Positions 1-64,000 of a stretch of 64,000 nucleotides of DNA are shown here, piece after piece. Numbering within the stretch: the first letter of the stretch is position 1; every line of letters starts with the position of its first letter. The position numbers and the translations under genes were made by a program. The stretch lies in the IMG/VR virus record IMGVR_UViG_3300042308_000168, positions 110,500-174,499 of that record; one strand, written 5' to 3'. The notes below the pieces were generated by a model. It did not search any database, had not been told where the DNA came from, and worked only from the letters and a program-made list of their open reading frames with translations. Source of the DNA: a virus.

Positions 1-55
1 TCTAGAAACATTTATGAATGAGCGGGTGAAAGAGATTAAGGATCGCTGGAAGTGA
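1..55 (+). CDS. 3' end of a gene cut by the window edge
   Basis: An open frame enters from the left (codons in phase with base 2) and stops at TGA 53-55. The visible tail reads LETFMNERVKEIKDRWK. The next gene starts on GTG inside the same GTGA, the translational-coupling overlap used throughout this genome. Too little is visible for a function. Confidence 0.6.
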   Translation, partial: LETFMNERVKEIKDRWK

Positions 56-267
56 AAGTTGACTTTAACACATTTAAGTCTGGTGATGTTGTAAGATTGA
101 AGCCAGGCTTTCCTTATGTCAATCGTGAACTTCTAATAGATGAGATATACATAATAGACAAGATGATTGCCGACGCTGGTATTGTAACACTTATCGGTCA
201 GCAACCAAATAAAACATTCCCTGAGGATGCTTTTGAACTAGTGAGCAAAGATGACGCTATACAATGA
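52..267 (+). CDS. small protein, possible SH3/KOW-like barrel
   Basis: 71 aa starting on GTG within the preceding stop (GTGA overlap). The sequence FKSGDVVRLKPG followed by short beta-like segments and VTLIG resembles small SH3-like or KOW-like barrels that phages use as binding modules; this is a shape argument only. It overlaps the next gene by 17 bases, so it is probably in the same operon as the putative modification genes. Function unknown. Confidence 0.7.
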   Translation: MKVDFNTFKSGDVVRLKPGFPYVNRELLIDEIYIIDKMIADAGIVTLIGQQPNKTFPEDAFELVSKDDAIQ

Positions 268-1057
268 AACAGCAGAAGACTATCTAAGCCTAATCGGCAA
301 TTGGGTTGATCCCAATCCTGCACCAGTGATTGTAGAACACGAAGGTTATCATGTTGTTCGTGATGACCTTCTTTCTGTTGGTTCTAAGGCGAGAGCCGGT
401 GACTATCTTATTGGTCATGCGACTGAATATGCAAACATAAAAGAGTGGGTGTATGGATCATCGCCTGCAACTGGCTATGCTCAAATCTCCCTCCCCTTCA
501 TTTGCAATCGTTATAACAAAAAAGCCGTAATCTTTATGGCAGAAAGATCGATGGATAAATTACATGAGTATCAAAAGCGTGGCATTGAACTTGGCGGTGA
601 ATATCATTGGGTCCCGAACGGTATGCTTCCGGTTACGCAAAAGAGGGCTAAAGACTATGTTGCAGAATTGCCTGACGAAAGAGCATTACTTCCAATTGGT
701 GTTGAACACCCTACCTCGATTGCTTGTATTATTCGTGTTGCTCGTTCTATTGCGGTTTCTCCCAAAGAGGTCTGGTCCGTAGGATCATCTGGCACTCTAA
801 CGAGAGCATTGCAACTTGCATGGCCTGATGCAGAAGTTCATGTGGTATCTGTAGGACATACAATGGGCCCTAGAGAAATCGGGCGTGCCATACTGCACAA
901 GTCGCCATACAAGTTTGACAAGCCAGTGAAGAAAGAACATACACCGCCTTATCCTTCTGCACCTACCTATGATGCAAAGGTATGGCATGTCATGAAAGAA
1001 TATCACGAAGGACACTCCCGAAAAGAGCCTTGTCTGGTATGGAATGTAGCAGGATGA
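251..1057 (+). CDS. PLP-dependent enzyme, tryptophan-synthase-beta fold
   Basis: 268 aa. The segment RDDLLSVGSKARAGDYLI matches the D-cysteine desulfhydrase/ACC-deaminase pattern in which the lysine (about K46) holds pyridoxal phosphate. SSPATGYAQ (about 69-77) fits the substrate loop after the lysine, and VGSSGTLTRAL (about 176-186) fits the glycine-rich phosphate-binding loop of fold type II enzymes. Family members act on amino acids by beta-elimination or replacement. It overlaps genes on both sides and sits with a GT-B-like transferase and a TSPPY methyltransferase, so I infer a role in making a modified base or nucleotide rather than central amino-acid metabolism. Substrate unknown. Confidence 0.75.
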   Translation: MTLYNETAEDYLSLIGNWVDPNPAPVIVEHEGYHVVRDDLLSVGSKARAGDYLIGHATEYANIKEWVYGSSPATGYAQISLPFICNRYNKKAVIFMAERSMDKLHEYQKRGIELGGEYHWVPNGMLPVTQKRAKDYVAELPDERALLPIGVEHPTSIACIIRVARSIAVSPKEVWSVGSSGTLTRALQLAWPDAEVHVVSVGHTMGPREIGRAILHKSPYKFDKPVKKEHTPPYPSAPTYDAKVWHVMKEYHEGHSRKEPCLVWNVAG

Positions 1058-2031
1058 AGATTTGTATTTGTCGTCTCCGTTCTTCGGCTAACTATATCGT
1101 TCCGTTGGAACATATCATGGACTCATTCTTTGAGTTGCTAAAGTTGTATGTGCGCAATCATCCTGAGCATGAATGGTATTATTACAATTTCGGTTTCAAC
1201 ATGAAGCCTCGTCGTGAACCAGAAGCAATCAAAAATGCAGACATTATCATCATACCCAGTGAAGCAGAGTTCACTTATTGGATCCCTGGTGCTATTCACA
1301 CATTAGATTTGAAACGATCTAATGAGCATCTTGAGACAATCAAACCATACTTTGAAGGCAAGAAGGTCATCATTCTACGGTCAGATCGCCGTGACGATGA
1401 AGAACTATACAGAACTAAAGTCTTCCCTAATATGAACATTACATATGAGACGATTGATGAATGTGACTTTGGTAATGTTCATGGTATGAAATATCGTTTC
1501 ATCAAGAACCATAGTTTTCTTTTCCCTCATGATGAGAAGACGATTGACTTTGTATATTGGGGTTCGGACAAGCGCAAGACAATTGATGGTAAGCTATCAG
1601 GCGACCAGCGCCATACAATTCTAAAACAGATTCATAAGAGCGACCTTGATACATGGTTCATTGGTCGTTTTCATGGTTTCAAGAGAGACCAAAGATGGGG
1701 TAAGATGAAAGACATTCTTCCTACTCTATTGCTTTCACGGTCCACATTATGCTTTAACTGGATGGATCCTAAAGCAACAACCTCAAGATATGTTGAAGCC
1801 GTTGCATGTGGCATCTTTCCCTTTGTCTGGGATAACTATGACGAAGATAAAACCTTTGTCGCTACCGATTGGCAGAGGGTAAGATCATTCGATGAGTATC
1901 TTGACAAGTATCACAGTTTAGAGTATATTGATCACTTCGAAGAAATTGAGAACAAACTTTTTACCGTCCTCAAGACGCCTGACCAATATTATGCACAGTT
2001 TGAAGGAATGCTAAATGCAATGGTTTTATGA
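1054..2031 (+). CDS. putative GT-B-like glycosyltransferase
   Basis: 325 aa; the start at 1054 is chosen because ATG overlaps the previous stop (ATGA) and an in-frame upstream ATG would overlap the PLP gene by 76 bases. The C-terminal half contains WFIGRFHGFKRDQRWG and then SRYVEAVACGIFPFVWDN, which resembles the donor-binding E-x-x-A-x-G segment of GT-B glycosyltransferases. There is no signal peptide or membrane segment, so it is cytoplasmic. With the PLP enzyme before it and the methyltransferase after it, DNA-base glycosylation (compare T4 alpha-gt) is a reasonable but unproven hypothesis. Confidence 0.55.
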   Translation: MKICICRLRSSANYIVPLEHIMDSFFELLKLYVRNHPEHEWYYYNFGFNMKPRREPEAIKNADIIIIPSEAEFTYWIPGAIHTLDLKRSNEHLETIKPYFEGKKVIILRSDRRDDEELYRTKVFPNMNITYETIDECDFGNVHGMKYRFIKNHSFLFPHDEKTIDFVYWGSDKRKTIDGKLSGDQRHTILKQIHKSDLDTWFIGRFHGFKRDQRWGKMKDILPTLLLSRSTLCFNWMDPKATTSRYVEAVACGIFPFVWDNYDEDKTFVATDWQRVRSFDEYLDKYHSLEYIDHFEEIENKLFTVLKTPDQYYAQFEGMLNAMVL

Positions 2032-3631
2032 ACGCAATGACCAGTTACTAAACTCTCCTGTCAATAAGACATTTGAAGAACTGCTATGGATGACCAATGA
2101 TGAGTTTCGTCAGTGGGTCATTGATATGCGTAAAGAGGTTGTGCGCTTATGGGATGAAGAAGGCATTCCTCCTCGTGTGGGTTTTACCAAAGATGGTATA
2201 GTTGATAACTTTCAGAAGATGGTTTCATTTCCAGTTCATGAGTTTGAAACGCTCGACCTTCGCACAGGTGAGAAAGATGTTATTCGTAACACCTCTGTAG
2301 TAGGCAATGCTGTCAATCAATGGTTCCCTACCATGATGAAGACGGGCATTTCATATTCAACAAAAGGCAAGGCTAAGTCGATCTATGATTATTTTGCTGA
2401 TGATGACTATCTGGACACCTTCGTTACTTATGCCTCTAGACACTTTAAGCGTGACTCTTTTTACCATTATTCCAATCCTATTAGCATTGGTGATACCGGA
2501 CGCATAAACAACATTCCATATCATGTTGAGTCTGCTGACCAGTTTATTGAGTTTATGAAAGACAAAGAAGGTTGGGACTACTGGCTTTGCCCTATCAAAG
2601 AAGATAAGGTTTACACAGGCTATTCTGCTACTCTAGGCAAGAAACAGAATGTGATTGTGGACGCTGATTATGCTGATAAGGTACCAGAGCGTTGTCGCAC
2701 CAATGTTGATCGTAACAAGACCAATGCATACACCATTCGTCTATTCAAACTAGGACAGAAGATATTCCCTCTAGGTCTTAAATCATTTAGAGTGTCTTTC
2801 TGTCAGTATGCGGTGAACTATCCACCACTCACCGCTCGTTATCTTTATGAGCGTTTCACTGATCATATCAAGGATCAAGATGTAATCAACATTTGGGATC
2901 CTTCTAGTGGTTGGGCAGGTCGTATCGTAGGAGCTATGTCTGTAGATGACAAGAGAACGATTCATTACATTGGTACTGATCCTAATACAGACCATAACAC
3001 TACTCCTGGTCGCACTAAGTACCATGAAGTGGCAGATTTCTTCAATGAGAATGTAAGAGAGAATGGCAGTCTGTTCCCTAAGTCACACACATATGAGATT
3101 TTTCAGTGTGGGTCTGAGGTAGCACAGTTTCAGCCTGGCTTTCAAAAGTATAAGGGCAAGCTTGATATGGTGTTCACTTCACCACCTTATTTTGCAAAAG
3201 AGGTCTATTCGGATGATCCCGAACAATCTTGTCACAAGTTTTCGCAATATGAGGATTGGGTTGATGGTTTTCTACGACCTACTCTGGAGACTGCCGTTAG
3301 CTACCTACGACCGGATCGTTATCTTCTTTGGAACATTGCTGATGCTGCATTTGATGGGAAGCTATTGACATTAGAGGAAGATTCCTGTAATATATTAAAA
3401 GAGTTGGGAATGGAATATGTCGGAACTCTAAAGATGGCTCTTGCTCAAATGCCGGGCGGAAACAGAATGGTTGAGACTGGTGAAAAGGTAACAATCAACC
3501 CTATTACCGGCGAAGAAGAAACGGAAGTCATCCTTGAAGGCAAGATGAAAAACTTTTGTCAGATTGAAAACAATGGCAAAAAGATCATGCTGAAATATGA
3601 ACCCGTTTTCGTTTTCAGAAAGGTTAAATGA
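2015..3631 (+). CDS. TSPPY-motif DNA/base methyltransferase-like protein
   Basis: 538 aa. The C-terminal half has an AdoMet-binding-like motif IWDPSSGWAGRIVGA (about 294-308) followed by VFTSPPYFAKEVY (about 386-398). TSPPY is the catalytic motif IV of amino-methyltransferases acting on cytosine N4 or adenine N6; the order motif I then motif IV differs from classic beta-class enzymes. The N-terminal ~230 residues (WFPTMMKTGISYS, SIYDYFADDDY) match nothing I recognise and may be a partner or target-recognition domain. It overlaps the GT-like gene by 17 bases. It may modify DNA or an activated nucleotide. Confidence 0.75.
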   Translation: MQWFYERNDQLLNSPVNKTFEELLWMTNDEFRQWVIDMRKEVVRLWDEEGIPPRVGFTKDGIVDNFQKMVSFPVHEFETLDLRTGEKDVIRNTSVVGNAVNQWFPTMMKTGISYSTKGKAKSIYDYFADDDYLDTFVTYASRHFKRDSFYHYSNPISIGDTGRINNIPYHVESADQFIEFMKDKEGWDYWLCPIKEDKVYTGYSATLGKKQNVIVDADYADKVPERCRTNVDRNKTNAYTIRLFKLGQKIFPLGLKSFRVSFCQYAVNYPPLTARYLYERFTDHIKDQDVINIWDPSSGWAGRIVGAMSVDDKRTIHYIGTDPNTDHNTTPGRTKYHEVADFFNENVRENGSLFPKSHTYEIFQCGSEVAQFQPGFQKYKGKLDMVFTSPPYFAKEVYSDDPEQSCHKFSQYEDWVDGFLRPTLETAVSYLRPDRYLLWNIADAAFDGKLLTLEEDSCNILKELGMEYVGTLKMALAQMPGGNRMVETGEKVTINPITGEEETEVILEGKMKNFCQIENNGKKIMLKYEPVFVFRKVK

Positions 3632-3768
3632 TGCATTATACCCCTAACTATTTCGATTTTGATAAGCTTAAGCATACCGGTGAGATTGCGGAAGTTTTCC
3701 TAATGGTCGCTGCCGTTTACATTCTGATCTATTCCGTTTCTTGGCTATATGTATATCTTCGTAAGTGA
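3628..3768 (+). CDS. 46-aa single-pass membrane protein
   Basis: Starts ATGATG overlapping the previous stop (ATGA). The N-terminal half is polar; VFLMVAAVYILIYSVSWLYV near the C-terminus is one membrane helix followed by YLRK, suggesting N-out/C-in or the reverse. It is the last gene before a strong promoter at 3785. Function unknown. Confidence 0.6.
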   Translation: MMHYTPNYFDFDKLKHTGEIAEVFLMVAAVYILIYSVSWLYVYLRK

Positions 3769-3784
3769 TTGATTCCATTAGGAC

Positions 3785-3813
3785 TTGACAAACCCGGCCT
3801 GATTTGCTATACT
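3785..3813 (+). promoter_or_regulatory. sigma70-like promoter for the CobT-like gene
   Basis: TTGACA at 3785-3790, 17-bp spacer, TATACT at 3808-3813. The transcript leader ends with GTGAAAGGA as Shine-Dalgarno before ATG 3839. Confidence 0.85.
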
Positions 3814-3838
3814 TATGAAAATCGTGAAAGGAACACAT

Positions 3839-6022
3839 ATGTCGGATAAGTCGCTTCTTGCTAAACTCCTCGCTACGGAAAACATCACCGTCCAGCGCAA
3901 CCCGGCGCTTAAGACGGCTATGTTTGACCTTAAGAACCGTGTCCTTATGCTGCCCATCTGGCAGGGTATCTCTAATGACCTTGAGGACCTTTTGCTGGTT
4001 CATGAAACTGGTCATGCTCTTGATACTCCGTCTGCCGATGTTTATAAGCAGACTGCCGATGATCTTGCTGCTAAGATTTTTCCTGGTGAGAAAGTCTCCG
4101 AGGCTCTCCGTCGTACCGTTCAAGGCTTCTTGAATGTTATCGAGGATGCTCGTATTGATAAGCGTCAAAAGCGCCGTTATCCTGGCTGCCGTCGCAACTA
4201 TCTTGCTGGCTACAAAGAACTGGTTGAGCGTGACTTTTTCGGTACCGCTAACCGTGATATCAATTCAATGAACTTTATCGACCGCTTGAATATCTATTTC
4301 AAGGGTGGTAATGTGCATATGAATATTACCTTCTCTTCCGAAGAAAAGGTTCTTCTCAAGAAAGTTGAAAACGCTGAAACTTGGGATGATGTTGTTTCTC
4401 TTACTGAGGAAATTTACGCCTATTGTAAGAAGAAACTCGAAGAACAAAATGAAATGGAAATCGACCTAATTGCAGGAGAAGGTGATGATGATGTTGATCT
4501 TGACGACCTTGATTATGAGGAAATTGATGGTGATGAAGGTGATGGAGATGAAAACGGCAAAAGCCAGGGTGTAAGAAGCGAAGGCGAGTCTTCGGGTGCT
4601 GGTGGCTTCGGTAAGGGCGCTGGTCAGTCAGAGGCTCCTTCTAATGCTCCTCGCTCCGAGACTGATGAAACTTGGCAGCGTAAGTCTGAGGAAATTGTTA
4701 AGAACGAAAACTCCACTTTCGTTTATCTGACAATGCCTAATGTCAATTGGGATAAGGCTGTTAATGACTATAAGGTCGTTATCAAAGATTGGCGTGATGA
4801 ACTTTCTGGCAATAAAAAGTCGCCTTATGCTACGCCTCTTAGCAATGCGGCATTTGATGATTGCCGTCGTCTTATGACCCAGTGGAAAATGAAAGAGAAA
4901 GAAACAATCTCTTTCATGGTCAAGGAGTTTGAACAGCGTAAGGCTGCCGAACTTTATGCTCGTATCAATGTGGCTAAGACTGGTGTTATCGACACCAACA
5001 AGCTTCATTCTTACAAGTATAACGACGATATCTTCCGTCGTCTTGCTACTACGCCTAAGGGTAAGAACCATGGCTTTGTTATGTTCATTGACTGGTCCGG
5101 TTCTATGCATTACAACCTTCAAGAGACTTTGAAGCAGTTGTTTTCGCTTACCCTGTTCTGTAAGCAGATTGGTGTGCCTTTCGAGGTCTATGGCTTCAAG
5201 GATTCTGGTGCTGATAATCCGTTCTCTTACATCGGTAAGCAGAATGTGATTAAAGGCTCCCGCTTGGTATTGCGCAACTTCCTCTCTTCCCGAATGAACA
5301 TTCAGGAAATGAATTTCGCAATGTCGTTCCTTTGGGCTGCTGGTATGGGTCATTATCTTGCGAGTGACACAATGGGCGGTACCCCGCTTAATGATGCAAT
5401 CATGATTGCACCCAAGGTCATCCGTGAGTTTACGACTCGTAACAAGCTGGAAATCACGAATGTTGTTTGGCTCACCGATGGCGAGTCGAATGGTTCTGCT
5501 GGTATTGAAAACTCCAACGAACCTCGCAACTTTACAAAGGGGCATAACACTCGTTATTTCTATGTCGATCCGATCACCAATAAGACTTACGATTGGTATC
5601 CTCATCATTGGAGTGCCACTCGTGAAAACACCAATACGCTGCTGCGTATTCTAAAAGATAGCACCGGCTGCAATCTCGTCGGCTTCTTTCTTTACGACTA
5701 CAATAACTTCAAGCGTATTGATAACGAGTATGGTATCTCTAATGGCAATCCCGATGCCTTTACGAAGGCTCGTAAATACTGGAGTGACAACAAATACTAT
5801 CCTGTCAAGAGTGCGGGCTATGATGAGTATTATATCATCAACACCTCTGCCATGAAAGACACGGAGAACAATCTGGAAATCGATAACTCCGGTGATAAGA
5901 AAATGACCGTCAAAAAGATGGCTTCCGCTTTCTCCAAGTTTGCCCAGAAAAAGACGGTAAACCGTGTTCTTTTGCGCCAGTTTGTGGAACGGATTGCTGG
6001 TCATTCCAAGAAAGTAGCGTAA
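3839..6022 (+). CDS. CobT-like VWA-domain protein
   Basis: 727 aa. The start at 3839 follows a GAAAGGA ribosome site; an in-frame ATG at 3815 lies at the expected transcription start and is probably leader, as at the AAA+ gene downstream. An N-terminal HETGH (about 55-59) and IEDARIDKRQKRRYPG mark the CobT/VWA metalloprotease-like region. A very acidic linker follows (about 210-245). The C-terminal von Willebrand A domain has MIDAS motif DWSGS (about 418) plus TMGGTPLND and LTDGES. CobT pairs with the AAA+ protein CobS in cobaltochelatase, and MoxR/VWA pairs act as metal-insertion or remodelling chaperones. The next gene is such an AAA+ protein, so they probably form one complex. No CobN-like chelatase subunit is visible, so the target is unknown. 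Confidence 0.85.
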   Translation: MSDKSLLAKLLATENITVQRNPALKTAMFDLKNRVLMLPIWQGISNDLEDLLLVHETGHALDTPSADVYKQTADDLAAKIFPGEKVSEALRRTVQGFLNVIEDARIDKRQKRRYPGCRRNYLAGYKELVERDFFGTANRDINSMNFIDRLNIYFKGGNVHMNITFSSEEKVLLKKVENAETWDDVVSLTEEIYAYCKKKLEEQNEMEIDLIAGEGDDDVDLDDLDYEEIDGDEGDGDENGKSQGVRSEGESSGAGGFGKGAGQSEAPSNAPRSETDETWQRKSEEIVKNENSTFVYLTMPNVNWDKAVNDYKVVIKDWRDELSGNKKSPYATPLSNAAFDDCRRLMTQWKMKEKETISFMVKEFEQRKAAELYARINVAKTGVIDTNKLHSYKYNDDIFRRLATTPKGKNHGFVMFIDWSGSMHYNLQETLKQLFSLTLFCKQIGVPFEVYGFKDSGADNPFSYIGKQNVIKGSRLVLRNFLSSRMNIQEMNFAMSFLWAAGMGHYLASDTMGGTPLNDAIMIAPKVIREFTTRNKLEITNVVWLTDGESNGSAGIENSNEPRNFTKGHNTRYFYVDPITNKTYDWYPHHWSATRENTNTLLRILKDSTGCNLVGFFLYDYNNFKRIDNEYGISNGNPDAFTKARKYWSDNKYYPVKSAGYDEYYIINTSAMKDTENNLEIDNSGDKKMTVKKMASAFSKFAQKKTVNRVLLRQFVERIAGHSKKVA

Positions 6023-6034
6023 AATCAAACACTT

Positions 6035-6072
6035 AGGAGGGGCTTGACAAAAGCCCTTCCTTCCGCTATAAT
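6035..6072 (+). promoter_or_regulatory. sigma70 promoter whose -35 lies in a hairpin loop
   Basis: TTGACA 6044-6049, 17 bp, TATAAT 6067-6072. An 11-bp inverted repeat (6035-6045 with 6051-6061, one G-T) encloses the -35 and could form a hairpin in read-through RNA from the CobT-like gene. There is no T-run, so terminator function is uncertain. Confidence 0.85.
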
Positions 6073-6105
6073 ATATGCATAATGAGAATTGTGAAAGGAA
6101 CTCAT

Positions 6106-7293
6106 ATGACTAAGGTTGCTGCTGCTCGTACCGAGTTTTTCGACAAGGTGCGTTTTGAGTTTGGTGCTATCCGTGAAATCACTCGTGCCCAGGTTAAAGA
6201 GGTTACTGAAAAGTATAATCTCGCTTGGCCTCATTGGTTCTTGAATGATGCTGACCGCCGTCTCGGTCGTGGTCTTTATGCAATCACCGAGCATGGTTCT
6301 GAAACTGCCGCTAAGGTTGTTTCTAAGCCTGCTAAGGTTGTGGCTCCCGTTGAGCCGACTGTAGCAGTTGCTATGGTTGCTCCGTCTGTTCTTTCGCATA
6401 ATGCTGAAATGTCGCTTGTGCCTGAAAAGGCAACTGGCTATGTCCCGTTTGGCAACTTCCCTGATGTTCGTGCTATTATCAAGTCTCGTAAGTTTTATCC
6501 CGCTTACATTACTGGTCTTTCTGGCAACGGCAAGACTATGATGGTCGAACAGGTTTGCGCTAATGAAAAGCGTGAATGTGTCCGTGTCAATATTACTATT
6601 GAAACCGACGAAGATGATTTGATCGGTGGCTTCCGCCTTGTTAACGGTGAAACTGTCTGGCAGGACGGACCTGTTGTTACTGCCATGACTCGTGGTGCCG
6701 TTCTCCTTCTTGACGAAGTGGATCTTGGTTCTAATAAGATGATGTGCCTTCAGCCTGTCCTTGAAGGCAAGGCTGTTTATCTTAAAAAGACCAATCGTGT
6801 TGTTCATCCTGCTCCTGGCTTCAATGTGATTGCAACTGCAAACACTAAGGGTAAGGGTTCTGATGACGGCCGTTTCATCGGCACCAATGTTATGAACGAA
6901 GCGTTCCTTGAGCGTTTCAGCATTACAATGGAACAAGAATATCCGTCTGCTAAAGTTGAGGCTAAAATCCTCAACAATGTCCTCAATGCTTCTGGTGTTT
7001 CTAACACCGACTTTGTTGATAAGATGGTCACTTGGGCAGATGTTATTCGCAAGTCCTTCTATGAAGGTGCTTTGTCCGAGATTATCTCTACCCGTCGTCT
7101 CGTTCATATCTGCGAGGCTTATGCAATCTTTGGTCAGAACAAAGTGAAAGCAATTGAACTTTGTCTGAACCGTTTCGATGTGGATACTAAGAATGCCTTC
7201 ATGGAACTGTATAAGAAAGTCGATGAGACGATTGACCCGGCTCCTGTGGCTGAACAGGCGACTCCCGATGTTACTGCGGAAGTTGCTTTCTAA
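6106..7293 (+). CDS. CobS/MoxR-like AAA+ ATPase
   Basis: 395 aa from ATG 6106, chosen for the GTGAAAGGA ribosome site; the leader is almost identical to that of the CobT-like gene. Walker A GLSGNGKT (about 136-143), Walker B GAVLLLDEVD (about 198-207), sensor-1 IATANT (about 244) and a downstream ERF arginine-finger-like segment identify an AAA+ ring ATPase of the MoxR/CobS group. These ATPases work with VWA partners to load metal ions or remodel complexes; the partner here is the upstream gene. The N-terminal ~100 residues are Ala/Val-rich and may be a substrate-binding extension. Confidence 0.88.
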   Translation: MTKVAAARTEFFDKVRFEFGAIREITRAQVKEVTEKYNLAWPHWFLNDADRRLGRGLYAITEHGSETAAKVVSKPAKVVAPVEPTVAVAMVAPSVLSHNAEMSLVPEKATGYVPFGNFPDVRAIIKSRKFYPAYITGLSGNGKTMMVEQVCANEKRECVRVNITIETDEDDLIGGFRLVNGETVWQDGPVVTAMTRGAVLLLDEVDLGSNKMMCLQPVLEGKAVYLKKTNRVVHPAPGFNVIATANTKGKGSDDGRFIGTNVMNEAFLERFSITMEQEYPSAKVEAKILNNVLNASGVSNTDFVDKMVTWADVIRKSFYEGALSEIISTRRLVHICEAYAIFGQNKVKAIELCLNRFDVDTKNAFMELYKKVDETIDPAPVAEQATPDVTAEVAF

Positions 7294-7306
7294 GTAATAT
7301 AAGAAT

Positions 7307-7374
7307 ACCCGTGTATAATAAAATGGTGTTGGTGGTTATACACGGGTCCTTTCCTTTCACGACCACCAACACCA
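7307..7374 (+). repeat. interleaved inverted repeats, pseudoknot-capable
   Basis: Arm A (7307-7317, ACCCGTGTATA) pairs perfectly with A' (7337-7347). Arm B (7324-7336, TGGTGTTGGTGGT) pairs perfectly over 13 bp with B' (7362-7374). The order A-B-A'-B', with B directly abutting A', means the two helices either form an H-type pseudoknot or exclude each other. The element fills the gap between the AAA+ gene and the next gene and ends 24 bases before the latter's start codon. Neither helix is followed by a clean U-run. Confidence 0.85.
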
Positions 7375-7398
7375 AAACTTTGAATGGAGAATTATATA

Positions 7399-7620
7399 AT
7401 GGCTACACCCCGTAAGACTCAGATTGAGAAGATTGAAACCGCCCTGCTAAACCATAACACTGGTCCAGGCATTACTGCCGCTTCTATTGCCCGCATGGCT
7501 CGTGTGCCATATGAGGCAGTTGCCAAGCGAGTTTACGATCTTCGTGAGCATTACACCATCTATACCAATTGGCGTAAGGTCAATGGCAAGCGCACCGCTT
7601 TCTATCGCCTTGCTAACTAA
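7399..7620 (+). CDS. 73-aa winged-helix-like DNA-binding protein
   Basis: Start at 7399 follows GGAG with 9-nt spacing. The order PRKTQIEKIETALLNH, then GITAASIARMARVPYEAVAKRVYDL, then TIYTNWRKVNGKRTAFYRL fits helix-turn-helix plus wing: ASIARMARVPYEAVAKRV looks like the HTH and the basic KVNGKRTAFYRL the wing. Probably a small transcription factor or DNA-binding protein. Its 5' leader contains the interleaved repeats at 7307-7374, so its own synthesis may be regulated. Confidence 0.7.
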   Translation: MATPRKTQIEKIETALLNHNTGPGITAASIARMARVPYEAVAKRVYDLREHYTIYTNWRKVNGKRTAFYRLAN

Positions 7621-7644
7621 TTCTTAAAAAGAATACTATATATA

Positions 7645-7676
7645 AGCGTGGTGCCTTTTTGGGCTCCACGCTTTTC
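7645..7676 (+). terminator. rho-independent terminator
   Basis: Stem 7645-7655 with 7662-7672 (AGCGTGG-GCC with GGC-CCACGCT, one T-T mismatch), loop TTTTTG, then TTTT. It ends transcripts of the winged-helix gene. Confidence 0.8.
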
Positions 7677-7692
7677 GTGTATGGAGAACATT

Positions 7693-8499
7693 ATGGAAAT
7701 TAAAATTACAACAGATGAATTGAGAAAGAGAAAGTTGTTTATCGCCACCCCCTGCTACGGTGGTGTTTGCACAGGACTTTATGCCAAAGCATGTTTAGAC
7801 CTTCAAGGGCTGTGCATTCAGTATGGCGTGGAGTGTCGCTTCTCATTCATCTTCAATGAATCTCTAATCACCCGTGCCAGAAACTATCTCGTTGATGAAT
7901 TTCTTCGTTCTGGTTGCACTCATATGTTGTTTATCGACGCCGACATTCAGTTCAATCCACAAGATGTTATCGCCCTTCTAGCAATGGATCGTGATATCAT
8001 TGGTGGTCCATATCCTAAGAAGACAATCAATTGGGCTAACATTGTCAATGCAGTTAAGAACCATGCTGACAAGGAAGGCTTCAATCCTAATGAGCTAGAT
8101 CAGGTCACCGGTGACTTCGTTTTCAATCCAGTTCCTGGTACTAAGTCATTCAGAGTTACCGAGCCAGTTGAAGTTATGGAGATTGGTACCGGCTTCATGA
8201 TGGTAAAGCGTGAAGTGTTTGATACTTATGCTGAAAAGTATCCAGAGTTGAACTATAAGCCAGATCATATCGGTCAGGCCAACTTTGATGGTACTCGCTA
8301 CATTCACGCCTACTTTGATACAGTCATCGACCCACAATCACACCGCTATCTATCGGAGGACTATATGTTCTGTCAGAATGCTCGTGCTATTGGCATCAAG
8401 GTTTGGCTATGCCCATGGATGAAGACTACACATGTTGGAACATATGCGTTCCAGGGTGATCTACCAGCCGTCGCCGCTCTTACAGGTGCTTTGCGATGA
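7693..8499 (+). CDS. GT-A-like glycosyltransferase
   Basis: 268 aa from ATG 7693, preceded by GGAGA; longer in-frame starts run into the terminator. FIATPCYGGVCTGLYAKAC at the N-terminus and MLFIDADIQFNP with a DxD-type motif (about residues 77-79) are typical of nucleotide-sugar transferases of GT-A fold. EIGTGFMMVKREVF and SEDYMFCQNARAIG match the acceptor/ED motif region of GT2-like enzymes. Soluble; target (DNA, virion or host glycan) unknown. It overlaps the dNMP kinase start by 4 bases. Confidence 0.75.
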   Translation: MEIKITTDELRKRKLFIATPCYGGVCTGLYAKACLDLQGLCIQYGVECRFSFIFNESLITRARNYLVDEFLRSGCTHMLFIDADIQFNPQDVIALLAMDRDIIGGPYPKKTINWANIVNAVKNHADKEGFNPNELDQVTGDFVFNPVPGTKSFRVTEPVEVMEIGTGFMMVKREVFDTYAEKYPELNYKPDHIGQANFDGTRYIHAYFDTVIDPQSHRYLSEDYMFCQNARAIGIKVWLCPWMKTTHVGTYAFQGDLPAVAALTGALR

Positions 8500-9092
8500 T
8501 TATCGGCCTTGTCGGGTTTATCGGATCCGGCAAGGGCACCGTAGCCGATCTTCTCGTTAAAGATCACGGCTATAGAAAGTTTGCCTTTGCTGATGCTCTA
8601 AAGGATGCCGTTGCCACAATCTTTATGTGGCCACGGGGCCTTCTAGAAGGTGATAGTAATGCCTCACGGACCTTTCGTGAGACTGTTGATCCATGGTGGT
8701 CACATAAGCTAGGATACGAGGTAACTCCTCGTCTCATTCTACAAAAGTTTGGTACCGAAGCTTGTCGCCATGGCATTGCTGATAACATATGGATTGCTGC
8801 CTTAGAGAAGCGTATCCATGGTTATGAAGATGTTGTTATCTCCGATTGCCGCTTCCCGAATGAAATCGATTTTATCCGGAGTGTCGGCGGCAAGATAATT
8901 CATGTTTCTAGAGGTAAATATCCTAGCACCGAAGAACTTGCAAAGATGCACATATCGGAGACCGCATGGACTGATATCTTTCCTGATTATACCGTCTTCA
9001 ACAACGGCACTCTGGCTGAACTGAATAAGGAAGTCAGTTTGCTCTTGACAGGAATCGAAAAACCTCGTACCATATTTCATCATCCCGTATAA
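8496..9092 (+). CDS. 1: deoxynucleoside monophosphate kinase (T4 gp1 family)
   Basis: 198 aa. P-loop GFIGSGKGT (residues 7-15) near the N-terminus, LILQKFGTEACR in the middle and ISDCRFPNE (about 112-120) are hallmarks of phage dNMP kinases of the T4 gene-1 family. They phosphorylate dTMP, dGMP and modified dCMP or dUMP to diphosphates for phage DNA synthesis. Location directly before the sliding clamp fits a nucleotide-metabolism role. Confidence 0.9.
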   Translation: MIIGLVGFIGSGKGTVADLLVKDHGYRKFAFADALKDAVATIFMWPRGLLEGDSNASRTFRETVDPWWSHKLGYEVTPRLILQKFGTEACRHGIADNIWIAALEKRIHGYEDVVISDCRFPNEIDFIRSVGGKIIHVSRGKYPSTEELAKMHISETAWTDIFPDYTVFNNGTLAELNKEVSLLLTGIEKPRTIFHHPV

Positions 9093-9103
9093 AGGAGTTT
9101 ATA

Positions 9104-9757
9104 ATGAAGCTAAGTGAAAATACCTTGAATGTTCTAAAGAACTTTGCCTCTATCAATAGCGGCGTTGTTCTAAATGAAGGCAAGGTTCAGAAAACTATCT
9201 CCCCCGAAAAGTCTATTCTTGTAGAGGCTACTCTTGAGGATGAAATCCCAAATCAGTTTGGCATCTATGATCTTAATCAGTTCCTTGCCAATCTAACTCT
9301 TATCAAGAATACCGAGATTACATTCGACAAGGATTCTGTTACGATCTTTGATGGTGAAATGTCGTTTAACTATCTCGGTTGTTCTACAAACCTAATCATC
9401 ACCCCACCAGATAAGGAACTTGCTTTAAAGTCGGTTGATGTTAAGTTCACCCTACTCAATTCATCTTTTCAGAATTGGATCAAGAGAGCAGTTCTTAACT
9501 CTATTCCTAATCTATCTGTCATTGGTAAGAACGGTGAACTTCTTATCAAGATTCATGAAAAGGCAAACGATACTTCCAATCAGGGTTCAGTCAAGATTGG
9601 TGACTATGCTGGCAAGGACTTCGTTGCAACCTTCAAGATCGACAATCTAAAGTTGCTTCCTGATGATTACACCGTTGAGGTTCAGGCTGGTGCGTTTGCT
9701 AAGTTTACGAATGCCAACAATACTCTTACATACTTCATTGCTCTGGAGACAAAGTAA
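9104..9757 (+). CDS. 45: DNA polymerase sliding clamp (T4 gp45)
   Basis: 217 aa; ribosome site AAAGGAG lies 6 nt upstream of the start. KLSENTLNVLKNFASIN at the N-terminus, IYDLNQFL and the overall length (T4 gp45 is 228 aa) identify the gp45 trimeric clamp. It tethers polymerase gp43 and, in T4, also activates late transcription with gp33 and gp55. The clamp-loader genes follow within 2 kb. Confidence 0.92.
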   Translation: MKLSENTLNVLKNFASINSGVVLNEGKVQKTISPEKSILVEATLEDEIPNQFGIYDLNQFLANLTLIKNTEITFDKDSVTIFDGEMSFNYLGCSTNLIITPPDKELALKSVDVKFTLLNSSFQNWIKRAVLNSIPNLSVIGKNGELLIKIHEKANDTSNQGSVKIGDYAGKDFVATFKIDNLKLLPDDYTVEVQAGAFAKFTNANNTLTYFIALETK

Positions 9758-10023
9758 TGATGGGTGATCGTCAGTTTGCAAGTCGAGCCGTTTCTGAATG
9801 GCTTGATCCACTTGGTGTAATTATTCTCGGCACAGTCGGTATTTCTGTGCTTACTGTCATTGCAATGTTATATGTTGCTCACCAGAACGATCTGGAGCGC
9901 AATGCATTTCAAAAAGTTTGTGTAGATTCTGGTGGATATCCGGTTGTTACCTATTCATACATCAAAGGTAGTAAAGATGGCCGCCTTTGTATCAATCCAT
10001 CCGCAATTATTGAGGTAAACTAA
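9757..10023 (+). CDS. 88-aa single-pass membrane protein
   Basis: Starts on ATGATG overlapping the clamp stop codon. GVIILGTVGISVLTVIAMLY (about 19-38) is one membrane helix, followed by a 50-residue tail with two cysteines (CVDSGG, RLCINPS) that could be disulfide-bonded outside the cytoplasm. Function unknown. Confidence 0.65.
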   Translation: MMGDRQFASRAVSEWLDPLGVIILGTVGISVLTVIAMLYVAHQNDLERNAFQKVCVDSGGYPVVTYSYIKGSKDGRLCINPSAIIEVN

Positions 10024-10133
10024 TGTTTGATGATCGTTATATGGTAAGCCTTCTATTGAAGGTTATTGAACTACTCGAAACGAAACAGACCGCAAAGCAG
10101 AAGCATTGTGGTATTGGATACGGAGGCCTCTAA
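10023..10133 (+). CDS. 36-aa small protein
   Basis: MFDDRYMVSLLLKVIELLETKQ is helical, then a short tail with CGIGYGGL. It starts in the TAATG overlap with the preceding gene and its stop overlaps the DsbA-like start, so it is embedded in a coupled gene string. Function unknown. Confidence 0.5.
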   Translation: MFDDRYMVSLLLKVIELLETKQTAKQKHCGIGYGGL

Positions 10134-10429
10134 TGAGTATGATTGGTCATAACCAGCAGCAACGCTCGGTTCAGGGTCTTACCGATGAAGATCGTAAGAC
10201 ACTTAAAAAGGCTGTTATTGAAATGAATGACTCAATGACTCGTGTGGGGGCGGAGCGTGAGTTGCAGAAAGAAACCGTTAATGAAGTCTGCGACAAGCTA
10301 GGCATCGATAAGAAGCTATTTCGCCGTATGTCTCGTGCATACTTTAAGGCAAACTTCAAGGATGAGGTTCAGGAGAACACCGACTTTGAGGAGTTCTATA
10401 CCGCAGTTATTGAGAAGACTGCACCATGA
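10133..10429 (+). CDS. dsbA: DsbA-like dsDNA-binding protein
   Basis: 98 aa from ATG 10133 (TAATG overlap). The C-terminal half, LGIDKKLFRRMSRAYFKANF and EEFYTAVIEK, resembles T4 DsbA (89 aa), a double-stranded DNA-binding protein near late promoters. The middle is helical and charged. It lies between clamp and clamp-loader genes, an early/middle replication setting. Confidence 0.75.
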   Translation: MSMIGHNQQQRSVQGLTDEDRKTLKKAVIEMNDSMTRVGAERELQKETVNEVCDKLGIDKKLFRRMSRAYFKANFKDEVQENTDFEEFYTAVIEKTAP

Positions 10430-10587
10430 TTGAACTGGCATTTGAACTTGTGGGGGCGGCCAATCTTGTGGCTGCCCTTATCTACTTTGCTATCGATGAG
10501 AATGATATCATGCACTGGTTGTTTTATCTTCTCGTTTCTGCTATAATGTATATCAATGCAATCCGCTATGATAAGGGGAATGAATGA
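10426..10587 (+). CDS. 53-aa two-helix membrane protein
   Basis: ATGA overlaps on both sides. Two hydrophobic segments, LVGAANLVAALIYFAI and MHWLFYLLVSAIMYINAI, joined by the acidic turn DENDI suggest a membrane hairpin. Function unknown. Confidence 0.6.
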   Translation: MIELAFELVGAANLVAALIYFAIDENDIMHWLFYLLVSAIMYINAIRYDKGNE

Positions 10588-11519
10588 GTGAATATCTATA
10601 TGTTGAGAAGTATCGTCCTCACAAGATTGAGGACTGTATTCTTCCTGATCGCCTAAAGAAGGTCTTTCAGGAGTATGTGACAAAGGGAGAAATCCCAAAT
10701 CTAATGCTCACTGGGTCTGCCGGTTGCGGTAAGACTACAGTGGCAAAGGCGATGTGTGAGGAGATTGGCCTTAATCATCTTTTCATTAACTCGTCCGATG
10801 AAAGAGGTATTGACACCCTTAGAACAAAGATCAAGGGTTATGCCTCTACTGTATCTCTTACAGGTGGTCGTAAGGTTATCATCCTTGACGAAGCAGACTA
10901 TCTAACTCCAGAGGCGCAGGCAGGCCTGCGTGGTGCCATCGAGGAGTTTAGTGAAAACTGTTCGTTTATCTTCACCTGTAACTTTAAGGCTCGTCTGATT
11001 GATGCCCTTCATTCTCGCTGTTCTGTCATTGACTTCTCCCTTAAGGGTGATGAAAAGTCAAAGATGGCAATGCAGATGTTTAAGCGACTAACAAACATTC
11101 TTTCGCAAGAGGGTATTGAATATGACAAGCAAGTATTGGCAAAGATTGTTGAGCGATATTTTCCAGACTATCGTAGGACTCTTAACGAACTCCAGAGGTA
11201 TTCTACTTCTGGAAACATTGATGCTGGTGTTCTTAGTCAGGTTAATGATGTTCGCAAACTAGACGAACTTATCAAGACACTAAAGAGTAAAGACTTTGGT
11301 GCTATGCGTAAGTGGGTCGTTCTCAATTCAGATGTTGATCCAGCCCGTGTGTTTCGTAACATCTATGACGGTTTGTCAGAATATCTAAAGCCCGAGAGTG
11401 TACCAGCGGCTGTTATTACACTTGCTAAGTATCAGTATCAGGCAGCGTTCGTTGCCGATCAAGAAATCAATCTAGTTGCATGTCTAACAGAACTGATGGT
11501 TGAGTGTGAGGTAAAGTAA
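10584..11519 (+). CDS. 44: clamp-loader ATPase subunit (T4 gp44)
   Basis: 311 aa. AAA+ signatures: Walker A GSAGCGKTT (about 43-51), Walker B VIILDEADYL (about 97-106), sensor-1 FIFTCN and arginine finger SRC (HSRCSVIDF). Length matches T4 gp44 (319 aa). With gp62 it opens gp45 and loads it at primer-template junctions. gp62 lies one gene downstream. Confidence 0.93.
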   Translation: MSEYLYVEKYRPHKIEDCILPDRLKKVFQEYVTKGEIPNLMLTGSAGCGKTTVAKAMCEEIGLNHLFINSSDERGIDTLRTKIKGYASTVSLTGGRKVIILDEADYLTPEAQAGLRGAIEEFSENCSFIFTCNFKARLIDALHSRCSVIDFSLKGDEKSKMAMQMFKRLTNILSQEGIEYDKQVLAKIVERYFPDYRRTLNELQRYSTSGNIDAGVLSQVNDVRKLDELIKTLKSKDFGAMRKWVVLNSDVDPARVFRNIYDGLSEYLKPESVPAAVITLAKYQYQAAFVADQEINLVACLTELMVECEVK

Positions 11520-11899
11520 TGTATGCTAGAGCATCAAGGTTTCAAACAGGACAATTCAAGGCAACTCAAAGAACAGTAATTGAACATGGATTCGTCCAGA
11601 GTTTCGTTGAGGAAACGTTCAACGAAAAATTGAAAGGTGAGATAACTCGGGAAGAGTATGCTTCTATCATAGACAAACGATTTGATGAAATCATAAAGGA
11701 GTATCCATATAACGAGTCAACAGACGTTATGCCATTTGGTATGTATAAAGGTGATCGTATTATAGATATCTTCAATGAAAATCCTGAGTATCTATTATAC
11801 ATTCTTTGGGTTAAAAAAACTGATAAGAATTTTATCAGACTCATATCCGAGAATTGTAATTTACCTTATCTTGTTAGAAAGTTGGTTGCTATACAATGA
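11519..11899 (+). CDS. 126-aa protein with ExoX-C-terminal-like motif
   Basis: TAATG overlap with gp44 and ATGA overlap with gp62. The C-terminal half VMPFGMYKGDRIIDIFNENP followed by EYLLYILWV matches the small FGxYKG...DPxYLxWL module found at the C-terminus of exonuclease X and in stand-alone phage proteins. The N-terminal half is helical and charged. It may be a nucleic-acid-binding accessory of replication; no nuclease residues are evident. Confidence 0.65.
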   Translation: MYARASRFQTGQFKATQRTVIEHGFVQSFVEETFNEKLKGEITREEYASIIDKRFDEIIKEYPYNESTDVMPFGMYKGDRIIDIFNENPEYLLYILWVKKTDKNFIRLISENCNLPYLVRKLVAIQ

Positions 11900-12303
11900 C
11901 AGACCTATTCAGAGATATCATTCCAAGCATCCTTCAAACTAAGAAGGATGTCTTGGAAACCGAAAAAGATTATAATGCTTTCGTAGTGAACCGGGCCCTC
12001 TCGTTTCACTATGATTGCGTTTTGCAAGCAAATGAAATGAACCGTTATCCCTCGTTGCCAGGATCCCTGCAATATCAGTATTTACTAAATACCATCCGTG
12101 GATACAAACGTCCATTTAGACCATGGCAGAAGCGTGAGACCATTGAGAATCTGGAAGCTGTGAAAGAGTATTACAACTACTCTTACGAAAAGGCGAAAGA
12201 AGTGATGGTTTTACTAAATGCCAACCAGATAGAAGAAATAAAAAAACAGATTCATAAGGGTGGCACAGATGACAGTAAACCTAGACGAGTTCGTGGAAGT
12301 TAA
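11896..12303 (+). CDS. 62: clamp-loader small subunit (T4 gp62)
   Basis: 135 aa, shorter than T4 gp62 (187 aa). FVVNRALSFHYDCVLQANEM and RPFRPWQKRETIENLEAVKE are diagnostic of the gp62 family. Non-catalytic partner of gp44. Its 3' end overlaps RegA by 35 bases. Confidence 0.85.
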   Translation: MTDLFRDIIPSILQTKKDVLETEKDYNAFVVNRALSFHYDCVLQANEMNRYPSLPGSLQYQYLLNTIRGYKRPFRPWQKRETIENLEAVKEYYNYSYEKAKEVMVLLNANQIEEIKKQIHKGGTDDSKPRRVRGS

Positions 12304-12679
12304 ACTTCCCGACCCTCAAGCCTTTTTAAAGGTAAAGGAGACGCTGACCCGCATTGGTGTGGCGTCTAAGAAAGATAAGACTCTTTATCAGTCTTGTCAT
12401 ATTCTACATAAGCAAGGGCATTACTACCTTGTTCATTTCAAAGAAATGTTTATTCTAGATAACAAGCCAACAGACTTCTCTGAGGAAGATAGAGGTCGTC
12501 GTAACACGATTGCCAATCTTCTAGCAGAATGGGGATTGGTTTCATTAGTCGATCCTAAGAAGTCACAAGAGCCTTTGACTCCTATTAACCGTATCAAGAT
12601 CATATCATACGGCGAGAAGTCAGAATGGAATCTAGTTGCTAAGTATTCTCTAGGCAAGAAGAAATACACCGAAGAATAA
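12269..12679 (+). CDS. regA: RegA translational repressor
   Basis: 136 aa. Start 12269 is preferred to GTG 12260 because AAGGG lies 8 nt upstream. FLKVKETLTRIGVASKKDKT, LYQSCHILHKQGHYYLVHFK and WGLVSLV align by eye along T4 RegA (122 aa). RegA binds ribosome-binding sites of early phage mRNAs and blocks translation. Order 44-62-regA is conserved with T4. Confidence 0.93.
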   Translation: MTVNLDEFVEVKLPDPQAFLKVKETLTRIGVASKKDKTLYQSCHILHKQGHYYLVHFKEMFILDNKPTDFSEEDRGRRNTIANLLAEWGLVSLVDPKKSQEPLTPINRIKIISYGEKSEWNLVAKYSLGKKKYTEE

Positions 12680-12694
12680 GAAAGTGAGTATATT

Positions 12695-13291
12695 ATGGAA
12701 ACATTGAAAGTTTGGAAAACACATCCTTCAGTTAGACTCCCAGTTCATCAGACCGAACAGTCTGCTTGTTTTGACCTGGCATTCCAGCCGGCTGGCAAAT
12801 CTGTTTGTCAGGGTTACACACAATTCAATAAGCCAATCAATCGTGAAATGAGAGAATCGATTACCATTAGTCCTGGTGACAGGGTGATGGTACCTACTGG
12901 TCTTGTATTCGACATTCCAGAGGGTTATTCGGTTCGTGTTCATGCTCGTTCTGGTTTATCACTTAAGCAGGGTCTAGCACTTGTCAATGCCGAGGGTGTT
13001 ATAGATGCTGACTATGTTCAAGAGGTGTATGTCCTCATTCATAATGTGTCTGGTAACCCTGTAACGATCAATAACGGTGATCGTGTTGCACAGGCCGAAC
13101 TAGTCAAGAATGTAGAATATAAGATTGAAGAAATCAATTTCATGCCTCTTGTTAAGACAAGTCGCACAGGTGGCTTTGGTTCTACCGGAGTGTCCGCCGA
13201 GATTAAAGTTATCAATATAAATACAGAAGAAGCAAAAGTTGAGCCTGTTCCTGTTAAACGGGGCAGAGGAAGACCTAGGAAGGATTCATGA
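12695..13291 (+). CDS. dut: dUTPase with AT-hook-like C-terminal tail
   Basis: 198 aa. Trimeric dUTPase motifs in order: CFDLAF (1), HARSGLSLKQG (2), GVIDADYVQEVYV (3), GDRVAQAEL (4) and RTGGFGSTG (5). It hydrolyses dUTP to dUMP plus pyrophosphate, keeping uracil out of phage DNA and feeding thymidylate synthesis. A basic tail KRGRGRPRKDS after motif 5 matches an AT-hook (core GRP) and is not part of normal dUTPases, which suggests DNA tethering. Confidence 0.95.
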   Translation: METLKVWKTHPSVRLPVHQTEQSACFDLAFQPAGKSVCQGYTQFNKPINREMRESITISPGDRVMVPTGLVFDIPEGYSVRVHARSGLSLKQGLALVNAEGVIDADYVQEVYVLIHNVSGNPVTINNGDRVAQAELVKNVEYKIEEINFMPLVKTSRTGGFGSTGVSAEIKVININTEEAKVEPVPVKRGRGRPRKDS

Positions 13292-13842
13292 GCGGATTTC
13301 CAGTTCATTTCATCGGTGCATTAAGAATGTGTGGTGCTTTAACCACACCAGGTCCTGGCAACCCAATGAATGTGTTTGTTGAGGGTAAGCCTGTTGCGGT
13401 AGCTGGTGATTTAAATACACACAATAATCTAGGTGCTTTGCTATCTCTATCACCGGGTAATGTCTTGGTCGGAGGTGTCCCTCTTGTCGTTTCTTTGTTA
13501 GATCAAGGATCACCAGATGTTCAAGGCATTATACCTCATGTAACTGGTCTGCCAACACCTGCCGAAGGTTCGGGTGTTGTAAAGGCGTATGGGATGCTTA
13601 GTAGCACCCTTGGCATGATGGGTGGTGGTAAAGGTAACAAAAATGGCAGAATGGATACAGGAGAAAATGTATTAGCTGGAGGCCAGAAGGTAGGTGATAT
13701 CTACCGTGTAGTTGATGGTGGTGGTGCTGGTTTCGATGTTCTAGTTTTGGCTAATGTATCGAATACCGTTGTTAATGGTTCCTCAGTCACCGGTGAAACA
13801 TCAGGTAACACTTTTACATTTTCCACCTACTATTCCACTTGA
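13288..13842 (+). CDS. PAAR-like tail-tip protein
   Basis: 184 aa, ATGA overlap with dut. The N-terminal half PGPGNPMNVFVEGKPVAVAG and GNVLVGGVPLVV follows the repeated PAAR pattern that forms the sharp cap on a tail-spike trimer (compare T4 gp5.4). The C-terminal Gly/Thr/Ser-rich region may be another beta-strand tip domain. A structural protein within replication genes is out of place but T4-like genomes show similar scattering. Confidence 0.7.
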   Translation: MSGFPVHFIGALRMCGALTTPGPGNPMNVFVEGKPVAVAGDLNTHNNLGALLSLSPGNVLVGGVPLVVSLLDQGSPDVQGIIPHVTGLPTPAEGSGVVKAYGMLSSTLGMMGGGKGNKNGRMDTGENVLAGGQKVGDIYRVVDGGGAGFDVLVLANVSNTVVNGSSVTGETSGNTFTFSTYYST

Positions 13843-13868
13843 CAATCACCCGATGTTTACTATATAAT
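13839..13868 (+). promoter_or_regulatory. sigma70-like promoter of hsp20
   Basis: TTGACA 13839-13844, 18-bp spacer, TATAAT 13863-13868; predicted transcription start near 13875, just at the first leader hairpin. The -35 overlaps the stop codon of the PAAR gene. Confidence 0.8.
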
Positions 13869-13872
13869 GTAT

Positions 13873-13925
13873 GATGATAGCCGAAAGGTATCGTCTTTTA
13901 TAATCTCGCTGAAAAGGAGAAACAC
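13873..13925 (+). ncRNA. ROSE-like RNA thermometer in the hsp20 leader
   Basis: Hairpin I: 13873-13882 with 13887-13895, bulged G13880, GAAA loop. Hairpin II: TCTCGCT (13904-13910), GAAA loop (13911-13914), AGGAGA (13915-13920), with G13908 bulged. The strand UCGCU opposite Shine-Dalgarno AGGA fits the UYGCU consensus of ROSE elements, which mask the ribosome site of small heat-shock genes in rhizobia and melt on heating. The start codon is at 13926. Confidence 0.75.
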
Positions 13926-14468
13926 ATGGAAACTTTCAAGAAATTCAATACCGATAACTTTGGTATTCCTGATTCGCTATCCCGTCAATTTATCGGCTTT
14001 GATGCCATTCTAGATACTTTGCGCCGTTCTAATGAACAATTGGCAAAGGCATCTAATTACCCTCCATACAATATCAAAAAGATTGATGATGAACATTTTG
14101 TGATCGAAATGGCTGTTGCTGGTTTCGGCAAGCAGAACCTTGATATTGAATTGAAGGAAGGTGAACTAACTATTACTGGTTCACATGAAGCCGAGGAAAA
14201 CGATTACATCTATCAAGGCATTGCAAATCGTGCCTTTACTCGCAAGTTCACTCTTGCTGACACTGTTGTTGTAAAAAATGCGGAGTTGGTCAATGGTCTA
14301 CTTAAAATCGCTCTTGAACGCTATATTCCCGAGGAGAAGAAGGCTAAGAAAATCGATATCTTGGATCCGTTCGGCGTCGGGGAGACGACGAGGCAGCTTC
14401 TCAACGAGGGTACGAAAGCGTGGGCGGATGGCGTCCAGAAGATTGCGGACTCGCTAACACCTAAGTGA
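13926..14468 (+). CDS. small heat-shock protein, Hsp20 family
   Basis: 180 aa. The alpha-crystallin domain (about 45-140) is clear: FVIEMAVAGFGKQNLDIELK, LTITGSHE, GIANRAFTRKFTLADTVVV and NGLLKIALERYIPEEKK. These ATP-independent chaperones hold unfolding proteins; T4-like cyanophages also carry hsp20. It has its own promoter and a ROSE-like leader. The last ~34 codons (from DPFGVGETTRQ) are distinctly GC-rich compared with the rest, as if that tail had a different origin. Confidence 0.93.
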   Translation: METFKKFNTDNFGIPDSLSRQFIGFDAILDTLRRSNEQLAKASNYPPYNIKKIDDEHFVIEMAVAGFGKQNLDIELKEGELTITGSHEAEENDYIYQGIANRAFTRKFTLADTVVVKNAELVNGLLKIALERYIPEEKKAKKIDILDPFGVGETTRQLLNEGTKAWADGVQKIADSLTPK

Positions 14469-14476
14469 TATAAATA
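14469..14476 (+). promoter_or_regulatory. T4-late-like promoter octamer TATAAATA
   Basis: Exact T4 late consensus directly after the hsp20 stop codon, 10 bases before a stem-loop that would start the transcript leading into the glycan island. Candidate only. Confidence 0.45.
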
Positions 14477-14486
14477 AAAATAACAC

Positions 14487-14525
14487 GGTCGGGACCTCTG
14501 TTCATACAAGTCCCGGCCTTCTTTT
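14487..14525 (+). terminator. rho-independent terminator after hsp20
   Basis: 9-bp stem GGTCGGGAC / GTCCCGGCC (one G-T) at 14487-14495 and 14510-14518, then TTCTTTT. It may double as a 5' stem-loop for a late transcript from 14469. Confidence 0.75.
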
Positions 14526-14539
14526 ATATGAGGTAGATT

Positions 14540-15109
14540 ATGCAGCTTACAATTATTGATACAGAATATGTTCGTCCCGACATTCACATTTCTAAAGAAA
14601 ATCTAGAGAAGTATAAGAACGGCGATACATTCATTGAAACAGGAACCTATCATGGTGATACAGTTTCAATGGTCCTCAAAACTAATCTATTCAAAACAAT
14701 CCATACAATCGAACTAGACAAGCAACTGTATGACAATGCCGTTGAAAACTTTAGTAAGAATACAGAGGTAGTTTGTCATCAGGGTGACTCTATTGATTGT
14801 CTCAAGGAAATCGTTTCAAAGTTAGAAGGACCTGCTACATTCTGGCTAGATGCACATGCTTCGGGACCGCTTCCTGGTGGTAAGTCTGGTGGTTCTCCTG
14901 TATTGGATGAACTAGATATCATTGCAGCAACCGGTCGTAACGATCATACCATTATCATTGATGACTGTCGTTTGTTCGGTTCAGCAGAATGGTCTTTCGT
15001 TACTAAAGAAGATGCTGTAGAACGGATTAAGAAGATCAATCCAAACTACAATATTCACTACCTTGATGGTCATGAAAGAAACGATGTTCTTTGGGCAACA
15101 GTGAAATGA
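14540..15109 (+). CDS. class I SAM-dependent methyltransferase-like protein
   Basis: 189 aa. FIETGTYHGDTVSMVL (about 31-46) is a motif-I-like AdoMet loop, IHTIELDKQLYDNA contains the acidic residue expected after strand 2, and FWLDAHASG and IIIDDCR are later strands. First gene of the sugar-biosynthesis and transferase island, so likely a sugar or glycan methyltransferase. Ribosome site TGAGGTAG upstream. Ends in an ATGA overlap with a glycosyltransferase. Confidence 0.7.
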   Translation: MQLTIIDTEYVRPDIHISKENLEKYKNGDTFIETGTYHGDTVSMVLKTNLFKTIHTIELDKQLYDNAVENFSKNTEVVCHQGDSIDCLKEIVSKLEGPATFWLDAHASGPLPGGKSGGSPVLDELDIIAATGRNDHTIIIDDCRLFGSAEWSFVTKEDAVERIKKINPNYNIHYLDGHERNDVLWATVK

Positions 15110-15861
15110 AACTTGTAATCGAAAAGCCTGTAGCGGTTATCACACCTACAATCGGTTCTCCTAAACTAGTTGATGCTATGAAGTCTGTAGCAAATCAGAC
15201 TTACAAGTGTAAGCATTATATCGTTATTGATGGACCTCAATACAGTGATAATGTTGCAGACACGGAAGCATTCTCTGGCATTGATCGTGATAGATATGAA
15301 ATCACCATTCTTCCAGAGAACACAGGTAAGACTGGCGGTGACTTCTACGGGCATCGTATCTATGCTGCAATGCCGCATCTTCTCAACTCAGAATATGTTC
15401 TCTTTCTAGATGAAGATAACTGGTATGAACCAGATCATGTCGCCACTCTTATTGAGACAATCGAAACTAAGCAATTAGACTTTGCATATTCACTTCGTAA
15501 GATTTTCTCTCCTACAAGAGATTATCTTTGTGACGATAACTGTGAGAGTCTAGGCAAGTGGGAAATCTTTCTGTCTCGTGGTTCTCCTCATGGTAAGCAC
15601 TATCTAATCGATACATCTTCTTTCTGTTTCCGCAGAGAGTTTATCCAGAAGACATGTCATCTATGGCATGCCGGTTGGGGTGGTGATCGTATCTATTACT
15701 ATGGTGTAAAAGATCATTGTCGATATGATACAAACGGCAAGCATACACTTTGCTATCGTCTAGATGGCAATCCTAATTCAGTTACCAAAGAATTTTTCGA
15801 TGAAGGTAACAAGACACAAGAAGCATATTATGGGGGCAAATTTCCATGGAAAAAGACCTGA
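15106..15861 (+). CDS. GT2-family glycosyltransferase
   Basis: 251 aa from the ATGA overlap at 15106. AVITPTIGSPKLVDAMKSVA followed by NQTYKCKHYIVIDGP is the standard GT2 N-terminus. YVLFLDEDNWYEPDHV carries the metal-binding acidic motif. AGWGGDRIYYY may be acceptor-side. Cytoplasmic, no membrane anchor. Confidence 0.82.
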   Translation: MKLVIEKPVAVITPTIGSPKLVDAMKSVANQTYKCKHYIVIDGPQYSDNVADTEAFSGIDRDRYEITILPENTGKTGGDFYGHRIYAAMPHLLNSEYVLFLDEDNWYEPDHVATLIETIETKQLDFAYSLRKIFSPTRDYLCDDNCESLGKWEIFLSRGSPHGKHYLIDTSSFCFRREFIQKTCHLWHAGWGGDRIYYYGVKDHCRYDTNGKHTLCYRLDGNPNSVTKEFFDEGNKTQEAYYGGKFPWKKT

Positions 15862-16784
15862 TCATCGGCGGGGCATCAAACTACGATTACGAAAAGCTAC
15901 AATACTGGGTTAACTCAATCAAGCAAACCGAGTTCTCAGGTGATATCGTTATCTGTGCTACCAACATTACAAAAGAAACAATCGATAAGCTATCTAAGAA
16001 GAATGTTACCGTGTATGCTTATGGTGTACCAGATGGTAATGGTGGATTTAAGAGTGAGACACGCCTAGCGCCACATGTTGAAAGATTTTTCTATCTATGG
16101 GGTTTTCTAAACGAGCATCGTGAAAACTATAGATATGTTGTGGTAACTGATACAAGGGATGTTATCTTTCAGACAAACCCTTCTGACTTTCTCCTTGAGA
16201 ATCTAAAGGTAACAAACTCTCTAATCTGTTCATCCGAAGGCCTTCTATATAAAGATGAGCCATGGGGTGATAAGAACCTGCTTGACACCTTCGGGCCTTT
16301 CTTTCATAATATCTATCGTGAAGAAATGATTTACAATGTAGGAACGATTGCAGGTATGTCAGAAGATGTTGCCGCTCTATTGCTCATGATCTTCCAGCTA
16401 TCTATCAACCGTCATACACCGATTGTCGATCAGGCAGTGTTTAACTTCATTGTTAATCAGTTACCTTACAGTGCAGAGATTCAGAAATCGACAAACGAAG
16501 ATGGTTGGGCTATTCAGTTAGGTACAATTCGCAAGGCTGTTGAGGCAGGCTTTGGTGAAATTGGACAGAGAGCAAAGACTGATCCTAAGCAGCTAGAGCA
16601 GTATGATAAGAACTACCGTGATGTTCAGCCTGTGATCAATGATCATATTGTCGCCACACCAAAGGGTGATAAGTATTGTATTGTTCACCAGTGGGATCGA
16701 GTTCCTGAACTGAAAGAAAAAGTTTTAAAGTTTTATGGTGATGAAGCTGGTGAAGGAGTCATATCATTTCAGACAAGCAACTAA
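15846..16784 (+). CDS. putative GT-A glycosyltransferase
   Basis: 312 aa, overlapping the previous gene by 16 bases. LIIGGASNYDYEKLQYWVNS, YRYVVVTDTRDVIFQ (acidic metal site) and the IYNVGTIAGMSEDVAALL and VDQAVFNFI segments match nucleotide-diphospho-sugar transferases that read polysaccharide or protein acceptors. Ends within the start region of the fucosyltransferase gene. Confidence 0.7.
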   Translation: MEKDLIIGGASNYDYEKLQYWVNSIKQTEFSGDIVICATNITKETIDKLSKKNVTVYAYGVPDGNGGFKSETRLAPHVERFFYLWGFLNEHRENYRYVVVTDTRDVIFQTNPSDFLLENLKVTNSLICSSEGLLYKDEPWGDKNLLDTFGPFFHNIYREEMIYNVGTIAGMSEDVAALLLMIFQLSINRHTPIVDQAVFNFIVNQLPYSAEIQKSTNEDGWAIQLGTIRKAVEAGFGEIGQRAKTDPKQLEQYDKNYRDVQPVINDHIVATPKGDKYCIVHQWDRVPELKEKVLKFYGDEAGEGVISFQTSN

Positions 16785-17623
16785 AACTAGGATTTGCTGA
16801 CACCATCGATGGAGTAAAAAACTACTTCACCGATGTTTTGTCAAAACGATACAATGTAGTCCGGGACGATGAGCGCCCGGACTATCTCATATTTGGTGAT
16901 AGAAACTTTGGTGACACTAATGGAAGATTTAAGAACTGTGTTCGTATCTTCTACACAGGTGAGAACCAGCGTCCTCACGATTATGATTGCCACTTTGCTA
17001 TGTCTTTCGATCATCCTGTTTCAAACAAGATGTATCGACTACCTCTCTATTTGATTTATGAGTATGATCATCATATACTAAGAGATAGAGAGACAAGGAC
17101 TGTTGACGATTATGACAACAGTGAATTTTGTTCGTTTGTTGTTAGAAATCCTGGATGCGAATATCGTAACGCCTACTTTCATACAGTGTCACGATATAAG
17201 CGTATCGATGCTGGTGGTCCTCTATTCAATAACATGAATGGATGGACGCCTGCCGATGTGGTAGAGAAGGTTAAGTTTATGAGCAATTATAGATTCAATC
17301 TTTGCTTTGAGAATAGTTCGTATCCTGGCTATTGCACAGAGAAACTATTTGAGGCTTTGTGTGCCAAGACTGTTCCAATCTATTGGGGTTCACCGACTGT
17401 TGCGTTAGACTTCAACCCTAAGGCATTTCTCAATCGCTATGACTATGCATCTGATCTAGAGTTTATCAATAAAATAATTGAACTAGATAGTAATAAGGAT
17501 GCTTACAACGAAATGTATATGCAACCTATGTTTCGTGACGATGAGCATCAAAGAAACTTTAACGAAGACCGTTTTCTAAACTGGTTTGAACAAAATGTAT
17601 ATCAAGGTGTGATCAATGAATAA
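16766..17623 (+). CDS. alpha-1,3-fucosyltransferase-like protein (GT10), AUU start
   Basis: 285 aa if started at ATT 16766. FNLCFENSSYPGYCTEKLFE followed by AKTVPIYWGSP is the GT10 signature, and RIFYTGENQRP fits the upstream GT10 motif. The only conventional start upstream of the core is TTG 16838, which would lose the first strand (LKLGFADTIDGVKNYFTDVL) and has no ribosome site. In the same frame the coding sequence continues back to an AAGGAG at 16753-16758 with only ATC 16763 and ATT 16766 available; ATT has ideal spacing. It transfers fucose or a related deoxysugar from a nucleotide donor. Overlaps the upstream stop, as neighbours do. Confidence 0.82.
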   Translation: MSDKQLKLGFADTIDGVKNYFTDVLSKRYNVVRDDERPDYLIFGDRNFGDTNGRFKNCVRIFYTGENQRPHDYDCHFAMSFDHPVSNKMYRLPLYLIYEYDHHILRDRETRTVDDYDNSEFCSFVVRNPGCEYRNAYFHTVSRYKRIDAGGPLFNNMNGWTPADVVEKVKFMSNYRFNLCFENSSYPGYCTEKLFEALCAKTVPIYWGSPTVALDFNPKAFLNRYDYASDLEFINKIIELDSNKDAYNEMYMQPMFRDDEHQRNFNEDRFLNWFEQNVYQGVINE

Positions 17624-18356
17624 AGCATTAATTATTTCCCCCACAGGCCGCCCTCTATACTTCCATGAGGACTATGAAAAGGACAATCATTGGCGTTACA
17701 CTAAGCCTGAACGCACATATGATACCTGTCTTGTTCTCTACAATGATTTTGAGCCGGAGCCCGACACATATGACTTTCTAGTTGAACATAAAGGCTTCAA
17801 GTGGAAGATCCTTCCTGAGTTGTCTAAGATCATCAAGTGGGAAGATTATGATTATATCGGCTTCTGGGATGACGATTATGTAACAGACATTCGGTCTGTA
17901 AATCTCGCATTAGATTTGGCGAGGAAGTTTGACTTTCGTTTGTTCCAGCAGGCGACAACTTCGTTTCAGACTTATGATTGTTTGAAGCATAATCCTGAAT
18001 GGGTGTTTGCTGAAACGAACTTTATCGAGATTGGTATTCCATTCTTTAGAAATGATATCTTTCGTAAGGTGATTCGTTTCATCGAAGACTATAGTAAAGA
18101 TACACTCAACTGGGAAGCAAGTTGGGGAATTGATAAAGTTCTTTGTTATTACCTACAAGCAACTGCCCATGTCGTTCATGCCTCAACTGCTAGACATATG
18201 GTTCCAGAAAGTAGCATGTATGATAAGACTGCCGCATTTAATGAAATGGATTATCTCATGAGAGATTTCTTTCCTAGATATATGAAAGAAGAATTTGGTA
18301 TTGATTACCAGTATTCAGATGTTCAACAGACATTAAAAGCATACAAGTTTAGTTAG
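17616..18356 (+). CDS. DUF707-like putative glycosyltransferase
   Basis: 246 aa, 8-base overlap with the GT10 gene. KALIISPTGRPLYFH, YDTCLVLYNDFEP, YIGFWDDDYVTD (acidic motif) and EIGIPFFRNDIFRKV resemble DUF707/GT-A-like proteins. The conserved WDDD probably binds the metal-nucleotide sugar. Confidence 0.65.
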   Translation: MNKALIISPTGRPLYFHEDYEKDNHWRYTKPERTYDTCLVLYNDFEPEPDTYDFLVEHKGFKWKILPELSKIIKWEDYDYIGFWDDDYVTDIRSVNLALDLARKFDFRLFQQATTSFQTYDCLKHNPEWVFAETNFIEIGIPFFRNDIFRKVIRFIEDYSKDTLNWEASWGIDKVLCYYLQATAHVVHASTARHMVPESSMYDKTAAFNEMDYLMRDFFPRYMKEEFGIDYQYSDVQQTLKAYKFS

Positions 18357-18362
18357 GAGATT

Positions 18363-19034
18363 ATGATGACGACCCTTAGAAAATGTTTTGATAATGTGAC
18401 ACATTCATCCGATAAGTGGGAACCATACTTTGACATTTACGAAAGACATTTGAGCCGCTATATCGGTAAGAAGTTTAACATGGTAGAAGTTGGTGTGCAG
18501 CGAGGCGGATCACTAGAAATGTGGTCTAACTATTTCGGCGCACAGATGCATATCACTGGTGTTGATGTTGATACTGAATGTGCTAAGTTACAGTATAAGG
18601 AAAAGAATATCGATGTTGTAATTGGTGATCAGGGTGACGCCAAGTTTTGGGATGACTTTCTAACTAAGCATACCAAGATTGATGTATTCATTGATGATGG
18701 TGGACACTTTATGGATCAGCAGATCCTTACCTTCGAAAAAGTCTTTCCCAAGATGCCTGTTGGTAGTATCTTCATTTGCGAAGATTGCCACACAAGTTAT
18801 ATGCCTTACAATGGCGGAGGACTAAATCGTCCAGGCACATTCATTGAATATGCCAAAGATTACATTGATGTGCTACATTACTCATGGAAGGAAAGCAGCA
18901 CAGATGTTCTCGAAAAGAAGTATGCTATCGGTGAAGGCTTGACAGGTGTTTACTTTTATGATAGTGTAGTCGTGTTTGAAAAGTTTGGCAAGGTGAATAT
19001 GAAAACAGTATTCCCGCCACTGAATAAGGAATGA
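18363..19034 (+). CDS. SAM-dependent methyltransferase (CmcI/MycE-like)
   Basis: 223 aa (start 18363 or 18366, after TTAGGAG). MVEVGVQRGGSLEMWSNYFG is the AdoMet-binding loop, ITGVDVD the acidic turn and KIDVFIDDGGHFMDQQ the metal/catalytic segment found in sugar O-methyltransferases of the CmcI/MycE type. Likely methylates a sugar made by this island. Confidence 0.72.
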   Translation: MMTTLRKCFDNVTHSSDKWEPYFDIYERHLSRYIGKKFNMVEVGVQRGGSLEMWSNYFGAQMHITGVDVDTECAKLQYKEKNIDVVIGDQGDAKFWDDFLTKHTKIDVFIDDGGHFMDQQILTFEKVFPKMPVGSIFICEDCHTSYMPYNGGGLNRPGTFIEYAKDYIDVLHYSWKESSTDVLEKKYAIGEGLTGVYFYDSVVVFEKFGKVNMKTVFPPLNKE

Positions 19035-20068
19035 ATATGAGCAAGAATGTTTTGATCACAGGTGGATGCGGATTTATTGCCCATCATGTTATTGATGTTC
19101 TACTTGATAGGACAGATTGGAATATCATTACCCTAGATCGCCTAGATTATTCGGGCAATCTAAACCGTATTGCTGAGGTTCTTGATACAAAGACGCCAGA
19201 GCAACGCAAGCGTATCCGCACGGTATTCTCCGACCTAAAGGCAGAGATCAATCCTCTTACTGCTAGTTTCATTGGTGATGTGGATATCATTCTGCATCTA
19301 GCGGCTTCTTCTCATGTTGATCGTTCTATTACACACCCTCTAGAATGTATCAATGACAATACAATGGGAACTGCCCATCTATTGGAGTATGCTCGTAAGC
19401 TAGAGAAGCCACTAGAGACATTTCTATATTTCTCTACCGATGAAATCTTTGGTTCAGCACCTCCTGGCGTAGCATATGGCGAGTATGATCGTTATAACTC
19501 AACCAATCCTTATTCTGCATCTAAGGCAGCAGCCGAGGAACTATGTGTAGCATATGAGAACACATACAAGATTCCCATGATGATTACTCATACAATGAAT
19601 GTGTTTGGTGAGAGACAGACACCAGAGAAGTTCATTCCTCTTTGTATCAATCGAGTTCGTAAGGGTGAGAAGATTTATATTCACTCTAATGCAGAAAAGA
19701 CTGAGGCTGGTTCTCGTTTCTACATTCATGCTCGTGATGTTGCCGATGCTATTCACTTCCTCATTACAAAGAAGCCTGAATCGCCACATAAGATTTTCAA
19801 TCAGCCAATGTGTGCCAAGTTTAACATCGTAGGCAAGGAAGAGATTGATAATCTAACACTCGCTAAGATGATCGCTAAATCCCAGGGTAAGGAACTTAAT
19901 TATGAAATGGTTGACTTTCACAGTAGCAGGCCCGGTCATGATCTTCGCTATGCTCTTTCTGGTGAGCTTATGCGCAGTCTTGGTTGGGAGCCTAAGATCG
20001 CTCTTTCGCAACGAATCGAAGAAGTAACTAAGTGGTATCTAGATAATCCACGTTGGTTGGGAGAGTAA
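19031..20068 (+). CDS. RmlB-like NDP-glucose 4,6-dehydratase
   Basis: 345 aa extended SDR. GGCGFIAHHV binds NAD; FLYFSTDEIFG supplies Thr-Asp-Glu characteristic of 4,6-dehydratases; NPYSASKAAAEEL gives the catalytic Tyr and Lys; MNVFGERQTPEKFIP follows the dehydratase pattern. It would make the 4-keto-6-deoxy sugar from which fucose-, rhamnose- or C-methyl deoxysugars derive. ATGA overlap upstream. Confidence 0.88.
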   Translation: MNMSKNVLITGGCGFIAHHVIDVLLDRTDWNIITLDRLDYSGNLNRIAEVLDTKTPEQRKRIRTVFSDLKAEINPLTASFIGDVDIILHLAASSHVDRSITHPLECINDNTMGTAHLLEYARKLEKPLETFLYFSTDEIFGSAPPGVAYGEYDRYNSTNPYSASKAAAEELCVAYENTYKIPMMITHTMNVFGERQTPEKFIPLCINRVRKGEKIYIHSNAEKTEAGSRFYIHARDVADAIHFLITKKPESPHKIFNQPMCAKFNIVGKEEIDNLTLAKMIAKSQGKELNYEMVDFHSSRPGHDLRYALSGELMRSLGWEPKIALSQRIEEVTKWYLDNPRWLGE

Positions 20069-20069
20069 T

Positions 20070-21284
20070 ATGGATTGCACACCTATCACACATTGCATTG
20101 CTTGTGGCTCTGATGCTCTAGTTCCTGTATTGGATCTAGGGCATCAACCCCTTGCCAATTCATATAAGGATCATGAGAATGATCCCGAACAGACATTCCC
20201 TCTTGCTATCAATAGATGCACACATTGTTATCATGTGCAATTGACGCATCAGGTCAATCCAGAACTTATGTTCAAGGACTATGCCTATGTGTCTGGAACA
20301 GCTAAGACGCAACTAGATTACTTTGATTGGTTCGTTGATCAGATCGTTAAGATCAAAGGATCGACTCCAAGGACGGTATTAGACATTGGTTGTAACGATG
20401 GTTCATTTCTAAATGCATGGGGTGGAACTGGCGCAACAACATATGGTGTCGATCCTGCTGAGAACTTGTATCCTGTTTCTTCTAAGAATCATAATGTTCA
20501 TTGTGGTTTCTTCACAGGACAAGAATATCCAGGTATCAAGTTTGATATCATTACTTGTATGAATGCCTTCGCTCATAATGCTAATCAGTTAGAACTATTG
20601 AAACATGCTCGTGATAGACTGAGTAATGATGGACTAATCTTCTGCACCACATCACAGGCAGACATGATTCTAAATGGTGAGTTTGATACGATTTACCATG
20701 AGCATGTATCATTCTATAATATCTATTCGGCACAGGCTCTATGTCGTCGTGCTGGTTTAAACTTGATTGATGTTCTAAAGCATCCTATTCACGGCACAAG
20801 TTACATCTTTGTCATTTCAAAAGATATGACATTCAGTCAAAAAGTTAAGAACCTTATTGATGAAGAAGCAAAACTTGGTCTATATGATCCTAAGACATAT
20901 ACAGAGTATGCCGAAAAGTGCTATAAGGTAGCGGAGTTGTTTGCGAGAACAATTCGTTTGTATCGTGATCGTGGCATTCCTGTTGTTGGGTTTGGAGCAG
21001 CAGCAAAGGGTAACACACTATTGAACTTTGCTAATGAGAAGCCTGATTTCATCATTGATGAAAATCCTCTAAAGCAATTGAAGTTCACGCCTGGCGTAGC
21101 AGCACCAATCTATCCTTTGAACTATCTAACTCTTAACTACTTTGAGAAGCAGCCTGTTTGCTTCATTCCTCTCGCATGGAATTTCTATGATGAGATTGTT
21201 AAGAAGGTCAAGTCTGTTAGACCTGCACATACACACAAGGATATCTTTGTTCGGTACTTCCCAACATTTGAAATTGTAGAATGA
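20070..21284 (+). CDS. NDP-sugar C-methyltransferase (TylC3/NovU family)
   Basis: 404 aa. N-terminal zinc-binding region (CIACGS, CTHCYHVQL; about residues 9-53), central SAM fold TVLDIGCNDGSFLNAW, then YHEHVSFYNIYS and the C-terminal GFGAAAKGNTLLNF domain, in the order of sugar C-3/C-5 methyltransferases. The substrate is expected to be a 4-keto-6-deoxy sugar, matching the dehydratase directly upstream. Confidence 0.88.
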   Translation: MDCTPITHCIACGSDALVPVLDLGHQPLANSYKDHENDPEQTFPLAINRCTHCYHVQLTHQVNPELMFKDYAYVSGTAKTQLDYFDWFVDQIVKIKGSTPRTVLDIGCNDGSFLNAWGGTGATTYGVDPAENLYPVSSKNHNVHCGFFTGQEYPGIKFDIITCMNAFAHNANQLELLKHARDRLSNDGLIFCTTSQADMILNGEFDTIYHEHVSFYNIYSAQALCRRAGLNLIDVLKHPIHGTSYIFVISKDMTFSQKVKNLIDEEAKLGLYDPKTYTEYAEKCYKVAELFARTIRLYRDRGIPVVGFGAAAKGNTLLNFANEKPDFIIDENPLKQLKFTPGVAAPIYPLNYLTLNYFEKQPVCFIPLAWNFYDEIVKKVKSVRPAHTHKDIFVRYFPTFEIVE

Positions 21285-22048
21285 ACATAGGATATTATCA
21301 CACATATCTAACAGACAATCCCGCCATATGGTTGTCTGTTGTTATGGAGCAGTTTAAGATAATGGAAGATAGTGGTCTAGTGGAAAACCTAGACCGCTTC
21401 ATCATTACTGCCATAACGCAGGATGATAGACGCACACATTATTTTAAAGAACTATGCGAATCATACAACTTCAACAATCTAGAAATCCATTTCGTAAACA
21501 ATTCACACAAGAATGATTGCGACATGCTATCACTGATAGAATCCACATCAACAACCGAAGTCATTACATTGAAACGGTTGTGGCAAGAATGTCAAAGAGG
21601 TGATTTCAATGTCCTGTATTTCCACTCTAAGGCAATTACAGGAACGGATAAGCTCCTAAACAATTCTGATATGAAGGCTTTCAAGCGAAGTGTTTATTGG
21701 AGGCAATACCTTAATTGGGGTGTTCTAGAGAAGTGGGAGGAATGCGTAAAAAGGCTTGACAAGTATGATGTATCTGGTGTAAACTATAGCAATGATCCGA
21801 TACCGCATTATAGCGGAAACTTTTGGTGGGCTAAGTCTTCCCATATAAGAAGGCTTCCCGATCCTGAAACGAATGATTGGTGGCACCTTGTTCAAGCAAA
21901 TGCTACCGATCAATGGTTGAAGTATTGTCCACTTCGTTATAAGGATGAACAGTGGGTGACGCATCTAAAGGATACTAAGATGTTTAATGTTGAAGGCGTA
22001 AAAGATAATCCTGCTTTTACAATTACACCAAGGAGATTATACGCATGA
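21281..22048 (+). CDS. putative glycosyltransferase of the HSK/SGNFWW type
   Basis: 255 aa. VLYFHSKAITG, then HYSGNFWWAKSSHIRRLPDP and QWVTHL are typical of a transferase family found in bacterial surface-glycan clusters and large viruses. Acidic residues of a metal site are not obvious. ATGA overlaps on both sides. Confidence 0.62.
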   Translation: MNIGYYHTYLTDNPAIWLSVVMEQFKIMEDSGLVENLDRFIITAITQDDRRTHYFKELCESYNFNNLEIHFVNNSHKNDCDMLSLIESTSTTEVITLKRLWQECQRGDFNVLYFHSKAITGTDKLLNNSDMKAFKRSVYWRQYLNWGVLEKWEECVKRLDKYDVSGVNYSNDPIPHYSGNFWWAKSSHIRRLPDPETNDWWHLVQANATDQWLKYCPLRYKDEQWVTHLKDTKMFNVEGVKDNPAFTITPRRLYA

Positions 22049-23289
22049 AGGTAGCAGTTATTGGCGCAGGTGGACATGTTGGCTTTCCATTCTCTTGTGT
22101 TCTAGCAGAAGCAGGACATACAGTTTATGGTATTGATGTTAACCAGGCAGCGGTCGATATGCTCAACAAAGGTATTGTACCATATATTGAAGAAGGTGCT
22201 GCTGATATTCTAAGAGACAATTTACAGAAAGAGCGACTACTGTTTTCTACAGACTTTGACTTCATTCAAGATGCTGATGTGGTTGCTATCATGATTGGCA
22301 CACCGGTAGATGGAGAAGGCAATGCAAGACTTGATGATCTTTTTAATTTTATTGACGATAATCTTGTTTCTCGTATGAAGAAACACCAGTTGATTGTTCT
22401 AAGATCAACTGTATCACCAGGCACAACTGAGGTTCTTCGTAAGCACTTTCAGAAGCATGGATGGATTGAGGGTATCGATTATTATCTAGTGTTTTGTCCT
22501 GAGCGTGTTGTTCAGGGCAAGTCAATCATTGAAACGACTAAGTTGCCACAGATCGTGGGTGCATTCAATGATTTTTCGTTTAGGGTTGCTAAAAACTTTT
22601 TTAGATCCTTTATTAACAATGAAATCTTCCAACTGACTCCTCGTGAGGCAGAACTTGGCAAGTTGATGACTAACATGTATCGTTATGTTACCTTTGCGTT
22701 TGCCAATGAAATGTGGATGATTGGTGAAAAGCATGGAGTGAACATTGACAAAGTTATCGACGCATGTAATTTCGATTACCCGAGAATGGATGTGCCTCAT
22801 CCTGGACCTAATGTCGGAGGCCCTTGCCTTTTCAAGGACGGTCGCTTTCTTCTTTCTGATATTCCTTTCGGCGACCTTATTCAAACTAGCTTCCTTATCA
22901 ATGAAGGCATGCCAGATTATGTCTTTAACCGTATCAAAGAAATCAACCCTGAGGTAGAGAAGGTTCTTATTCTAGGTGCTACCTTTAAGAAGGGCTGTGA
23001 TGATACTCGTAACAGTCTATCATTCAAGATGAAGAAGGTTTGTAGAAAGCATGGTGTTGATGCATGGATTGTAGATCCCCTACATATCGAAGACATGAAC
23101 ATTCCGGCAGAGAATAAGTTTGATGCTGTAATCGTTATGACGCCACATGATGATTTTACAGACCCTGATAAAATGGGTTATAAGATCACTAGATTTAAAC
23201 ATCATTGTGTCGTTGCTGATATTTGGAAAATGTTCCCAGAAAGTAAACTAAGTAATACGGGCATTTATAAAGTTGGAGATATGCTATGA
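22045..23289 (+). CDS. UDP-sugar 6-dehydrogenase (Ugd/WecC-like)
   Basis: 414 aa. KVAVIGAGGHVGFPFSCVLA is the NAD site; VLRSTVSPGTTE, VFCPERVVQG and GPNVGGPCLFKDG (catalytic Cys) are diagnostic of the UDP-glucose/GDP-mannose/UDP-ManNAc dehydrogenase superfamily, which oxidises a C6 hydroxyl to a uronic acid. Length matches WecC-type enzymes (about 420 aa). Confidence 0.9.
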   Translation: MKVAVIGAGGHVGFPFSCVLAEAGHTVYGIDVNQAAVDMLNKGIVPYIEEGAADILRDNLQKERLLFSTDFDFIQDADVVAIMIGTPVDGEGNARLDDLFNFIDDNLVSRMKKHQLIVLRSTVSPGTTEVLRKHFQKHGWIEGIDYYLVFCPERVVQGKSIIETTKLPQIVGAFNDFSFRVAKNFFRSFINNEIFQLTPREAELGKLMTNMYRYVTFAFANEMWMIGEKHGVNIDKVIDACNFDYPRMDVPHPGPNVGGPCLFKDGRFLLSDIPFGDLIQTSFLINEGMPDYVFNRIKEINPEVEKVLILGATFKKGCDDTRNSLSFKMKKVCRKHGVDAWIVDPLHIEDMNIPAENKFDAVIVMTPHDDFTDPDKMGYKITRFKHHCVVADIWKMFPESKLSNTGIYKVGDML

Positions 23290-24284
23290 AGATTTTGGTT
23301 ACAGGAAGTGAAGGCTCACTAATGCAGGCGGTTATCCCGCTGCTACTAAAGAAGAAGTATGTTGTTTATGGTGTTGATAACCTTGCCCGTTATGGTGAAC
23401 GCCTAGGACATGCTGGTACAGATTATACTTTTATCAAGTGTGATCTTACAGATGGTATTAGTGTTAATAGGCTTGTTGAACAGGTAAAGCCAGACTATAT
23501 CATTCAGGCCGCTGCTACAATCTATGGTGTAGGTGGCTTCAATAAGTATTGCGGTGAAATGTATAAGGACATTACTCTACACGATAATGTCCTTCGTGCT
23601 GCCGTTGCACACAATGTTAAGAAGGTAGTTTATATTTCGTCTTCTATGGTCTATGAGAACTGCCCACAGGTTATCGGTGAGCCAGTTGCGGAAGATATTG
23701 TTGAACAGTATCCAGCACCATCAACCGATTATGGTCTATCTAAGTTTGTTGGTGAAAGAGTATCAAGAGCATACTTTAAGCAGCATGGTCTAAAATACAC
23801 CATCTGGCGTCCATTCAACATCATCACCCCATATGAAAAGAGCGAAGATGAGGAAGTTGGTATCTCTCATGTTTTTGCCGACTACATTAAGAACATCGTA
23901 ATCGAAAAGAAGAAGCCTCTTCCAATCATTGGCGACGGTCTACAGGTTCGTTGCTTTACATGGATTGACGAAGTAGCACAGGCAATTGCAGATTACTCCT
24001 TCTTGGAGAAGACAGACAATGAGACTTACAATCTAGGCAATCCAGAACCAATCTCAATGCGTGTTCTAGCAGAAAAGATCATTGATGTTGCTGCTAATGA
24101 ATATCAGCTATTCACACCTTACTATCCTCTTTACGAAACTGTCGGTGAGTATGAGAACGATGTTAAGGTTCGTATCCCTAATGTTGACAAGGCCAAAGAA
24201 CAGCTTGGTTGGGAAGCCAAGATGAAAGTTGATGACTCCGTTCGTATGTGCCTAAAGTATATTGTGGAGAGCAAGCATGTCTAA
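23286..24284 (+). CDS. NAD-dependent sugar epimerase/dehydratase
   Basis: 332 aa extended SDR. TGSEGSLMQ replaces the usual GxxGxxG spacing but keeps three small residues; VVYISSSMVYENCP and DYGLSKFVGERV supply Ser, Tyr and Lys. WRPFNIITPYEK fits epimerases. Exact reaction unclear (GalE-, GMER- or WbpP-like). Confidence 0.82.
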   Translation: MKILVTGSEGSLMQAVIPLLLKKKYVVYGVDNLARYGERLGHAGTDYTFIKCDLTDGISVNRLVEQVKPDYIIQAAATIYGVGGFNKYCGEMYKDITLHDNVLRAAVAHNVKKVVYISSSMVYENCPQVIGEPVAEDIVEQYPAPSTDYGLSKFVGERVSRAYFKQHGLKYTIWRPFNIITPYEKSEDEEVGISHVFADYIKNIVIEKKKPLPIIGDGLQVRCFTWIDEVAQAIADYSFLEKTDNETYNLGNPEPISMRVLAEKIIDVAANEYQLFTPYYPLYETVGEYENDVKVRIPNVDKAKEQLGWEAKMKVDDSVRMCLKYIVESKHV

Positions 24285-25221
24285 AACATTCGTAGTCACA
24301 GGCTGTAATGGATATATTGGCAGTCATATGTGCTATGAATTGAGAAAGACATATCCCGATTGCATCATACATGGAATAGATAAACATGAAAAGCAACATC
24401 TTAGGTCTCTTTATGATTTTTATCATAATACTGATTTGGTTAGCGATACCATTAATCTTCCTGCGAGAGCGGACGCCATCTTTCACTTCGCCGCCTACAC
24501 AAGTGTCGAAGAAAGTATGCGAGAACCCTTTATGTACCACCAAAACAATCTGGTGGGGAGTATTAGGCTCATTGACCGGGCAATAGTAGAAAGAGCAGAG
24601 AACTTTATCTTTTCATCAACTGCTGCGGTATATGGTGAAAGCCATGATAGTATGTTTGGTCATCTTAACGAGAACCGACCAATGAATGCTCTATCTGTTT
24701 ATGGACATACTAAGCAAGTGGTGGAAGAAATTCTTGCCAGTGTTTATCAAATGAATGTTATGTGCCTTCGCTATTTCAATGCATGTGGTAGAAATGTAGA
24801 AGCAGGTTTGTATGAGGAACATGATCCTGAAACTCACCTGATTCCACTTCTTGCCCGAAGCAAGACTGCCACAATCTACGGTAATGATTGGCCAACTAGA
24901 GACGGTACCTGTATTCGTGATTATGTTCATGTGATTGATATCTGTAAAGCACATTTACTTTCCTATAAGCATATGAGCGGAATGGCAATGAGGACTAATG
25001 ATGTTCTTAATGTTGGTTCAGGCAAAGGATATACAGTAAAAGAAATAGTTGACAAAGCCAATGAAATCATTCATAATGGTGAAATGACTATTGAGTATAA
25101 GGAACGCAGAGAAGGTGATGTTGCTTACCTTGTTGCTAATACAGACAAGATAAAAATGATGTTGAACTTTACTCCGCAATATACACTAGACGACATATTG
25201 GAGTCGATGAAGAATGGATAA
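24277..25221 (+). CDS. GalE-like UDP-sugar 4-epimerase
   Basis: 314 aa from ATG 24277 (8-base overlap upstream). GCNGYIGSHMCYEL, FHFAAYTSVEESMR, FSSTAAVYGES, SVYGHTKQVVEEI and RDYVHVIDICKAHL are the complete GalE pattern. It interconverts UDP-glucose/galactose or N-acetyl forms, supplying donors for the local transferases. Last large enzyme of the island. Confidence 0.9.
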   Translation: MSKTFVVTGCNGYIGSHMCYELRKTYPDCIIHGIDKHEKQHLRSLYDFYHNTDLVSDTINLPARADAIFHFAAYTSVEESMREPFMYHQNNLVGSIRLIDRAIVERAENFIFSSTAAVYGESHDSMFGHLNENRPMNALSVYGHTKQVVEEILASVYQMNVMCLRYFNACGRNVEAGLYEEHDPETHLIPLLARSKTATIYGNDWPTRDGTCIRDYVHVIDICKAHLLSYKHMSGMAMRTNDVLNVGSGKGYTVKEIVDKANEIIHNGEMTIEYKERREGDVAYLVANTDKIKMMLNFTPQYTLDDILESMKNG

Positions 25222-25381
25222 GTGGCAAGAACTAAAAGGTTTGATAGATGCTAGTTTGGCATTTAATGTTCACTATTCATCCGAAAGACCTGTTGAACAT
25301 AATATGTTACATAAGGTCAAGCAATGGATGATCGAACTAGAAGAAAGAGAAGCAAAGGAAGGATCAAAACATGAAGTATAA
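25214..25381 (+). CDS. 55-aa charged helical protein
   Basis: Starts inside the galE-like stop region (ATGGATAAG) and overlaps the acyl-CoA dehydrogenase start by 11 bases. WQELKGLIDASLAF and VKQWMIELEEREAKEG are helices. Translational coupling on both sides suggests it is real. Function unknown. Confidence 0.55.
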   Translation: MDKWQELKGLIDASLAFNVHYSSERPVEHNMLHKVKQWMIELEEREAKEGSKHEV

Positions 25382-27074
25382 AGCACCAGTAGATTCCACC
25401 CTGTTCCTTCTTCGTGATGTTCTAAAGTTTGATAACGAGTTAACAGAGCCAATCCTAACAGAGATTGCAAAATTATCAGAAGAAACTATTGCACCAACTA
25501 ATCAAGAAGGTGATTGGAGAGGTTGCAAACTTTCACAAAAAACACCTATGTTTCCTTTTACAGAACCAGTAGAACCATTGAGTGTTCATGTGCCTGAATG
25601 TTTCCACGGACCATACAAACAGTTTGCAGAGGGAGGTTGGATTGGTCTATCAGTTCCGGAAAGATTTGGCGGCCAAGGTATGCCGTTTACACTTGCGGTT
25701 GCTGCAAACGAATTTGTATCCTCATCTAACATGGCTTGGTCTCTTTTTGCTGGCATTACTCGTGGAGCGATACAAACACTACTAGTTTCTGGTTCAGATG
25801 CACAGAAAGAAACATTCATTCCACCAATGGTGCGTGGTGAATGGACAGGAACAATGTGTCTTACTGAACCACATTGCGGCACTGACCTTGGTTTGCTCAA
25901 GACTAAAGCAGTAGATAAACAGAATGGATCATATGAGATTACTGGCCAGAAGATTTTTATTTCTGGTGGTGAACATGATCTAACAAAGAACATTCTTCAC
26001 CTCGTCCTCGCCCGTGCGGCAGGCGACCCAGAAGGTGTCAAAGGTATTAGTTTGTTTGCTGTGCCAAAGATTCTTCCTGATATGTCACGCAACAAAGTAT
26101 CTTGTGGTTCTATTGAATCTAAGATGGGTATTCATGGTTCACCAACTTGTGTTATGAACTTTGATGGTGCTACAGGATTCCTAATCGGTGAAAGATGCCG
26201 TGGTCTCCAGGGCATGTTTATTATGATGAATGAACTTAGATTAGGCTGTGCTATTCATGGTCTATCACAATCGGAGTTAGCGTTTCAAAATGCCTTACAA
26301 TATGCCAAAGACAGAATCCAGAGTAAGAGTGCCGTCGCTCTTAGCGGTCCTAGTGTCGCTATTCTTTCACATCCTGATATTAGGCGTATGCTTATGGATG
26401 TTCGCAGCATTAATGAAGCTGCCCGTCTATTAGTATTAGAAGCAGCCACATTAGTTGATAAGGGTGGAGAAGAAGCGGAAGATCGTCTTGGTCTTATGAC
26501 TCCAGTTCTCAAAGGTGTTGTTACTGATTATGGTGTTGAGAACGCTATCAAGATGCAGCAAGTATGGGGCGGTCATGGTTATGTCCGTGACAATGGCATG
26601 GAACAGATTGTCCGTGATGCCCGTATTGCCATGATCTATGAAGGTGCTAATGGTATTCAGGCTCTTGATCTTGTTGGTCGTAAGTTGCCAAAGAACATGG
26701 GTCGTGCTATTATGACTTTCTTCAAAGATACTGAAACATTCCTAACAAGTTCTTATGAACACGATATCAACCATATCGTTCAGCCAATGACACAAGCCGT
26801 AAGCGAACTAAAGCAAGCAACTGAATGGTTAGCAGCAAATGGTATGAAGAATCCTAATGATGCTGGTGCAGCAAGTTATCCATATATGAAAATGTTTGGA
26901 TTGGTTTTGTTAGGATTGGCGCATATTCGTATTTGTTTGGCAACCGACGACAAAGCAAGACATACTACCGCAACTTATTTTATGGAGAATGTCTTGCCAG
27001 AAGCCAGTTTCTTACTGAAAAAGATTCGTCAAGGATCACAAACAATGATGGCACTAACTCCAGACGAGTTCTGA
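25371..27074 (+). CDS. acyl-CoA dehydrogenase (DmdC/FadE-like)
   Basis: 567 aa, the size of long acyl-CoA dehydrogenases with a C-terminal extension. In order: HGPYKQFAEGGWIGLSVPER plus FGGQGMP, TGTMCLTEPHCGTDLG (FAD-binding), ITGQKIFISGGEHDL, QVWGGHGYVRDNGMEQI, then IYEGANGIQALDLVGRKL with the predicted catalytic Glu (about 424). The tail after about 450 corresponds to the extra helical domain of the DmdC-like branch. These flavoenzymes introduce a double bond into acyl-CoA and pass electrons to ETF. It follows the sugar island and its codons look phage-like. A phage-borne copy is very unusual; the substrate is unknown. Confidence 0.93.
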   Translation: MKYKAPVDSTLFLLRDVLKFDNELTEPILTEIAKLSEETIAPTNQEGDWRGCKLSQKTPMFPFTEPVEPLSVHVPECFHGPYKQFAEGGWIGLSVPERFGGQGMPFTLAVAANEFVSSSNMAWSLFAGITRGAIQTLLVSGSDAQKETFIPPMVRGEWTGTMCLTEPHCGTDLGLLKTKAVDKQNGSYEITGQKIFISGGEHDLTKNILHLVLARAAGDPEGVKGISLFAVPKILPDMSRNKVSCGSIESKMGIHGSPTCVMNFDGATGFLIGERCRGLQGMFIMMNELRLGCAIHGLSQSELAFQNALQYAKDRIQSKSAVALSGPSVAILSHPDIRRMLMDVRSINEAARLLVLEAATLVDKGGEEAEDRLGLMTPVLKGVVTDYGVENAIKMQQVWGGHGYVRDNGMEQIVRDARIAMIYEGANGIQALDLVGRKLPKNMGRAIMTFFKDTETFLTSSYEHDINHIVQPMTQAVSELKQATEWLAANGMKNPNDAGAASYPYMKMFGLVLLGLAHIRICLATDDKARHTTATYFMENVLPEASFLLKKIRQGSQTMMALTPDEF

Positions 27075-27724
27075 TGTTGTTTGGAGTTTAGATGTTGATT
27101 CCAGTTGTGTTGTCCTTTTATATCACGATTACAGCATGAGCAATGAAACACAGGAGCAGTTTGGAAATACTTCTTTCGTCTTTCCGACTGCTCTTGTCTC
27201 TTTTTAGGGTCAGACCATGTTTCTTTATGCTTCTTTGATAATGCTTCTCTTTTGGCAGTATTGGACCAAACCTTTGAACTTATCTTTGATCTTTCTTCCA
27301 AGTATTCAGGAGAGTTTCTAATGGCCACCATGTTATCACGAAACTCTGGATCATCCCATTGTCTTTTTAGATTATCTGACCTTAGTTTTCTTATCTCAGG
27401 AGCGTTATTGATTTCTAACATTCTGGCATAGTATTCGGGATCAGACCATCTTTCGTTATTCAACTTGGTGGCAAAGTCAGAGATTTCTTGTTGGGACATT
27501 TTGAGTTTTTGAGATATTCTCAAACAAGCGTATGTGTCGTTCTGGGAAAAATGAATATCGTAATGTTCCTGTATAGAAACACACTGGAGATTATCTATAT
27601 GATTATTGGAATGATTACCGTCGATGTGATGGATTTCATACGATCTTCCTTGTTCGTCTTTAGGAATAGGACCGTTGAAATGTTCCCAGATTTTGCGGTA
27701 GTTGGTTGTAGTATAAATATCCAT
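27029..27724 (-). CDS. HNH homing endonuclease
   Basis: 231 aa on the minus strand from ATG 27724, with CGGAGG upstream. YEIHHIDGNHSNNHIDNLQ (about 29-47) is the HNH metal/catalytic motif. Four WSDPE-like repeats (WSDPEYYARM, WDDPEFRDNM, VWSNTAKREA, TWSDPKKRQE) are NUMOD3-type DNA-binding modules, and CSCCNRDIKGQHNWNQH is a zinc finger. Its 3' end overlaps the dehydrogenase gene by 46 bases in antisense, so its last ~15 residues are read from dehydrogenase coding sequence. Free-standing phage homing endonucleases copy themselves into homologous genomes. Confidence 0.9.
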   Translation of the reverse strand: MDIYTTTNYRKIWEHFNGPIPKDEQGRSYEIHHIDGNHSNNHIDNLQCVSIQEHYDIHFSQNDTYACLRISQKLKMSQQEISDFATKLNNERWSDPEYYARMLEINNAPEIRKLRSDNLKRQWDDPEFRDNMVAIRNSPEYLEERSKISSKVWSNTAKREALSKKHKETWSDPKKRQEQSERRKKYFQTAPVFHCSCCNRDIKGQHNWNQHLNSKQHQNSSGVSAIIVCDP

Positions 27725-27782
27725 GCTGGACCTCCGATCAGGTTTAGAGTAGGTGAGGATTCCCGTCCTGCGACCTACACTT

Positions 27783-27790
27783 CTATTTAG
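27783..27790 (-). promoter_or_regulatory. late-like octamer CTAAATAG upstream of the HNH gene
   Basis: On the minus strand, CTAAATAG is followed within a few bases by a stem (GTAGGT with ACCTAC, enclosing AGGA/TCCT). T4 homing endonuclease genes are known to use late promoters and hairpins; this fits, but is a motif match only. Confidence 0.4.
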
Positions 27791-27805
27791 TATTCCGAGG
27801 TTTTG

Positions 27806-27955
27806 ATGAAATCGTGGAAAGAACTTGACTTCCGAGAGCAAATAGAGTATATTAGACAGGCTGAGTATCTCCAAGAAAAAGGATACTTTCCTGGAATAGA
27901 TCCTTTTGTAGTTGCGGAAATGTTGTATCGGAAAAGGAAGTCAAGAAAGGATTGA
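27806..27955 (+). CDS. 49-aa basic-tailed small protein
   Basis: ATG after CCGAGG. WKELDFREQIEYIRQAEYL is amphipathic helix, ending YRKRKSRKD. A weak promoter-like TTGACT-N17-TATATT lies inside it (27824-27852). Function unknown. Confidence 0.5.
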   Translation: MKSWKELDFREQIEYIRQAEYLQEKGYFPGIDPFVVAEMLYRKRKSRKD

Positions 27956-27958
27956 AAC

Positions 27959-28381
27959 ATGGGTCTTGATATGTATCTCTACGGTAATAAGTGTTCTTTT
28001 TCCAAAGAACAAAAGGTCGATGGATTTCCTGTTTCGTCTGTGTTACTTGAAATGGGTTATTGGAATAAACGTGTCAACCTTCATGGATTTATCGTTGAAG
28101 CCTTTGCTGCCGGATTTGATGATGGCCAGAAGATCGATCTAGATAAAGATGACCTTGATTATATTATTAATGTATGGGAGAATGATAGCCATTATGATGA
28201 ACTTGTAACAGGTTTTTTCTTTGGTAAGGCTTATTTCACAGAGGAAAAAGACGAATACGATCCTCATGAGGAACAGAAGGCTCGTGATATAGAACTATTC
28301 ACGAAGGCTAAAAACTGGCTAACTGAAGAACATTCTAAGGATGAATATCGTTCTATCTATTACGAAGCATCGTGGTTATGA
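27959..28381 (+). CDS. conserved phage protein, MGLDMYL family
   Basis: 140 aa. The N-terminus MGLDMYLYG and YWNKRVNLHGFIVEAF with a run of acidic residues after FDDGQ are familiar from an uncharacterised family (MGLDMYL...GYWRKxNxIHxWF) common in phages. The family probably binds something through its conserved Trp/His; role unknown. The Shine-Dalgarno AAGGA is 7 nt upstream. Confidence 0.75.
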   Translation: MGLDMYLYGNKCSFSKEQKVDGFPVSSVLLEMGYWNKRVNLHGFIVEAFAAGFDDGQKIDLDKDDLDYIINVWENDSHYDELVTGFFFGKAYFTEEKDEYDPHEEQKARDIELFTKAKNWLTEEHSKDEYRSIYYEASWL

Positions 28382-28393
28382 GGAGATTGTAGA

Positions 28394-28555
28394 ATGACAG
28401 CGTTTGAAGCAATATTATGGTTAGAATCAACGTCACAGTATTTCAGCAAACGACCAACAAACGGTGAAGATCAAGCATATTGGTCTAATGTGTATAACTC
28501 TGAAAACTGTTTGAAGATTGCCGAACTAATAAGAGAATTATGTAAAGATGACTGA
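28394..28555 (+). CDS. 53-aa hypothetical protein
   Basis: GGAG lies 9 nt upstream of the start. MTAFEAILWLESTSQYFSKR and LKIAELIRELCKDD are helices around a polar middle. It overlaps the dehydrogenase-C-terminus-like ORF by 8 bases. Function unknown. Confidence 0.55.
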   Translation: MTAFEAILWLESTSQYFSKRPTNGEDQAYWSNVYNSENCLKIAELIRELCKDD

Positions 28556-28673
28556 CGATAAGGACAGACACAATACCGCAGAATATTTTATGAACCGTAT
28601 TCTACCAGAAACAAGTATGCTATTGAAGCGTATGCGTTTTGGAAGTGAGACGATGATGAAGGCTGATTTGTGA
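28548..28673 (+). CDS. 41-aa stand-alone copy of the acyl-CoA dehydrogenase C-terminus
   Basis: TDDKDRHNTAEYFMNRILPE and ETSMLLKRMRFGSETMM match the end of the 25371-27074 product (TDDKARHTTATYFMENVLPE, EASFLLKKIRQGSQTMM) at 24 of 36 aligned positions by eye, without gaps. It begins on its own ATG, overlapped by the preceding ORF, and ends in TGTGA overlapping the next. It lacks all FAD and substrate residues, so it cannot be an enzyme: either a remnant of a split or recombined dehydrogenase gene or a retained mini-protein. Confidence 0.75.
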   Translation: MTDDKDRHNTAEYFMNRILPETSMLLKRMRFGSETMMKADL

Positions 28674-28828
28674 GTAAGAAAGAGTTTCTAATCATAACTG
28701 GATTGATTTGCATACTTGCCTCTGCTCCTATGTATGGACTAACTCATGAACCATTAGTTTTAGTGCCCATAGTAGTTTTATTTTTTGCTGTTATTGTATG
28801 TCTAAGGAGTATAAAGAATGAACGATGA
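28670..28828 (+). CDS. 52-aa two-helix membrane protein, GTG start
   Basis: Starts GTG overlapping the previous stop. Hydrophobic segments FLIITGLICILASAPMYGL and LVLVPIVVLFFAVIVCL separated by THEP, then a short basic tail. Function unknown. Confidence 0.55.
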   Translation: MSKKEFLIITGLICILASAPMYGLTHEPLVLVPIVVLFFAVIVCLRSIKNER

Positions 28829-28991
28829 ACGAACTATGACGATGAAGTTTAATAAGGATGGGACAAAACAGGTGACTGAAATTTCATCATCTGCCGCATT
28901 GGGTTTGATTGAAGAAAACGCTAAACTACGACAACGTATCGCAGAATTAGAAGATCAGTTGAATGAAATCAATAACTCAAGCAGAATATAA
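28818..28991 (+). CDS. 57-aa coiled-coil protein
   Basis: MNDERTMTMKFNKDGTKQVT followed by a heptad-like LIEENAKLRQRIAELEDQLN, a short coiled coil. AGGAG 11 nt upstream. It overlaps genes on both sides in other frames. Function unknown. Confidence 0.5.
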   Translation: MNDERTMTMKFNKDGTKQVTEISSSAALGLIEENAKLRQRIAELEDQLNEINNSSRI

Positions 28992-29157
28992 CAAACTGTT
29001 TGATGATTATATAAGAGAACAAAAGTTCGACGGTGGAGACCGGGACAGATGGTATTCTAACCATGTTATCAAGTTCTTCAAGATAACAACGGAAGATACA
29101 GATATCCGTCCTGGTTTCCACGTCAATGAAATAGGTGAGAGAATAGATGAAAGTTGA
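28963..29157 (+). CDS. 64-aa hypothetical protein
   Basis: Overlaps the coiled-coil ORF by 29 bases in another frame. EYNKLFDDYIREQKFDGGDR and FFKITTEDTDIRPGFHVNEI; no recognised motif. Confidence 0.5.
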   Translation: MKSITQAEYNKLFDDYIREQKFDGGDRDRWYSNHVIKFFKITTEDTDIRPGFHVNEIGERIDES

Positions 29158-29278
29158 ATTGTTCGGTATAGCGTTATGGATTGCAATTATCGGAGGACTA
29201 GTATATGCCTTTGGGTTTGTTCCCGTCCTTATTACAATTGCACTTTTCATCGCTTGGTTTATGGTATATGTCGTATGA
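29147..29278 (+). CDS. 43-aa very hydrophobic membrane protein
   Basis: Almost entirely hydrophobic: LFGIALWIAIIGGLVYAFGF and VLITIALFIAWFMVYVV form two membrane helices with almost no loop. ATGA overlap with the next gene. Function unknown. Confidence 0.55.
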   Translation: MKVELFGIALWIAIIGGLVYAFGFVPVLITIALFIAWFMVYVV

Positions 29279-29526
29279 GTAATGATGAACTAATCAAACA
29301 ACTACACGAGTTAGCAGATTGGGTTGAAAAGGCTAATCATGTTCATTGCAACTCTGTCCCTCGCCGTGCTGCATATCTCATACAAAAGTATGAAGATGAA
29401 AACAATCAACTACGCCTGAGGCTTAACAAGAGAGATATATATCTGATCGACTATATCAATCGTGTCATTGGTTTTATAAGACTGCAATGGTATCTATTCA
29501 AAAAGAAAAGAGGAAAGAATGTATGA
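29275..29526 (+). CDS. 83-aa helical protein with basic C-terminus
   Basis: Start taken at the ATGA overlap 29275 rather than the longer frame from 29176. ELIKQLHELADWVEKANHVH, RRAAYLIQKYEDENNQLRLR and LYLFKKKRGKN-like basic end; mid C-terminal FIRLQWYLF may touch membrane. This ELxxxLxxxAxW pattern is common in small phage proteins. Function unknown. Confidence 0.55.
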   Translation: MSNDELIKQLHELADWVEKANHVHCNSVPRRAAYLIQKYEDENNQLRLRLNKRDIYLIDYINRVIGFIRLQWYLFKKKRGKNV

Positions 29527-29783
29527 TGAAATTTTTGATCTTGATCTTAATGGTGGTATTCCCCACGGCGGTTAATGCTCAAGTACCAATGACGACTGAA
29601 AATCGTTCTCTCGGTCCAGGCACATATGAAGAAAGCATGGCACAAATTAACGGCGCACCTCCACCATCTGATGGTTATAGAAAAGGATGGCAGTCATCAA
29701 AGCCTGGTGTATCTATGTCGTATGGAGGAGCAACAGGAACTATTCCTTTACTTAATCCTAATATGGAAGTTCCTGACGAATGA
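29523..29783 (+). CDS. 86-aa secreted small protein
   Basis: MMKFLILILMVVFPTAVNAQ is a Sec signal peptide with cleavage likely after NAQ or NA. The mature part is Gly/Pro/Ser-rich (GAPPPSDGYRKGWQSSKPG) and appears unstructured. One of several exported small proteins in this genome. Confidence 0.6.
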   Translation: MMKFLILILMVVFPTAVNAQVPMTTENRSLGPGTYEESMAQINGAPPPSDGYRKGWQSSKPGVSMSYGGATGTIPLLNPNMEVPDE

Positions 29784-29868
29784 CGAAAATTGATAGCAGA
29801 TTGTCTAGGATTGACTGTTTTCCATCGGCAATCTATGTCATACTATTGTCAAGTAGTCAATAGGGACT

Positions 29869-29909
29869 GCTAAATAACAGACCGGGTAACCTATCCCGGA
29901 AGACCCGGT
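29869..29909 (+). promoter_or_regulatory. late-like octamer plus leader hairpin before pmoC
   Basis: CTAAATAA (29869-29876), then an 8-bp perfect inverted repeat GACCGGGT (29879-29886) / ACCCGGTC (29902-29909). An internal CCCGG (29893-29897) can instead pair with the first arm, so two hairpins compete. The pmoC ribosome site AGGAG lies 11 bases beyond. Confidence 0.5.
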
Positions 29910-29932
29910 CAATAATAAAATAGGAGTGATAT

Positions 29933-30703
29933 ATGAGCGTTGTAAATCAATCGGCGAAAGCCGTGGCTACCGGCGTTAATGAGGTCGTTGACCTTAGGGG
30001 TATGTGGATCGGCCTAGCCCTTCTAAATACCTTTTATCTAATAGTCCGTATTTATGAACAAGTATATGGTTGGCGTGCCGGCCTTGACTCGTTCGCACCA
30101 GAGTTCCAGACATACTGGATGAGTATCCTCTGGACAGAAATTCCACTAGAATTGGTTTCAGGTCTTGCACTAGCAGGTTACCTATGGAAGACAAGAGACC
30201 GTGACCTCGCAAGCCTCTCACCTCGTGAAGAAATGCGTCGTCTAACTGTATTAGTTCAGTGGTTGGTTGTTTATGCTGTTGCTATCTATTGGGGTGCAAG
30301 TTTCTTCACCGAACAAGATGGTACCTGGCATATGACAGTCATTCGTGATACCGACTTCACTCCGTCACATATCATTGAGTTCTACATGAGTTATCCAATC
30401 TATTCAATCATCGCTGTTGGTGCGTTCTTCTATGCGAAGACCCGTATTCCTTACTTCGCACAGGGATATAGCCTTGCGTTCCTGATTGTTGCTATTGGTC
30501 CATTCATGATTATTCCAAACGTTGGGCTCAATGAGTGGGGTCATACATTCTGGTTTATGGAAGAGCTATTTGTGGCACCGCTACATTGGGGCTTCGTATT
30601 CTTTGGATGGATGGCACTAGGTGTCTTTGGTGTTGTGCTACAGATCCTAGGACGTGTTCATTCTCTAGTTGGTAAGGAAGGCGTTGCTCTCCTAACCGAG
30701 TAA
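29933..30703 (+). CDS. pmoC: particulate methane monooxygenase subunit C
   Basis: 256 aa, the normal length of PmoC/AmoC. Five to six membrane helices. EQDGTWHMTVIRDTDFTPSH carries the three metal ligands of PmoC: Asp129, His133 and His146 here, with the D-x3-H-x12-H spacing of Methylococcus Asp156, His160 and His173. IIPNVGLNEWGHTFWFMEEL and APLHWGFVFFGW are also highly conserved. PmoC is the membrane subunit that, with PmoA and PmoB, oxidises methane to methanol (AmoC acts likewise on ammonia). No pmoA or pmoB is present, so it would act by joining host subunits. It has its own leader and a strong terminator and stands alone. Confidence 0.97.
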   Translation: MSVVNQSAKAVATGVNEVVDLRGMWIGLALLNTFYLIVRIYEQVYGWRAGLDSFAPEFQTYWMSILWTEIPLELVSGLALAGYLWKTRDRDLASLSPREEMRRLTVLVQWLVVYAVAIYWGASFFTEQDGTWHMTVIRDTDFTPSHIIEFYMSYPIYSIIAVGAFFYAKTRIPYFAQGYSLAFLIVAIGPFMIIPNVGLNEWGHTFWFMEELFVAPLHWGFVFFGWMALGVFGVVLQILGRVHSLVGKEGVALLTE

Positions 30704-30728
30704 GGTAAATGTAAACGAATGTAAACTG

Positions 30729-30756
30729 GGGTGCGACAAAACGTCGCACCCTTTTT
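30729..30756 (+). terminator. strong rho-independent terminator after pmoC
   Basis: 9-bp perfect stem GGGTGCGAC / GTCGCACCC (30729-30737, 30743-30751), loop AAAAC, then TTTTT. The downstream promoter begins three bases later. Confidence 0.92.
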
Positions 30757-30758
30757 GC

Positions 30759-30787
30759 TTGACAACACCACTAGATTTTGCTATACT
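30759..30787 (+). promoter_or_regulatory. sigma70-like promoter
   Basis: TTGACA 30759-30764, 17 bp, TATACT 30782-30787, driving the run of small genes from 30811. Confidence 0.85.
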
Positions 30788-30810
30788 CCATATCGTCAAT
30801 GGAGATTTAT

Positions 30811-31221
30811 ATGCCGCTTCTTCCCGTCTATTATACCACGACCAATCTTCGCAAGCGCAAGCGCAAGCAGACCAAGCATGATCGTTCCGAGCATGATGCA
30901 TGGTTGGTAAAGATGGGTGTTTCGCCTAAGCAGATTAAGGCAAAGAAGACTAAGAATACTTCCTGGAAGTCTGATTATTCTAATTCATTGCAGGTAGATC
31001 GTTCTACCAAACATCACGAAAAATCTATTCAAGAGGTGTGTAATGCACCTGCAAATGCCACGGCTAATCGTTCCGTGATGGCTAATCTGCATAAAGAGAG
31101 CGAAGAAACTCGCAAGGCTATTCTTGCTAAGGCGGCCAGGACTGCCCCTCTGTATTCCAAAGGTCCATATCAGTATATTACTGACGGCACAAATCTTGAT
31201 GATGTAGGGAAAAAGAAATGA
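30811..31221 (+). CDS. 136-aa basic conserved phage protein
   Basis: Start 30811 follows GGAG with 8-nt spacing. MPLLPVYYTTTNLRKRKRKQ, then EHDAWLVKMGVSPKQIK and a C-terminal TAPLYSKGPYQYITDGTNLD. I have the impression of a widespread uncharacterised phage family (MPLLPxxYT...), but no function is known to me. The Arg/Lys-rich N-terminus suggests nucleic-acid contact. Confidence 0.7.
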   Translation: MPLLPVYYTTTNLRKRKRKQTKHDRSEHDAWLVKMGVSPKQIKAKKTKNTSWKSDYSNSLQVDRSTKHHEKSIQEVCNAPANATANRSVMANLHKESEETRKAILAKAARTAPLYSKGPYQYITDGTNLDDVGKKK

Positions 31222-31502
31222 CTGATAAAATGACAAATGAAGAACTCGTGGAACGTCTCCGTGATTGGGATAACTGTAGCCAAGATGACTATGAACTGGC
31301 GGCACACCGCATTGAAATAATGAATAAGTTTCTGCGTCATAATGTTTTCGCTGAAAAGCATTTTGGTGTCTTTTTCATTTGTGGTGAAGCAGGTGAGAAA
31401 GATATAAACGGTATACCCGAAGAGGTGCATATCTGTCCTGCATATGGATCAGATGTATCGTATGTTTTTACTCGTGGCAAATCATTCGCACCGGAGTGGT
31501 AA
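31218..31502 (+). CDS. 94-aa hypothetical protein
   Basis: ATGA overlap with the previous gene. NEELVERLRDWDNCSQDDYE followed by LAAHRIEIMNKFLRHN is helical; the C-terminal half is mixed. The ELxxRLR...AAxRIExL pattern is common in small phage proteins of unknown role. Confidence 0.6.
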   Translation: MTDKMTNEELVERLRDWDNCSQDDYELAAHRIEIMNKFLRHNVFAEKHFGVFFICGEAGEKDINGIPEEVHICPAYGSDVSYVFTRGKSFAPEW

Positions 31503-31503
31503 G

Positions 31504-31782
31504 ATGAAAGTAAGATACTCAACAAACTGGATGGGTCCAGTCAACAAGAAGTGGATTGATGAAAACGGTAAAGACTGGTGTGCTGGTCGTATTGATGTGT
31601 ATGGTGATGACGTTCCAGAATATACCGAGTTAGGTCTCAATATTATGAAAGGCAAAGACTGGGTTCGGTTTACAAGGTGGCTTGAAGGAAACTTTACTAC
31701 TCCTGAAATATGGACGACCGAGCAGTTGGTTCAGGCATATGAGTTTCATAATCCAAAGATAACATGGTGGGAAAAGAAATGA
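31504..31782 (+). CDS. 92-aa hypothetical protein
   Basis: Start 31504, one base after the previous stop. KVRYSTNWMGPVNKKWIDEN plus RIDVYGDDVPEYTELGLNIM and a Trp-rich C-terminus (FTRWLEGNF, PKITWWEKK). Unrecognised. Confidence 0.65.
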   Translation: MKVRYSTNWMGPVNKKWIDENGKDWCAGRIDVYGDDVPEYTELGLNIMKGKDWVRFTRWLEGNFTTPEIWTTEQLVQAYEFHNPKITWWEKK

Positions 31783-31970
31783 GCAAATTTACACTTGATA
31801 TTGACTACGACATTATGGATGAAATCACTAGGCAAAATCTAAAAGAAGCATATCGTCATGCGGATATGAATGATGATGAAATGCGTAACGCTCTTGATCT
31901 TGTGATAAACTACTTTTCTAGTCAAGAGCAATACCAAGAATGGATTGAGGAGAAACTAAAATATGTCTAA
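31779..31970 (+). CDS. 63-aa hypothetical protein
   Basis: ATGA overlap. SKFTLDIDYDIMDEITRQNL and LKEAYRHADMNDDEMRNALD; acidic and helical. Similar short proteins with a TRxNLKxxY segment occur in other phages; function unknown. Confidence 0.6.
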   Translation: MSKFTLDIDYDIMDEITRQNLKEAYRHADMNDDEMRNALDLVINYFSSQEQYQEWIEEKLKYV

Positions 31971-32262
31971 GATCGTGTTGGTTGAAACCGTAAGTTCTTT
32001 TCGTCATGTTCATGCAGTTGAGTTGCCTGATGATGCACCTGATGATTGGGCTATTGAGGATGTTATCTCTGAAATTACCAAAGATGATCCTGATATGAGT
32101 GAAGTTGGTCAGAAGTGGATCGGCGAAGAAATCTTTTCCCATCGTGTAGTTGATGAGAAAGAATACCTGCGAGTATTTGATGAGATGAATGGTCCTTACT
32201 TTGCTGAATGGCCAGTTGAAAAGAAGAAGGAGTTTATCTTCAAGCGAAAAGAAGAAGCATAA
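31963..32262 (+). CDS. 99-aa acidic hypothetical protein
   Basis: 8-base overlap with the previous gene. KIVLVETVSSFRHVHAVELP and EEIFSHRVVDEKEYLRVFDE suggest a small alpha/beta fold; very acidic in the middle. Unrecognised. Confidence 0.62.
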   Translation: MSKIVLVETVSSFRHVHAVELPDDAPDDWAIEDVISEITKDDPDMSEVGQKWIGEEIFSHRVVDEKEYLRVFDEMNGPYFAEWPVEKKKEFIFKRKEEA

Positions 32263-32270
32263 ATAATACT

Positions 32271-32573
32271 ATGCTCAAAAGATGGTATGAAACTAGACCG
32301 TTCACTTTTGGGGCGGTCTTCATTTTTCTTTATATGACTATACCTATATTAGATCAAGTTTTTATGTATCCGAAGATGAAACCAGTTTGTAATGGAGAAA
32401 TCACGGATCAACAAGCTAGAGCATGTACCGATTGGATCCGAAAGAAGGAGACTCAACATGTTCGAATTGATAAACGAGGACCTGGAAGTCTGCATAGAGA
32501 TACTAAGACAGATGAGTACCTGCGAGAACAGGAACGAGCAATTGCAGATTTTGGCAGAACACAGAATAAGTAA
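32271..32573 (+). CDS. 100-aa single-pass membrane protein
   Basis: FTFGAVFIFLYMTIPILDQV (about 11-30) is a membrane helix; the remainder is charged with two cysteines. Its last 116 bases overlap the next ORF in a different frame. A late-like ATAAATAA lies at 32259-32266. Confidence 0.5.
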   Translation: MLKRWYETRPFTFGAVFIFLYMTIPILDQVFMYPKMKPVCNGEITDQQARACTDWIRKKETQHVRIDKRGPGSLHRDTKTDEYLREQERAIADFGRTQNK

Positions 32574-32643
32574 AAGAGACATTCAGAAAACAGTTGACTT
32601 GTGCGAACTATTGGTGTATTATAATGACAAAATCAAAGACTGA
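32458..32643 (+). CDS. 61-aa helical protein
   Basis: Start chosen for AAGGAG 7 nt upstream, a strong ribosome site inside the preceding gene. MFELINEDLEVCIEILRQMS, EQLQILAEHRISKRDIQKTV and a helical end. Overlaps its neighbour by 116 bases; both frames look coding. Confidence 0.5.
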   Translation: MFELINEDLEVCIEILRQMSTCENRNEQLQILAEHRISKRDIQKTVDLCELLVYYNDKIKD

Positions 32644-32809
32644 TAAAATAGAAGATATAAAAGATCGTGAATTTATGTTGGAGATGGCTGATGAAGTCTG
32701 GCAAAAGTGCAAAGGTATACCAATTCCCGACGACTACTCGGAAGAAGATCGTTTGTCAATATTCGAGCGATACTACCACAGAGCGGTCTCCAAGTCCCAA
32801 GGTGAATGA
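32624..32809 (+). CDS. 61-aa hypothetical protein
   Basis: Start at ATG 32624, overlapping the previous gene by 20 bases. REFMLEMADEVWQKCKGIPI and SIFERYYHRAV; charged, soluble. Unrecognised. Confidence 0.5.
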   Translation: MTKSKTDKIEDIKDREFMLEMADEVWQKCKGIPIPDDYSEEDRLSIFERYYHRAVSKSQGE

Positions 32810-32909
32810 TAAGACCGATATTGAACTAAGATTGTTGGGTGCTGTTATTGGTGCCACTCTCATGTTTGGCATCATGTATCTATCTGCCTTAACAATATAT
32901 GGAGTTTAA
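32802..32909 (+). CDS. 35-aa membrane peptide, GTG start
   Basis: GTG overlaps the preceding TGA. DIELRLLGAVIGATLMFGIM then YLSALTIYGV: one membrane helix with a charged N-terminus. Confidence 0.42.
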   Translation: MNDKTDIELRLLGAVIGATLMFGIMYLSALTIYGV

Positions 32910-32910
32910 T

Positions 32911-33075
32911 ATGAAAGAACTAGTATTTGCAGTCATATCGATTTGTCTTACATCAGGCGAATGTGAGACGCACCAGGTAAAGATTGAGCCTAAGGTATGT
33001 CATTTGAAGTCTTCTCAGGCACAAGTTCCTATGAACGGTGAATGGAAAGATGCCGTTGTAAAATTTAAGTGCTAG
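32911..33075 (+). CDS. 54-aa cysteine-containing small protein
   Basis: GGAG 6 nt upstream. Hydrophobic start MKELVFAVISICLTSGEC may be a signal anchor; four cysteines (positions 12, 18, 30, 54) suggest an exported, disulfide-bonded peptide. Function unknown. Confidence 0.5.
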   Translation: MKELVFAVISICLTSGECETHQVKIEPKVCHLKSSQAQVPMNGEWKDAVVKFKC

Positions 33076-33078
33076 GGC

Positions 33079-33107
33079 TTGACATTCCGTTTAGACTAGT
33101 TTAATAT
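33079..33107 (+). promoter_or_regulatory. sigma70-like promoter of the TTGACATTCCGTTT type
   Basis: TTGACA 33079-33084, 17 bp, TAATAT 33102-33107. The 14 bases from the -35 (TTGACATTCCGTTT) are identical at 47826 and 49793. Confidence 0.82.
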
Positions 33108-33136
33108 GCTTTATAAGATGAATGATGTGAGGAAAG

Positions 33137-34246
33137 ATGACGCAGTTTCTACAGAATGGTAAGGTGTTCCGTCCTAGTGATGAAACCTCTATGTGCGTTC
33201 ATAAGGTTCTTCCTACTGGCAATTTTACCATTGCTAAGGATCCTTTTGAGAATATGTATTTCGAGCGTGTCGATGACTTCGCTCAGCCGGGTAAGCTATA
33301 CGGTGATACCCAGCGTCATACCAACCGTATTCTAAGCACCTTTCTAAGCCGTCCTAATGCAACTGGCGTCCTTCTCTCTGGTGAGAAGGGTTCTGGTAAG
33401 ACAATGCTTGCCAAGAACCTCGTGGTTCAGGGTGCCCAGCAGCACAACCTTCCTACGATTATCATCAACCAGCCTTGGTCTGGTGATCAGTTCAATAAGT
33501 TCATTCAGGATATTCAGCAGCCTGCCATTGTCCTTTTCGATGAGTTTGAAAAGGTATATGACCGTGAGCAGCAGGAAGTTATGCTAACACTCCTTGATGG
33601 TGTCTTTCCTTCTAAGAAGCTATTCATTCTAACTTGTAACGACAAGTGGCGTGTCGATGAGCATATGCGCAATCGTCCTGGTCGTTTGTTCTATTCACTA
33701 GAGTTTTCTGGTCTAACTCCAGAGTTTGTGAAAGAGTATTGCGAGGACAATCTTCTTAATAAGAACCATATCGGTCGAGTCGTAAAGGTATCAACCCTTT
33801 TCGATAAGTTCAACTTTGACATGATGAAGGCTCTTATCGAAGAAATGAATCGATATGATGAGACTCCAGAGCAGTCTTTGGAAATGCTCAATGCTAAGAT
33901 TGAATATGCCAACAAGGCTTCTTACAAAGTTACTCTGAAAAAGAAGGGTATCATCATTGACACTGCCGATGAAATGTGGTCTGGCAATCCTTTGCTGGGT
34001 AGCATTCATGTTGACTACACATACACCAGCTCTAATGAGGGTAAGAACAAGTATATGAATAGTAACCGTCCGCAGCCTGTTGCGGTTGATGATAATGAAA
34101 ACTATGTTTCAATTTCATTTAAGCCAGAGGACTTGGTTGCTCTAGACCCTGTTCTTGGAACCATGACTTTTGTTCGTGACGACCATGAACTAGTCCTAAC
34201 AAAGGTTGTCGCAAAGAAGGTGAACTTCTTTGATATTGCCTTCTAA
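33137..34246 (+). CDS. AAA+ ATPase
   Basis: 369 aa behind a dedicated promoter and GAGGAAAG ribosome site. Walker A LLSGEKGSGKTML (about 82-91), Walker B AIVLFDEFEK (about 132-141), sensor-1 FILTCNDKW and NRPGRLFYSLEF (arginine-finger region) define an AAA+ protein of the FtsH/Rubisco-activase-like kind. The C-terminal ~130 residues are beta-rich and specific to it. Phage AAA+ proteins of this type are usually uncharacterised remodelling factors. Confidence 0.85.
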   Translation: MTQFLQNGKVFRPSDETSMCVHKVLPTGNFTIAKDPFENMYFERVDDFAQPGKLYGDTQRHTNRILSTFLSRPNATGVLLSGEKGSGKTMLAKNLVVQGAQQHNLPTIIINQPWSGDQFNKFIQDIQQPAIVLFDEFEKVYDREQQEVMLTLLDGVFPSKKLFILTCNDKWRVDEHMRNRPGRLFYSLEFSGLTPEFVKEYCEDNLLNKNHIGRVVKVSTLFDKFNFDMMKALIEEMNRYDETPEQSLEMLNAKIEYANKASYKVTLKKKGIIIDTADEMWSGNPLLGSIHVDYTYTSSNEGKNKYMNSNRPQPVAVDDNENYVSISFKPEDLVALDPVLGTMTFVRDDHELVLTKVVAKKVNFFDIAF

Positions 34247-34275
34247 ATAAGATATACCTTTTAAGGGAGAAACAA

Positions 34276-34509
34276 ATGATTGTAGGAGATAAAGTAAGTC
34301 ATTCCGCTGTAACCGAAGCCTATTGCCTTATCTCTTCCTATATCAGGGAAGAGGGTAAGATTGGCGCTAACTATAACAAGGAACATCTATTGGACTTTGT
34401 TAACTTTCTAGCGGAAGTCTTAAAGCATCCAGAGAATTTTACGAATACGGCGCCAGTCAAATTGGCGCCGGTAGAAACCCCCGAACATGATGGTACGGGT
34501 TTAGCATAA
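34276..34509 (+). CDS. 77-aa hypothetical protein
   Basis: Ribosome site GGGAGA. IVGDKVSHSAVTEAYCLISS is helical, with a Pro/Thr-rich tail. The 3' part contains an 8-bp perfect hairpin (CGGCGCCA / TGGCGCCG, about 34449-34471). A late-like CTAAATAA lies upstream at 34243. Confidence 0.6.
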   Translation: MIVGDKVSHSAVTEAYCLISSYIREEGKIGANYNKEHLLDFVNFLAEVLKHPENFTNTAPVKLAPVETPEHDGTGLA

Positions 34510-34525
34510 GAAAGGTGAATGCATA

Positions 34526-34816
34526 ATGAATAAGTTTTATATGGCAACTGTTATCGTCCTCGGTCTAACCGGCTCAGCACTTGCTCTAACTACACAGGAC
34601 GAGACTCACAATGGCGTCACTGCCGCTGTTCCTGGTCCAACTAAGAGCAAGGGCTTTCTAGCTCCAGCCGCTCAGGTTACTCCGCACGGTATGGTTGTGA
34701 CTGCTCCTCCGGGCGCAAATGTCGTTGTCGATAATGATGACGGTGACATTGAGATTGATATCGCTCCTTCAGGTAAGAAGCGTGGTCTTCTAGGCCTAGG
34801 ATTTCTAGGTCTATGA
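34526..34816 (+). CDS. 96-aa secreted protein
   Basis: MNKFYMATVIVLGLTGSALA is a Sec signal peptide (cleavage after ALA). The mature region has PPGANVVVDNDDGDIEIDIA and ends in a Gly/Leu-rich stretch KKRGLLGLGFLGL. Probably periplasmic; coupled with the next exported protein by an ATGA overlap. Confidence 0.65.
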   Translation: MNKFYMATVIVLGLTGSALALTTQDETHNGVTAAVPGPTKSKGFLAPAAQVTPHGMVVTAPPGANVVVDNDDGDIEIDIAPSGKKRGLLGLGFLGL

Positions 34817-35049
34817 GAAAGGCCCTAGTCGTTCTGGCTATGCTCGTTAGCACTTCTGCTTTCGCTGCACCTTATGGCACATATTATAACCCTGTGCAGG
34901 ATCCACCATTCGCTGGTGATTGGTCTGTTCCAGTGCATCGTGGTATGTATTGTGTTCAGGGAACTTGGCACTATGGCTGGCTTCGTCCTTGGGAACGCTC
35001 TCCTGTAATCAAGCCATCTTGTGGAACTGCAATCTATCAGATTCAGTAA
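34813..35049 (+). CDS. 78-aa secreted protein with two cysteines
   Basis: MRKALVVLAMLVSTSAFAAP is a typical signal peptide (cleavage after AFA). Mature part is Tyr/Trp/Pro-rich with two cysteines (MYCVQGT, PSCGTAI), consistent with one disulfide in the periplasm. Confidence 0.68.
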   Translation: MRKALVVLAMLVSTSAFAAPYGTYYNPVQDPPFAGDWSVPVHRGMYCVQGTWHYGWLRPWERSPVIKPSCGTAIYQIQ

Positions 35050-35061
35050 AGCATCGGAAAA

Positions 35062-35092
35062 CTAAATAGTGGTGTCCAATTACGGACACTAC
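35062..35092 (+). promoter_or_regulatory. late-like octamer plus 5' stem-loop
   Basis: CTAAATAG (35062-35069) directly followed by the 9-bp stem GTGGTGTCC / GGACACTAC (35069-35077, 35084-35092; one G-T), then TTGGAG and the holin-like gene. Confidence 0.5.
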
Positions 35093-35103
35093 TATTGGAG
35101 AAT

Positions 35104-35340
35104 ATGATGTTTCCATACAAGACATATCTTATGGCTCTAGTTGTTTCAGTTCTTCCATGGGCTACTGAAAAGCTCGGAATGGTTGATTGGAATGCTTTGC
35201 TTCTAGGATGGGGAGTACCAGATAATATGGTAGTTCCGGCAGCAACCGCCGTAAGTGGTGTTATCATGATTATCATGAGATTTATCACCCAGATTACAAC
35301 GGTTCATGCTGCTCTAATGACAGAGCCACCAAAGCAATAA
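35104..35340 (+). CDS. holin-like small membrane protein
   Basis: 78 aa; ATG 35104 follows TTGGAG. Two hydrophobic segments, YKTYLMALVVSVLPWATEKL and VVPAATAVSGVIMIIMRFIT, with a short soluble C-terminus resemble class II holins. Spanin genes on the opposite strand end next to it, supporting a lysis cassette. No sequence-specific holin motif exists, so this is by context. Confidence 0.5.
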   Translation: MMFPYKTYLMALVVSVLPWATEKLGMVDWNALLLGWGVPDNMVVPAATAVSGVIMIIMRFITQITTVHAALMTEPPKQ

Positions 35341-35345
35341 GATTT

Positions 35346-35370
35346 AGGGGAGCATTTAGCTCCCCTTTTT
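35346..35370 (+). terminator. terminator between holin-like and spanin genes
   Basis: Perfect 8-bp stem AGGGGAGC / GCTCCCCT (35346-35353, 35359-35366) with loop ATTTA and T5. The stop codon of the convergent o-spanin gene lies in it, so it may work in both directions. Confidence 0.85.
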
Positions 35371-35637
35371 CAACCTTGCATCCGCATCATTTAGAAACTT
35401 GCGGATAGATTCAATGGAACTTTTGCATGTCAAATTGTTCTTATGAAGACGAACAACAGTCTTCGCCACCTGACTGTCAGTCAGAGTCTTCCAATCAGGA
35501 AACTCTTTTAGAACGGGACAGTGATACATTGCCTCGTCAGGATGCACAACCATATGACGATATGTCGTCACAATCTGTTGTTGATCATTACAAGAAGCCA
35601 GTAACATTACGGCTAACAATAGAATAACTTTTTTCAT
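35356..35637 (-). CDS. outer-membrane spanin (Rz1-like lipoprotein)
   Basis: 93 aa. MKKVILLLAVMLLASC is a lipoprotein signal with lipobox LASC (lipidated Cys16). A small lipoprotein right behind a TM-coiled-coil protein is the two-gene spanin arrangement; together they fuse inner and outer membranes in the last lysis step, implying a Gram-negative host. Starts in a 4-base overlap with the i-spanin gene. Confidence 0.75.
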   Translation of the reverse strand: MKKVILLLAVMLLASCNDQQQIVTTYRHMVVHPDEAMYHCPVLKEFPDWKTLTDSQVAKTVVRLHKNNLTCKSSIESIRKFLNDADARLKKGS

Positions 35638-36017
35638 TTCATTTCTCCGAGAGACTTAAATGTGTCTTTTAGAACTTTAGAGGATTGTCTGTCATGTTCT
35701 GTGCCAGTGTTCTTATCAATGTTTGACATGATCGAACTTAACTTCTCTTCCAGTTTATCTTTCTCGATATAGAGGTTTGCCACAATCTCACTCTTGCTCT
35801 TGCTGATATCTTCCATCTGTTTGATGTATGTATCTTTGTCCTTCAATGCTTGTTGAAGTTCATTTATGTTATATTGCTGGAGTGCTGCCTGTACCTCGGA
35901 ATCTACAATCTTGCGATGTTGAGAATAGGCACCACCAATGATCCCAAAAACTAGGACTAGAATGGCAACCCATTTCAAGGCACCTGAGGAAACGAAAGAT
36001 AAAAGTAAAGCGGGCAT
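35634..36017 (-). CDS. inner-membrane spanin (Rz-like)
   Basis: 127 aa. N-terminal membrane helix ALKWVAILVLVFGIIGGAYS followed by a long coiled coil (LQQYNINELQQALKDKDTYI ... DKLEEKLSSIMSNI). The ribosome site CGGAGG precedes ATG 36017. Matches i-spanin topology: cytoplasmic N-tip, TM, periplasmic coiled coil. Confidence 0.75.
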   Translation of the reverse strand: MPALLLSFVSSGALKWVAILVLVFGIIGGAYSQHRKIVDSEVQAALQQYNINELQQALKDKDTYIKQMEDISKSKSEIVANLYIEKDKLEEKLSSIMSNIDKNTGTEHDRQSSKVLKDTFKSLGEMK

Positions 36018-36018
36018 G

Positions 36019-36047
36019 TTGACCTCCGAAATCTATTCTGCTATAAT
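36019..36047 (+). promoter_or_regulatory. sigma70-like promoter divergent to the spanin genes
   Basis: TTGACC 36019-36024, 17 bp, TATAAT 36042-36047; leader ATTATGAGAGG leads to the Bfd-like gene. The -35 overlaps the i-spanin start region. Confidence 0.75.
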
Positions 36048-36070
36048 ATATAGTATTATGAGAGGTAAAG

Positions 36071-36250
36071 ATGATCTTATGTTCCTGTAACGCTATATCT
36101 TCCAGCGATATCAAACGAGTCGTTGAAAGCAGCCCAAGAATACCTACCGTTCAAGAAATCATGGAAAAGCATAGATGTTCAATTGAATGTGCTACCTGTG
36201 TTCGTAACATCAAAGAAGAAATTAGGAAACATTATGAAGACAAAGTATGA
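36071..36250 (+). CDS. Bfd-like [2Fe-2S] ferredoxin
   Basis: 59 aa. ILCSCNAISSSDIKRVVESS then CSIECATCVRNIKEEI reproduces bacterioferritin-associated ferredoxin: Cys4-x-Cys6 and Cys40-x2-Cys43, with helices between (E. coli Bfd: C4, C6, C38, C41). An additional Cys36 is present. Bfd binds one 2Fe-2S cluster and passes electrons to bacterioferritin to release iron. Its own promoter and first position in a run of small genes suggest early expression. No bacterioferritin is seen here, so it could act on the host protein or supply electrons elsewhere. Confidence 0.8.
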   Translation: MILCSCNAISSSDIKRVVESSPRIPTVQEIMEKHRCSIECATCVRNIKEEIRKHYEDKV

Positions 36251-36491
36251 GAAGGGTGATGATGTATGGATCCATGTTGGTTCTACACCCGGTAAGCTAT
36301 CAAAGGGAACCGTTCTAGAGGTTCTTGATCTATCAGAGCATGGTTATTCCTTTTTGAATTATCTAATTGAAATTCAAACAAGCATTGATCCTATTCTAGA
36401 AGTTCGTGAAGCGATGACCATGAGCGAAGATGAAAAGGGTCCTATCGGACTGTTTCGTAAGATGAAAGAGAGACATAAGAATGAAGGTTAA
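36234..36491 (+). CDS. 85-aa SH3-like small protein
   Basis: ATG 36234 overlaps the Bfd-like gene by 17 bases; AGGAAAC upstream. YEKGDDVWIHVGSTPGKLSK and GTVLEVLDL fit a small beta barrel, followed by a basic helical tail LFRKMKERHKNEG. Function unknown. Confidence 0.6.
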   Translation: MKTKYEKGDDVWIHVGSTPGKLSKGTVLEVLDLSEHGYSFLNYLIEIQTSIDPILEVREAMTMSEDEKGPIGLFRKMKERHKNEG

Positions 36492-37107
36492 TATTGGCCC
36501 ATATAAGAACTGGATTGGTCCTTATCAGATTGCCGATAAGATTCCATTCCTCAGTGAAGATGCCCGTGAAAAGTTTGGTGATTGGCTTTCTGAAACATGG
36601 GTTCAGAAGTTCTTACAGTGGGTTGATTCTAAGAGACAGCGTAAGTTCTATGTTCGCATTGATAAGTATGATACATGGAACATGGACACCACACTATCAC
36701 CAATCATTCTTCCTATGCTCAAACAACTAAGAGATACCAAGCACGGTTCTCCTATGGTTGATGAGGAGGATGTACCGCCTCATATGCGCCACACCAATAT
36801 CACACCTGACAATCCATGGGGTGCTGATAACTGGGTTCATTACAAGTGGGACTGGGTTCTCAATGAAATGATTTGGGCATTTGAGCAACTTGCCGATCCT
36901 GATCGTAAGTGGGAAGAACAGTTCTATCACGGAATACCAACCTTTAATCACATTGACGAAGAAGACGAAGAATACGGTAAGTGTTATCGTCTAGAGCAAA
37001 CAAATCCTGACTATTGGGTTGACATGGAGGGTCTAAAACGCTATAATGAACGCATTCATAACGGGACTCGCCTGTTCGGCAAGTATTATCAAAACCTTTG
37101 GGATTAA
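36481..37107 (+). CDS. conserved phage protein of unknown function
   Basis: 208 aa. KFYVRIDKYDTWNMDTTLSP then IILPMLKQLRDTKHGSPMVD and WDWVLNEMIWAFEQ are strongly conserved blocks of a hypothetical family common in large phages. It appears enzymatic (conserved Asp, His, Trp) but its role is not known to me. Starts within the previous gene's last codons. Confidence 0.8.
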   Translation: MKVNIGPYKNWIGPYQIADKIPFLSEDAREKFGDWLSETWVQKFLQWVDSKRQRKFYVRIDKYDTWNMDTTLSPIILPMLKQLRDTKHGSPMVDEEDVPPHMRHTNITPDNPWGADNWVHYKWDWVLNEMIWAFEQLADPDRKWEEQFYHGIPTFNHIDEEDEEYGKCYRLEQTNPDYWVDMEGLKRYNERIHNGTRLFGKYYQNLWD

Positions 37108-37110
37108 GAT

Positions 37111-37293
37111 ATGAAACATAATTGGTTTATCTTCCGCTACTATATCTCAAGAAATCTAATCAACCTCGGTCTTCTGGTGATGCCTGAGTCGGCATACAAG
37201 AGAGAGTTGCTAAGACGCCTCTGGGAACTACGAGTTGATGTTGAGGTAGCACTACACAATCATAATAAGGAGAATGAAAATGGTGACCAGTGA
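37111..37293 (+). CDS. 60-aa hypothetical protein
   Basis: WFIFRYYISRNLINLGLLVM is a possible membrane-associated helix; then SAYKRELLRRLWELRVDVEV. Overlaps the next start by 14 bases. Unrecognised. Confidence 0.58.
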   Translation: MKHNWFIFRYYISRNLINLGLLVMPESAYKRELLRRLWELRVDVEVALHNHNKENENGDQ

Positions 37294-37486
37294 GAAGAAC
37301 ATGCAGGTTCTAGAAACCTCTTTTAAGCAGCGAGCCTTTGATGGCAAGTGGGAACGAATCGTCAAGATTATGGATCTTGATAACTCTTATTCATTCGTGA
37401 ATGAGAATGGCAACCGCACTACTCTAATTCCAGAGAAGTGGGTAACAGTCGGTGTTTACGACTATCTAATGGAGATTGCAGACTAA
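37280..37486 (+). CDS. 68-aa hypothetical protein
   Basis: Start 37280 (AAGGAG 7 nt upstream) preferred to ATG 37274. QRAFDGKWERIVKIMDLDNS and TTLIPEKWVTVGVYDYLMEI look like a small beta-rich domain. TAATG overlap with the next gene. Confidence 0.6.
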   Translation: MVTSEKNMQVLETSFKQRAFDGKWERIVKIMDLDNSYSFVNENGNRTTLIPEKWVTVGVYDYLMEIAD

Positions 37487-37797
37487 TGGCAAAGAATTTG
37501 AAAGTTATCCGTCTATACACAGGCGAAGATGTTGTTGCAGAGGTGGTGGAAGTCACCGACACAGAAATCAAGATTAAGGATGCTGCCCGCATCATGGTCA
37601 TTCCTTATGAGAAGGATAAGAACCGTCCGGGTGTTGCTCTTTCTCCATTCACACATTGGAGTCAGGACAAGGAGTTCGTTCTAAATAAGAACCTTGTTCT
37701 ATTCATGGCTAATCCAATTAAGCAGTTCATTGAATCGCATACCGAATGCTTCTCTGGACTAATCATCAACGAACCACAGATCATCTATCCAGAATGA
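37486..37797 (+). CDS. Sm-like conserved phage protein
   Basis: 103 aa. NLKVIRLYTGEDVVAEVVEV then KIKDAARIMVIP has the look of an Sm/Lsm-type barrel, a conserved neighbour of T4-like DNA polymerase genes in marine and rhizobial phages as far as I recall. ATGA overlap into the polymerase gene. Possibly RNA- or protein-binding. Confidence 0.65.
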   Translation: MAKNLKVIRLYTGEDVVAEVVEVTDTEIKIKDAARIMVIPYEKDKNRPGVALSPFTHWSQDKEFVLNKNLVLFMANPIKQFIESHTECFSGLIINEPQIIYPE

Positions 37798-40334
37798 AAT
37801 TTTACACAAACGTTGAAGTATGGGGCGGTAAAATTCTTTACCGTGGTGTTGAGAACGGTCGTCGGGTTCGACATAAGGTCGATTACTACCCGACTCTTTT
37901 TGTGCCTTCTGACAAGCCAACCAAATACACGACAATCTACGGAGATTATGTCGGTCCAGTTAAGCCTGGATCGATCCGTGATACTCGTGACTTCGTGAAG
38001 CAATATGATGGTGTTGAGAACTTTAAGATTTATGGTAATCAACGCTACCAGTATTGTTTCATTGCGGACGAGTATCCCGGCACCGTCGATTGGGATATCT
38101 CTCTAATCAAAGTGGCAAACATCGATATCGAAGTAGGATCAGAGAACGGCTTTCCTGAGCCTGAAACTGCTAGTGAACCTCTAACCGCCATCACGGTCAA
38201 GATGGACGGTCGCTTTGTCACATTTGGATTGGACACATATGATAACCGCCGTGACGATGTAACATACTTTGAATGTTATGATGAGCATGATTTGATTATG
38301 AAGTTCCTTGGGTGGTGGGAGTCTGAGTATCCAGATATCATCACCGGCTGGAACGTTGAGCAGTTCGATATTCCTTATCTTGTCAACCGCATTACCAAAC
38401 TAGAAGGTGATAAGGTTGCTCGTAGGCTTTCTCCTTGGGGCGTGTTGCAAGATAAGGTTCTCGATTTGGGAATGGGCCGTCGTGGTAAAGGATGGTCCAT
38501 TCTCGGCATTGCTACACTTGACATGATCACATTGTATAAGAAGTATGCATCAGGTGGGTATTCGCAAGAGTCCTATCGACTGGATAATATTGCCCATGTC
38601 GAATTGGGTGAGCGTAAACTATCGTATGAAGAATATGGCTCTCTGCATAACCTCTACAAAGAGGATTATCAGAAGTTTATTGACTATAACATCAAAGACG
38701 TTGAACTTGTTGATCGTATCGATGACAAGGGTAAGTTCGTTGAACTTGCTCTAACTCTATCTTATGATAACAAGTGTAACTTTGAAGATGTGTTCGCTCA
38801 AGTTAGAATGTGGGATGTCATTTGCTTCCATCATCTAAAGAGTAAGAACATCGTTGTTCCACCTATTGAGAGACATGAAAAGGAAGCAGCTTATGTTGGC
38901 GCCTATGTTAAGGACCCTCTTATTGGATTTCATGATTGGGTTGCTAGTTTCGACGTCAATAGTGAGTATCCTTCTGTCATTATGGGATCCAATATCTCGC
39001 CGGAGACGATTGTTGATCCTAGTCTTTACACCCCTGCTATGCGTAATCTTATCGCAGGCGACATTACTGTGGATAAACTCCTTACTAGGTCTATTGACTT
39101 ATCCCTTCTAAAGGATGACAATCTTTGTCTAACAGCCAATGGACAATTCTATCGCCGTGATAAGCAGGGCTTCATGCCTGAAATGGTTGAGAAGATGTTC
39201 AATGACCGTAAGGTCTATAAGAAAGAAATGTTGGATGCTGAGTCGCTATACGAAGTTGAAAAAGATCCCCAAAAGAAAGCAGAACTTAAAAATAAGATTT
39301 CCAAGTTCAAGAACCTACAACTCTCCAAGAAGGTATCGCTCAATTCACTCTATGGTGCCATGGGTTCCAAGTTCTTTAGGTTCTATGATCTTCGCAATGC
39401 GGTGGCAGTCACAACTACAGGTCAGCTATCAATTCGCTGGATTGAAAAGGCACTTAACGAGTATCTTCGAAAGATACTAAAAACAGGGGATGATTATGTC
39501 ATTGCAGTCGATACGGATTCAGTCTATCTTAATCTTGCTCAGATTGTCGTCAAGACTTTGGGGCAAGAAGTTGAGGCTGCAAGAGGCATCGCCTTCATGG
39601 ATAAGGTCTGTGAAACTGCCCTTCAACCGGTTATTGATAAGGCTTGTAAGGATCTTGGTGAATATACTAACGTATTCCAGCAAAAGATTGTAATGAAGCG
39701 AGAGGTCCTAGCCGACAAGGCTATCTGGACTGCCAAGAAGCGTTACATTCTCAATGTCCATAACTCCGAAGGTGTGCAGTATGCTAAGCCTAAGAAGAAG
39801 GTTATGGGTCTTGAAATGGTCAAGAGTTCCACACCATCAGCATGTAGAGAAAAACTGAAAGAGGCAATTGATGTTATCTTTTCCGCAGATGAAGCGGCTG
39901 TCCAGTCTTTTATTGAGACTTTCCGTAGTGAATTTAAAACTCTGGATTTGGCGGACATTGCTTTCCCTAGGGGAGTTAATGGTCTCGTTAAATACGCAGA
40001 TAGTAAATCTGTATATGCATCCGGTTGCCCTATCCATGTTCGTGGCTCTCTTGTATATAACCATCTTCTACGCAAGCATAACCTTACTGCTAAATATCCG
40101 GTAATCAATGGCGGCGAGAAGATCAAGTATATCTTCCTGAAAGAACCGAACACCATTCAATCGAATGTGATTGCATTCCCACAAGGAGGTATACCAGAGC
40201 AGCTTGACTTACACAAGTATATCGACTATAATACACAATTCGAGAAAGCTTTCCTCGATGCCTTGAAGATCATTCTTGAAGCAATCGGATGGAAAGCAGA
40301 ACGAAGCGCAAGCCTGGAGGACTTTTTCTCATGA
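37794..40334 (+). CDS. 43: family-B DNA polymerase (T4 gp43)
   Basis: 846 aa (T4: 898). 3'-5' exonuclease motifs: ANIDIEVGSE (Exo I, about 107), ITGWNVEQFDIPYL (Exo II) and YNIKDVELV (Exo III). Polymerase motif A ASFDVNSEYPSVIMG (about 383-397), motif B KKVSLNSLYGAMGS (about 511) and motif C IAVDTDSVYLN (about 570), plus KKRYIL. It replicates the phage genome with gp45/44/62. Start at 37794 is in an ATGA overlap. Confidence 0.97.
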   Translation: MKFYTNVEVWGGKILYRGVENGRRVRHKVDYYPTLFVPSDKPTKYTTIYGDYVGPVKPGSIRDTRDFVKQYDGVENFKIYGNQRYQYCFIADEYPGTVDWDISLIKVANIDIEVGSENGFPEPETASEPLTAITVKMDGRFVTFGLDTYDNRRDDVTYFECYDEHDLIMKFLGWWESEYPDIITGWNVEQFDIPYLVNRITKLEGDKVARRLSPWGVLQDKVLDLGMGRRGKGWSILGIATLDMITLYKKYASGGYSQESYRLDNIAHVELGERKLSYEEYGSLHNLYKEDYQKFIDYNIKDVELVDRIDDKGKFVELALTLSYDNKCNFEDVFAQVRMWDVICFHHLKSKNIVVPPIERHEKEAAYVGAYVKDPLIGFHDWVASFDVNSEYPSVIMGSNISPETIVDPSLYTPAMRNLIAGDITVDKLLTRSIDLSLLKDDNLCLTANGQFYRRDKQGFMPEMVEKMFNDRKVYKKEMLDAESLYEVEKDPQKKAELKNKISKFKNLQLSKKVSLNSLYGAMGSKFFRFYDLRNAVAVTTTGQLSIRWIEKALNEYLRKILKTGDDYVIAVDTDSVYLNLAQIVVKTLGQEVEAARGIAFMDKVCETALQPVIDKACKDLGEYTNVFQQKIVMKREVLADKAIWTAKKRYILNVHNSEGVQYAKPKKKVMGLEMVKSSTPSACREKLKEAIDVIFSADEAAVQSFIETFRSEFKTLDLADIAFPRGVNGLVKYADSKSVYASGCPIHVRGSLVYNHLLRKHNLTAKYPVINGGEKIKYIFLKEPNTIQSNVIAFPQGGIPEQLDLHKYIDYNTQFEKAFLDALKIILEAIGWKAERSASLEDFFS

Positions 40335-40516
40335 GTAAGAAGACAGATAAGAACCTTAAACACTCACCCGCTCGCATCTATGAGTTCGAGCCTAAAGGAC
40401 ATGTTGATGCAAACAGTGTGAATGAACTAGCAAAGGTTATTCGAGTCGGGATTCCTGGCGACCTATATGGTAAGCTATCGCCTGAACTGCAACAGCATTT
40501 CAAGGAAGTTGCGTGA
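40331..40516 (+). CDS. 61-aa hypothetical protein
   Basis: ATGA overlap with the polymerase gene. SPARIYEFEPKGHVDANSVN and LYGKLSPELQQHFKEVA; charged, soluble. Unrecognised. Confidence 0.6.
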   Translation: MSKKTDKNLKHSPARIYEFEPKGHVDANSVNELAKVIRVGIPGDLYGKLSPELQQHFKEVA

Positions 40517-41049
40517 GTGTAAAGTCTTTACATCGTCTAATTGGGCACGGCAACAACCGTGTCCAAGATGACTTTTATCCTACACCCTCAGATGCTACTA
40601 TGGCTTTGCTCGAAAGAGAGAAGTTTGATGGTAATGTCTGGGAGCCCGCATGTGGTGATGGTGCTATCTCAAAGCTATTGAAGCTACAAGGCTATGATGT
40701 TTACTCAACTGACCTTGTAGATCGTGGTTATGGCGACAAGCACTTTGACTTTCTTAACAGTTGGGAGTTGCACGATAACATCGTCACCAATCCCCCTTTT
40801 AACATCGGCACTAAGTTTGCCATTCATTCATTGCATTGTGCAAGAAAGAAGGTAGCAATCTTTCAGAAACTAACCTTTCTAGAAGGTAAGGAGAGGCGTG
40901 ATAAATTGTTCTCTCTTAACATGTTAAGAAATGTATATGTGTTTTCAGAAAGGCAAGGCTTTGGCAACCACAAAGGTGGTATGCTTGCCTTCGCTTGGTT
41001 TGTCTTTGATAAAGAATACCAAGGAAAAGCCGAAATATCATTCATCTGA
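40513..41049 (+). CDS. N6-adenine DNA methyltransferase-like protein
   Basis: 178 aa from GTG 40513 (GTGA overlap). DDFYPTPSDATMALLER, VWEPACGDGAISKLL (motif I) and NIVTNPPFNIGTKF (motif IV NPPF) are typical of small phage m6A methyltransferases. Methylating phage DNA would protect against host restriction. No cognate endonuclease is adjacent. Confidence 0.82.
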   Translation: MSVKSLHRLIGHGNNRVQDDFYPTPSDATMALLEREKFDGNVWEPACGDGAISKLLKLQGYDVYSTDLVDRGYGDKHFDFLNSWELHDNIVTNPPFNIGTKFAIHSLHCARKKVAIFQKLTFLEGKERRDKLFSLNMLRNVYVFSERQGFGNHKGGMLAFAWFVFDKEYQGKAEISFI

Positions 41050-41065
41050 CGAAAAGGAGAATCTT

Positions 41066-42133
41066 ATGTCAGACATTTTCAATCAGTTGTTGGCTGAGAC
41101 CGACAACGAATACGCTACTATTGTCGATGATGGTGTGGCAGCAGGTGATGTGTCCGGTTTTATTGGCACAGGTAACTATGCTATGAATGCCCTACTATCA
41201 GGCACAATCTATGGTGGCCTTCCACAGAATAAAGTTACAGCATTTGCCGGTGAACCTTCTGTTGGTAAAACTTTCTATGCTCTCAATATCGTAAAGCAGT
41301 TTCTAGAGGATCATCCTGATGGGTTTGTATTTTACTTTGAGTCAGAGTCCGCTATCTCCAAGCAGTTCATTACTGATCGTGGCATTGACGCACGGCGTGT
41401 TGGCATTGTTCCTGTGGCTACTGTCCAAGAGTTTCGCACACAGGCAGTAAAGATCCTCGATAAGTATCTAGAGGGTAAGGACAAGCCACCAATGGTGTTT
41501 GTTCTCGATTCACTCGGCAATCTTTCAACTGATAAAGAAATGAACGATATTGCCGAAGGTAAAGATACACGAGACATGACACGAGCCCAGTTGGTGCGTG
41601 GTGCCTTCCGTGTTCTTACTCTTAAACTTGGCAAGGCTAAGGTTCCTCTAATCGTAACTAACCATGTTTACGATGTTGTTGGTTCATATGTGCCTGTTAA
41701 GAAGATGGGCGGTGGTTCTGGTCTAGAGTATGCGGCTTCAACCATCATCTTTCTTTCTAAGAAGAAGGACAAGACACTAGATGACGATAATGGTCGAACT
41801 GGTGCAGTCATTACAGCACACCTTAAAAAGTCTCGTATGACTGTAGAAGATAAGAAGGTTGAAACCTGGCTAAACTATCAGTCAGGTCTAGATAGATATT
41901 ATGGATTACTTGACATGGCCGAGCGTTACGGTATTGTCAAGAAAGTATCAACTCGTTTTGAGTTCCCTAATGGTGCTAAGGCATTCGAAAAGGAAATCAA
42001 AAAGAATCCTGAGAAGTTCTTTACCAAGGAAATCCTAGATGCTATCAATGAAGGCGCACAAGCCGAGTATCTATATGGTAAGTATAATGAAGCCGATGAG
42101 GTAGAGGAGGTCGAGGATGGAACTGGAGAATGA
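41066..42133 (+). CDS. uvsX: UvsX recombinase (RecA-like)
   Basis: 355 aa (T4: 391); start 41066 after AAAAGGAGA. Walker A FAGEPSVGKTFYAL (about 60-73), Walker B PMVFVLDSLGNLST, and VVGSYVPVKKMGGGSGLEYA identify UvsX. It forms filaments on single-stranded DNA and drives recombination-dependent replication in T4-like phages. UvsY is not visible in this window. Confidence 0.93.
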   Translation: MSDIFNQLLAETDNEYATIVDDGVAAGDVSGFIGTGNYAMNALLSGTIYGGLPQNKVTAFAGEPSVGKTFYALNIVKQFLEDHPDGFVFYFESESAISKQFITDRGIDARRVGIVPVATVQEFRTQAVKILDKYLEGKDKPPMVFVLDSLGNLSTDKEMNDIAEGKDTRDMTRAQLVRGAFRVLTLKLGKAKVPLIVTNHVYDVVGSYVPVKKMGGGSGLEYAASTIIFLSKKKDKTLDDDNGRTGAVITAHLKKSRMTVEDKKVETWLNYQSGLDRYYGLLDMAERYGIVKKVSTRFEFPNGAKAFEKEIKKNPEKFFTKEILDAINEGAQAEYLYGKYNEADEVEEVEDGTGE

Positions 42134-42455
42134 ATATAAGTTTAGGGATGACTTGTTTGATCCTAAAGAAGACGGATCAACATGCCCTATTGAATTAACT
42201 GTTGACCCTTTCACTGGAGTAGTGTATCGTTATACTACTGTAAGATTCAAACTGGATGAGGATGATATCCCTAAGTTGCAGTTTGACTATGAGATTATCA
42301 AGACAAACGATTTGTCTATGATGACCCTAAGAAAGAACCAAAAGTTTAACACAACTATTGGTCTTATTTTAAATGCTCTATTGCTAGATGCATCAGAAGT
42401 GGAAGGTGCGAGTGAGACTAGAACAGACAATCCTAAAGAACCTGATCAGGAATGA
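42117..42455 (+). CDS. conserved phage protein between uvsX and gene 41
   Basis: 112 aa. ELTVDPFTGVVYRYTTVRFK and DYEIIKTNDLSMMTLRKNQ; similar small proteins sit between uvsX and the helicase in T4-like phages. It overlaps uvsX by 17 and the helicase by 44 bases. Function unknown. Confidence 0.65.
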   Translation: MELENEYKFRDDLFDPKEDGSTCPIELTVDPFTGVVYRYTTVRFKLDEDDIPKLQFDYEIIKTNDLSMMTLRKNQKFNTTIGLILNALLLDASEVEGASETRTDNPKEPDQE

Positions 42456-43791
42456 GGATTATACACGAAAAGTTCTTCCCTTTCTAAAAGAAGAATACTT
42501 TTCTAATTCAGAAGACCGGCTACTTTTCAAAGAAGTGGCCGGCTTCATCTTGAAGTATAATCAGCAGCCGACATTTGATGCTCTCGATATCGAAGTGAGC
42601 AATATCAGAGGCACGACTGATGACACGGTTAAGAATATTCAGAATACTCTGAAAGAGTTAAAAGAAGATGAGACACAGACAAACCAAGAGTGGCTAGCCG
42701 ATTCCACCGAAAAGTTTTGTCAGGAACGTGCCATCTATAATGCTATTACAACATCATTGGAGATTATGAATGGAAAGGGGAAACTCGATAAGGGCGCTAT
42801 ACCTTCTTTGCTGTCTGATGCTTTGGGTATATCTTTTGATCCGAATGTTGGTCACGATTATCTAGAACAAGCCGATGAGCGTTACGAACACTATCATAGA
42901 GTGGAAGAACGCCTAAGCTTTGACTTGGATTTCTTTAACAAGATCACAAAGAATGGTGTGCCTAGAAAGACCCTCAATGTTGTCATGGGTGGTGTTGGTG
43001 GTGGTAAGTCTCTTACCCTTTGTCATTTCTCTGCCTCGTATCTTGCTATGGGTAAGAATGTTCTATACATTACCCTAGAACTTGCCGAAGAGGAAGTTGC
43101 AAAGCGTATCGACGCCAACCTTATGAATATTACATTTGATGATCTAATGGAACTTCCTAAGGATCTTTATGACAAGAGAGTGAACAATCTAAAACAGAAG
43201 ACAAACGGCAAACTCATTATCAAAGAGTATGCCACAGCAACGGCATCGACTATTCACTTTAGGTCTTTGTTGAACGAACTTAACCTAAAGAAAGGATTCG
43301 TGCCTGATGTTATCATGGTCGACTATCTCAATATTTGTGCGTCATCCCGTATCAAGCCTGGTAATGGTGTTAATTCTTATACCTATGTTAAAGCAATTGC
43401 CGAGGAGTTACGAGGTCTCGCCGTAGAACAGAATGTGCCAATCTGGTCTGCCACACAGTTAACCAGAAGCGGATATTCCAGTTCTGATCCTGGCATGGAA
43501 GATACCTCTGAATCTTTCGGCTTGCCTGCAACGGCAGATTTCTTCGTGGCACTTGTTGCCTCAGAACAGTTGCAGCAACTTAACCAGCTTATGGTAAAGC
43601 AGTTGAAGAACCGTTATGCCGATCCTGCAATGAATAAAAGATTTGTTATTGGGGTTGACAGAGCGAAGATGAAGCTGTATGATGTAGAACAGTCGGCACA
43701 AGACTTGTCTGATTCTGGACAGGAAGAATATGTGCCAACACCGAAGCCCGCTTATGACAAACAGAACAAGTTCAAAGGATTGAAAGTATGA
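42412..43791 (+). CDS. 41: replicative DNA helicase (T4 gp41, DnaB-like)
   Basis: 459 aa from GTG 42412, chosen because GGAAGG lies 5 nt upstream and the N-terminus then aligns with T4 gp41. An N-terminal helical domain is followed by the RecA-like core: Walker A VMGGVGGGKSLTL (about 190-202), VLYITLELAEEEVA, and VIMVDYLNIC (Walker B). Hexameric 5'-3' helicase of the replication fork, working with primase gp61 (not in this window). Confidence 0.92.
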   Translation: MRLEQTILKNLIRNEDYTRKVLPFLKEEYFSNSEDRLLFKEVAGFILKYNQQPTFDALDIEVSNIRGTTDDTVKNIQNTLKELKEDETQTNQEWLADSTEKFCQERAIYNAITTSLEIMNGKGKLDKGAIPSLLSDALGISFDPNVGHDYLEQADERYEHYHRVEERLSFDLDFFNKITKNGVPRKTLNVVMGGVGGGKSLTLCHFSASYLAMGKNVLYITLELAEEEVAKRIDANLMNITFDDLMELPKDLYDKRVNNLKQKTNGKLIIKEYATATASTIHFRSLLNELNLKKGFVPDVIMVDYLNICASSRIKPGNGVNSYTYVKAIAEELRGLAVEQNVPIWSATQLTRSGYSSSDPGMEDTSESFGLPATADFFVALVASEQLQQLNQLMVKQLKNRYADPAMNKRFVIGVDRAKMKLYDVEQSAQDLSDSGQEEYVPTPKPAYDKQNKFKGLKV

Positions 43792-44027
43792 AGAAGCTAT
43801 ACACTTATTATCCTGAGTTCAATGACAATGATGAATTGCTTTGGGTTGTGTTTGAGGAAGCAACGGCACAGGTCATCAGTGAGTTTTTCTTTGAGGACGA
43901 TGCATCAGCGGCTTGTGAGTTCTTTGAACGGGGAGGAGCCTTCGCCGGCTTCACCCCTTCCTTCGTCTTAAAAAAGACACAATTTGGTAATATAAATGAT
44001 GCCTTCGATGTGGAATTTTCGGAATAA
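43788..44027 (+). CDS. 79-aa hypothetical protein
   Basis: ATGA overlap with gene 41. LYTYYPEFNDNDELLWVVFE, then acidic DDASAACEFFERGG. Probably in the same operon as the helicase; unrecognised. Last gene before the tRNA region. Confidence 0.6.
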   Translation: MKKLYTYYPEFNDNDELLWVVFEEATAQVISEFFFEDDASAACEFFERGGAFAGFTPSFVLKKTQFGNINDAFDVEFSE

Positions 44028-44053
44028 TTCCTAAAAATATCTAAAAAAAGTTC

Positions 44054-44082
44054 TTGACATTCCCGTTTGTGGCATATATAAT
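44054..44082 (+). promoter_or_regulatory. sigma70-like promoter of the tRNA array
   Basis: TTGACA 44054-44059, 17 bp, TATAAT 44077-44082. Related to the TTGACATTCCGTTT promoters (one inserted C). The first tRNA begins 19 bases downstream. Confidence 0.85.
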
Positions 44083-44101
44083 AATCAGACACTAGAGATT
44101 T

Positions 44102-44178
44102 GGTTCCGTAGTTCAACTGGATAGAGCATCCGCCTTCTAAGCGGGTTGTTGAAGGTTCGAGTCCTTCCGGGACCGCCA
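44102..44178 (+). tRNA. tRNA-Arg(TCT)
   Basis: Acceptor GGTTCCG/CGGGACC, anticodon loop CTTCTAA with anticodon TCT, T-loop TTCGAGT, encoded CCA. Reads AGA/AGG, rare in GC-rich hosts. Confidence 0.95.
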
Positions 44179-44196
44179 TTATATAAGGATGTGAAA

Positions 44197-44397
44197 GTGA
44201 GTCAGAAACTAGACGATATTCTTGCTATTGGTACTGTTGCTGGATTCTTTACCGTGGGTGCAGCACTAGCACTAGGTTGGATCTTCAATGTCATGGCTAT
44301 CTGGCATAGCATTGACAATCCTATCACGGCAAAGTTTATCCTTCGCTGTATCGGTATCTTTGTATTACCAATCGGTGGTATTCTGGGATATCTGTAA
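44197..44397 (+). CDS. 66-aa two-helix membrane protein, GTG start
   Basis: GTG 44197 follows AAGGATGTGAAA. ILAIGTVAGFFTVGAALALG and FILRCIGIFVLPIGGILGYL are two membrane helices. Lies between tRNA genes. Function unknown. Confidence 0.6.
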   Translation: MSQKLDDILAIGTVAGFFTVGAALALGWIFNVMAIWHSIDNPITAKFILRCIGIFVLPIGGILGYL

Positions 44398-44402
44398 CAT
44401 GT

Positions 44403-44493
44403 GGGGGTGGGTGTAAGACACAAGAGGGACTTATAAACCCTTTAGCGGCCGATTACCGTTCTCGACCAGGAGCGTTACCTGGCACCCCTACCA
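44403..44493 (+). tRNA. atypical class II tRNA-like gene, apparent anticodon TAT
   Basis: Acceptor GGGGGTG/CACCCCT (G1-T72), A73 and encoded CCA, T-stem CCAGG/CCTGG, long variable arm and anticodon loop CTTATAA (TAT, reads AUA), but the closing 31-39 pair is A-A. T-loop AGCGTTA and a 3-nt D-loop lack the usual tertiary-contact bases. Could be a degenerate Tyr/Leu tRNA instead. Confidence 0.6.
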
Positions 44494-44508
44494 AATTTGG
44501 AGACTGAA

Positions 44509-44691
44509 ATGGAAGATAAGTTTTACCCACTGTTTGAGTGCTACATTTCTGGGCAAATGTCCGAAAGACAGTGGCAGGAACATCTTACGAATGATGTTGG
44601 ACTTAAAGAGTGGTTTGAAAATTTCAAGAAGGAACGAAAGGCTGCTATGGAACAAAAGCAGCGGGAATACTACGATACAGTCCTAAAGTAA
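44509..44691 (+). CDS. 60-aa charged helical protein
   Basis: Start 44509 after TTGGAG. FYPLFECYISGQMSERQWQE and LKEWFENFKKERKAAMEQKQ; soluble, helical. Phage proteins of this kind (xxYxxGQMSERQWxxH) recur between tRNA genes; function unknown. Confidence 0.65.
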   Translation: MEDKFYPLFECYISGQMSERQWQEHLTNDVGLKEWFENFKKERKAAMEQKQREYYDTVLK

Positions 44692-44763
44692 ATGTAAACA
44701 GTCTATCCAGTCTATAGACTAAGGGTGCGTCAAATTGTCGCACAAAAAATGTAAAAAAAGTTC

Positions 44764-44792
44764 TTGACTATGCGTTTTGTTGCCTATATAGT
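44764..44792 (+). promoter_or_regulatory. sigma70-like promoter
   Basis: TTGACT 44764-44769, 17 bp, TATAGT 44787-44792; drives the 60-aa gene at 44823 and the main tRNA block. A GTGCG/CGCAC hairpin (about 44726-44743) just upstream resembles the pmoC terminator but lacks a T-run. Confidence 0.75.
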
Positions 44793-44822
44793 ATGTGAAC
44801 GATTGAGAGAAGAGGTTACGGC

Positions 44823-45005
44823 ATGAAAGAGGAAACCGTAAAGCGTAGCGCCTACTGGATAGTAGAAGCCATTGACAAGTCTGGCAAGACGGTGTATAAT
44901 GGCACATTCCTTGACTTCGAAAAGGCATGGAGCAAATACTATTCATTCAAAAATAAGGCTACTGTTTCCTTGCAACGCAAGTTCAAGGAGAGTAAGATAG
45001 CCTGA
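44823..45005 (+). CDS. 60-aa hypothetical protein
   Basis: Leader GAGAGAAGAGG then ATG. SAYWIVEAIDKSGKTVYNGT and AWSKYYSFKNKATVSLQRK; small alpha/beta protein, basic C-terminus. Unrecognised. Confidence 0.62.
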   Translation: MKEETVKRSAYWIVEAIDKSGKTVYNGTFLDFEKAWSKYYSFKNKATVSLQRKFKESKIA

Positions 45006-45047
45006 TGCTGTTTGACAATTGAATCTGGCTATAGTAATATAGTAATT

Positions 45048-45122
45048 GGGCTGCGGGTCGGATGATAAGGCACAGGACTGCAAATCCTTGAGGACTCGGT
45101 TTGATTCCGAGGCAGCCCTCCA
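45048..45122 (+). tRNA. tRNA-Cys(GCA)
   Basis: Acceptor GGGCTGC/GCAGCCC, anticodon loop CTGCAAA, T-loop TTTGATT, T73 and encoded CCA. Its last A begins the 20-bp inverted repeat that follows. Confidence 0.9.
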
Positions 45123-45276
45123 TTACTATTACGCCAACGGATTAGATTGCGGTTCGAAACGTTGACAGTAACACGGTTGCAATTGATCCGGAGCAAGTTC
45201 GATTCTTGCATAAAATTGGCTGAACGGTGATAGGAGAGCCTATCGGTTATCTCTAGTCCGTTGGCGTAATAGTAAT
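45122..45276 (+). ncRNA. 155-nt element closed by a 20-bp perfect inverted repeat
   Basis: 45122-45141 (ATTACTATTACGCCAACGGA) is exactly complementary to 45257-45276. Inside are a tRNA T-arm-like hairpin (GCAAG-TTCGATT-CTTGC, about 45194-45210), a 6-bp hairpin GATAGG/CCTATC (about 45229-45244) and ATTGC/GCAAT. The core GCCAA can also pair with TTGGC at about 45217. The 10-mer ATAGTAATAT flanks the tRNA-Cys plus element on both sides (45031, 45269). No ORF. Confidence 0.7.
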
Positions 45277-45278
45277 AT

Positions 45279-45356
45279 TCGGCGGTAGCACTCTAGGTGA
45301 GTGCGCTCGGCTGTTAACCGAGAATGAGGTTGGTTCGAATCCAACCCGCCGAGCCA
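45279..45356 (+). tRNA. tRNA-Asn(GTT)
   Basis: Acceptor TCGGCGG/CCGCCGA, anticodon loop CTGTTAA, T-arm GTTGG-TTCGAAT-CCAAC, G73, CCA encoded. Confidence 0.93.
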
Positions 45357-45360
45357 ATAC

Positions 45361-45435
45361 GGCCCCTTCGTCTATCGGTTAGGACACGAGACTTTCAATC
45401 TTGTAAGAGGAGTTCGATTCTCCTAGGGGTCACCA
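45361..45435 (+). tRNA. tRNA-Glu(TTC)
   Basis: Acceptor GGCCCCT/AGGGGTC, anticodon loop CTTTCAA, T-loop TTCGATT, CCA encoded. Confidence 0.94.
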
Positions 45436-45440
45436 ATTAT

Positions 45441-45516
45441 GGACCTGTAACTCAATTGGTAGAGTAGCGGACTCTTAATCCGTGTGTTGAAGGTTCGATT
45501 CCTTCCAGGTTCACCA
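45441..45516 (+). tRNA. tRNA-Lys(CTT)
   Basis: Acceptor GGACCTG/CAGGTTC, anticodon loop CTCTTAA, T-loop TTCGATT, A73, CCA encoded. Confidence 0.94.
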
Positions 45517-45523
45517 ATACAAT

Positions 45524-45599
45524 GGATCCATAGCTCAATTGGCAGAGCAGGGGACTTTTAATCCCAAGGTTGTCGGATCGTGGCCGACTGGATCCTCCA
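45524..45599 (+). tRNA. tRNA-Lys(TTT)
   Basis: Acceptor GGATCCA/TGGATCC, anticodon loop CTTTTAA; T-loop ATCGTGG has A54 and T58 instead of T54/A58. CCA encoded. Confidence 0.92.
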
Positions 45600-45603
45600 A
45601 TAT

Positions 45604-45678
45604 GCGGGTGTAACTCAGTGGTAGAGTCACAGTCTTCCAAACTGTTGGTCGTCAGTTCGATTCTGATCACCCGCTCCA
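45604..45678 (+). tRNA. tRNA-Gly(TCC)
   Basis: Acceptor GCGGGTG/CACCCGC, anticodon loop CTTCCAA, T-loop TTCGATT, T73, CCA encoded. Confidence 0.94.
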
Positions 45679-45682
45679 ATAT

Positions 45683-45763
45683 CACCACGTATCCCCCTCG
45701 GCTACGAACCGAGAGTAAGGTAACTGGATGTAAATAGAGGTTCGACTCCTCTCGTGGTGGCCA
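45683..45763 (+). tRNA. tRNA-Arg(ACG)-like, no recognisable D-arm
   Basis: Acceptor CACCACG/CGTGGTG, anticodon arm CTCGG-CTACGAA-CCGAG (ACG) and T-arm AGAGG-TTCGACT-CCTCT are perfect, with G73 and CCA. Only 7 nt (TATCCCC) separate acceptor and anticodon arm, where a D-arm should be, while 22 nt occupy the variable region. Confidence 0.7.
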
Positions 45764-45769
45764 TATAAT

Positions 45770-45844
45770 GCTGGTAGGTCGGCAAGATGTCGAGGAGTCC
45801 TCATAAGGCTTTAAAGGTTGGTTTGATCCCAACTATCAGCACCA
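45770..45844 (+). tRNA. tRNA with CAT anticodon (Met or Ile2)
   Basis: Acceptor GCTGGTA/TATCAGC, anticodon loop CTCATAA, T-arm GTTGG-TTTGATC-CCAAC, A73, CCA. D-loop lacks a clear GG. CAT may be Met, or Ile reading AUA if C34 becomes lysidine. Confidence 0.85.
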
Positions 45845-45961
45845 ACATGAAGGACGGTACTCGGGTAATGCGAGACCTGAGGAGAACATGCTTTTGGTTC
45901 GCACATTAGCATTAAGTATCCACATATAACCGTGGAGCGTTTCTTCTACTTACAAGTTTTT
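45845..45961 (+). other. 117-nt inter-tRNA spacer with small hairpins
   Basis: No ORF and no tRNA fold. Visible helices: CTCG/CGAG (about 45860-45874) and CCAC/GTGG (about 45920-45935); GGTACT (about 45856) can pair with AGTATC (about 45914). Function unknown. Confidence 0.4.
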
Positions 45962-46037
45962 AGCGGTCAGGTGGTCCGGAGACCATTCTTGTCTCATAAG
46001 CAAGAGAGCCGTTGTTCGACTCATGGGTCCGCATCCA
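45962..46037 (+). tRNA. divergent tRNA-like gene with CAT anticodon
   Basis: Correct length and encoded CCA; anticodon arm CTTGT-CTCATAA-GCAAG is good and the T-loop is TTCGACT. Acceptor (GCGG with CCGC) has an A-A at 1-72 and a T-T mismatch, and the T-stem is weak. Possible initiator-like, Ile2-like or decaying tRNA. Confidence 0.5.
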
Positions 46038-46042
46038 AGTTT

Positions 46043-46116
46043 ATCAGTGAAGTGTTACGGTAGCACATCTGTCTCCAAAACAGAGGGCGAGGGTTCGACT
46101 CCTTCCACTGGTGCCA
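46043..46116 (+). tRNA. tRNA-Trp(CCA)
   Basis: Acceptor ATCAGTG/CACTGGT, anticodon loop CTCCAAA, T-arm GAGGG-TTCGACT-CCTTC, G73, CCA encoded. Confidence 0.92.
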
Positions 46117-46123
46117 TTATAAT

Positions 46124-46199
46124 CTAGGTGTAGCTCAATTGGCAGAGCATCCCGTTTGGGGCGGGAAGGTTGTTGGTTCAAGTCCAGCTACCTAGACCA
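46124..46199 (+). tRNA. tRNA-Pro(TGG)
   Basis: Acceptor CTAGGTG/TACCTAG, anticodon loop TTTGGGG, T-loop TTCAAGT, A73, CCA encoded. Confidence 0.93.
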
Positions 46200-46218
46200 T
46201 TTAGAAAGGTGACTAGAT

Positions 46219-46332
46219 ATGAGTAGAGAACAGTTAAAACTACAGGCTATTATTCGCCTTTCTTTGTTCTTCGCTATCGCTGTTGTGATAGGGTTTATTG
46301 TAAGTGATATTAATATTCTATTAAGTCAGTGA
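46219..46332 (+). CDS. 37-aa membrane peptide within the tRNA array
   Basis: AAAGGTGA lies upstream. Basic N-terminus then LSLFFAIAVVIGFIVSDINI as one membrane helix. Eight bases before the next ORF. Function unknown. Confidence 0.5.
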   Translation: MSREQLKLQAIIRLSLFFAIAVVIGFIVSDINILLSQ

Positions 46333-46339
46333 GGACAAT

Positions 46340-46498
46340 ATGTTTAAGATTACAGAAGAAACAAAAGCAGCAGCAATTGAGGCAATGCGTGAAGTCCTTA
46401 AAAAGGATGGGGCGTGCGATACTCATTTGACAGACGAAGTTATCGGTAATGCGTTTGATGTTGCTGTTGATATTGTAAAGAAGCAGTTTGGTATGTAA
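46340..46498 (+). CDS. 52-aa helical protein within the tRNA array
   Basis: GAGGACA ribosome site. TEETKAAAIEAMREVLKKDG and VIGNAFDVAVDIVKKQFG are helices. Ends 8 bases before tRNA-Ser. Function unknown. Confidence 0.5.
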   Translation: MFKITEETKAAAIEAMREVLKKDGACDTHLTDEVIGNAFDVAVDIVKKQFGM

Positions 46499-46506
46499 GA
46501 ATACCT

Positions 46507-46596
46507 GGAGAGTTGGCTGAGTGGTCGAAAGCGGCCGTTTGCTAAATGGTTGAGCCTTAGTCGGCTCCATAGGTTCGAATCCTATACTCTCCGCCA
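46507..46596 (+). tRNA. tRNA-Ser(GCT)
   Basis: Class II. Acceptor GGAGAGT/ACTCTCC, anticodon loop TTGCTAA, long variable arm, T-loop TTCGAAT, G73, CCA encoded. Confidence 0.93.
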
Positions 46597-46601
46597 GAAT
46601 T

Positions 46602-46685
46602 GGAGGATAGCGTTCATGGTGAGCAATCGGTCTTGAAAACCGAGCCCCCGCAAGGGTGATGGTTCGATTCCTTTATCCTCCGCCA
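46602..46685 (+). tRNA. tRNA-Ser(TGA)
   Basis: Class II. Acceptor GGAGGAT/ATCCTCC, anticodon loop CTTGAAA, variable arm CCCCCGCAAGGG, T-loop TTCGATT, CCA encoded. Confidence 0.93.
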
Positions 46686-46831
46686 GAGACTTCATATGTG
46701 ATCTATCACTAGGAGCATATGAGCCGTTGGACGAAGATAGCGTCACGAACGGATGGGGACACTCTAGTAAGTTTTGTGTCTGATACAGGACGAAAGCAAA
46801 TGGTTGGGGTCACTGTATCATTAGAATTTAT
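46686..46831 (+). ncRNA. inter-tRNA region with four stacked hairpins
   Basis: Helices in order: CATATG/CATATG enclosing GTGAT/ATCAC (about 46692-46720), CCGTT/AACGG enclosing GACG/CGTC (about 46723-46751), GACAC/GTGTC (about 46758-46780) and GATACAG/CTGTATC (about 46782-46819). Dense pairing over the whole spacer suggests a structured RNA. No ORF, no tRNA fold. Confidence 0.5.
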
Positions 46832-46906
46832 GCGGGCTTAGTTCAGAGGTAGAACATCGGTGTTACATACCGAGTGTCGGTGGTTCGATCCCATCAGTCC
46901 GCACCA
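46832..46906 (+). tRNA. tRNA-Val(TAC)
   Basis: Acceptor GCGGGCT/AGTCCGC, anticodon loop GTTACAT, T-loop TTCGATC, A73, CCA encoded. Confidence 0.93.
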
Positions 46907-46910
46907 ATAC

Positions 46911-46987
46911 GCCCCTCTAGCCCAACTGGTAGAGGTGTCTGACTTAGAATCAGAAGGTTCTCAGTTCGAATCTGAGGAGGGGCACCA
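46911..46987 (+). tRNA. tRNA-Leu(TAG), short variable arm
   Basis: Acceptor GCCCCTC/GAGGGGC, anticodon loop CTTAGAA, T-loop TTCGAAT, A73, CCA. Variable region is only about 5 nt, whereas bacterial tRNA-Leu normally is class II. Confidence 0.88.
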
Positions 46988-47054
46988 ATAGTCAGAGGGA
47001 TTGTAGGTAGACCTGTTTGCGTCGGACTGGGTTGTAACCTTCATAAAGTTTAAA

Positions 47055-47129
47055 GGCCCGTGAGTCAGCAGGTGTGGACTCTAGCCTGTCACGCTAGGGA
47101 GAGGGGATCGATACCCCTACGGGTCGCCA
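47055..47129 (+). tRNA. tRNA-Asp(GTC)
   Basis: Acceptor GGCCCGT/ACGGGTC, anticodon loop CTGTCAC, T-loop ATCGATA with A54, G73, CCA encoded. Confidence 0.92.
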
Positions 47130-47135
47130 TTTAAC

Positions 47136-47211
47136 GGGCGTATAGCTCAACTGGGAGAGCAACTCCTTTGCACGGAGAAGGTTGGGGGTTCAAGTCCTCT
47201 TACGTCCACCA
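47136..47211 (+). tRNA. tRNA-Ala(TGC)
   Basis: Acceptor GGGCGTA/TACGTCC, anticodon loop TTTGCAC, T-loop TTCAAGT, A73, CCA encoded. Confidence 0.92.
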
Positions 47212-47213
47212 AG

Positions 47214-47340
47214 TTTTGTGAGGCAGTATCGATATCACGGATGAGCAGAATTGCCACATCGAGGTCGGGAGACGGTGCGAGGCTGTCGTAACCTTGGGAA
47301 CCCGGATACTGAAAAGAGGATGCATACTCGTTCCTCACAA
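47214..47340 (+). ncRNA. 127-nt inter-tRNA RNA with closed terminal stem
   Basis: TTTGTGAGG (about 47215) pairs with CCTCACAAA (about 47332), immediately followed inside by CAGTATC/GATACTG (7 bp). Internal hairpins GATG/CATC and GACGG/CTGTC. The nested order suggests a multibranched RNA; no CCA, so not a tRNA. Confidence 0.5.
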
Positions 47341-47349
47341 ATAGTTTAT

Positions 47350-47424
47350 GCTTCGTTCGTCTATTGGCTAGGACACTCGCCTCTCAAGCGGGAAAGATGG
47401 GATCGATACCCATACGAAGCACCA
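47350..47424 (+). tRNA. tRNA-Glu(CTC)
   Basis: Acceptor GCTTCGT/ACGAAGC, anticodon loop CTCTCAA, T-loop ATCGATA with A54, CCA encoded. Second Glu isoacceptor. Confidence 0.91.
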
Positions 47425-47429
47425 ATTAT

Positions 47430-47505
47430 GCGTCTCTGGTGTAGGTGATCCGCACGACGGTTTGAAGCACCGTAGGACTTAGTTTGATTCTAAGGGGACG
47501 CACCA
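47430..47505 (+). tRNA. tRNA-Phe(GAA)
   Basis: Acceptor GCGTCTC/GGGACGC, anticodon loop TTGAAGC, T-arm CTTAG-TTTGATT-CTAAG, A73, CCA encoded. Confidence 0.91.
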
Positions 47506-47506
47506 T

Positions 47507-47583
47507 GCCCTCGTAGCCCAATTGGCAGAGGCAGTTGATTCAAACCCAACTTAGTGTCAGTTCGAATCTGACCGAGGGCACCA
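47507..47583 (+). tRNA. tRNA-Leu(CAA), short variable arm
   Basis: Acceptor GCCCTCG/CGAGGGC, anticodon loop TTCAAAC (A31-C39 mismatch), T-loop TTCGAAT, CCA. Variable region about 4-5 nt; D-arm nearly identical to tRNA-Leu(TAG). Confidence 0.85.
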
Positions 47584-47589
47584 ATTCAT

Positions 47590-47663
47590 GCTGGGGTAGT
47601 GTAATGGAAGCACCTGGGTTTGTGGAGCCCAGAGCCTAGGATCGATACCTAGTCCCAGTACCA
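47590..47663 (+). tRNA. tRNA-His(GTG)
   Basis: Acceptor GCTGGGG/TCCCAGT (G1-T72), anticodon loop TTGTGGA, T-loop ATCGATA with A54, A73, CCA. No obvious G-1:C73 pair in the DNA. Confidence 0.88.
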
Positions 47664-47668
47664 TATTC

Positions 47669-47742
47669 GCTTCTGTAGTTCAAAGGTAGAACAGGGTCTT
47701 GGTAAGACTCAGACCTCGGATCGTTACCGGGCAGAAGCACCA
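47669..47742 (+). tRNA. tRNA-Thr(GGT)
   Basis: Acceptor GCTTCTG/CAGAAGC, anticodon loop TTGGTAA, T-loop ATCGTTA (A54, T58), A73, CCA encoded. Confidence 0.91.
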
Positions 47743-47747
47743 GTTAC

Positions 47748-47821
47748 GCCGGTTTAGTATAATGGCATTACAGTAGTTTCGTAATCTTCTGATAGGGGTT
47801 CGATTCCTCTAACCGGCACCA
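47748..47821 (+). tRNA. tRNA-Thr(CGT)
   Basis: Acceptor GCCGGTT/AACCGGC, T-loop TTCGATT, CCA encoded. Anticodon arm CAGTAG/CTTCTG has a T-T mismatch and a 9-nt loop centred on CGT. Confidence 0.82.
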
Positions 47822-47825
47822 TTAC

Positions 47826-47854
47826 TTGACATTCCGTTTTCGGTGTGTTATTAT
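47826..47854 (+). promoter_or_regulatory. sigma70-like promoter, TTGACATTCCGTTT type
   Basis: TTGACA 47826-47831, 17 bp, TATTAT 47849-47854; TTCCGTTT (47832-47839) is complementary to AAACGGAA (47873-47880) beside the start codon of the next gene. Confidence 0.82.
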
Positions 47855-47883
47855 TAGACATAATGAGAAAGGAAACGGAACTA

Positions 47884-48360
47884 ATGAAAAAGCTTTGGGT
47901 ATTTGATATCGATAACACTCTGGCAAATGTGCATCACCGTTGGGATCATCTACGGAACGGTAACAAGAATTGGGATGAGTTCTTTGCTGCACAAGATAAG
48001 GATACACCTTATCAGGCAGTTCTAGATGTTCTCCATGCTCTTGCATTTGACCGTGGTAAGATGCTAGGTGATAAGATTATCGTTGTGACTGGTCGTGATG
48101 AGCGTTTTCGTGAAGTCTCTTTAGAATGGCTTCGTCGTCATATCGATTATCCGTTTGAGAATGAAGACCTATATATGCGTCCCGGTGGTAACCGTGAAGA
48201 CGATGACAAGTTGAAGGTTCACATTATCAAGGATTGGCTTGCTGCTAATCCTGAATATAAAGTCGGTGCTATCTTTGAAGATCGTCACCGTATCATCGAT
48301 GCTTTTCGTGCCGAAGGTTGGTATACCTTTGAGTGCAATCAGGAGCGTCTAGAGTATTGA
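47884..48360 (+). CDS. HAD-family phosphatase, PseT-phosphatase-like
   Basis: 158 aa. WVFDIDNTLAN (motif I DxDxT), IIVVTGRDERFRE (motif II), DLYMRPGGNREDDDKLK (motif III Lys) and GAIFEDRHRIIDAFRAEG (motif IV) match HAD phosphatases of the polynucleotide-kinase 3'-phosphatase type. In T4, PseT phosphatase repairs tRNA ends cut by host anticodon nucleases; here it lies inside the tRNA array without a kinase domain, suggesting RNA or nucleotide phosphatase activity. Confidence 0.78.
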   Translation: MKKLWVFDIDNTLANVHHRWDHLRNGNKNWDEFFAAQDKDTPYQAVLDVLHALAFDRGKMLGDKIIVVTGRDERFREVSLEWLRRHIDYPFENEDLYMRPGGNREDDDKLKVHIIKDWLAANPEYKVGAIFEDRHRIIDAFRAEGWYTFECNQERLEY

Positions 48361-48366
48361 GTTTAT

Positions 48367-48440
48367 TGTTCCGTAGCTCAAAGGTAGAGCAATGTGCTGA
48401 TAACACATAGACACTGGATCGTTACCAGTCGGAACAACCA
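48367..48440 (+). tRNA. tRNA-Ile(GAT)
   Basis: Acceptor TGTTCCG/CGGAACA, anticodon loop CTGATAA, T-loop ATCGTTA (A54, T58), A73, CCA encoded. Confidence 0.92.
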
Positions 48441-48441
48441 T

Positions 48442-48527
48442 GGGGGACTATTTGGCTAAGGACGCCAAGGGGTCTGTAAAACCCAAGCCTATGTGCTGGC
48501 CCGGATCGTTACCGGGGTCCCCTACCA
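48442..48527 (+). tRNA. tRNA-Tyr(GTA)
   Basis: Class II. Acceptor GGGGGAC/GTCCCCT, anticodon loop CTGTAAA, long variable arm, T-loop ATCGTTA (A54, T58), A73, CCA encoded. Confidence 0.92.
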
Positions 48528-48535
48528 CTTCTTAT

Positions 48536-48611
48536 TCGGGGTTAGTTCAATTGGCAGAACGGCAGACTTTGAATCTGCATGTTGGTGGTTCGAGACCATC
48601 ACCCCGATCCA
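48536..48611 (+). tRNA. tRNA-Gln(TTG)
   Basis: Acceptor TCGGGGT/ACCCCGA, anticodon loop CTTTGAA, T-loop TTCGAGA, T73, CCA encoded. Confidence 0.93.
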
Positions 48612-48618
48612 TTCTTGT

Positions 48619-48693
48619 TCAGGATTAGTTTAACTGGTAAAACTCCGGACTCTGACTCCGGCATTCGAGGTTCGAATCCTTGATCCTGAACCA
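48619..48693 (+). tRNA. tRNA-Gln(CTG)
   Basis: Acceptor TCAGGAT/ATCCTGA, anticodon loop CTCTGAC, T-loop TTCGAAT, A73, CCA encoded. Last tRNA of the array. Confidence 0.92.
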
Positions 48694-48711
48694 ATCATTG
48701 AAAGGTATATT

Positions 48712-48975
48712 ATGACTGTTTTGTTTCCAGAAGATATCGGTATCACTTGCCCCAAAGAATTGGAATATATGTATGCTGATAATGCAGCATCCCCTGGTGA
48801 TGGTGATCCCGTTGTTACAGCATATCCTCAATATCCTATGAGTGCATGGGAACTCTGGAATTATCAGAAGGGTAAAGTCGCACAACATTGTAATGATTTG
48901 CAGACCAAGTATCCGTCCTACTTTAACTCTCATGCGAAATTTGCTCTACAAAATTTTATACGAGGTTTGAAATGA
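48712..48975 (+). CDS. 87-aa hypothetical protein
   Basis: GAAAGG ribosome site. CPKELEYMYADNAASPGDGD is acidic, then a helical C-terminus with QHCNDLQTKYPSYFNSHAKF. ATGA overlap into the RlpA-like gene. Unrecognised. Confidence 0.62.
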   Translation: MTVLFPEDIGITCPKELEYMYADNAASPGDGDPVVTAYPQYPMSAWELWNYQKGKVAQHCNDLQTKYPSYFNSHAKFALQNFIRGLK

Positions 48976-49457
48976 ACAAAGCATTTTCTACTCTAGCCAT
49001 ATTCATCACCCTCACAACTTCGGCCGCCGCCGATCCGTTATCCGATTTTTTCGGTGGTATCTTTGGCGGTCAATCACAAACACAACAACAGACAGTCAAA
49101 GGAAGAAATAGACATGGCCGAAGCGTTCAAAGCAATGGTAATGACACTTGGAATGTTGGTTGGGGCTCTCATGATACTGGAGGGAGCCGCATGGTTGCTT
49201 CATTCTACGGTCACGGAGAGAGACTTTCAAAACACACCGCTTCGGGGGCAGTTTTCAACCCTCACGCCTTCACCGCAGCCCATCGAACACTGCCGTTTGG
49301 TACGCACCTGCGTGTTTGCCATCAGGGTTGTGTAAATGTCGTGGTCAATGACCGAGGTCCTTTCGTTCGTGGTCGGTCTCTTGATCTTTCCTATGGTGCT
49401 GCTAGGGCTATCGGCATGGGTAGCACATCAGCAATCACAGTCCAGAGACTAAATTAA
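48972..49457 (+). CDS. exported RlpA-like (double-psi barrel) protein
   Basis: 161 aa. MNKAFSTLAIFITLTTSAAA is a signal peptide. A linker of about 50 residues precedes VASFYGHG...LSKHTASGAVF, TAAHRTLPFGTHLRV and VVNDRGPFVRGRSLDLSYGA, the RlpA pattern (ASxYG...TAAHxxLPFG...DRGPF...DLS). RlpA proteins bind or cleave peptidoglycan glycan strands. Possible role in lysis or cell-wall access. Confidence 0.82.
   Translation: MNKAFSTLAIFITLTTSAAADPLSDFFGGIFGGQSQTQQQTVKGRNRHGRSVQSNGNDTWNVGWGSHDTGGSRMVASFYGHGERLSKHTASGAVFNPHAFTAAHRTLPFGTHLRVCHQGCVNVVVNDRGPFVRGRSLDLSYGAARAIGMGSTSAITVQRLN
49114..49335 (+). CDS. possible nested membrane-protein gene inside the RlpA-like gene
   Basis: 73 aa in the +1 frame relative to the host gene. 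AAAGGAAG lies 8 nt upstream, and MVMTLGMLVGALMILEGAAW (about 8-27) is a convincing membrane helix. The C-terminus is forced by the other frame and looks random. Embedded lysis genes occur in phages, but this one rests on SD plus helix only. Confidence 0.3.
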   Translation: MAEAFKAMVMTLGMLVGALMILEGAAWLLHSTVTERDFQNTPLRGQFSTLTPSPQPIEHCRLVRTCVFAIRVV

Positions 49458-49461
49458 TTTC

Positions 49462-49490
49462 TTGACAAAACGCTCCGAGGACTATATATT
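49462..49490 (+). promoter_or_regulatory. sigma70-like promoter
   Basis: TTGACA 49462-49467, 17 bp, TATATT 49485-49490. The transcript would begin in a perfect 8-bp hairpin TATTGTGC/GCACAATA (49495-49513), followed by a GCTTC/GAAGC hairpin, then AAAGGAAAAG before the start codon. Confidence 0.82.
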
Positions 49491-49557
49491 ATTGTATTGT
49501 GCGCTGCACAATAGAAATTGCTTCGCCTAATGGGAAGCGCAACATAAAGGAAAAGAA

Positions 49558-49785
49558 ATGAATAAGGTTATTTCTCTACTAACAATCCTCACACTAGCAA
49601 CACCAGCATTTGCTGCCGACTATAAGATTGACACATATGAAAAGTATGGTTATGCCGCTGGTGCTTCTGCTATCCCTAGCACAGAGTTGAAGGGTGGACT
49701 TCGTGGCTCTCATGTAGCCGCTAATCATCACCAGGAAAACTCTTACTACCCTGGCTACGCAGCCACACATCCTACGGTAAAGTAA
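49558..49785 (+). CDS. 75-aa secreted protein
   Basis: MNKVISLLTILTLATPAFAA is a Sec signal peptide. The mature part (YKIDTYEKYGYAAGASAIPS, HHQENSYYPGYAATHP) is Tyr/His/Gly-rich and small. Strong promoter with stable 5' hairpin suggests abundant expression. Function unknown. Confidence 0.68.
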   Translation: MNKVISLLTILTLATPAFAADYKIDTYEKYGYAAGASAIPSTELKGGLRGSHVAANHHQENSYYPGYAATHPTVK

Positions 49786-49792
49786 AAAACAC

Positions 49793-49821
49793 TTGACATT
49801 CCGTTTCTCCTATGCTAATAT
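49793..49821 (+). promoter_or_regulatory. sigma70-like promoter, TTGACATTCCGTTT type
   Basis: TTGACA 49793-49798, 17 bp, TAATAT 49816-49821. Confidence 0.84.
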
Positions 49822-49851
49822 TATGCATAATGTGAAAGGAGAAACGGAATG
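49797..49851 (+). repeat. 15-bp inverted repeat from promoter spacer to start codon
   Basis: CATTCCGTTTCTCCT (49797-49811) is exactly complementary to AGGAGAAACGGAATG (49837-49851), which contains the ribosome site and ATG of the next gene. Confidence 0.9.
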
Positions 49852-50136
49852 GTTACCAAGACTGTTTACCGAGAAGTCGCCGTTGATGTTGATATCGACC
49901 TTGACGATTATGACACGGATGAGTTGATTGCTGAAATCGAAGATCGTGATGGTGGTAATAAATGGCTAGTGGTTGATAAACTCGATACTGATTTTGTCGC
50001 CCCTGATGTTGAAGATAAGATCCGTGATCTTAAAGAAGACTTTCTAAACTGGTATCAGTTCGGTATGAAGAATGAAAACTTTGAAAAGGCTCTTAAGGAG
50101 TTTTTCAAGGACACTATCGATGAGTTTATTATCTGA
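49849..50136 (+). CDS. 95-aa acidic hypothetical protein
   Basis: YREVAVDVDIDLDDYDTDEL then IAEIEDRDGGNKWLV is highly acidic; C-terminal half helical (KDLNWYQFGMKNENF-like). Strong ribosome site AAAGGAG. DNA-mimic-like charge is possible but unproven. Confidence 0.65.
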   Translation: MVTKTVYREVAVDVDIDLDDYDTDELIAEIEDRDGGNKWLVVDKLDTDFVAPDVEDKIRDLKEDFLNWYQFGMKNENFEKALKEFFKDTIDEFII

Positions 50137-50147
50137 GGAGATATACA

Positions 50148-50354
50148 ATGGCTACGAAGACTTCAACAAAGATCAGCGATAAGATGGAGAAGGTCTCCGA
50201 CAACTTTACTATATATCGTTACGACAACGGATACATGATTGAAATCTGTGGTCGCAATAAGGATGAGGATTGGGTGACTGCTAAGGTGGTTTGCACCAAT
50301 GTTGACGAATTGATCGAACTTGTTAAAGAGTCTTTAACACTTCCCATCGACTAA
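50148..50354 (+). CDS. 68-aa hypothetical protein
   Basis: GAGGAG 9 nt upstream. FTIYRYDNGYMIEICGRNKD and EDWVTAKVVCTNVDELIELV form a small alpha/beta pattern. Phage proteins with YxNGYM(I/V)EIxGR segments are widespread and uncharacterised. Confidence 0.68.
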   Translation: MATKTSTKISDKMEKVSDNFTIYRYDNGYMIEICGRNKDEDWVTAKVVCTNVDELIELVKESLTLPID

Positions 50355-50366
50355 AGGAACACAATC

Positions 50367-50675
50367 ATGAGAAATAAGATTATCGCATTGGTCGCCGCCA
50401 TCGGTATTACCTTTGCTGCTATTGCACCTGCTAATGCATGGTATCGTGGCGGTTGGGGTGGCTATGGTGGTGGCTGGGGCTACGGCGGAGGCTGGGGTTA
50501 TGGCGGCGGTGCTGCTATTGCTGGTCTAGCTGTAGGCGCTCTTGCTGGCGCTGCTATTGCAGGTGCCGCTAATCCGTATTATGGTGGTTACTACGGGGGT
50601 TATTATCCTCAGTATTACGGTGGTTATTATGCACCAGGCTATTACTATGCTCCTGGTTACTACGGCGGGTGGTAA
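50367..50675 (+). CDS. secreted Gly/Tyr-rich protein
   Basis: 102 aa. MRNKIIALVAAIGITFAAIA plus PANA is a signal peptide. The mature region is Gly/Tyr/Trp repeats (GGWGYGG, YYGGYY) around an Ala/Gly hydrophobic segment AIAGLAVGALAGAAIAGAA that may insert in membrane. Resembles low-complexity bacterial envelope proteins (YXWGXW-like); function unknown. Confidence 0.7.
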   Translation: MRNKIIALVAAIGITFAAIAPANAWYRGGWGGYGGGWGYGGGWGYGGGAAIAGLAVGALAGAAIAGAANPYYGGYYGGYYPQYYGGYYAPGYYYAPGYYGGW

Positions 50676-50700
50676 GTTATAATTAACAGCGAGGAAGAGA

Positions 50701-50991
50701 ATGTGCTACTACACTGTAACTTTAGATCATGTTGCAAGTGAAGGCCATAAACGGGCCATTATGATATTGGATGCCAAAGATAAAACCGAGGCAACTGCCA
50801 AGTTTCTAAACACCTTCGGACCACAATACTACAACGATCTTAATTTGGTCGAAGGCATTCATGTTCCCGAGGGGTTTGATCGCCTCTTGACAGAACATGC
50901 CAAGAAGTATATACTGAAAGCTAAAACTAAGGCAGACGATGCTCCGCCTCTAATGTCTTACCAGAATATGATACATCTTAAATATGGGTGA
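50701..50991 (+). CDS. 96-aa hypothetical protein
   Basis: GAGGAAGAG upstream. MCYYTVTLDHVASEGHKRAI and MILDAKDKTEATAKFLNTFG suggest a ferredoxin-like small fold. Unrecognised. Three bases before the carbamoyltransferase gene. Confidence 0.62.
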   Translation: MCYYTVTLDHVASEGHKRAIMILDAKDKTEATAKFLNTFGPQYYNDLNLVEGIHVPEGFDRLLTEHAKKYILKAKTKADDAPPLMSYQNMIHLKYG

Positions 50992-50994
50992 TGA

Positions 50995-52542
50995 ATGAAG
51001 TTTTTAGGGATTAGAAATCATCATGATACAAACATTACATACACAGATGGCACGAAAGTAAAATACCTAAAGCTAGAAAGAAACTTACAAGAAAAACACT
51101 ACTGCTATTACAACTACGAAGAAATTGTAGCGGAAGAGTTTGATATTATCTTTAGAAAGAGCAAGGAACTTTTGGGCGTAGATTTTCGCTCATTAGACGC
51201 CATTGCTCTTTCTCTCGTTTATCCAGACAATGTGTTTAAGTTTCAGCCGTTTGTTCATGTCAATGAATTGTATCAGAAGTTAGATAAGAAGAAATATCCT
51301 TTCTGGGATCAGTTCTCTTGTCCTGTCTATAATCTAGATCACCACTATGCCCATGCACTAAGCTGTTGGCCTCTTATTGAGGATGCCAATAGCATTGTGA
51401 TTGATGGCATGGGTTCTCATAAGCGTTTCTTTTCTGCATTTAAGAATAACGACCTTGTTGATTATGTCGATATTACCGAGTGCGATAGTTTCTCATTGTT
51501 GATGAATGTTATTGGTGAGCAAATGGGCATGAAGGGTATCATCATCGATCATGCCGGCAAACTCATGGCTCTTAAGGCGTATCATAAACTTGATGATGTG
51601 TTTATCAAGCGAGTGTTTGATTATGCCAAGTATATGAAATACAGAAACATGCATTCGTTTCTTGAACTTGTAGAAGCCTTGCAAGAGAAGAATGGACAGA
51701 ATGTCAAAGACAAGCAGGCACTAATCGATAAGACATATCTTGTTCATGAGTTTATGAATAGAAAGTTGCCGGACTATATCGGTCAGTTTGTTGATGATAA
51801 TGAGGTCTTTACATATTCAGGCGGTACGGCACAAAACACGGTTGTCAATACTGTGCTTAAGAGCCGTTATAAGAACATGATCATTCCACCACATTGTCCT
51901 GATGATGGCATTAGTTTGGGTTGTGTAGAGTTTCTTAGAAGAAAATATAAGCAACCTTCTTTTGAGAAGAAAAACTTTCCATTCTGGCAATCTGACGAAG
52001 ATGGCGGAGTGCCCAATGATGTGACTATTGATCGGGCTGCCGAATTACTTGCACAAGGTAAGATTGTTGGTTGGTATCAAGGTAATGGTGAGATTGGTCC
52101 AAGAGCATTGGGCAATCGTTCTATTCTCATGGACCCAACAATCAAGCGTGGCAAAGATGTTATCAATAACAAGGTGAAACATCGTGAGCCGTATCGTCCA
52201 TTCGGTGCATCTATCTTGCTTGGTGATGTTAGTAGAGTATTTCAGTGGCACGATGAAAGTCCTTACATGCTATATAATGCCAAGTGCAGAGAACCAAAAC
52301 GATATTCATCTATTGTTCATGTTGATGGATCATGCCGCATACAAACGGTAAATCAAGAGCATGAACATTTCTACCGTCTGATTGATTCCTTTAAGCGCAA
52401 GACAGGCATTCCTACCGTTCTCAATACCTCATTAAACATTGACGGTAAGCCAATTGCTGCATATAAACAAGATGCTAAAACATTGTTTGAAAAGACAGAA
52501 ATGGATGCGGTAATCATTGGTAACGATATCTTGACAAAGTGA
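50995..52542 (+). CDS. NodU/CmcH-family O-carbamoyltransferase
   Basis: 515 aa. FLGIRNHHDTNITY, NLDHHYAHALSCWPLIEDAN and SIVIDGMGSH form the Kae1-like ATPase domain, and the C-terminal half GWYQGNGEIGPRALGNRSIL plus MDP, HREPYRPFGASIL and PTVLNTSLNIDGKP is the carbamoyltransferase signature. These enzymes move a carbamoyl group from carbamoyl phosphate via carbamoyl-AMP onto sugar hydroxyls (nod factors, antibiotics). Here it might decorate a phage-made sugar or base. Confidence 0.92.
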   Translation: MKFLGIRNHHDTNITYTDGTKVKYLKLERNLQEKHYCYYNYEEIVAEEFDIIFRKSKELLGVDFRSLDAIALSLVYPDNVFKFQPFVHVNELYQKLDKKKYPFWDQFSCPVYNLDHHYAHALSCWPLIEDANSIVIDGMGSHKRFFSAFKNNDLVDYVDITECDSFSLLMNVIGEQMGMKGIIIDHAGKLMALKAYHKLDDVFIKRVFDYAKYMKYRNMHSFLELVEALQEKNGQNVKDKQALIDKTYLVHEFMNRKLPDYIGQFVDDNEVFTYSGGTAQNTVVNTVLKSRYKNMIIPPHCPDDGISLGCVEFLRRKYKQPSFEKKNFPFWQSDEDGGVPNDVTIDRAAELLAQGKIVGWYQGNGEIGPRALGNRSILMDPTIKRGKDVINNKVKHREPYRPFGASILLGDVSRVFQWHDESPYMLYNAKCREPKRYSSIVHVDGSCRIQTVNQEHEHFYRLIDSFKRKTGIPTVLNTSLNIDGKPIAAYKQDAKTLFEKTEMDAVIIGNDILTK

Positions 52543-52559
52543 AATCTTTCATATATAAT
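52531..52559 (+). promoter_or_regulatory. sigma70-like promoter inside the carbamoyltransferase 3' end
   Basis: TTGACA 52531-52536, 17 bp, TATAAT 52554-52559; leader ATTATGAAAGTGAGGAAAGG to ATG 52584. Confidence 0.85.
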
Positions 52560-52583
52560 ACATTATGAAAGTGAGGAAAGGTT

Positions 52584-52922
52584 ATGAAGAAGATACTTCT
52601 GGCTACCGTTCTGTTTATTGCTCCTGTGACTTCCGCTAATGCTTGGTGGGATGGATATGGCGGATTTACATGCGGCTACATGGACCCGCTAACATCGTTT
52701 CTAGATGGCATCTTTGGTCCTCCGTGTCCGCCGCCGATGCCAGTAAGAGTTGCGCCAGCACCGGTGCCTGTTGCTCGACCAGTGCCAGTTCCCGCACCCG
52801 TTCCGGTTGCTGCACCCATGCCAATGGCTGCACCGATGCCAGTTCCTGTGCCGGTACCCGGTCTGTTTATCGACCCATACCTTGTTAATGTTTGTGCTAG
52901 AAACCCAGGCGGATGCCTCTAA
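52584..52922 (+). CDS. secreted Pro/Ala/Val-rich protein
   Basis: 112 aa. MKKILLATVLFIAPVTSANA signal peptide, then Cys-containing WDGYGGFTCGYMDPL, and a long PVPVxxPM low-complexity region, ending DPYLVNVCARNPGGCL. Four or so cysteines at the ends could pair. Extended periplasm-spanning linker-like protein; function unknown. Confidence 0.7.
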   Translation: MKKILLATVLFIAPVTSANAWWDGYGGFTCGYMDPLTSFLDGIFGPPCPPPMPVRVAPAPVPVARPVPVPAPVPVAAPMPMAAPMPVPVPVPGLFIDPYLVNVCARNPGGCL

Positions 52923-52933
52923 AGGAGATTAAA

Positions 52934-53305
52934 ATGCGTCATGTTATTATTGCTGTTGTTGGTGTCTTTCTTGGTTCAGCTTTCTTTCAGTATGTGAACC
53001 ATGCTCATGGTGCAGAAGCGTCTAAGAAGGAAGAACTCCCTTGTGCCAATAACAAGGATATCGAAAAGATTATGAATGACAAAGGTTACTCTTTGTTGCT
53101 AAATATGACACGCAAAGAAGACAATAAGGATGGTATCATCGAAACAGTATGGATCGGTGGCACTAACATTGTTATTACTGCGACCACACCTAAGGGTGAA
53201 GCTAGTTGCTTGATTGCCAATATGGGCAATGTTATTGTTAACCCAAATACGATTGAAGAAGTTTGGGAGAACTATAAGAAGCAGACTAAGCAAAAAGACA
53301 TTTAA
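52934..53305 (+). CDS. 123-aa exported or anchored protein
   Basis: Start 52934 (AAGGAGATT upstream). RHVIIAVVGVFLGSAFFQYV followed by HAHGAE is a signal anchor or cleavable peptide. The mature domain has WIGGTNIVITATTPKGEASC, two cysteines and a basic tail. Unrecognised. Confidence 0.65.
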   Translation: MRHVIIAVVGVFLGSAFFQYVNHAHGAEASKKEELPCANNKDIEKIMNDKGYSLLLNMTRKEDNKDGIIETVWIGGTNIVITATTPKGEASCLIANMGNVIVNPNTIEEVWENYKKQTKQKDI

Positions 53306-53320
53306 TAGAGGAAGAGATAA

Positions 53321-53668
53321 ATGGCTTGGGGATATCATTTGAGCCTTGACTGCTATGCAGGTGACAAGGAACTCGTTAAGAGCGGGACAAACATTGAAGC
53401 GTTTGCCAAAGTATTGGTAAAGCGTATTCAGATGAAGGCTTACGGTGAACCGCAAGTCATTCATTTCGGTGAAGATGACAAGCAGGGTTATACACTCGTG
53501 CAGTTAATTGAAACCTCAAATATCTGTGGTCATTTTTGTGATGACACAGGCAATTTCTATATCGATGTATTCTCATGTAAGCCTTACGAGAATGCTGTAG
53601 TAGTAGAAACAGTAAAACAGTTTTTTCATCCAGAACGAATAGTAGAGCATTACATAGAAAGAGAATAG
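53321..53668 (+). CDS. S-adenosylmethionine decarboxylase-like protein (SpeD)
   Basis: 115 aa, the size of small bacterial-type SpeD proenzymes. GYHLSLDCYAGDK at the N-terminus, GYTLVQLIETSNICGHF (Ser expected to become the pyruvoyl cofactor) and NFYIDVFSCKPYENAVVV match AdoMetDC. It supplies the aminopropyl donor for spermidine; T4-like cyanophages carry speD as an auxiliary gene. The normal HIS(I)H after the Ser is changed to NICGH, so activity is uncertain. Confidence 0.8.
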   Translation: MAWGYHLSLDCYAGDKELVKSGTNIEAFAKVLVKRIQMKAYGEPQVIHFGEDDKQGYTLVQLIETSNICGHFCDDTGNFYIDVFSCKPYENAVVVETVKQFFHPERIVEHYIERE

Positions 53669-53670
53669 TT

Positions 53671-54144
53671 ATGAGACGGAGGCTAGATTTAAATGAGGTC
53701 AAAGACTACATTGAAAACTCCTCAGAATCAACCCGAATCTATATCGGTGCTGACTCAGAACGCCATAGAAGGGGCGGTGTTTGGTTCGCTGATTATGCTA
53801 CAGTGGTGGTCATTCACATTGACGGCAATCGAGGCGCAAAGGTCTTTGGTGAAATCACTACGGAGCGTGATTACGACCAGTCAAAAGACAAGCCAAGAAT
53901 GCGATTGATGAATGAGGTGATGAAGGCTGCCGAACTCTATCTAGAACTAGCCGAGTGTATTGGTAACAGGGAATGTGAAGTTCATATCGATATTAATCCT
54001 GATCATAAGCATGGTTCATCTTGTGTTATCAGTGAAGCAGTTGGCTACATTCGTGGCATGACTGGTGTGACTCCTAGAGTTAAGCCAGAGGCATGGGCCG
54101 CTTCTATCGCTGCGGATAAGTTTCCAGAATTGGCGGCAAACTGA
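53671..54144 (+). CDS. RNase H-like YkuK/DUF458-type protein
   Basis: 157 aa. RIYIGADSERHRRGGVWFAD, EVHIDINPDHKHGSSCVISE and RVKPEAWAASIAADKFPE match a phage family related to DUF458 (YkuK), predicted to have an RNase-H-like fold with acidic residues in IGADS and HIDINPD. Possible RNase H function in primer removal is inference. Confidence 0.78.
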   Translation: MRRRLDLNEVKDYIENSSESTRIYIGADSERHRRGGVWFADYATVVVIHIDGNRGAKVFGEITTERDYDQSKDKPRMRLMNEVMKAAELYLELAECIGNRECEVHIDINPDHKHGSSCVISEAVGYIRGMTGVTPRVKPEAWAASIAADKFPELAAN

Positions 54145-54155
54145 TATAAAGTTTG

Positions 54156-54300
54156 CTAAATAGTATTCCACAAGGCAGTCATATTGCCTTGTGGTTCAAC
54201 CGCACCGGTGACCACGGATGTAATGGCACTGGTGCATCAACTCTCCTCGTCAGGCATTACTACGCCTAAAACAATCCCTCATTTCATTCATCTTTCGTTG
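54156..54300 (+). promoter_or_regulatory. late-like octamer and structured leader
   Basis: CTAAATAG (54156-54163) is followed by a perfect 10-bp stem CCACAAGGCA/TGCCTTGTGG (54168-54194), a 9-bp stem GCACCGGTG/CACTGGTGC (one G-T, about 54202-54236) and AGGC/GCCT (about 54252). The leader to ATG 54344 is about 180 nt with no ORF I can support. The first stem may also terminate upstream transcripts. Confidence 0.5.
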
Positions 54301-54343
54301 TCGAGGTATTGTGCGTGGAGTTTTATAACAGAAAGGTACTACT

Positions 54344-54838
54344 ATGAAGAAGATTTTATTTGCTTTCATTACGGTACTTGCTCTTGCGGTACCCGCAGAA
54401 GCAAGAAATCTCGCTCACCACGAGGTCCCAGAGCGTAGTCTTATTGACGACATTCTAGGAACTCCAGATGGAAATTGGGGCGTATCTCCACAAATTCGTG
54501 GCCATATGCGTCATGCCCATCAATATTATCACACATATACACGCCACTTTGCTGGTCATGCATCATCTTCCATTGTTGCTTACGGAAGAATGTTGCAGCA
54601 TTCCGGACTTCGTGTCTCGGAGCATCCTGCATTTGGTGGCGTTCACCACGTCCATCATGGGTGGGCACATTATGCCGGTCGTGCAATTGATGTTAATATA
54701 GGACGGGGTGTTAAAGAGGCGTCAGGTAGAGCAACAAGGGCAAGATTTGACGCTGTTGCCGCACGAGCTAGAGCAGCAGGATATACCGTGCTTTGGCGAG
54801 TAGCGGGTCACTTTGATCACATACATATTCAACGATAA
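54344..54838 (+). CDS. exported M15-like peptidase domain protein
   Basis: 164 aa. MKKILFAFITVLALAVPAEA signal peptide. YGRMLQHSGLRVSEHPAFGG, HYAGRAIDVNIGRG and VAGHFDHIHIQR place H-x-D-like and HFDHIH metal ligands as in M15/Hedgehog-like zinc peptidases. A D,D-carboxypeptidase-like cell-wall enzyme exported by the Sec route. Second such gene in the window (see 59733). Confidence 0.7.
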   Translation: MKKILFAFITVLALAVPAEARNLAHHEVPERSLIDDILGTPDGNWGVSPQIRGHMRHAHQYYHTYTRHFAGHASSSIVAYGRMLQHSGLRVSEHPAFGGVHHVHHGWAHYAGRAIDVNIGRGVKEASGRATRARFDAVAARARAAGYTVLWRVAGHFDHIHIQR

Positions 54839-54843
54839 CGATT

Positions 54844-54871
54844 GGGGAGCAGAAATGCTCCCCTTTCTTTT
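54844..54871 (+). terminator. rho-independent terminator
   Basis: Perfect 8-bp stem GGGGAGCA/TGCTCCCC with a GAAA loop (54844-54863), then TTTCTTTT. Confidence 0.9.
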
Positions 54872-54910
54872 AACTATATACAAGTATAACATTAATAATG
54901 GATCTATGAC

Positions 54911-55672
54911 ATGGTTTACTTTTTCAATCGTTCTTCAACTATTCATGTTGATGCCTTCACATACAGCCCAAGTGTTTATGAATACACACCAATAGTAAAA
55001 GCCAATCGTGCTATGCCTGAGTATTGGAAGACTTTGGAAAACCCAGGACCAATTACAGGCATCAGAGAAGACGGCGGATATTTTGTTGAAAGACACTCCA
55101 CAATTAAGAACTGTAGAGGACTTATCGAACTCTATAAGAGAGGTTTCATTGTAGAGAACTGGTCTGACATTTCTATTCTTGTAGAGCAGGAAGGTTTTAG
55201 ATTTTATTTCAGTGATCTAGAACACCCTAAGTCTCATCCCAAGGAACAGTTCGGAACATCATTCAAAGACTTTCATCATATAAAGCTAATGTCACCTTGG
55301 CTTGTCAAAGAGAAAACAGGTGTTATGTTTCATGGTGCGCCTACTCTTTGGAGCCATGAGAAGTTTGACTTTATCATGCCGCAGGGTGTTCTAGATTTCA
55401 AAAAGAATCATGCGGTCAATCTTCAAATTCTTTTGAGAAAGAAGCCAAAGCCATATGAGTTTACTATAGAGTTTGGCCAGCCTATGATGCATTTCATTCC
55501 AATATCAGAGAAGAAGATGGAATTGAAAACGCACCTGGTGGATTATCCTGAATTTGAAAAAATGAAATTGCATCCAGCCAATTCATTTTGGGGTTGGAGA
55601 AAAATTGATAAACTAGTAAAAAGAAACGAAGAACGAGAAGGAAAATGTCCTTTCGGCTTCGGTGACGCATAA
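54911..55672 (+). CDS. conserved phage protein of unknown function
   Basis: 253 aa. VYFFNRSSTIHVDAFTYSPS, FSDLEHPKSHPKEQFGTSF, KLMSPWLVKEKTGVMFHGAP and FIMPQGVLDFKKNH look like a beta-rich fold with conserved His/Trp, of a family I recall from marine T4-like phages. Start has weak ribosome pairing. Function unknown. Confidence 0.72.
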   Translation: MVYFFNRSSTIHVDAFTYSPSVYEYTPIVKANRAMPEYWKTLENPGPITGIREDGGYFVERHSTIKNCRGLIELYKRGFIVENWSDISILVEQEGFRFYFSDLEHPKSHPKEQFGTSFKDFHHIKLMSPWLVKEKTGVMFHGAPTLWSHEKFDFIMPQGVLDFKKNHAVNLQILLRKKPKPYEFTIEFGQPMMHFIPISEKKMELKTHLVDYPEFEKMKLHPANSFWGWRKIDKLVKRNEEREGKCPFGFGDA

Positions 55673-55676
55673 ATAG
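55669..55676 (+). promoter_or_regulatory. late-like octamer ATAAATAG
   Basis: Overlaps the stop codon of the upstream gene, 16 bases before the next start; downstream genes look structural. Confidence 0.45.
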
Positions 55677-55691
55677 GCATAAGGAGTTAAT

Positions 55692-55892
55692 ATGTCAAAT
55701 CTCAGCGAAGAATTGCACCATCGTAAGGAAGTTGCAAAAGAACGAATGTTGATTTGCATTGATTGTGATAAGTATAATAAGACGACCACACAATGTAGCG
55801 AATGTGGCTGTATCATGCTTATCAAAACAATACTCGCCAATTCCTCATGCCCGTTGAAAAAGTGGGGCCCAGATAAGAAAAAGGATAACTAA
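55692..55892 (+). CDS. 66-aa zinc-ribbon protein
   Basis: AAGGAG ribosome site. ICIDCDKYN and QCSECGCIM give CxxC...CxxCxC ligands of a small zinc ribbon, with another Cys in SSCPLKKW. Similar stand-alone ribbons precede tail genes in T4-like phages; binding partner unknown. Confidence 0.72.
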   Translation: MSNLSEELHHRKEVAKERMLICIDCDKYNKTTTQCSECGCIMLIKTILANSSCPLKKWGPDKKKDN

Positions 55893-56576
55893 ATGGCTTT
55901 ACCAGCGTCAGGTGCTATATCGTTCTCACAAATGGCTGCCATTGTTTATAACAATGCTTCGGCAACAGTATCGCTAAATGATTCTGATATTCGAACCCTA
56001 CTCGGAGTTGCTTCTGGATCAATTTCAATCAGTAGCGGTAGATCAAAACCAACAGCAGCAACTTATACTTATACAACACCAGGAACTTATAGTCTTGTTG
56101 TTCCAGCATATGAAAGCATGGGCATCGGTGTTTGGGGTGCGGGACAAGGTGGTAATGGAGGATCGGGATCAGATACTTGCACCGGATGGTGTGGACAATT
56201 TTGTTTCTTTCCTTTCTGTTGTAATGGCCGAGGCGGTGATGCCGGCGCAGCAGGCGGCGAGAGTTATTTTCGTGTAGGAAGTATCAATGTTACTGCTAAT
56301 GGTGGTACATCATCGGCTAATGGCGGCGGATATGGTGGAACAGTTACGGCTGGCGGCGGCGCCGCAGGCGGCACAGCAGGAGCGGCTTTCGGTTGTACCG
56401 GTAGTGGCGGCTCGATTGGTAAGAATGGTGGGCTCGTTACTTATACTGTTAGAAAAGGATCTACAGGTCCTGCATACGGCGCATCATGCTCTATTGCTGT
56501 GGGTGCAGGTGGTGCTGGTGGATTTAATGCTGGCGGCGCCGGCGGCGGCGGTGCCGTCAATGTAGATGTAACTTAA
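55893..56576 (+). CDS. Gly-rich tail-fibre-like protein
   Basis: 227 aa. The N-terminus ALPASGAISFSQMAAIVY is a familiar phage tail/fibre attachment segment. A middle YTYTTPGTYSLVVPAYESMG leads into a glycine-rich domain (GGNGGSGSD, GGGAAGGTAGAAF, GGAGGGGAVN) with a Cys cluster (CTGWCGQFCFFPFCC). Glycine-rich tips mediate receptor contact in T4-like fibres (compare gp38-type adhesins). Confidence 0.72.
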   Translation: MALPASGAISFSQMAAIVYNNASATVSLNDSDIRTLLGVASGSISISSGRSKPTAATYTYTTPGTYSLVVPAYESMGIGVWGAGQGGNGGSGSDTCTGWCGQFCFFPFCCNGRGGDAGAAGGESYFRVGSINVTANGGTSSANGGGYGGTVTAGGGAAGGTAGAAFGCTGSGGSIGKNGGLVTYTVRKGSTGPAYGASCSIAVGAGGAGGFNAGGAGGGGAVNVDVT

Positions 56577-56588
56577 CGGAGTTTTTAA

Positions 56589-57161
56589 ATGTCAGATATG
56601 TCACTATTCATAAAAATAGGTGCAGACGGTAAACCTGAAACTTTTCCTATTCTAGAAGAAAATCTTAAAGACCTAATTGAAAATTTTGATCCTAAGAATC
56701 CATCAGAGGGATTTGTTAAGTTCGTCAAAACACCTATTCCAGAATTGAAGCCATATGAAAAATATGATTATATGGATTATGAGCGTAGTCCAGAACTTAC
56801 AGCAGAGTATGGTCAAGAGACTTGGCATGAGGTTCATCATGTTCGCTCACTAAACGAAGCTGAAAAGCAAGAAGTCATTGATAAGTTCAAAGAGTTGAAT
56901 CCAGAACTAAGCGATTGGATTTATGATGATGTAACTCACAATCTCGTTCCTCCTGTTCCAATGCCACAAGATGGTAAGAGCTATTTCTGGAACACAGATG
57001 ATAAAGAATGGCAAGAGAATAGAGTATCGATCAGTCCAGAACAAATTATGCAGATTGCTAAAGAACTAGGCATTGATCTTCAAGAAATGCACGGTCGTCC
57101 AGAATTTACAGAAGAAATGATGAATCAGATTCTAGAGGTGGCTAAGCAACAAGGAAAGTAA
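56589..57161 (+). CDS. putative structural/assembly protein
   Basis: 190 aa. Acidic; LFIKIGADGKPETFPILEEN and YFWNTDDKEWQENRVSISP plus a helical C-terminus. Its position after the fibre-like gene suggests a fibre assembly protein, by context only. Confidence 0.55.
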   Translation: MSDMSLFIKIGADGKPETFPILEENLKDLIENFDPKNPSEGFVKFVKTPIPELKPYEKYDYMDYERSPELTAEYGQETWHEVHHVRSLNEAEKQEVIDKFKELNPELSDWIYDDVTHNLVPPVPMPQDGKSYFWNTDDKEWQENRVSISPEQIMQIAKELGIDLQEMHGRPEFTEEMMNQILEVAKQQGK

Positions 57162-57166
57162 TTATT

Positions 57167-57775
57167 GTGAGTGATATAGCATTTAAGAGATTGGGTAACA
57201 TTGATCCAACTTCTTTGATTGAAAAGACCTCGGTTGTTTTAGAAAAGGGTTGGAACAATCTTTGTTTTGATCCAGGGCCACCATATAATGAAATGAACAA
57301 GATTCAATCTCTTGATATGATTTTCTTATTCTCTCTTCCTGAGAAGGATAACATTGTTCTACAGAACTTAATTGTTAACACAGAACTATTGAACTTGTTT
57401 AAGAATGATATTGAACAAATCTGTCGTATGTGTGAGTTTCATTATCCTAATCATGATCCAAAACGCATAACATTGAGCAACATGAAAGCCCATTCTGTTA
57501 TTCCAGAACATATAGATTTTAAATATCACTATGAGAATACCAAAAGGGTTCATGTTCCTATTATCACCAATGAGAGCGTGATCTTTAAATTCCCTTCCGT
57601 TGATAAGTCATTACATATGAAGGTTGGTGAGGTTGTGTTTTTTAACAATAACATTCCTCATTCTGGACGGAATGATTCCGAAGAAAACAGAATACACCTT
57701 ATCATTGATTTCGGTAAGAAAGATGATCCATATTACGGTAATGTTGAATACAACTGGAAAAAGTATTTGACATAG
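57167..57775 (+). CDS. 2-oxoglutarate/Fe(II) oxygenase-like protein
   Basis: 202 aa from GTG 57167. EHIDFKYHYENTKRVHVPII and VFFNNNIPHSGRNDSEENR fit the H-x-D...H...R arrangement of aspartyl/asparaginyl beta-hydroxylase-like dioxygenases. Such enzymes hydroxylate proteins or bases; T4-like phages often carry them near fibre genes. Confidence 0.7.
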   Translation: MSDIAFKRLGNIDPTSLIEKTSVVLEKGWNNLCFDPGPPYNEMNKIQSLDMIFLFSLPEKDNIVLQNLIVNTELLNLFKNDIEQICRMCEFHYPNHDPKRITLSNMKAHSVIPEHIDFKYHYENTKRVHVPIITNESVIFKFPSVDKSLHMKVGEVVFFNNNIPHSGRNDSEENRIHLIIDFGKKDDPYYGNVEYNWKKYLT

Positions 57776-57795
57776 ACACCTTCCTCGTATATAAT
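57767..57795 (+). promoter_or_regulatory. sigma70-like promoter
   Basis: TTGACA 57767-57772, 17 bp, TATAAT 57790-57795, inside the 3' end of the oxygenase gene. The predicted start (about 57802) coincides with the next ATG. Confidence 0.85.
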
Positions 57796-57801
57796 GATAT
57801 T

Positions 57802-58215
57802 ATGAGAAATGTGAATATAGGTATTCTTCACACACTAGCGAAAGTAGCCGCTGCTAATCCTGCTCCTCAGGAAAAGTTTGCGGCTGCTGTCGTTTACCGT
57901 AATCGTATCATATCTATCGGTATGAATAGTATGAAATCCCATCCCATGCAGGCTAAGTTTTCCAAGAATGAACATGCCATCTTTCTACATGCGGAAGTGG
58001 CTGCTATCAAGAATGCATTGCGTGAACTAGATGTGGATGACATTTCTAAGTGTGACCTGTATATTACCAGAGTAAAGAAGGAAGCACCATTCACTAAAAA
58101 GTTTGTGTGGGGATTGTCTAAGCCGTGTCCTGGTTGCGCTAGAGCAATCGCCGAGTTTGGTATCAAGAGAACGATTTATACTTGTGATGATGGAGATTAT
58201 GAGGTGGTGGAATGA
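57802..58215 (+). CDS. dCMP deaminase-like cytidine deaminase
   Basis: 137 aa. FLHAEVAAI (HAE zinc/catalytic motif, about 62-70) and KPCPGCARAIAEFG (PCxxC, about 108-112) define the zinc deaminase family. dCMP deaminase makes dUMP for thymidylate synthesis, complementing the dUTPase. No Shine-Dalgarno is seen and the ATG sits at the predicted transcription start, so the mRNA may be leaderless. Confidence 0.82.
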   Translation: MRNVNIGILHTLAKVAAANPAPQEKFAAAVVYRNRIISIGMNSMKSHPMQAKFSKNEHAIFLHAEVAAIKNALRELDVDDISKCDLYITRVKKEAPFTKKFVWGLSKPCPGCARAIAEFGIKRTIYTCDDGDYEVVE

Positions 58216-58436
58216 AGATCGAAGGATATGTAATCTGCACCCCTATCAATACATGGGGCGATGAAAGTAAGTCACCATGGCATCCTCATATGAATAGTTT
58301 TGGAACAACTGCAACAGAAGCGTGGGCTCGTTTTATGAATATTGCTCCTGATGATGTTCATTGGGATCGCAAGATAACACACTGGGTCAAATGTGGTCAT
58401 TGTCCGAAACATGCGACATTGGAGGTCACTTGGTAA
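58212..58436 (+). CDS. 74-aa hypothetical protein
   Basis: ATGA overlap. TPINTWGDESKSPWHPHMNS, then WVKCGHCPKHATLEV with CxxC. Similar phage proteins with a TWxxxxxxPWxPHMxxFG pattern are of unknown function. Confidence 0.62.
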   Translation: MKIEGYVICTPINTWGDESKSPWHPHMNSFGTTATEAWARFMNIAPDDVHWDRKITHWVKCGHCPKHATLEVTW

Positions 58437-58765
58437 TGCAAATCATGGAAAGACCTATGACGGGTATAAGCGGTCTTGTTTCTGGTAGTACCATTGGTGT
58501 TACAACCAAAAAGAACTCGCAGATATTGGATGTCTTTTCTAGGGATGATAATATCTTTATGTCTCTATTAGAAGAAGGTGATATATCGCTTGTTCGTAAT
58601 TTTGTAGTGGCTGCATCACATACGAATATTGATCACTTACAACAAAAACCTTTCAGGTTCATTACACGGATGCAAACACAACAGCCGAGTTACTGGACTC
58701 CTGCAAATGGATATCATAGCGTATATTATCCTGTGAACTACTATATCTTTGAGGTGTTACAATGA
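58436..58765 (+). CDS. 109-aa hypothetical protein
   Basis: TAATG overlap. QIMERPMTGISGLVSGSTIG and LVRNFVVAASHTNIDHLQQK; N-terminus Gly/Ser-rich. Unrecognised. Confidence 0.6.
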   Translation: MQIMERPMTGISGLVSGSTIGVTTKKNSQILDVFSRDDNIFMSLLEEGDISLVRNFVVAASHTNIDHLQQKPFRFITRMQTQQPSYWTPANGYHSVYYPVNYYIFEVLQ

Positions 58766-59175
58766 ACGAGACAATGGAAGAAAAACTGGCACAGTCTCTA
58801 TTTGAGCGTGGTGCTGAAAAGTGTTTTGATAAGAATACCCGTGTTGCCTTCTGTAAGGCCTATCTAAAAAAGGCTGGTGTTGATATCGAACCTAGACCAT
58901 ACATGCCAAATAATTTGCCCTTACAAGATATCCGAAACTTTGATAGAGAAGAAACATATACCTTTACCGCACGGGAAACAATACCTAATTATAATGTTAA
59001 CATGGCATCAAATCAGACCGCACTCATGCAAAGTGTAAAACACAATCTTGCAAATAAACTAATACATGAACTGGTAAAAAATGATATGGTCTATTTTGAA
59101 GAAATGAAAAACTATGCTATGGATAGCGTAGAGGTATATGCAGGTGTCAAAGCAGCAAAGTGGGACAAGAAATGA
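58762..59175 (+). CDS. 137-aa hypothetical protein
   Basis: ATGA overlap. ARVAFCKAYLKKAG-like helix near the N-terminus, then YTFTARETIPNYNVNMASN and helices. Unrecognised. Confidence 0.6.
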   Translation: MNETMEEKLAQSLFERGAEKCFDKNTRVAFCKAYLKKAGVDIEPRPYMPNNLPLQDIRNFDREETYTFTARETIPNYNVNMASNQTALMQSVKHNLANKLIHELVKNDMVYFEEMKNYAMDSVEVYAGVKAAKWDKK

Positions 59176-59609
59176 GTGACGATAAGATGACCTGGCTAGA
59201 AGCAAGTCAAGAGCTAGGAAAACTCATAGAGAAATATAATGATGACCTAGATAAGATGGCCGAAGAATGTCCTAATGAGTTGAAGATTGCTGTTACTCGT
59301 TGGGCTATGAACCATATCGTAGAACATGCAAAAAGCGGTGGATCTTATCGTTATCTAATCTATAGTCGCATGGGATTCGGACCAGAGGCATATGCACCGC
59401 TTCTAGATGGTGGTATGGTTATCTCTAACGAGTTTGATATTGAACAGATGGACAACATCAAAAAGATCGTGGCGGAGAACAAGTATGATGCATTGAAAGA
59501 TGTTCTACATATGTGTGACGAACCCGATTGCTATAAGGACGCTGGCTGTGGTTGGCCCACCGAAGATGGTGGGTATCGAATGACCTGCGGCAAACATTAC
59601 AAGAAATGA
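59172..59609 (+). CDS. 145-aa hypothetical protein
   Basis: ATGA overlap at 59172. LEASQELGKLIEKYNDDLDK helical, then YRYLIYSRMGFGPEAYAPLL; C-terminal CDEPDCYKDAGCGWPTEDGG and TCGKHY give a cysteine cluster suggestive of a zinc site. Confidence 0.65.
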   Translation: MSDDKMTWLEASQELGKLIEKYNDDLDKMAEECPNELKIAVTRWAMNHIVEHAKSGGSYRYLIYSRMGFGPEAYAPLLDGGMVISNEFDIEQMDNIKKIVAENKYDALKDVLHMCDEPDCYKDAGCGWPTEDGGYRMTCGKHYKK

Positions 59610-59746
59610 TATATATTCATAGGATAGCAAACCTAGCAAGATCAAATCGTGAGTATTGGTGTTGTGAATATGTTATCACCTATAACACTGAGAATGGTAT
59701 CAGTGATTGCGATTACAGAATAGGAGAAATCGATGGCTACATTTAA
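59606..59746 (+). CDS. 46-aa small protein
   Basis: ATGA overlap upstream and 14-base overlap with the endolysin gene. IHRIANLARSNREYWCCEYV then TYNTENGISDCDYRIGEIDG. Unrecognised. Confidence 0.48.
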   Translation: MIYIHRIANLARSNREYWCCEYVITYNTENGISDCDYRIGEIDGYI

Positions 59747-60395
59747 AGAGGCATTTGCCGCTGCACGAAAGGCGGGCAAAGATACATTCATTTACGATGG
59801 TAAGGTTTACACTACACAGGTCGCTGTAAAAGAGGCTGATGAAACAAAGTTCGTTGATGTTACCAATACAGTAGCGGATGCTAAGGTTCCAACAGTTGGT
59901 AAGCTAAAGAAGAATGTTTGGCCACTACAGTCAGAATTGCGTAAGAAGTTTGGTACACCTGATTACGGTGGAACATTTAAGAAGAATATGGTACAAGTCC
60001 AGCTTCCATATACCATGTGGATGGATGATATAAAGATCACCAAGTGCTGGATGAATAAGTCTTGTTCCGATTCTCTTATCCGTGTTCTAACATATGTGTG
60101 GGACGAGAACGGCAGAGACTATGACAAGATCAAGGCTCAACAGCTACACATCTTTTCTGGCTCATGGAACATTCGTAACATGCGTGGTGGACATTCTCTA
60201 TCTACCCATGCATTTGGTGTTGCAATTGATATCGCTGCACCATACAATGCTCTTGGCAGAAAGCCTGGGTATAACAAGTATTCATTCACTGAGGATTCAC
60301 TAATCGTTAAGGCTTTCCGTGAAGAAGGTTGGACATGGGGTGGTGAATGGACCCGTGGCGACGGTATGCATTTCCAGGCTGCACGAGTCGGCTAA
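59733..60395 (+). CDS. endolysin: M15-family D-Ala-D-Ala carboxypeptidase-like
   Basis: 220 aa; GGAGAAATCG ribosome site. C-terminal domain has GGHSLSTHAFGVAIDIA (H-x6-D, about 152-168) and DGMHFQAA (second His), the zinc ligands of peptidase M15. No signal peptide, so release through a holin is expected. The N-terminal ~50 residues may bind the wall. Best candidate for the phage lysin. Confidence 0.88.
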   Translation: MATFKEAFAAARKAGKDTFIYDGKVYTTQVAVKEADETKFVDVTNTVADAKVPTVGKLKKNVWPLQSELRKKFGTPDYGGTFKKNMVQVQLPYTMWMDDIKITKCWMNKSCSDSLIRVLTYVWDENGRDYDKIKAQQLHIFSGSWNIRNMRGGHSLSTHAFGVAIDIAAPYNALGRKPGYNKYSFTEDSLIVKAFREEGWTWGGEWTRGDGMHFQAARVG

Positions 60396-60412
60396 ACATT
60401 GGAGTTTTTGTT

Positions 60413-60703
60413 ATGAAGATGATCTATAAGTATCCGCTTGGTATGGATATCCATCACAATGCGGTGTATGAAGTTGAAATGCCCAAGGCAGCTAAGATTT
60501 TGACGGTCCAGGAACAGGGTGGATTCCCTATGATCTGGGCCGTCGTAAATCCTAAGAAAGAAACACGAAAGTATATCTTTCATGTCTTTGGTACTGGCTA
60601 TGAAATGGCTGACTATGATAAGAAGCACTATGAGTATATCGGCACAGTCCAGCAGAAAGGTATGACTACTCTTGTTTGGCATGTCTTTGAGGTGCATGAA
60701 TAA
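60413..60703 (+). CDS. 96-aa conserved phage protein
   Basis: Start 60413 after TTGGAG. IYKYPLGMDIHHNAVYEVEM, KILTVQEQGGFPMIWAVVNP and FHVFGTGYEM match a small beta-rich family (xxILxVxxQxGxPxLWAxV) widespread in phages. Function unknown. Confidence 0.75.
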   Translation: MKMIYKYPLGMDIHHNAVYEVEMPKAAKILTVQEQGGFPMIWAVVNPKKETRKYIFHVFGTGYEMADYDKKHYEYIGTVQQKGMTTLVWHVFEVHE

Positions 60704-61341
60704 TGGCTATTACTAAATCTAATAAAGGTTATTCAACAGGCGTATCGGCCGCCGGTATGGGCATGGGACAAGCAATGCCTTCTTATAACAATAGTTCAAC
60801 TCCACCTTCTAATCCATCATTCGGTGATTTGTGGCAAGATGATACCAGCGGCGAGATTTTTGTATATACCCAAAACGGTTGGGTAGATACTACTTCTAAA
60901 ACCGCTGTTGCAGGAAATATTCCTATGGCATCAATCTCTAATAATGGTAATCTATCAGTAGGTAAGGGTCAATCATATGCATTTCATACTCCACCAACAA
61001 GTGTTATCTCTATTGAAACTAAAGTAGGTAGGATTAGTATTGATATTGAAACTGGTGACCTTACTATTCCGCAGAGTATCGGTAGAGAGCAGGCCATTCG
61101 TGAGTTTTGGTTAGGATTTCAAGAACACTTTCAGCCTACTAATAAGGCAAAGTATGAGAAAGAGATTGAAGATTTGAAAAGAGAGGTGGCATCCACTAAA
61201 AGTTCGGCTGTCTTAATGAAACAAGCAAGCGAAAAAGAGGCAAACAAAAGAGTGGCCGATAAAGTCCGAAAGAAGTATGGCAATGAGAAGTTCATCATGC
61301 TCAAGCCTGATGACCTAATCAGGTTTCTTGAAGAAGCCTAG
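60703..61341 (+). CDS. putative virion-associated protein
   Basis: 212 aa. PSNPSFGDLWQDDTSGEIFV and YTQNGWVDTTSK fit phage fibre or display modules that describe trimming or attachment (NPSxGDxWxDxxSGxxxV pattern). SVISIETKVGRISIDIETGD is beta-rich and the C-terminal third is coiled coil. TAATG overlap upstream; converges with the minus-strand nuclease-like gene. Confidence 0.62.
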   Translation: MAITKSNKGYSTGVSAAGMGMGQAMPSYNNSSTPPSNPSFGDLWQDDTSGEIFVYTQNGWVDTTSKTAVAGNIPMASISNNGNLSVGKGQSYAFHTPPTSVISIETKVGRISIDIETGDLTIPQSIGREQAIREFWLGFQEHFQPTNKAKYEKEIEDLKREVASTKSSAVLMKQASEKEANKRVADKVRKKYGNEKFIMLKPDDLIRFLEEA

Positions 61342-62078
61342 CCTTTCAAAAGAAAGGGATTCTTCTTTGATGTTCCTGGTCTAATTGAATACTGACTTGC
61401 AGGCATGTTTTTAATTTTAATCTCTGCCTGCACTTCATAGTATTCAGAACGAGTAGAAACACGAACCTTAAAGTCACCTCTGCCAGACAATAATGGAATC
61501 GTCTTTGAAAGGCCTAGTGGGTTTGCTTTTGATATAAGATAAAAATCATCGCCCGCCTGCATGTAGTAGGCGGGTTCTTTTTTGCCCTGTGTGTAATGTG
61601 CGGTGACAAGTTCACCTAGAGGTGAGTTTTCTTTGTTAGCAATATATCGATTGATACCTGGCTGCTCAAAGTATTCTCTCATAACTTCTAGAGGCACAGC
61701 GTTAGGATCAGATAACATGCCCTTGTTGGTAGGAATGATAACTTTTGCTACTGGTATGCCAGCATACTTAGCAATATCACGAACAAATTTCTTTGCTTGT
61801 GCTGATTCGTTTAGAATATCAACAGCAGCCTTAGCGGTAGGAGTTTTATATGTTGTTTGCCACTTCTTATCAGCATAGAACACACGAGGATTGGATAGAT
61901 TGTCTGTGTGGTTCATCTTGACTTCAACCCAAACACCTTTTACTGGCTTGTTGTTGAACTTGGTTATTTGAACATCGGATAGAGCCGTGTCGGCAGTAGG
62001 TCTAACGGCTGTTACACCCTTGACAGAGTTAATCGATTTAGCAATATTTGCCTCGAATAGATCGGATGCAGCACTCAT
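61338..62078 (-). CDS. putative PD-(D/E)XK-like nuclease
   Basis: 246 aa from ATG 62078 on the minus strand (AAGGAG upstream). TALSDVQITKFNNKPVKGVW then VEVKMNHTDN give the D...ExK spacing of PD-(D/E)XK nucleases. The remaining domain is unrecognised. Its stop overlaps the convergent gene by 4 bases. Confidence 0.55.
   Translation of the reverse strand: MSAASDLFEANIAKSINSVKGVTAVRPTADTALSDVQITKFNNKPVKGVWVEVKMNHTDNLSNPRVFYADKKWQTTYKTPTAKAAVDILNESAQAKKFVRDIAKYAGIPVAKVIIPTNKGMLSDPNAVPLEVMREYFEQPGINRYIANKENSPLGELVTAHYTQGKKEPAYYMQAGDDFYLISKANPLGLSKTIPLLSGRGDFKVRVSTRSEYYEVQAEIKIKNMPASQYSIRPGTSKKNPFLLKG
61552..61583 (+). terminator. + strand terminator lying antisense inside the nuclease-like gene
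   Basis: Perfect 7-bp stem CCCGCCT/AGGCGGG (61552-61558, 61568-61574) followed by TTCTTTTTT, oriented to stop + strand transcription arriving from 60703-61341. Confidence 0.7.
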
Positions 62079-62109
62079 GTAAGACTCCTTTCGCATATTT
62101 ATAACACAA

Positions 62110-62117
62110 CTAAATAT
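62110..62117 (+). promoter_or_regulatory. late-like octamer CTAAATAT
   Basis: 27 bases before the next start codon; motif match only. Confidence 0.35.
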
Positions 62118-62143
62118 ATAAGTAAATAATACCCTGAGGAACC

Positions 62144-63385
62144 ATGATTAGACTATCAGACTATCTAACAGAAGCAGCCGCAGAAAAAGACCGTCATCTT
62201 ACACATATTGAGGATGCTGTTCTAGAAGGCGGTGTTACAGGCACTCGCAATGCTATCAAGTTTCTTATTGCTCTAAGAGATATGTTTGCCGATGATGGGC
62301 AGACATTATCAGAGGCACCAGGTTCTCTTATTCTTAGAACAAAGTTTGACGGCGCACCTGCCATCTATGCTGGTATCAATCCAGAGAATGGTAAGTTCTT
62401 TGTCGGCTCTAAGTCTATCTTTGCTAAGAATGCAAAGTTGAATTATACCGAAGCAGATGTTAGAGCAAATCACTCTGGTGGTCTTGCCGATAAATTATCA
62501 GATGCACTAAAGTATTTGCCTGAACTAGGTATCACCGGTATCGTTCATGGCGATTTCATGTTCTCTAAATCTGATCTTAAGTCAGAAACAATCGATGGTA
62601 AGAGCTATATCACATTTCGTCCTAACACAATCACATACGCTGTTCCCGCTGGTTCTAGAATAGCACAGCAAGTTCAAGCAGCCAAGATTGGTATTGTCTT
62701 TCACACCACATATCATGGTAAGACAATGCAGACACTACAAACACATTTTGATATCAATGTCAATAACTTTAGACCATCACGCAATGTATGGTATCGTTCT
62801 AACAAGTTTCTTGATGTTACTGGTCGTGCTACCCTCACAAAGGCAGAGAACGCTAAACTAACAGGCATTCTTTCCCAAGCTGGTTCAGTATTCAGAACCA
62901 TTCCTTCCTCACTATTAAATCAGATTGCAACCAACGACACATATAGAATCCATATCATGTCATTCTATAATCAGCGTGTCCGTGCTGGTGAACATATGGG
63001 CGCTGGTCATACGGCTGCACTAATAAAGTGGGTTGGGGATAAATATCAAAAGGGCGTTGATGATGCCAAACTACCAGCAACCAAAGCAAAGCGTAAGGCA
63101 GAGCGTGATATGGTTCTTCGTTGGTACCGTCAACATGCATCTGATCTAAAGAAAATCTTTCAGTTGCAAAACCTACTGATAGATGCCAAGATGCTATTGA
63201 TTGCTAAGTTTAACATGGTGAACGATCTTGGCACATTCTTACATACCGCTGATGGTGGCTATAAGGTAACAACTCCTGAGGGCTATGTTGCCGCTTGGTC
63301 AACTGGTGGTGATGCTGTTAAGCTAGTTGATAGATTAGAGTTTAGCCGTGCTAACTTCTTAGCTGTCAAGAATTGGGGAAGATAA
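62144..63385 (+). CDS. KxDG nucleotidyltransferase/ligase-like phage protein
   Basis: 413 aa; GAGGAACC upstream. LILRTKFDGAPAIYAGI has the KxDG motif I of the RNA/DNA ligase and capping-enzyme superfamily. GITGIVHGDFMFSKSDL and KIGIVFHTTYHG are candidates for motifs III and IV. It belongs to a family I recall only as a hypothetical phage protein (RTKFDGAPA). Ligase or nucleotidyl-transfer activity is inference; a plain motif V was not identified. Confidence 0.65.
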   Translation: MIRLSDYLTEAAAEKDRHLTHIEDAVLEGGVTGTRNAIKFLIALRDMFADDGQTLSEAPGSLILRTKFDGAPAIYAGINPENGKFFVGSKSIFAKNAKLNYTEADVRANHSGGLADKLSDALKYLPELGITGIVHGDFMFSKSDLKSETIDGKSYITFRPNTITYAVPAGSRIAQQVQAAKIGIVFHTTYHGKTMQTLQTHFDINVNNFRPSRNVWYRSNKFLDVTGRATLTKAENAKLTGILSQAGSVFRTIPSSLLNQIATNDTYRIHIMSFYNQRVRAGEHMGAGHTAALIKWVGDKYQKGVDDAKLPATKAKRKAERDMVLRWYRQHASDLKKIFQLQNLLIDAKMLLIAKFNMVNDLGTFLHTADGGYKVTTPEGYVAAWSTGGDAVKLVDRLEFSRANFLAVKNWGR

Positions 63386-63478
63386 ATGACAGATAAACCG
63401 ACACCAAAGCCTGTGCCGGTAATTAAGACGATTAAAAAGATCGTCAAGCAGGCTAGAGATAAGAAAAAGTATAAATAG
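63386..63478 (+). CDS. 30-aa Lys/Pro-rich peptide
   Basis: TAAATG overlap. DKPTPKPVPVIKTIKKIVKQ then ARDKKKYK: very basic. Its end contains the TATAAATA octamer. Small basic peptides here could bind nucleic acid; expression unproven. Confidence 0.42.
   Translation: MTDKPTPKPVPVIKTIKKIVKQARDKKKYK
63470..63477 (+). promoter_or_regulatory. T4-late-like octamer TATAAATA
   Basis: Exact T4 late consensus 27 bases before ATG 63504. Confidence 0.45.
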
Positions 63479-63503
63479 TATAATAATCCTGTAGAGGGAA
63501 TAA

Positions 63504-64000
63504 ATGAAGAAAATTGTATTTACATTTGGCCGATATAATCCGCCAACCACGGGTCACGCAGAACTAATCAATTATGCGGTTAGATTAGCACATAGAACAG
63601 GTGCTGATCATCGTATCTATACCTCACAATCTCACGATCCCAAAAAGAATCCTCTACCACCAAAACAGAAGATGGCGTTTCTTCGTCAGATAATGCCTGG
63701 CGTCAATTTCGTTGATGATCCAAATATGAAGACTGCATTCATCATTTGTAAGAAATTGTCAGATGAAGGTTACGAAGATGTAACATTTGTCGTTGGTGAA
63801 GATCGTGTAGCAGATTTTAAATCGCAACTAGGCAAGTATGTAAAGCCAAAGACGGCTAAAGACTTCAACCCCAAGATTCATTATCCATTCAAGAAATTTC
63901 AGGTTGTATCATCTGGTGGGCGCAAAGAAGGTATCTCTGGTACCGCACTAAGAGCAGCCGTTCGCAAGGGTGATTTCTCCACATTCGCTAAGGCATCAGC
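63504..64000 (+). CDS. NMN adenylyltransferase-like nucleotidyltransferase (partial)
   Basis: At least 165 aa, cut by the window end. KIVFTFGRYNPPTTGHAELI has the GRxNPPTxGH signature of the nucleotidyltransferase alpha/beta-phosphodiesterase fold, and GISGTALRAAVRKGD the ISGTxxR motif. Closest to phage NadM/NMNAT-like proteins that make NAD from NMN; a cytidylyltransferase is possible. Confidence 0.78.
   Translation, partial: MKKIVFTFGRYNPPTTGHAELINYAVRLAHRTGADHRIYTSQSHDPKKNPLPPKQKMAFLRQIMPGVNFVDDPNMKTAFIICKKLSDEGYEDVTFVVGEDRVADFKSQLGKYVKPKTAKDFNPKIHYPFKKFQVVSSGGRKEGISGTALRAAVRKGDFSTFAKAS

What the first reader, a model, noticed from the sequence alone, without database searches (positions are those of the whole stretch)
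45122..45276. 20-bp perfect inverted repeat closing a structured RNA in the tRNA array
The 155-nt element begins at the last base of tRNA-Cys and is closed by a 20-bp perfect helix. It contains a canonical T-arm-like hairpin but no full tRNA and no CCA. A direct repeat ATAGTAATAT brackets tRNA-Cys and the element. It could be a novel phage RNA, a processed decoy tRNA or a mobile insertion. It is much shorter than the GOLLD and ROOL RNAs known beside phage tRNAs.
Basis: seen in the sequence. Interest (0 to 1): 0.72.

Follow-up and report, generated by a model that had tools for sequence, protein, structure and literature searches.

The report
New tRNA-mimicking RNA in phage array
Between two tRNA genes of a large bacterial virus lies a small gene for a previously undescribed folded RNA that partly imitates a tRNA; related viruses carry it, or other RNAs in the same kind of frame, at the same spot, which suggests exchangeable RNA tools for dealing with the host.

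Summary
The 155-nt element is closed by a 25-nt inverted repeat (20 perfect pairs, 24 of 25 in all), the longest within 300 nt in the window; 40 shuffles reached at most 15. It is a conserved structured RNA. I found it in 29 other IMG/VR contigs (12 unique sequences counting the window's), always within tRNA arrays. In 11 aligned members 99.7% of cells in three helices pair and 14 of 31 pairs show changes on both sides. No Rfam family matches the element at E<=10. The core is a three-way junction with an invariant hairpin loop GUUCGAAA. In 6 of 11 members a T-loop hairpin is followed at 0 nt by a closed, acceptor-like hairpin, the order of a circularly permuted tRNA as in phage YrlA Y RNA. The window's copy keeps the T-arm only.

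At the tRNA-Cys site, relatives carry four other cassette classes, three cassettes in tandem, or an empty frame. The outer ~9 bp of the closing helix belong to the site, the inner ~10 bp to the cassette.

Best reading: a new family of caged tRNA-mimic RNA, excised from the tRNA transcript and acting in trans on a tRNA-binding protein. Target and function are inferred.

The parts
45122..45276 (+). class-1 structured RNA element (155 nt)
   Evidence: model R1 154.4 bits, E=3e-41 (the window sequence is in the model)
45122..45146 (+). P1 5' arm; outer ~10 nt site-specific, inner part class-specific
45252..45276 (+). P1 3' arm
45149..45162 (+). P2 hairpin GCG-GUUCGAAA-CGU; loop 45152-45159 invariant in 11 of 11 aligned members
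45162..45167 (+). junction strand UUGACA (KGACA in 9 of 11 members; L095 and L251 differ)
45168..45172 (+). P3 5' strand, pairs with 45246-45250
   Evidence: 100% of cells paired, 2 of 5 pairs with changes on both sides
45246..45250 (+). P3 3' strand
45193..45209 (+). T-arm-like hairpin, 5 bp, loop UUCGAUU; the following acceptor-like hairpin of relatives is missing here
45223..45231 (+). AACGGUGAU strand, conserved in most of the subtype that includes the window; proposed GG receptor of the T-loop
   Evidence: sequence; docking is inference
45229..45244 (+). GAUAGG-AGAG-CCUAUC hairpin; 45228-45245 also scores as a weak terminator-like site
45048..45122 (+). upstream tRNA-Cys with encoded CCA; its last base is the first base of P1
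45279..45356 (+). downstream tRNA-Asn
45012..45040 (+). promoter-like site before tRNA-Cys (others at 44764-44792 and 44054-44082)
   Evidence: consensus match only

Best explanation
The element is a gene for a small structured noncoding RNA, a new family ('class 1') of phage tRNA arrays. Shown: it lies on the tRNA strand, flush between two tRNAs. It has a 21-25-bp closing helix P1, a three-way junction with an invariant P2 loop GUUCGAAA, and a short covarying helix P3 around a variable domain. In most members that domain carries a T-loop hairpin, often stacked without a gap on a closed acceptor-like hairpin, so the RNA resembles a circularly permuted tRNA with no CCA end. Inferred: it is transcribed with the tRNAs and freed by the host's tRNA-processing enzymes and RNase III acting at P1. 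As a stable RNA it then occupies a host or phage protein that recognises the tRNA elbow (a Y-RNA-like scaffold, or a decoy against tRNA-directed defence). My estimates: conserved structured RNA family 0.92; partial tRNA mimicry in most members 0.6; trans-acting scaffold or decoy 0.4.
For: Pairing on 11 distinct members: 99.7% of 336 cells, 14 of 31 pairs with changes on both sides, covariation score 0.434 against 0.191 shuffled (0 of 500), slid controls at most 55.6% paired. G-U pairs are kept (column 21/182 is U-G in 8 of 11), which points to RNA rather than a DNA cruciform. T-arm in 7 of 11 (0.04 expected from shuffles) and T-arm plus contiguous hairpin in 6 of 11 (0.008 expected); in L095 this is 5 bp with a 7-nt loop, then 7 bp. 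The same order occurs in YrlA-like RNAs of a Xanthomonas phage. Own sigma-70-like promoter before the Ser|Ala copies and in L042 (read by eye). Single copy in the 10 of 16 records with a strong match. Turnover of different RNA cassettes at one site.
Against: No expression data. The window copy lacks the acceptor-like hairpin, L035 and L049 have only a weak T-hairpin, and subtype B (L038, L039) has lost both, so mimicry is not universal, whereas the P2 loop is. The 11 members are related, so the counts are not independent events. 'Further pair types' did not exceed shuffles (121 of 500). One search scores 45228-45245 as a weak terminator. No target protein is known.
Confidence: 0.5

Rival explanations
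1. The element is only processing punctuation: the long helix is an RNase III site or insulator that keeps the tRNA precursors apart, and the interior is a spacer.
For: P1 is flush with both tRNAs; P1-like closure is shared by unrelated cassettes; in L022 a class-4 cassette with a different left arm still pairs through G-U (read by eye).
Against: A spacer would not keep an invariant GUUCGAAA loop, a covarying P3 and a T-arm. Many neighbouring tRNAs are separated by 4-8 nt only, so no punctuation is needed.
Confidence: 0.2
2. It is a true Y RNA that binds Ro60 (Rsr).
For: Permuted T-arm/acceptor-hairpin order as in phage YrlA-like RNAs. The one distant candidate (L042/L257, 23 of 24 core letters shared, counted by eye) lies in a phage that encodes a TROVE protein.
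Against: 0 of 10 records with a strong class-1 match have a TROVE match (records may be incomplete). Rfam YrlA does not hit the element at E<=10. The core motif is absent (<=3 substitutions) from five other TROVE phage loci. UUGAC is lost in L095 and L251.
Confidence: 0.12
3. The P2 loop acts by kissing: G-UUCGAA-A holds a self-complementary hexamer, so the RNA works as a homodimer.
For: The hexamer is invariant in 11 of 11 members. GOLLD, ROOL and OLE form homo-oligomers (PMC12286853, abstract in listing and passages read).
Against: The same letters fit a T-loop (UUCGAAA). No covarying alternative palindrome was seen. Dimerisation was not tested.
Confidence: 0.12
4. A mobile DNA element with terminal inverted repeats.
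For: Class 1 occurs at four array positions; empty frame in L086 and L090.
Against: No open reading frame for a transposase fits in 155 nt; no conserved target duplication. Outer arms follow the site, not the element. Always found in tRNA arrays and on the tRNA strand; G-U pairs are kept.
Confidence: 0.04

Closest known systems
Bacterial/phage Y RNA, YrlA (Rfam RF02553)
   Same: 5' and 3' ends pair; T-arm followed directly by a closed acceptor-like hairpin, i.e. a permuted tRNA mimic (compare L258)
   Different: no Rfam hit; no D-arm seen; invariant P2 hairpin in a three-way junction; much longer uninterrupted P1; no TROVE gene in the window's record
T4 rnaC and rnaD (species 1 and 2 RNA)
   Same: small stable RNAs encoded beside phage tRNAs, annotated next to the T4 tRNA genes; late RNAs of unknown function detected by Northern blot (PMC9697503, passages read)
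   Different: by eye no class-1 core, no long closing helix and no cassette frame; not aligned formally
GOLLD and ROOL RNAs
   Same: phage RNAs near tRNA islands, function unknown (PMC12286853, passages read)
   Different: several hundred nt long and of other structure; no Rfam match here
Phage tRNAs used against tRNA-cleaving defences (T5; T6 tRNA-Tyr amplified through SegB)
   Same: phage tRNA loci serve counter-defence (PMC13096335, passages read)
   Different: those are real tRNAs; this RNA has no anticodon arm or CCA end

Membership tests
tRNA (RF00005) | cloverleaf with acceptor stem and anticodon arm | tested here: not met
   no ARAGORN or Rfam tRNA call inside 45123-45276
YrlA Y RNA (RF02553) | match to the covariance model | tested here: not met
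   no YrlA hit at the element at E<=10; positive control L258 E=5e-10
YrlA Y RNA (RF02553) | T-arm followed by closed acceptor-like hairpin | tested here: inconclusive
   6 of 11 members yes; window T-arm only
YrlA Y RNA (RF02553) | Ro60 (TROVE) partner | tested here: inconclusive
   not in the window's record; 1 of 16 records, the distant candidate; hosts unknown
GOLLD / ROOL | match to the Rfam model | tested here: not met
T4 rnaC/rnaD | sequence or fold homology | not tested
   sequence read only
Class 1 (this work) | P1 + P2 loop GUUCGAAA + P3 | tested here: met
   11 of 11 aligned members, members found partly by these features
Transposon/MITE | target-site duplication | tested here: not met
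   direct repeat in only 3 of 6 relatives, the window included

The most novel reading that the evidence does not exclude
Phage tRNA arrays contain docking frames, short site-specific helices, into which different families of caged RNAs are swapped. Several of these RNAs imitate the T-arm of tRNA while lacking CCA. The frames would form an RNA counterpart of a counter-defence gene island: an exchangeable set of decoys or scaffolds against host tRNA-directed immunity or tRNA-handling enzymes.
Probability: 0.25. Interest if true: 0.9.

Novelty: new variant of a known kind. Interest (0 to 1): 0.72.

Why it matters
It adds a covariation-supported RNA family to the short list of phage tRNA-array RNAs, all of unknown function, and supplies clear parts to mutate (P2 loop, T-arm, P1). 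The finding that unrelated RNA classes replace each other inside the same helix frame makes a concrete question testable: are non-tRNA RNAs in phage tRNA arrays an accessory, host-directed repertoire?

Tried and rejected
Rejected: chance repeat; assembly artefact (other contigs); Rfam family (for loci with other cassettes, where only tRNA-related models and sub-threshold matches appear); DNA cruciform or transposon (G-U pairs); presence in bacterial genomes: 115 stretches with the relaxed core pattern have helix scores of 17 or less, against 21-26 for class 1. L107 scores E=4e-6 with model R1, but it lacks the P2 loop by eye, so I count it as P1-driven and not as class 1. Reverse-strand R1 hits come from the symmetry of P1. 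BLAST against 50,697 phage records found no homologue in isolates (only tRNA or chance pieces). Two further patterns gave no new member. An alignment of the T-arm region of five members came out misaligned and was not used. The inner-arm figures were out of register and are replaced.

Dropped rows: one of 12 unique full-length sequences (L056/L088, near-identical to L035) was left out of all alignments; the truncated L041 was left out too. The distant candidate L042/L257 rests on 23 of 24 core letters (by eye) and E=9e-4; it was not put in the alignment and is not counted among the 29 contigs.

Literature: (open-licence PMC library only; 9 of 10 searches used) listed no paper describing this element. 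Most subscription papers are not held, so this is not proof that it is unpublished. Papers: passages read of PMC12286853, PMC9697503, PMC12282133 and PMC13096335; PMC4201824 is not held. The role of RNase III in T4 RNA maturation and the Ro60-binding motif of Y RNAs are recalled.

Full report
1. Observation. The inverted repeat is real: arms 45122-45146 and 45252-45276, 20 perfect pairs, the longest in the window against a maximum of 15 in 40 shuffles, and folding z = -6.06. The element lies flush between tRNA-Cys (45048-45122; Rfam) and tRNA-Asn (45279-45356). The window is part of a 174,499-base IMG/VR viral record with a T4-type gp41 gene upstream. The nearest gp41 in the isolates listed is 58.7% identical (Methylophilales phage Melnitz), so no close isolate is known here.

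2. Family. A pattern of the two P1 arms and then the core CGGTTCGAAACGTNGACA found homologues in viral contigs. Of 32 stretches, 27 are class 1 and 5 are not (L042 is a possible distant member; L045, L046, L050 and L052 are not). L095 and L251 bring the total to 29 contigs besides the window's record, 12 unique sequences counting the window's. Eleven of these 12 were aligned (A3).

3. Structure. Three helices were counted in A3: P1 23 pairs (99.6% of cells paired, 11 pairs with changes on both sides), P2 3 pairs (100%), P3 5 pairs (100%, 2 with changes on both sides). Overall 99.7% of 336 cells pair; sliding the partner by 1-3 columns gives 24.7-55.6%. One measure, further pair types, did not exceed shuffles (121 of 500). 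The P2 loop GUUCGAAA is invariant. P1 and P3 contain G-U pairs, as expected of RNA. The domain inside P3 differs between subtypes: A (window, L016, L022, L032, L035, L044, L049), C (L095, L251) and B (L038, L039).

4. tRNA mimicry. A hairpin of at least 5 bp with a loop of T-loop type (U-U/G-C-G/A-A) is present in 7 of 11 members (0.04 expected from shuffles of each domain). In 6 of 11 it is followed without a gap by a second hairpin of 4-7 bp (0.008 expected). This is the T-arm/acceptor stack of a tRNA, closed by a loop where the CCA end should be, i.e. circularly permuted. YrlA-like RNAs beside the TROVE gene of a Xanthomonas phage (L258) show the same order. The window copy has the canonical T-arm (45193-45209) but not the second hairpin. 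L035 and L049 have a mismatched T-hairpin, and subtype B has neither. The T-loop/GG contact is inference.

5. Site and cassette. A scan for long inverted repeats in the fetched loci and of tRNA gaps showed further cassettes closed by 18-25-bp helices. A survey of the site after tRNA-Cys, read together with the loci whose tRNA-Cys ARAGORN missed, shows: class 1 (window, L032, L035, L044, L095), a tRNA-like class 2 (L064, L083), class 4 (L067, L070), class 5 (L069, L072-L075), class 6 (L078-L082), three in tandem (L064-L066), an open reading frame (L101), nothing (L251), and an empty frame in L086/L090, which keeps both outer arms (alignment score 16 against at most 7 for 5,000 random window 25-mers). 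For class 1 at different sites the outer 8 bp are 58% and the inner 10 bp 91% identical (39 pairs); for different classes at the Cys site the outer 9 nt are 79% and the next 10 nt 24% identical (34 pairs). Thus the outer arms belong to the site and the inner arms to the cassette. Class 1 itself sits at four positions: Cys|Asn or Glu, Ser|Ala, Met|Lys, and between Gly and Met.

6. Distribution. Model R1 found a single strong match in 10 of 16 records searched (records may be fragments). 115 genome hits to the relaxed core pattern lack the architecture. One record, that of L042, has a weak match (E=9e-4) with its own promoter and a terminator-like hairpin (by eye), and is also the only one of the 16 with a TROVE (Ro60) protein. 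The core was not found in five other TROVE phage loci. A Listeria phage with abundant RNAs near its tRNA genes and an Rsr-like protein has been discussed as a possible Y RNA producer (PMC12282133, passages). A Y-RNA link is therefore a lead, not a result.

7. Mechanism. Most likely the RNA is cut out of the tRNA transcript and acts in trans through its invariant P2 loop and, in most members, its tRNA-elbow mimic. The replacement of cassettes between related phages resembles the behaviour of host-directed accessory genes. Phage tRNA loci are known to serve counter-defence (PMC13096335, passages), and T4 makes two stable RNAs of unknown function beside its tRNAs (PMC9697503, passages). These are analogies. 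Excision, stability, target and function are not shown.

8. Verdict. A new RNA family with good structural evidence; partial tRNA mimicry; function open. Membership in YrlA fails on the model test, while the working resemblance stands for 6 of 11 members.

Noticed in passing
window 45843-45961: Gap after a Met-type tRNA-like sequence holds another conserved structured stretch (GCATTAAGTATC...CACATA) resembling gaps in L113 and L115 by eye; the gap clusters with others.
   Followed up: partly
window 47212-47349: Ala|Glu gap conserved in L069 and L073-L075, no Rfam match: another possible RNA family.
   Followed up: no
L064:2709-3152: Three different RNA cassettes in tandem between tRNA-Cys and a degenerate tRNA-Asn-like sequence before tRNA-Glu, sharing the right-arm repeat TAAGAGTATT.
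   Followed up: partly
L113:15806-15941, L113:18183-18385, L119:15175-15316: tRNA-like bodies (one read as tRNA-Arg GCG) enclosed in 19-23-bp helices with a conserved GGTGGCCAC hairpin.
   Followed up: partly
L258:2343-2903: Xanthomonas phage TROVE locus with YrlA-like RNAs (two clear, one weak), one overlapping a tRNA-Thr annotated in the record.
   Followed up: partly
window 45682-45842: Two tRNA-like sequences (anticodons ACG and probably CAT by eye) that ARAGORN does not call in the window.
   Followed up: no
window 45193-45209: The T-arm contains GTTCGATTC, which matches the reverse complement of the SegB cleavage motif RAWTSGAAC reported for T6 (PMC13096335, passage); a possible reason for recombination in arrays.
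   Followed up: no
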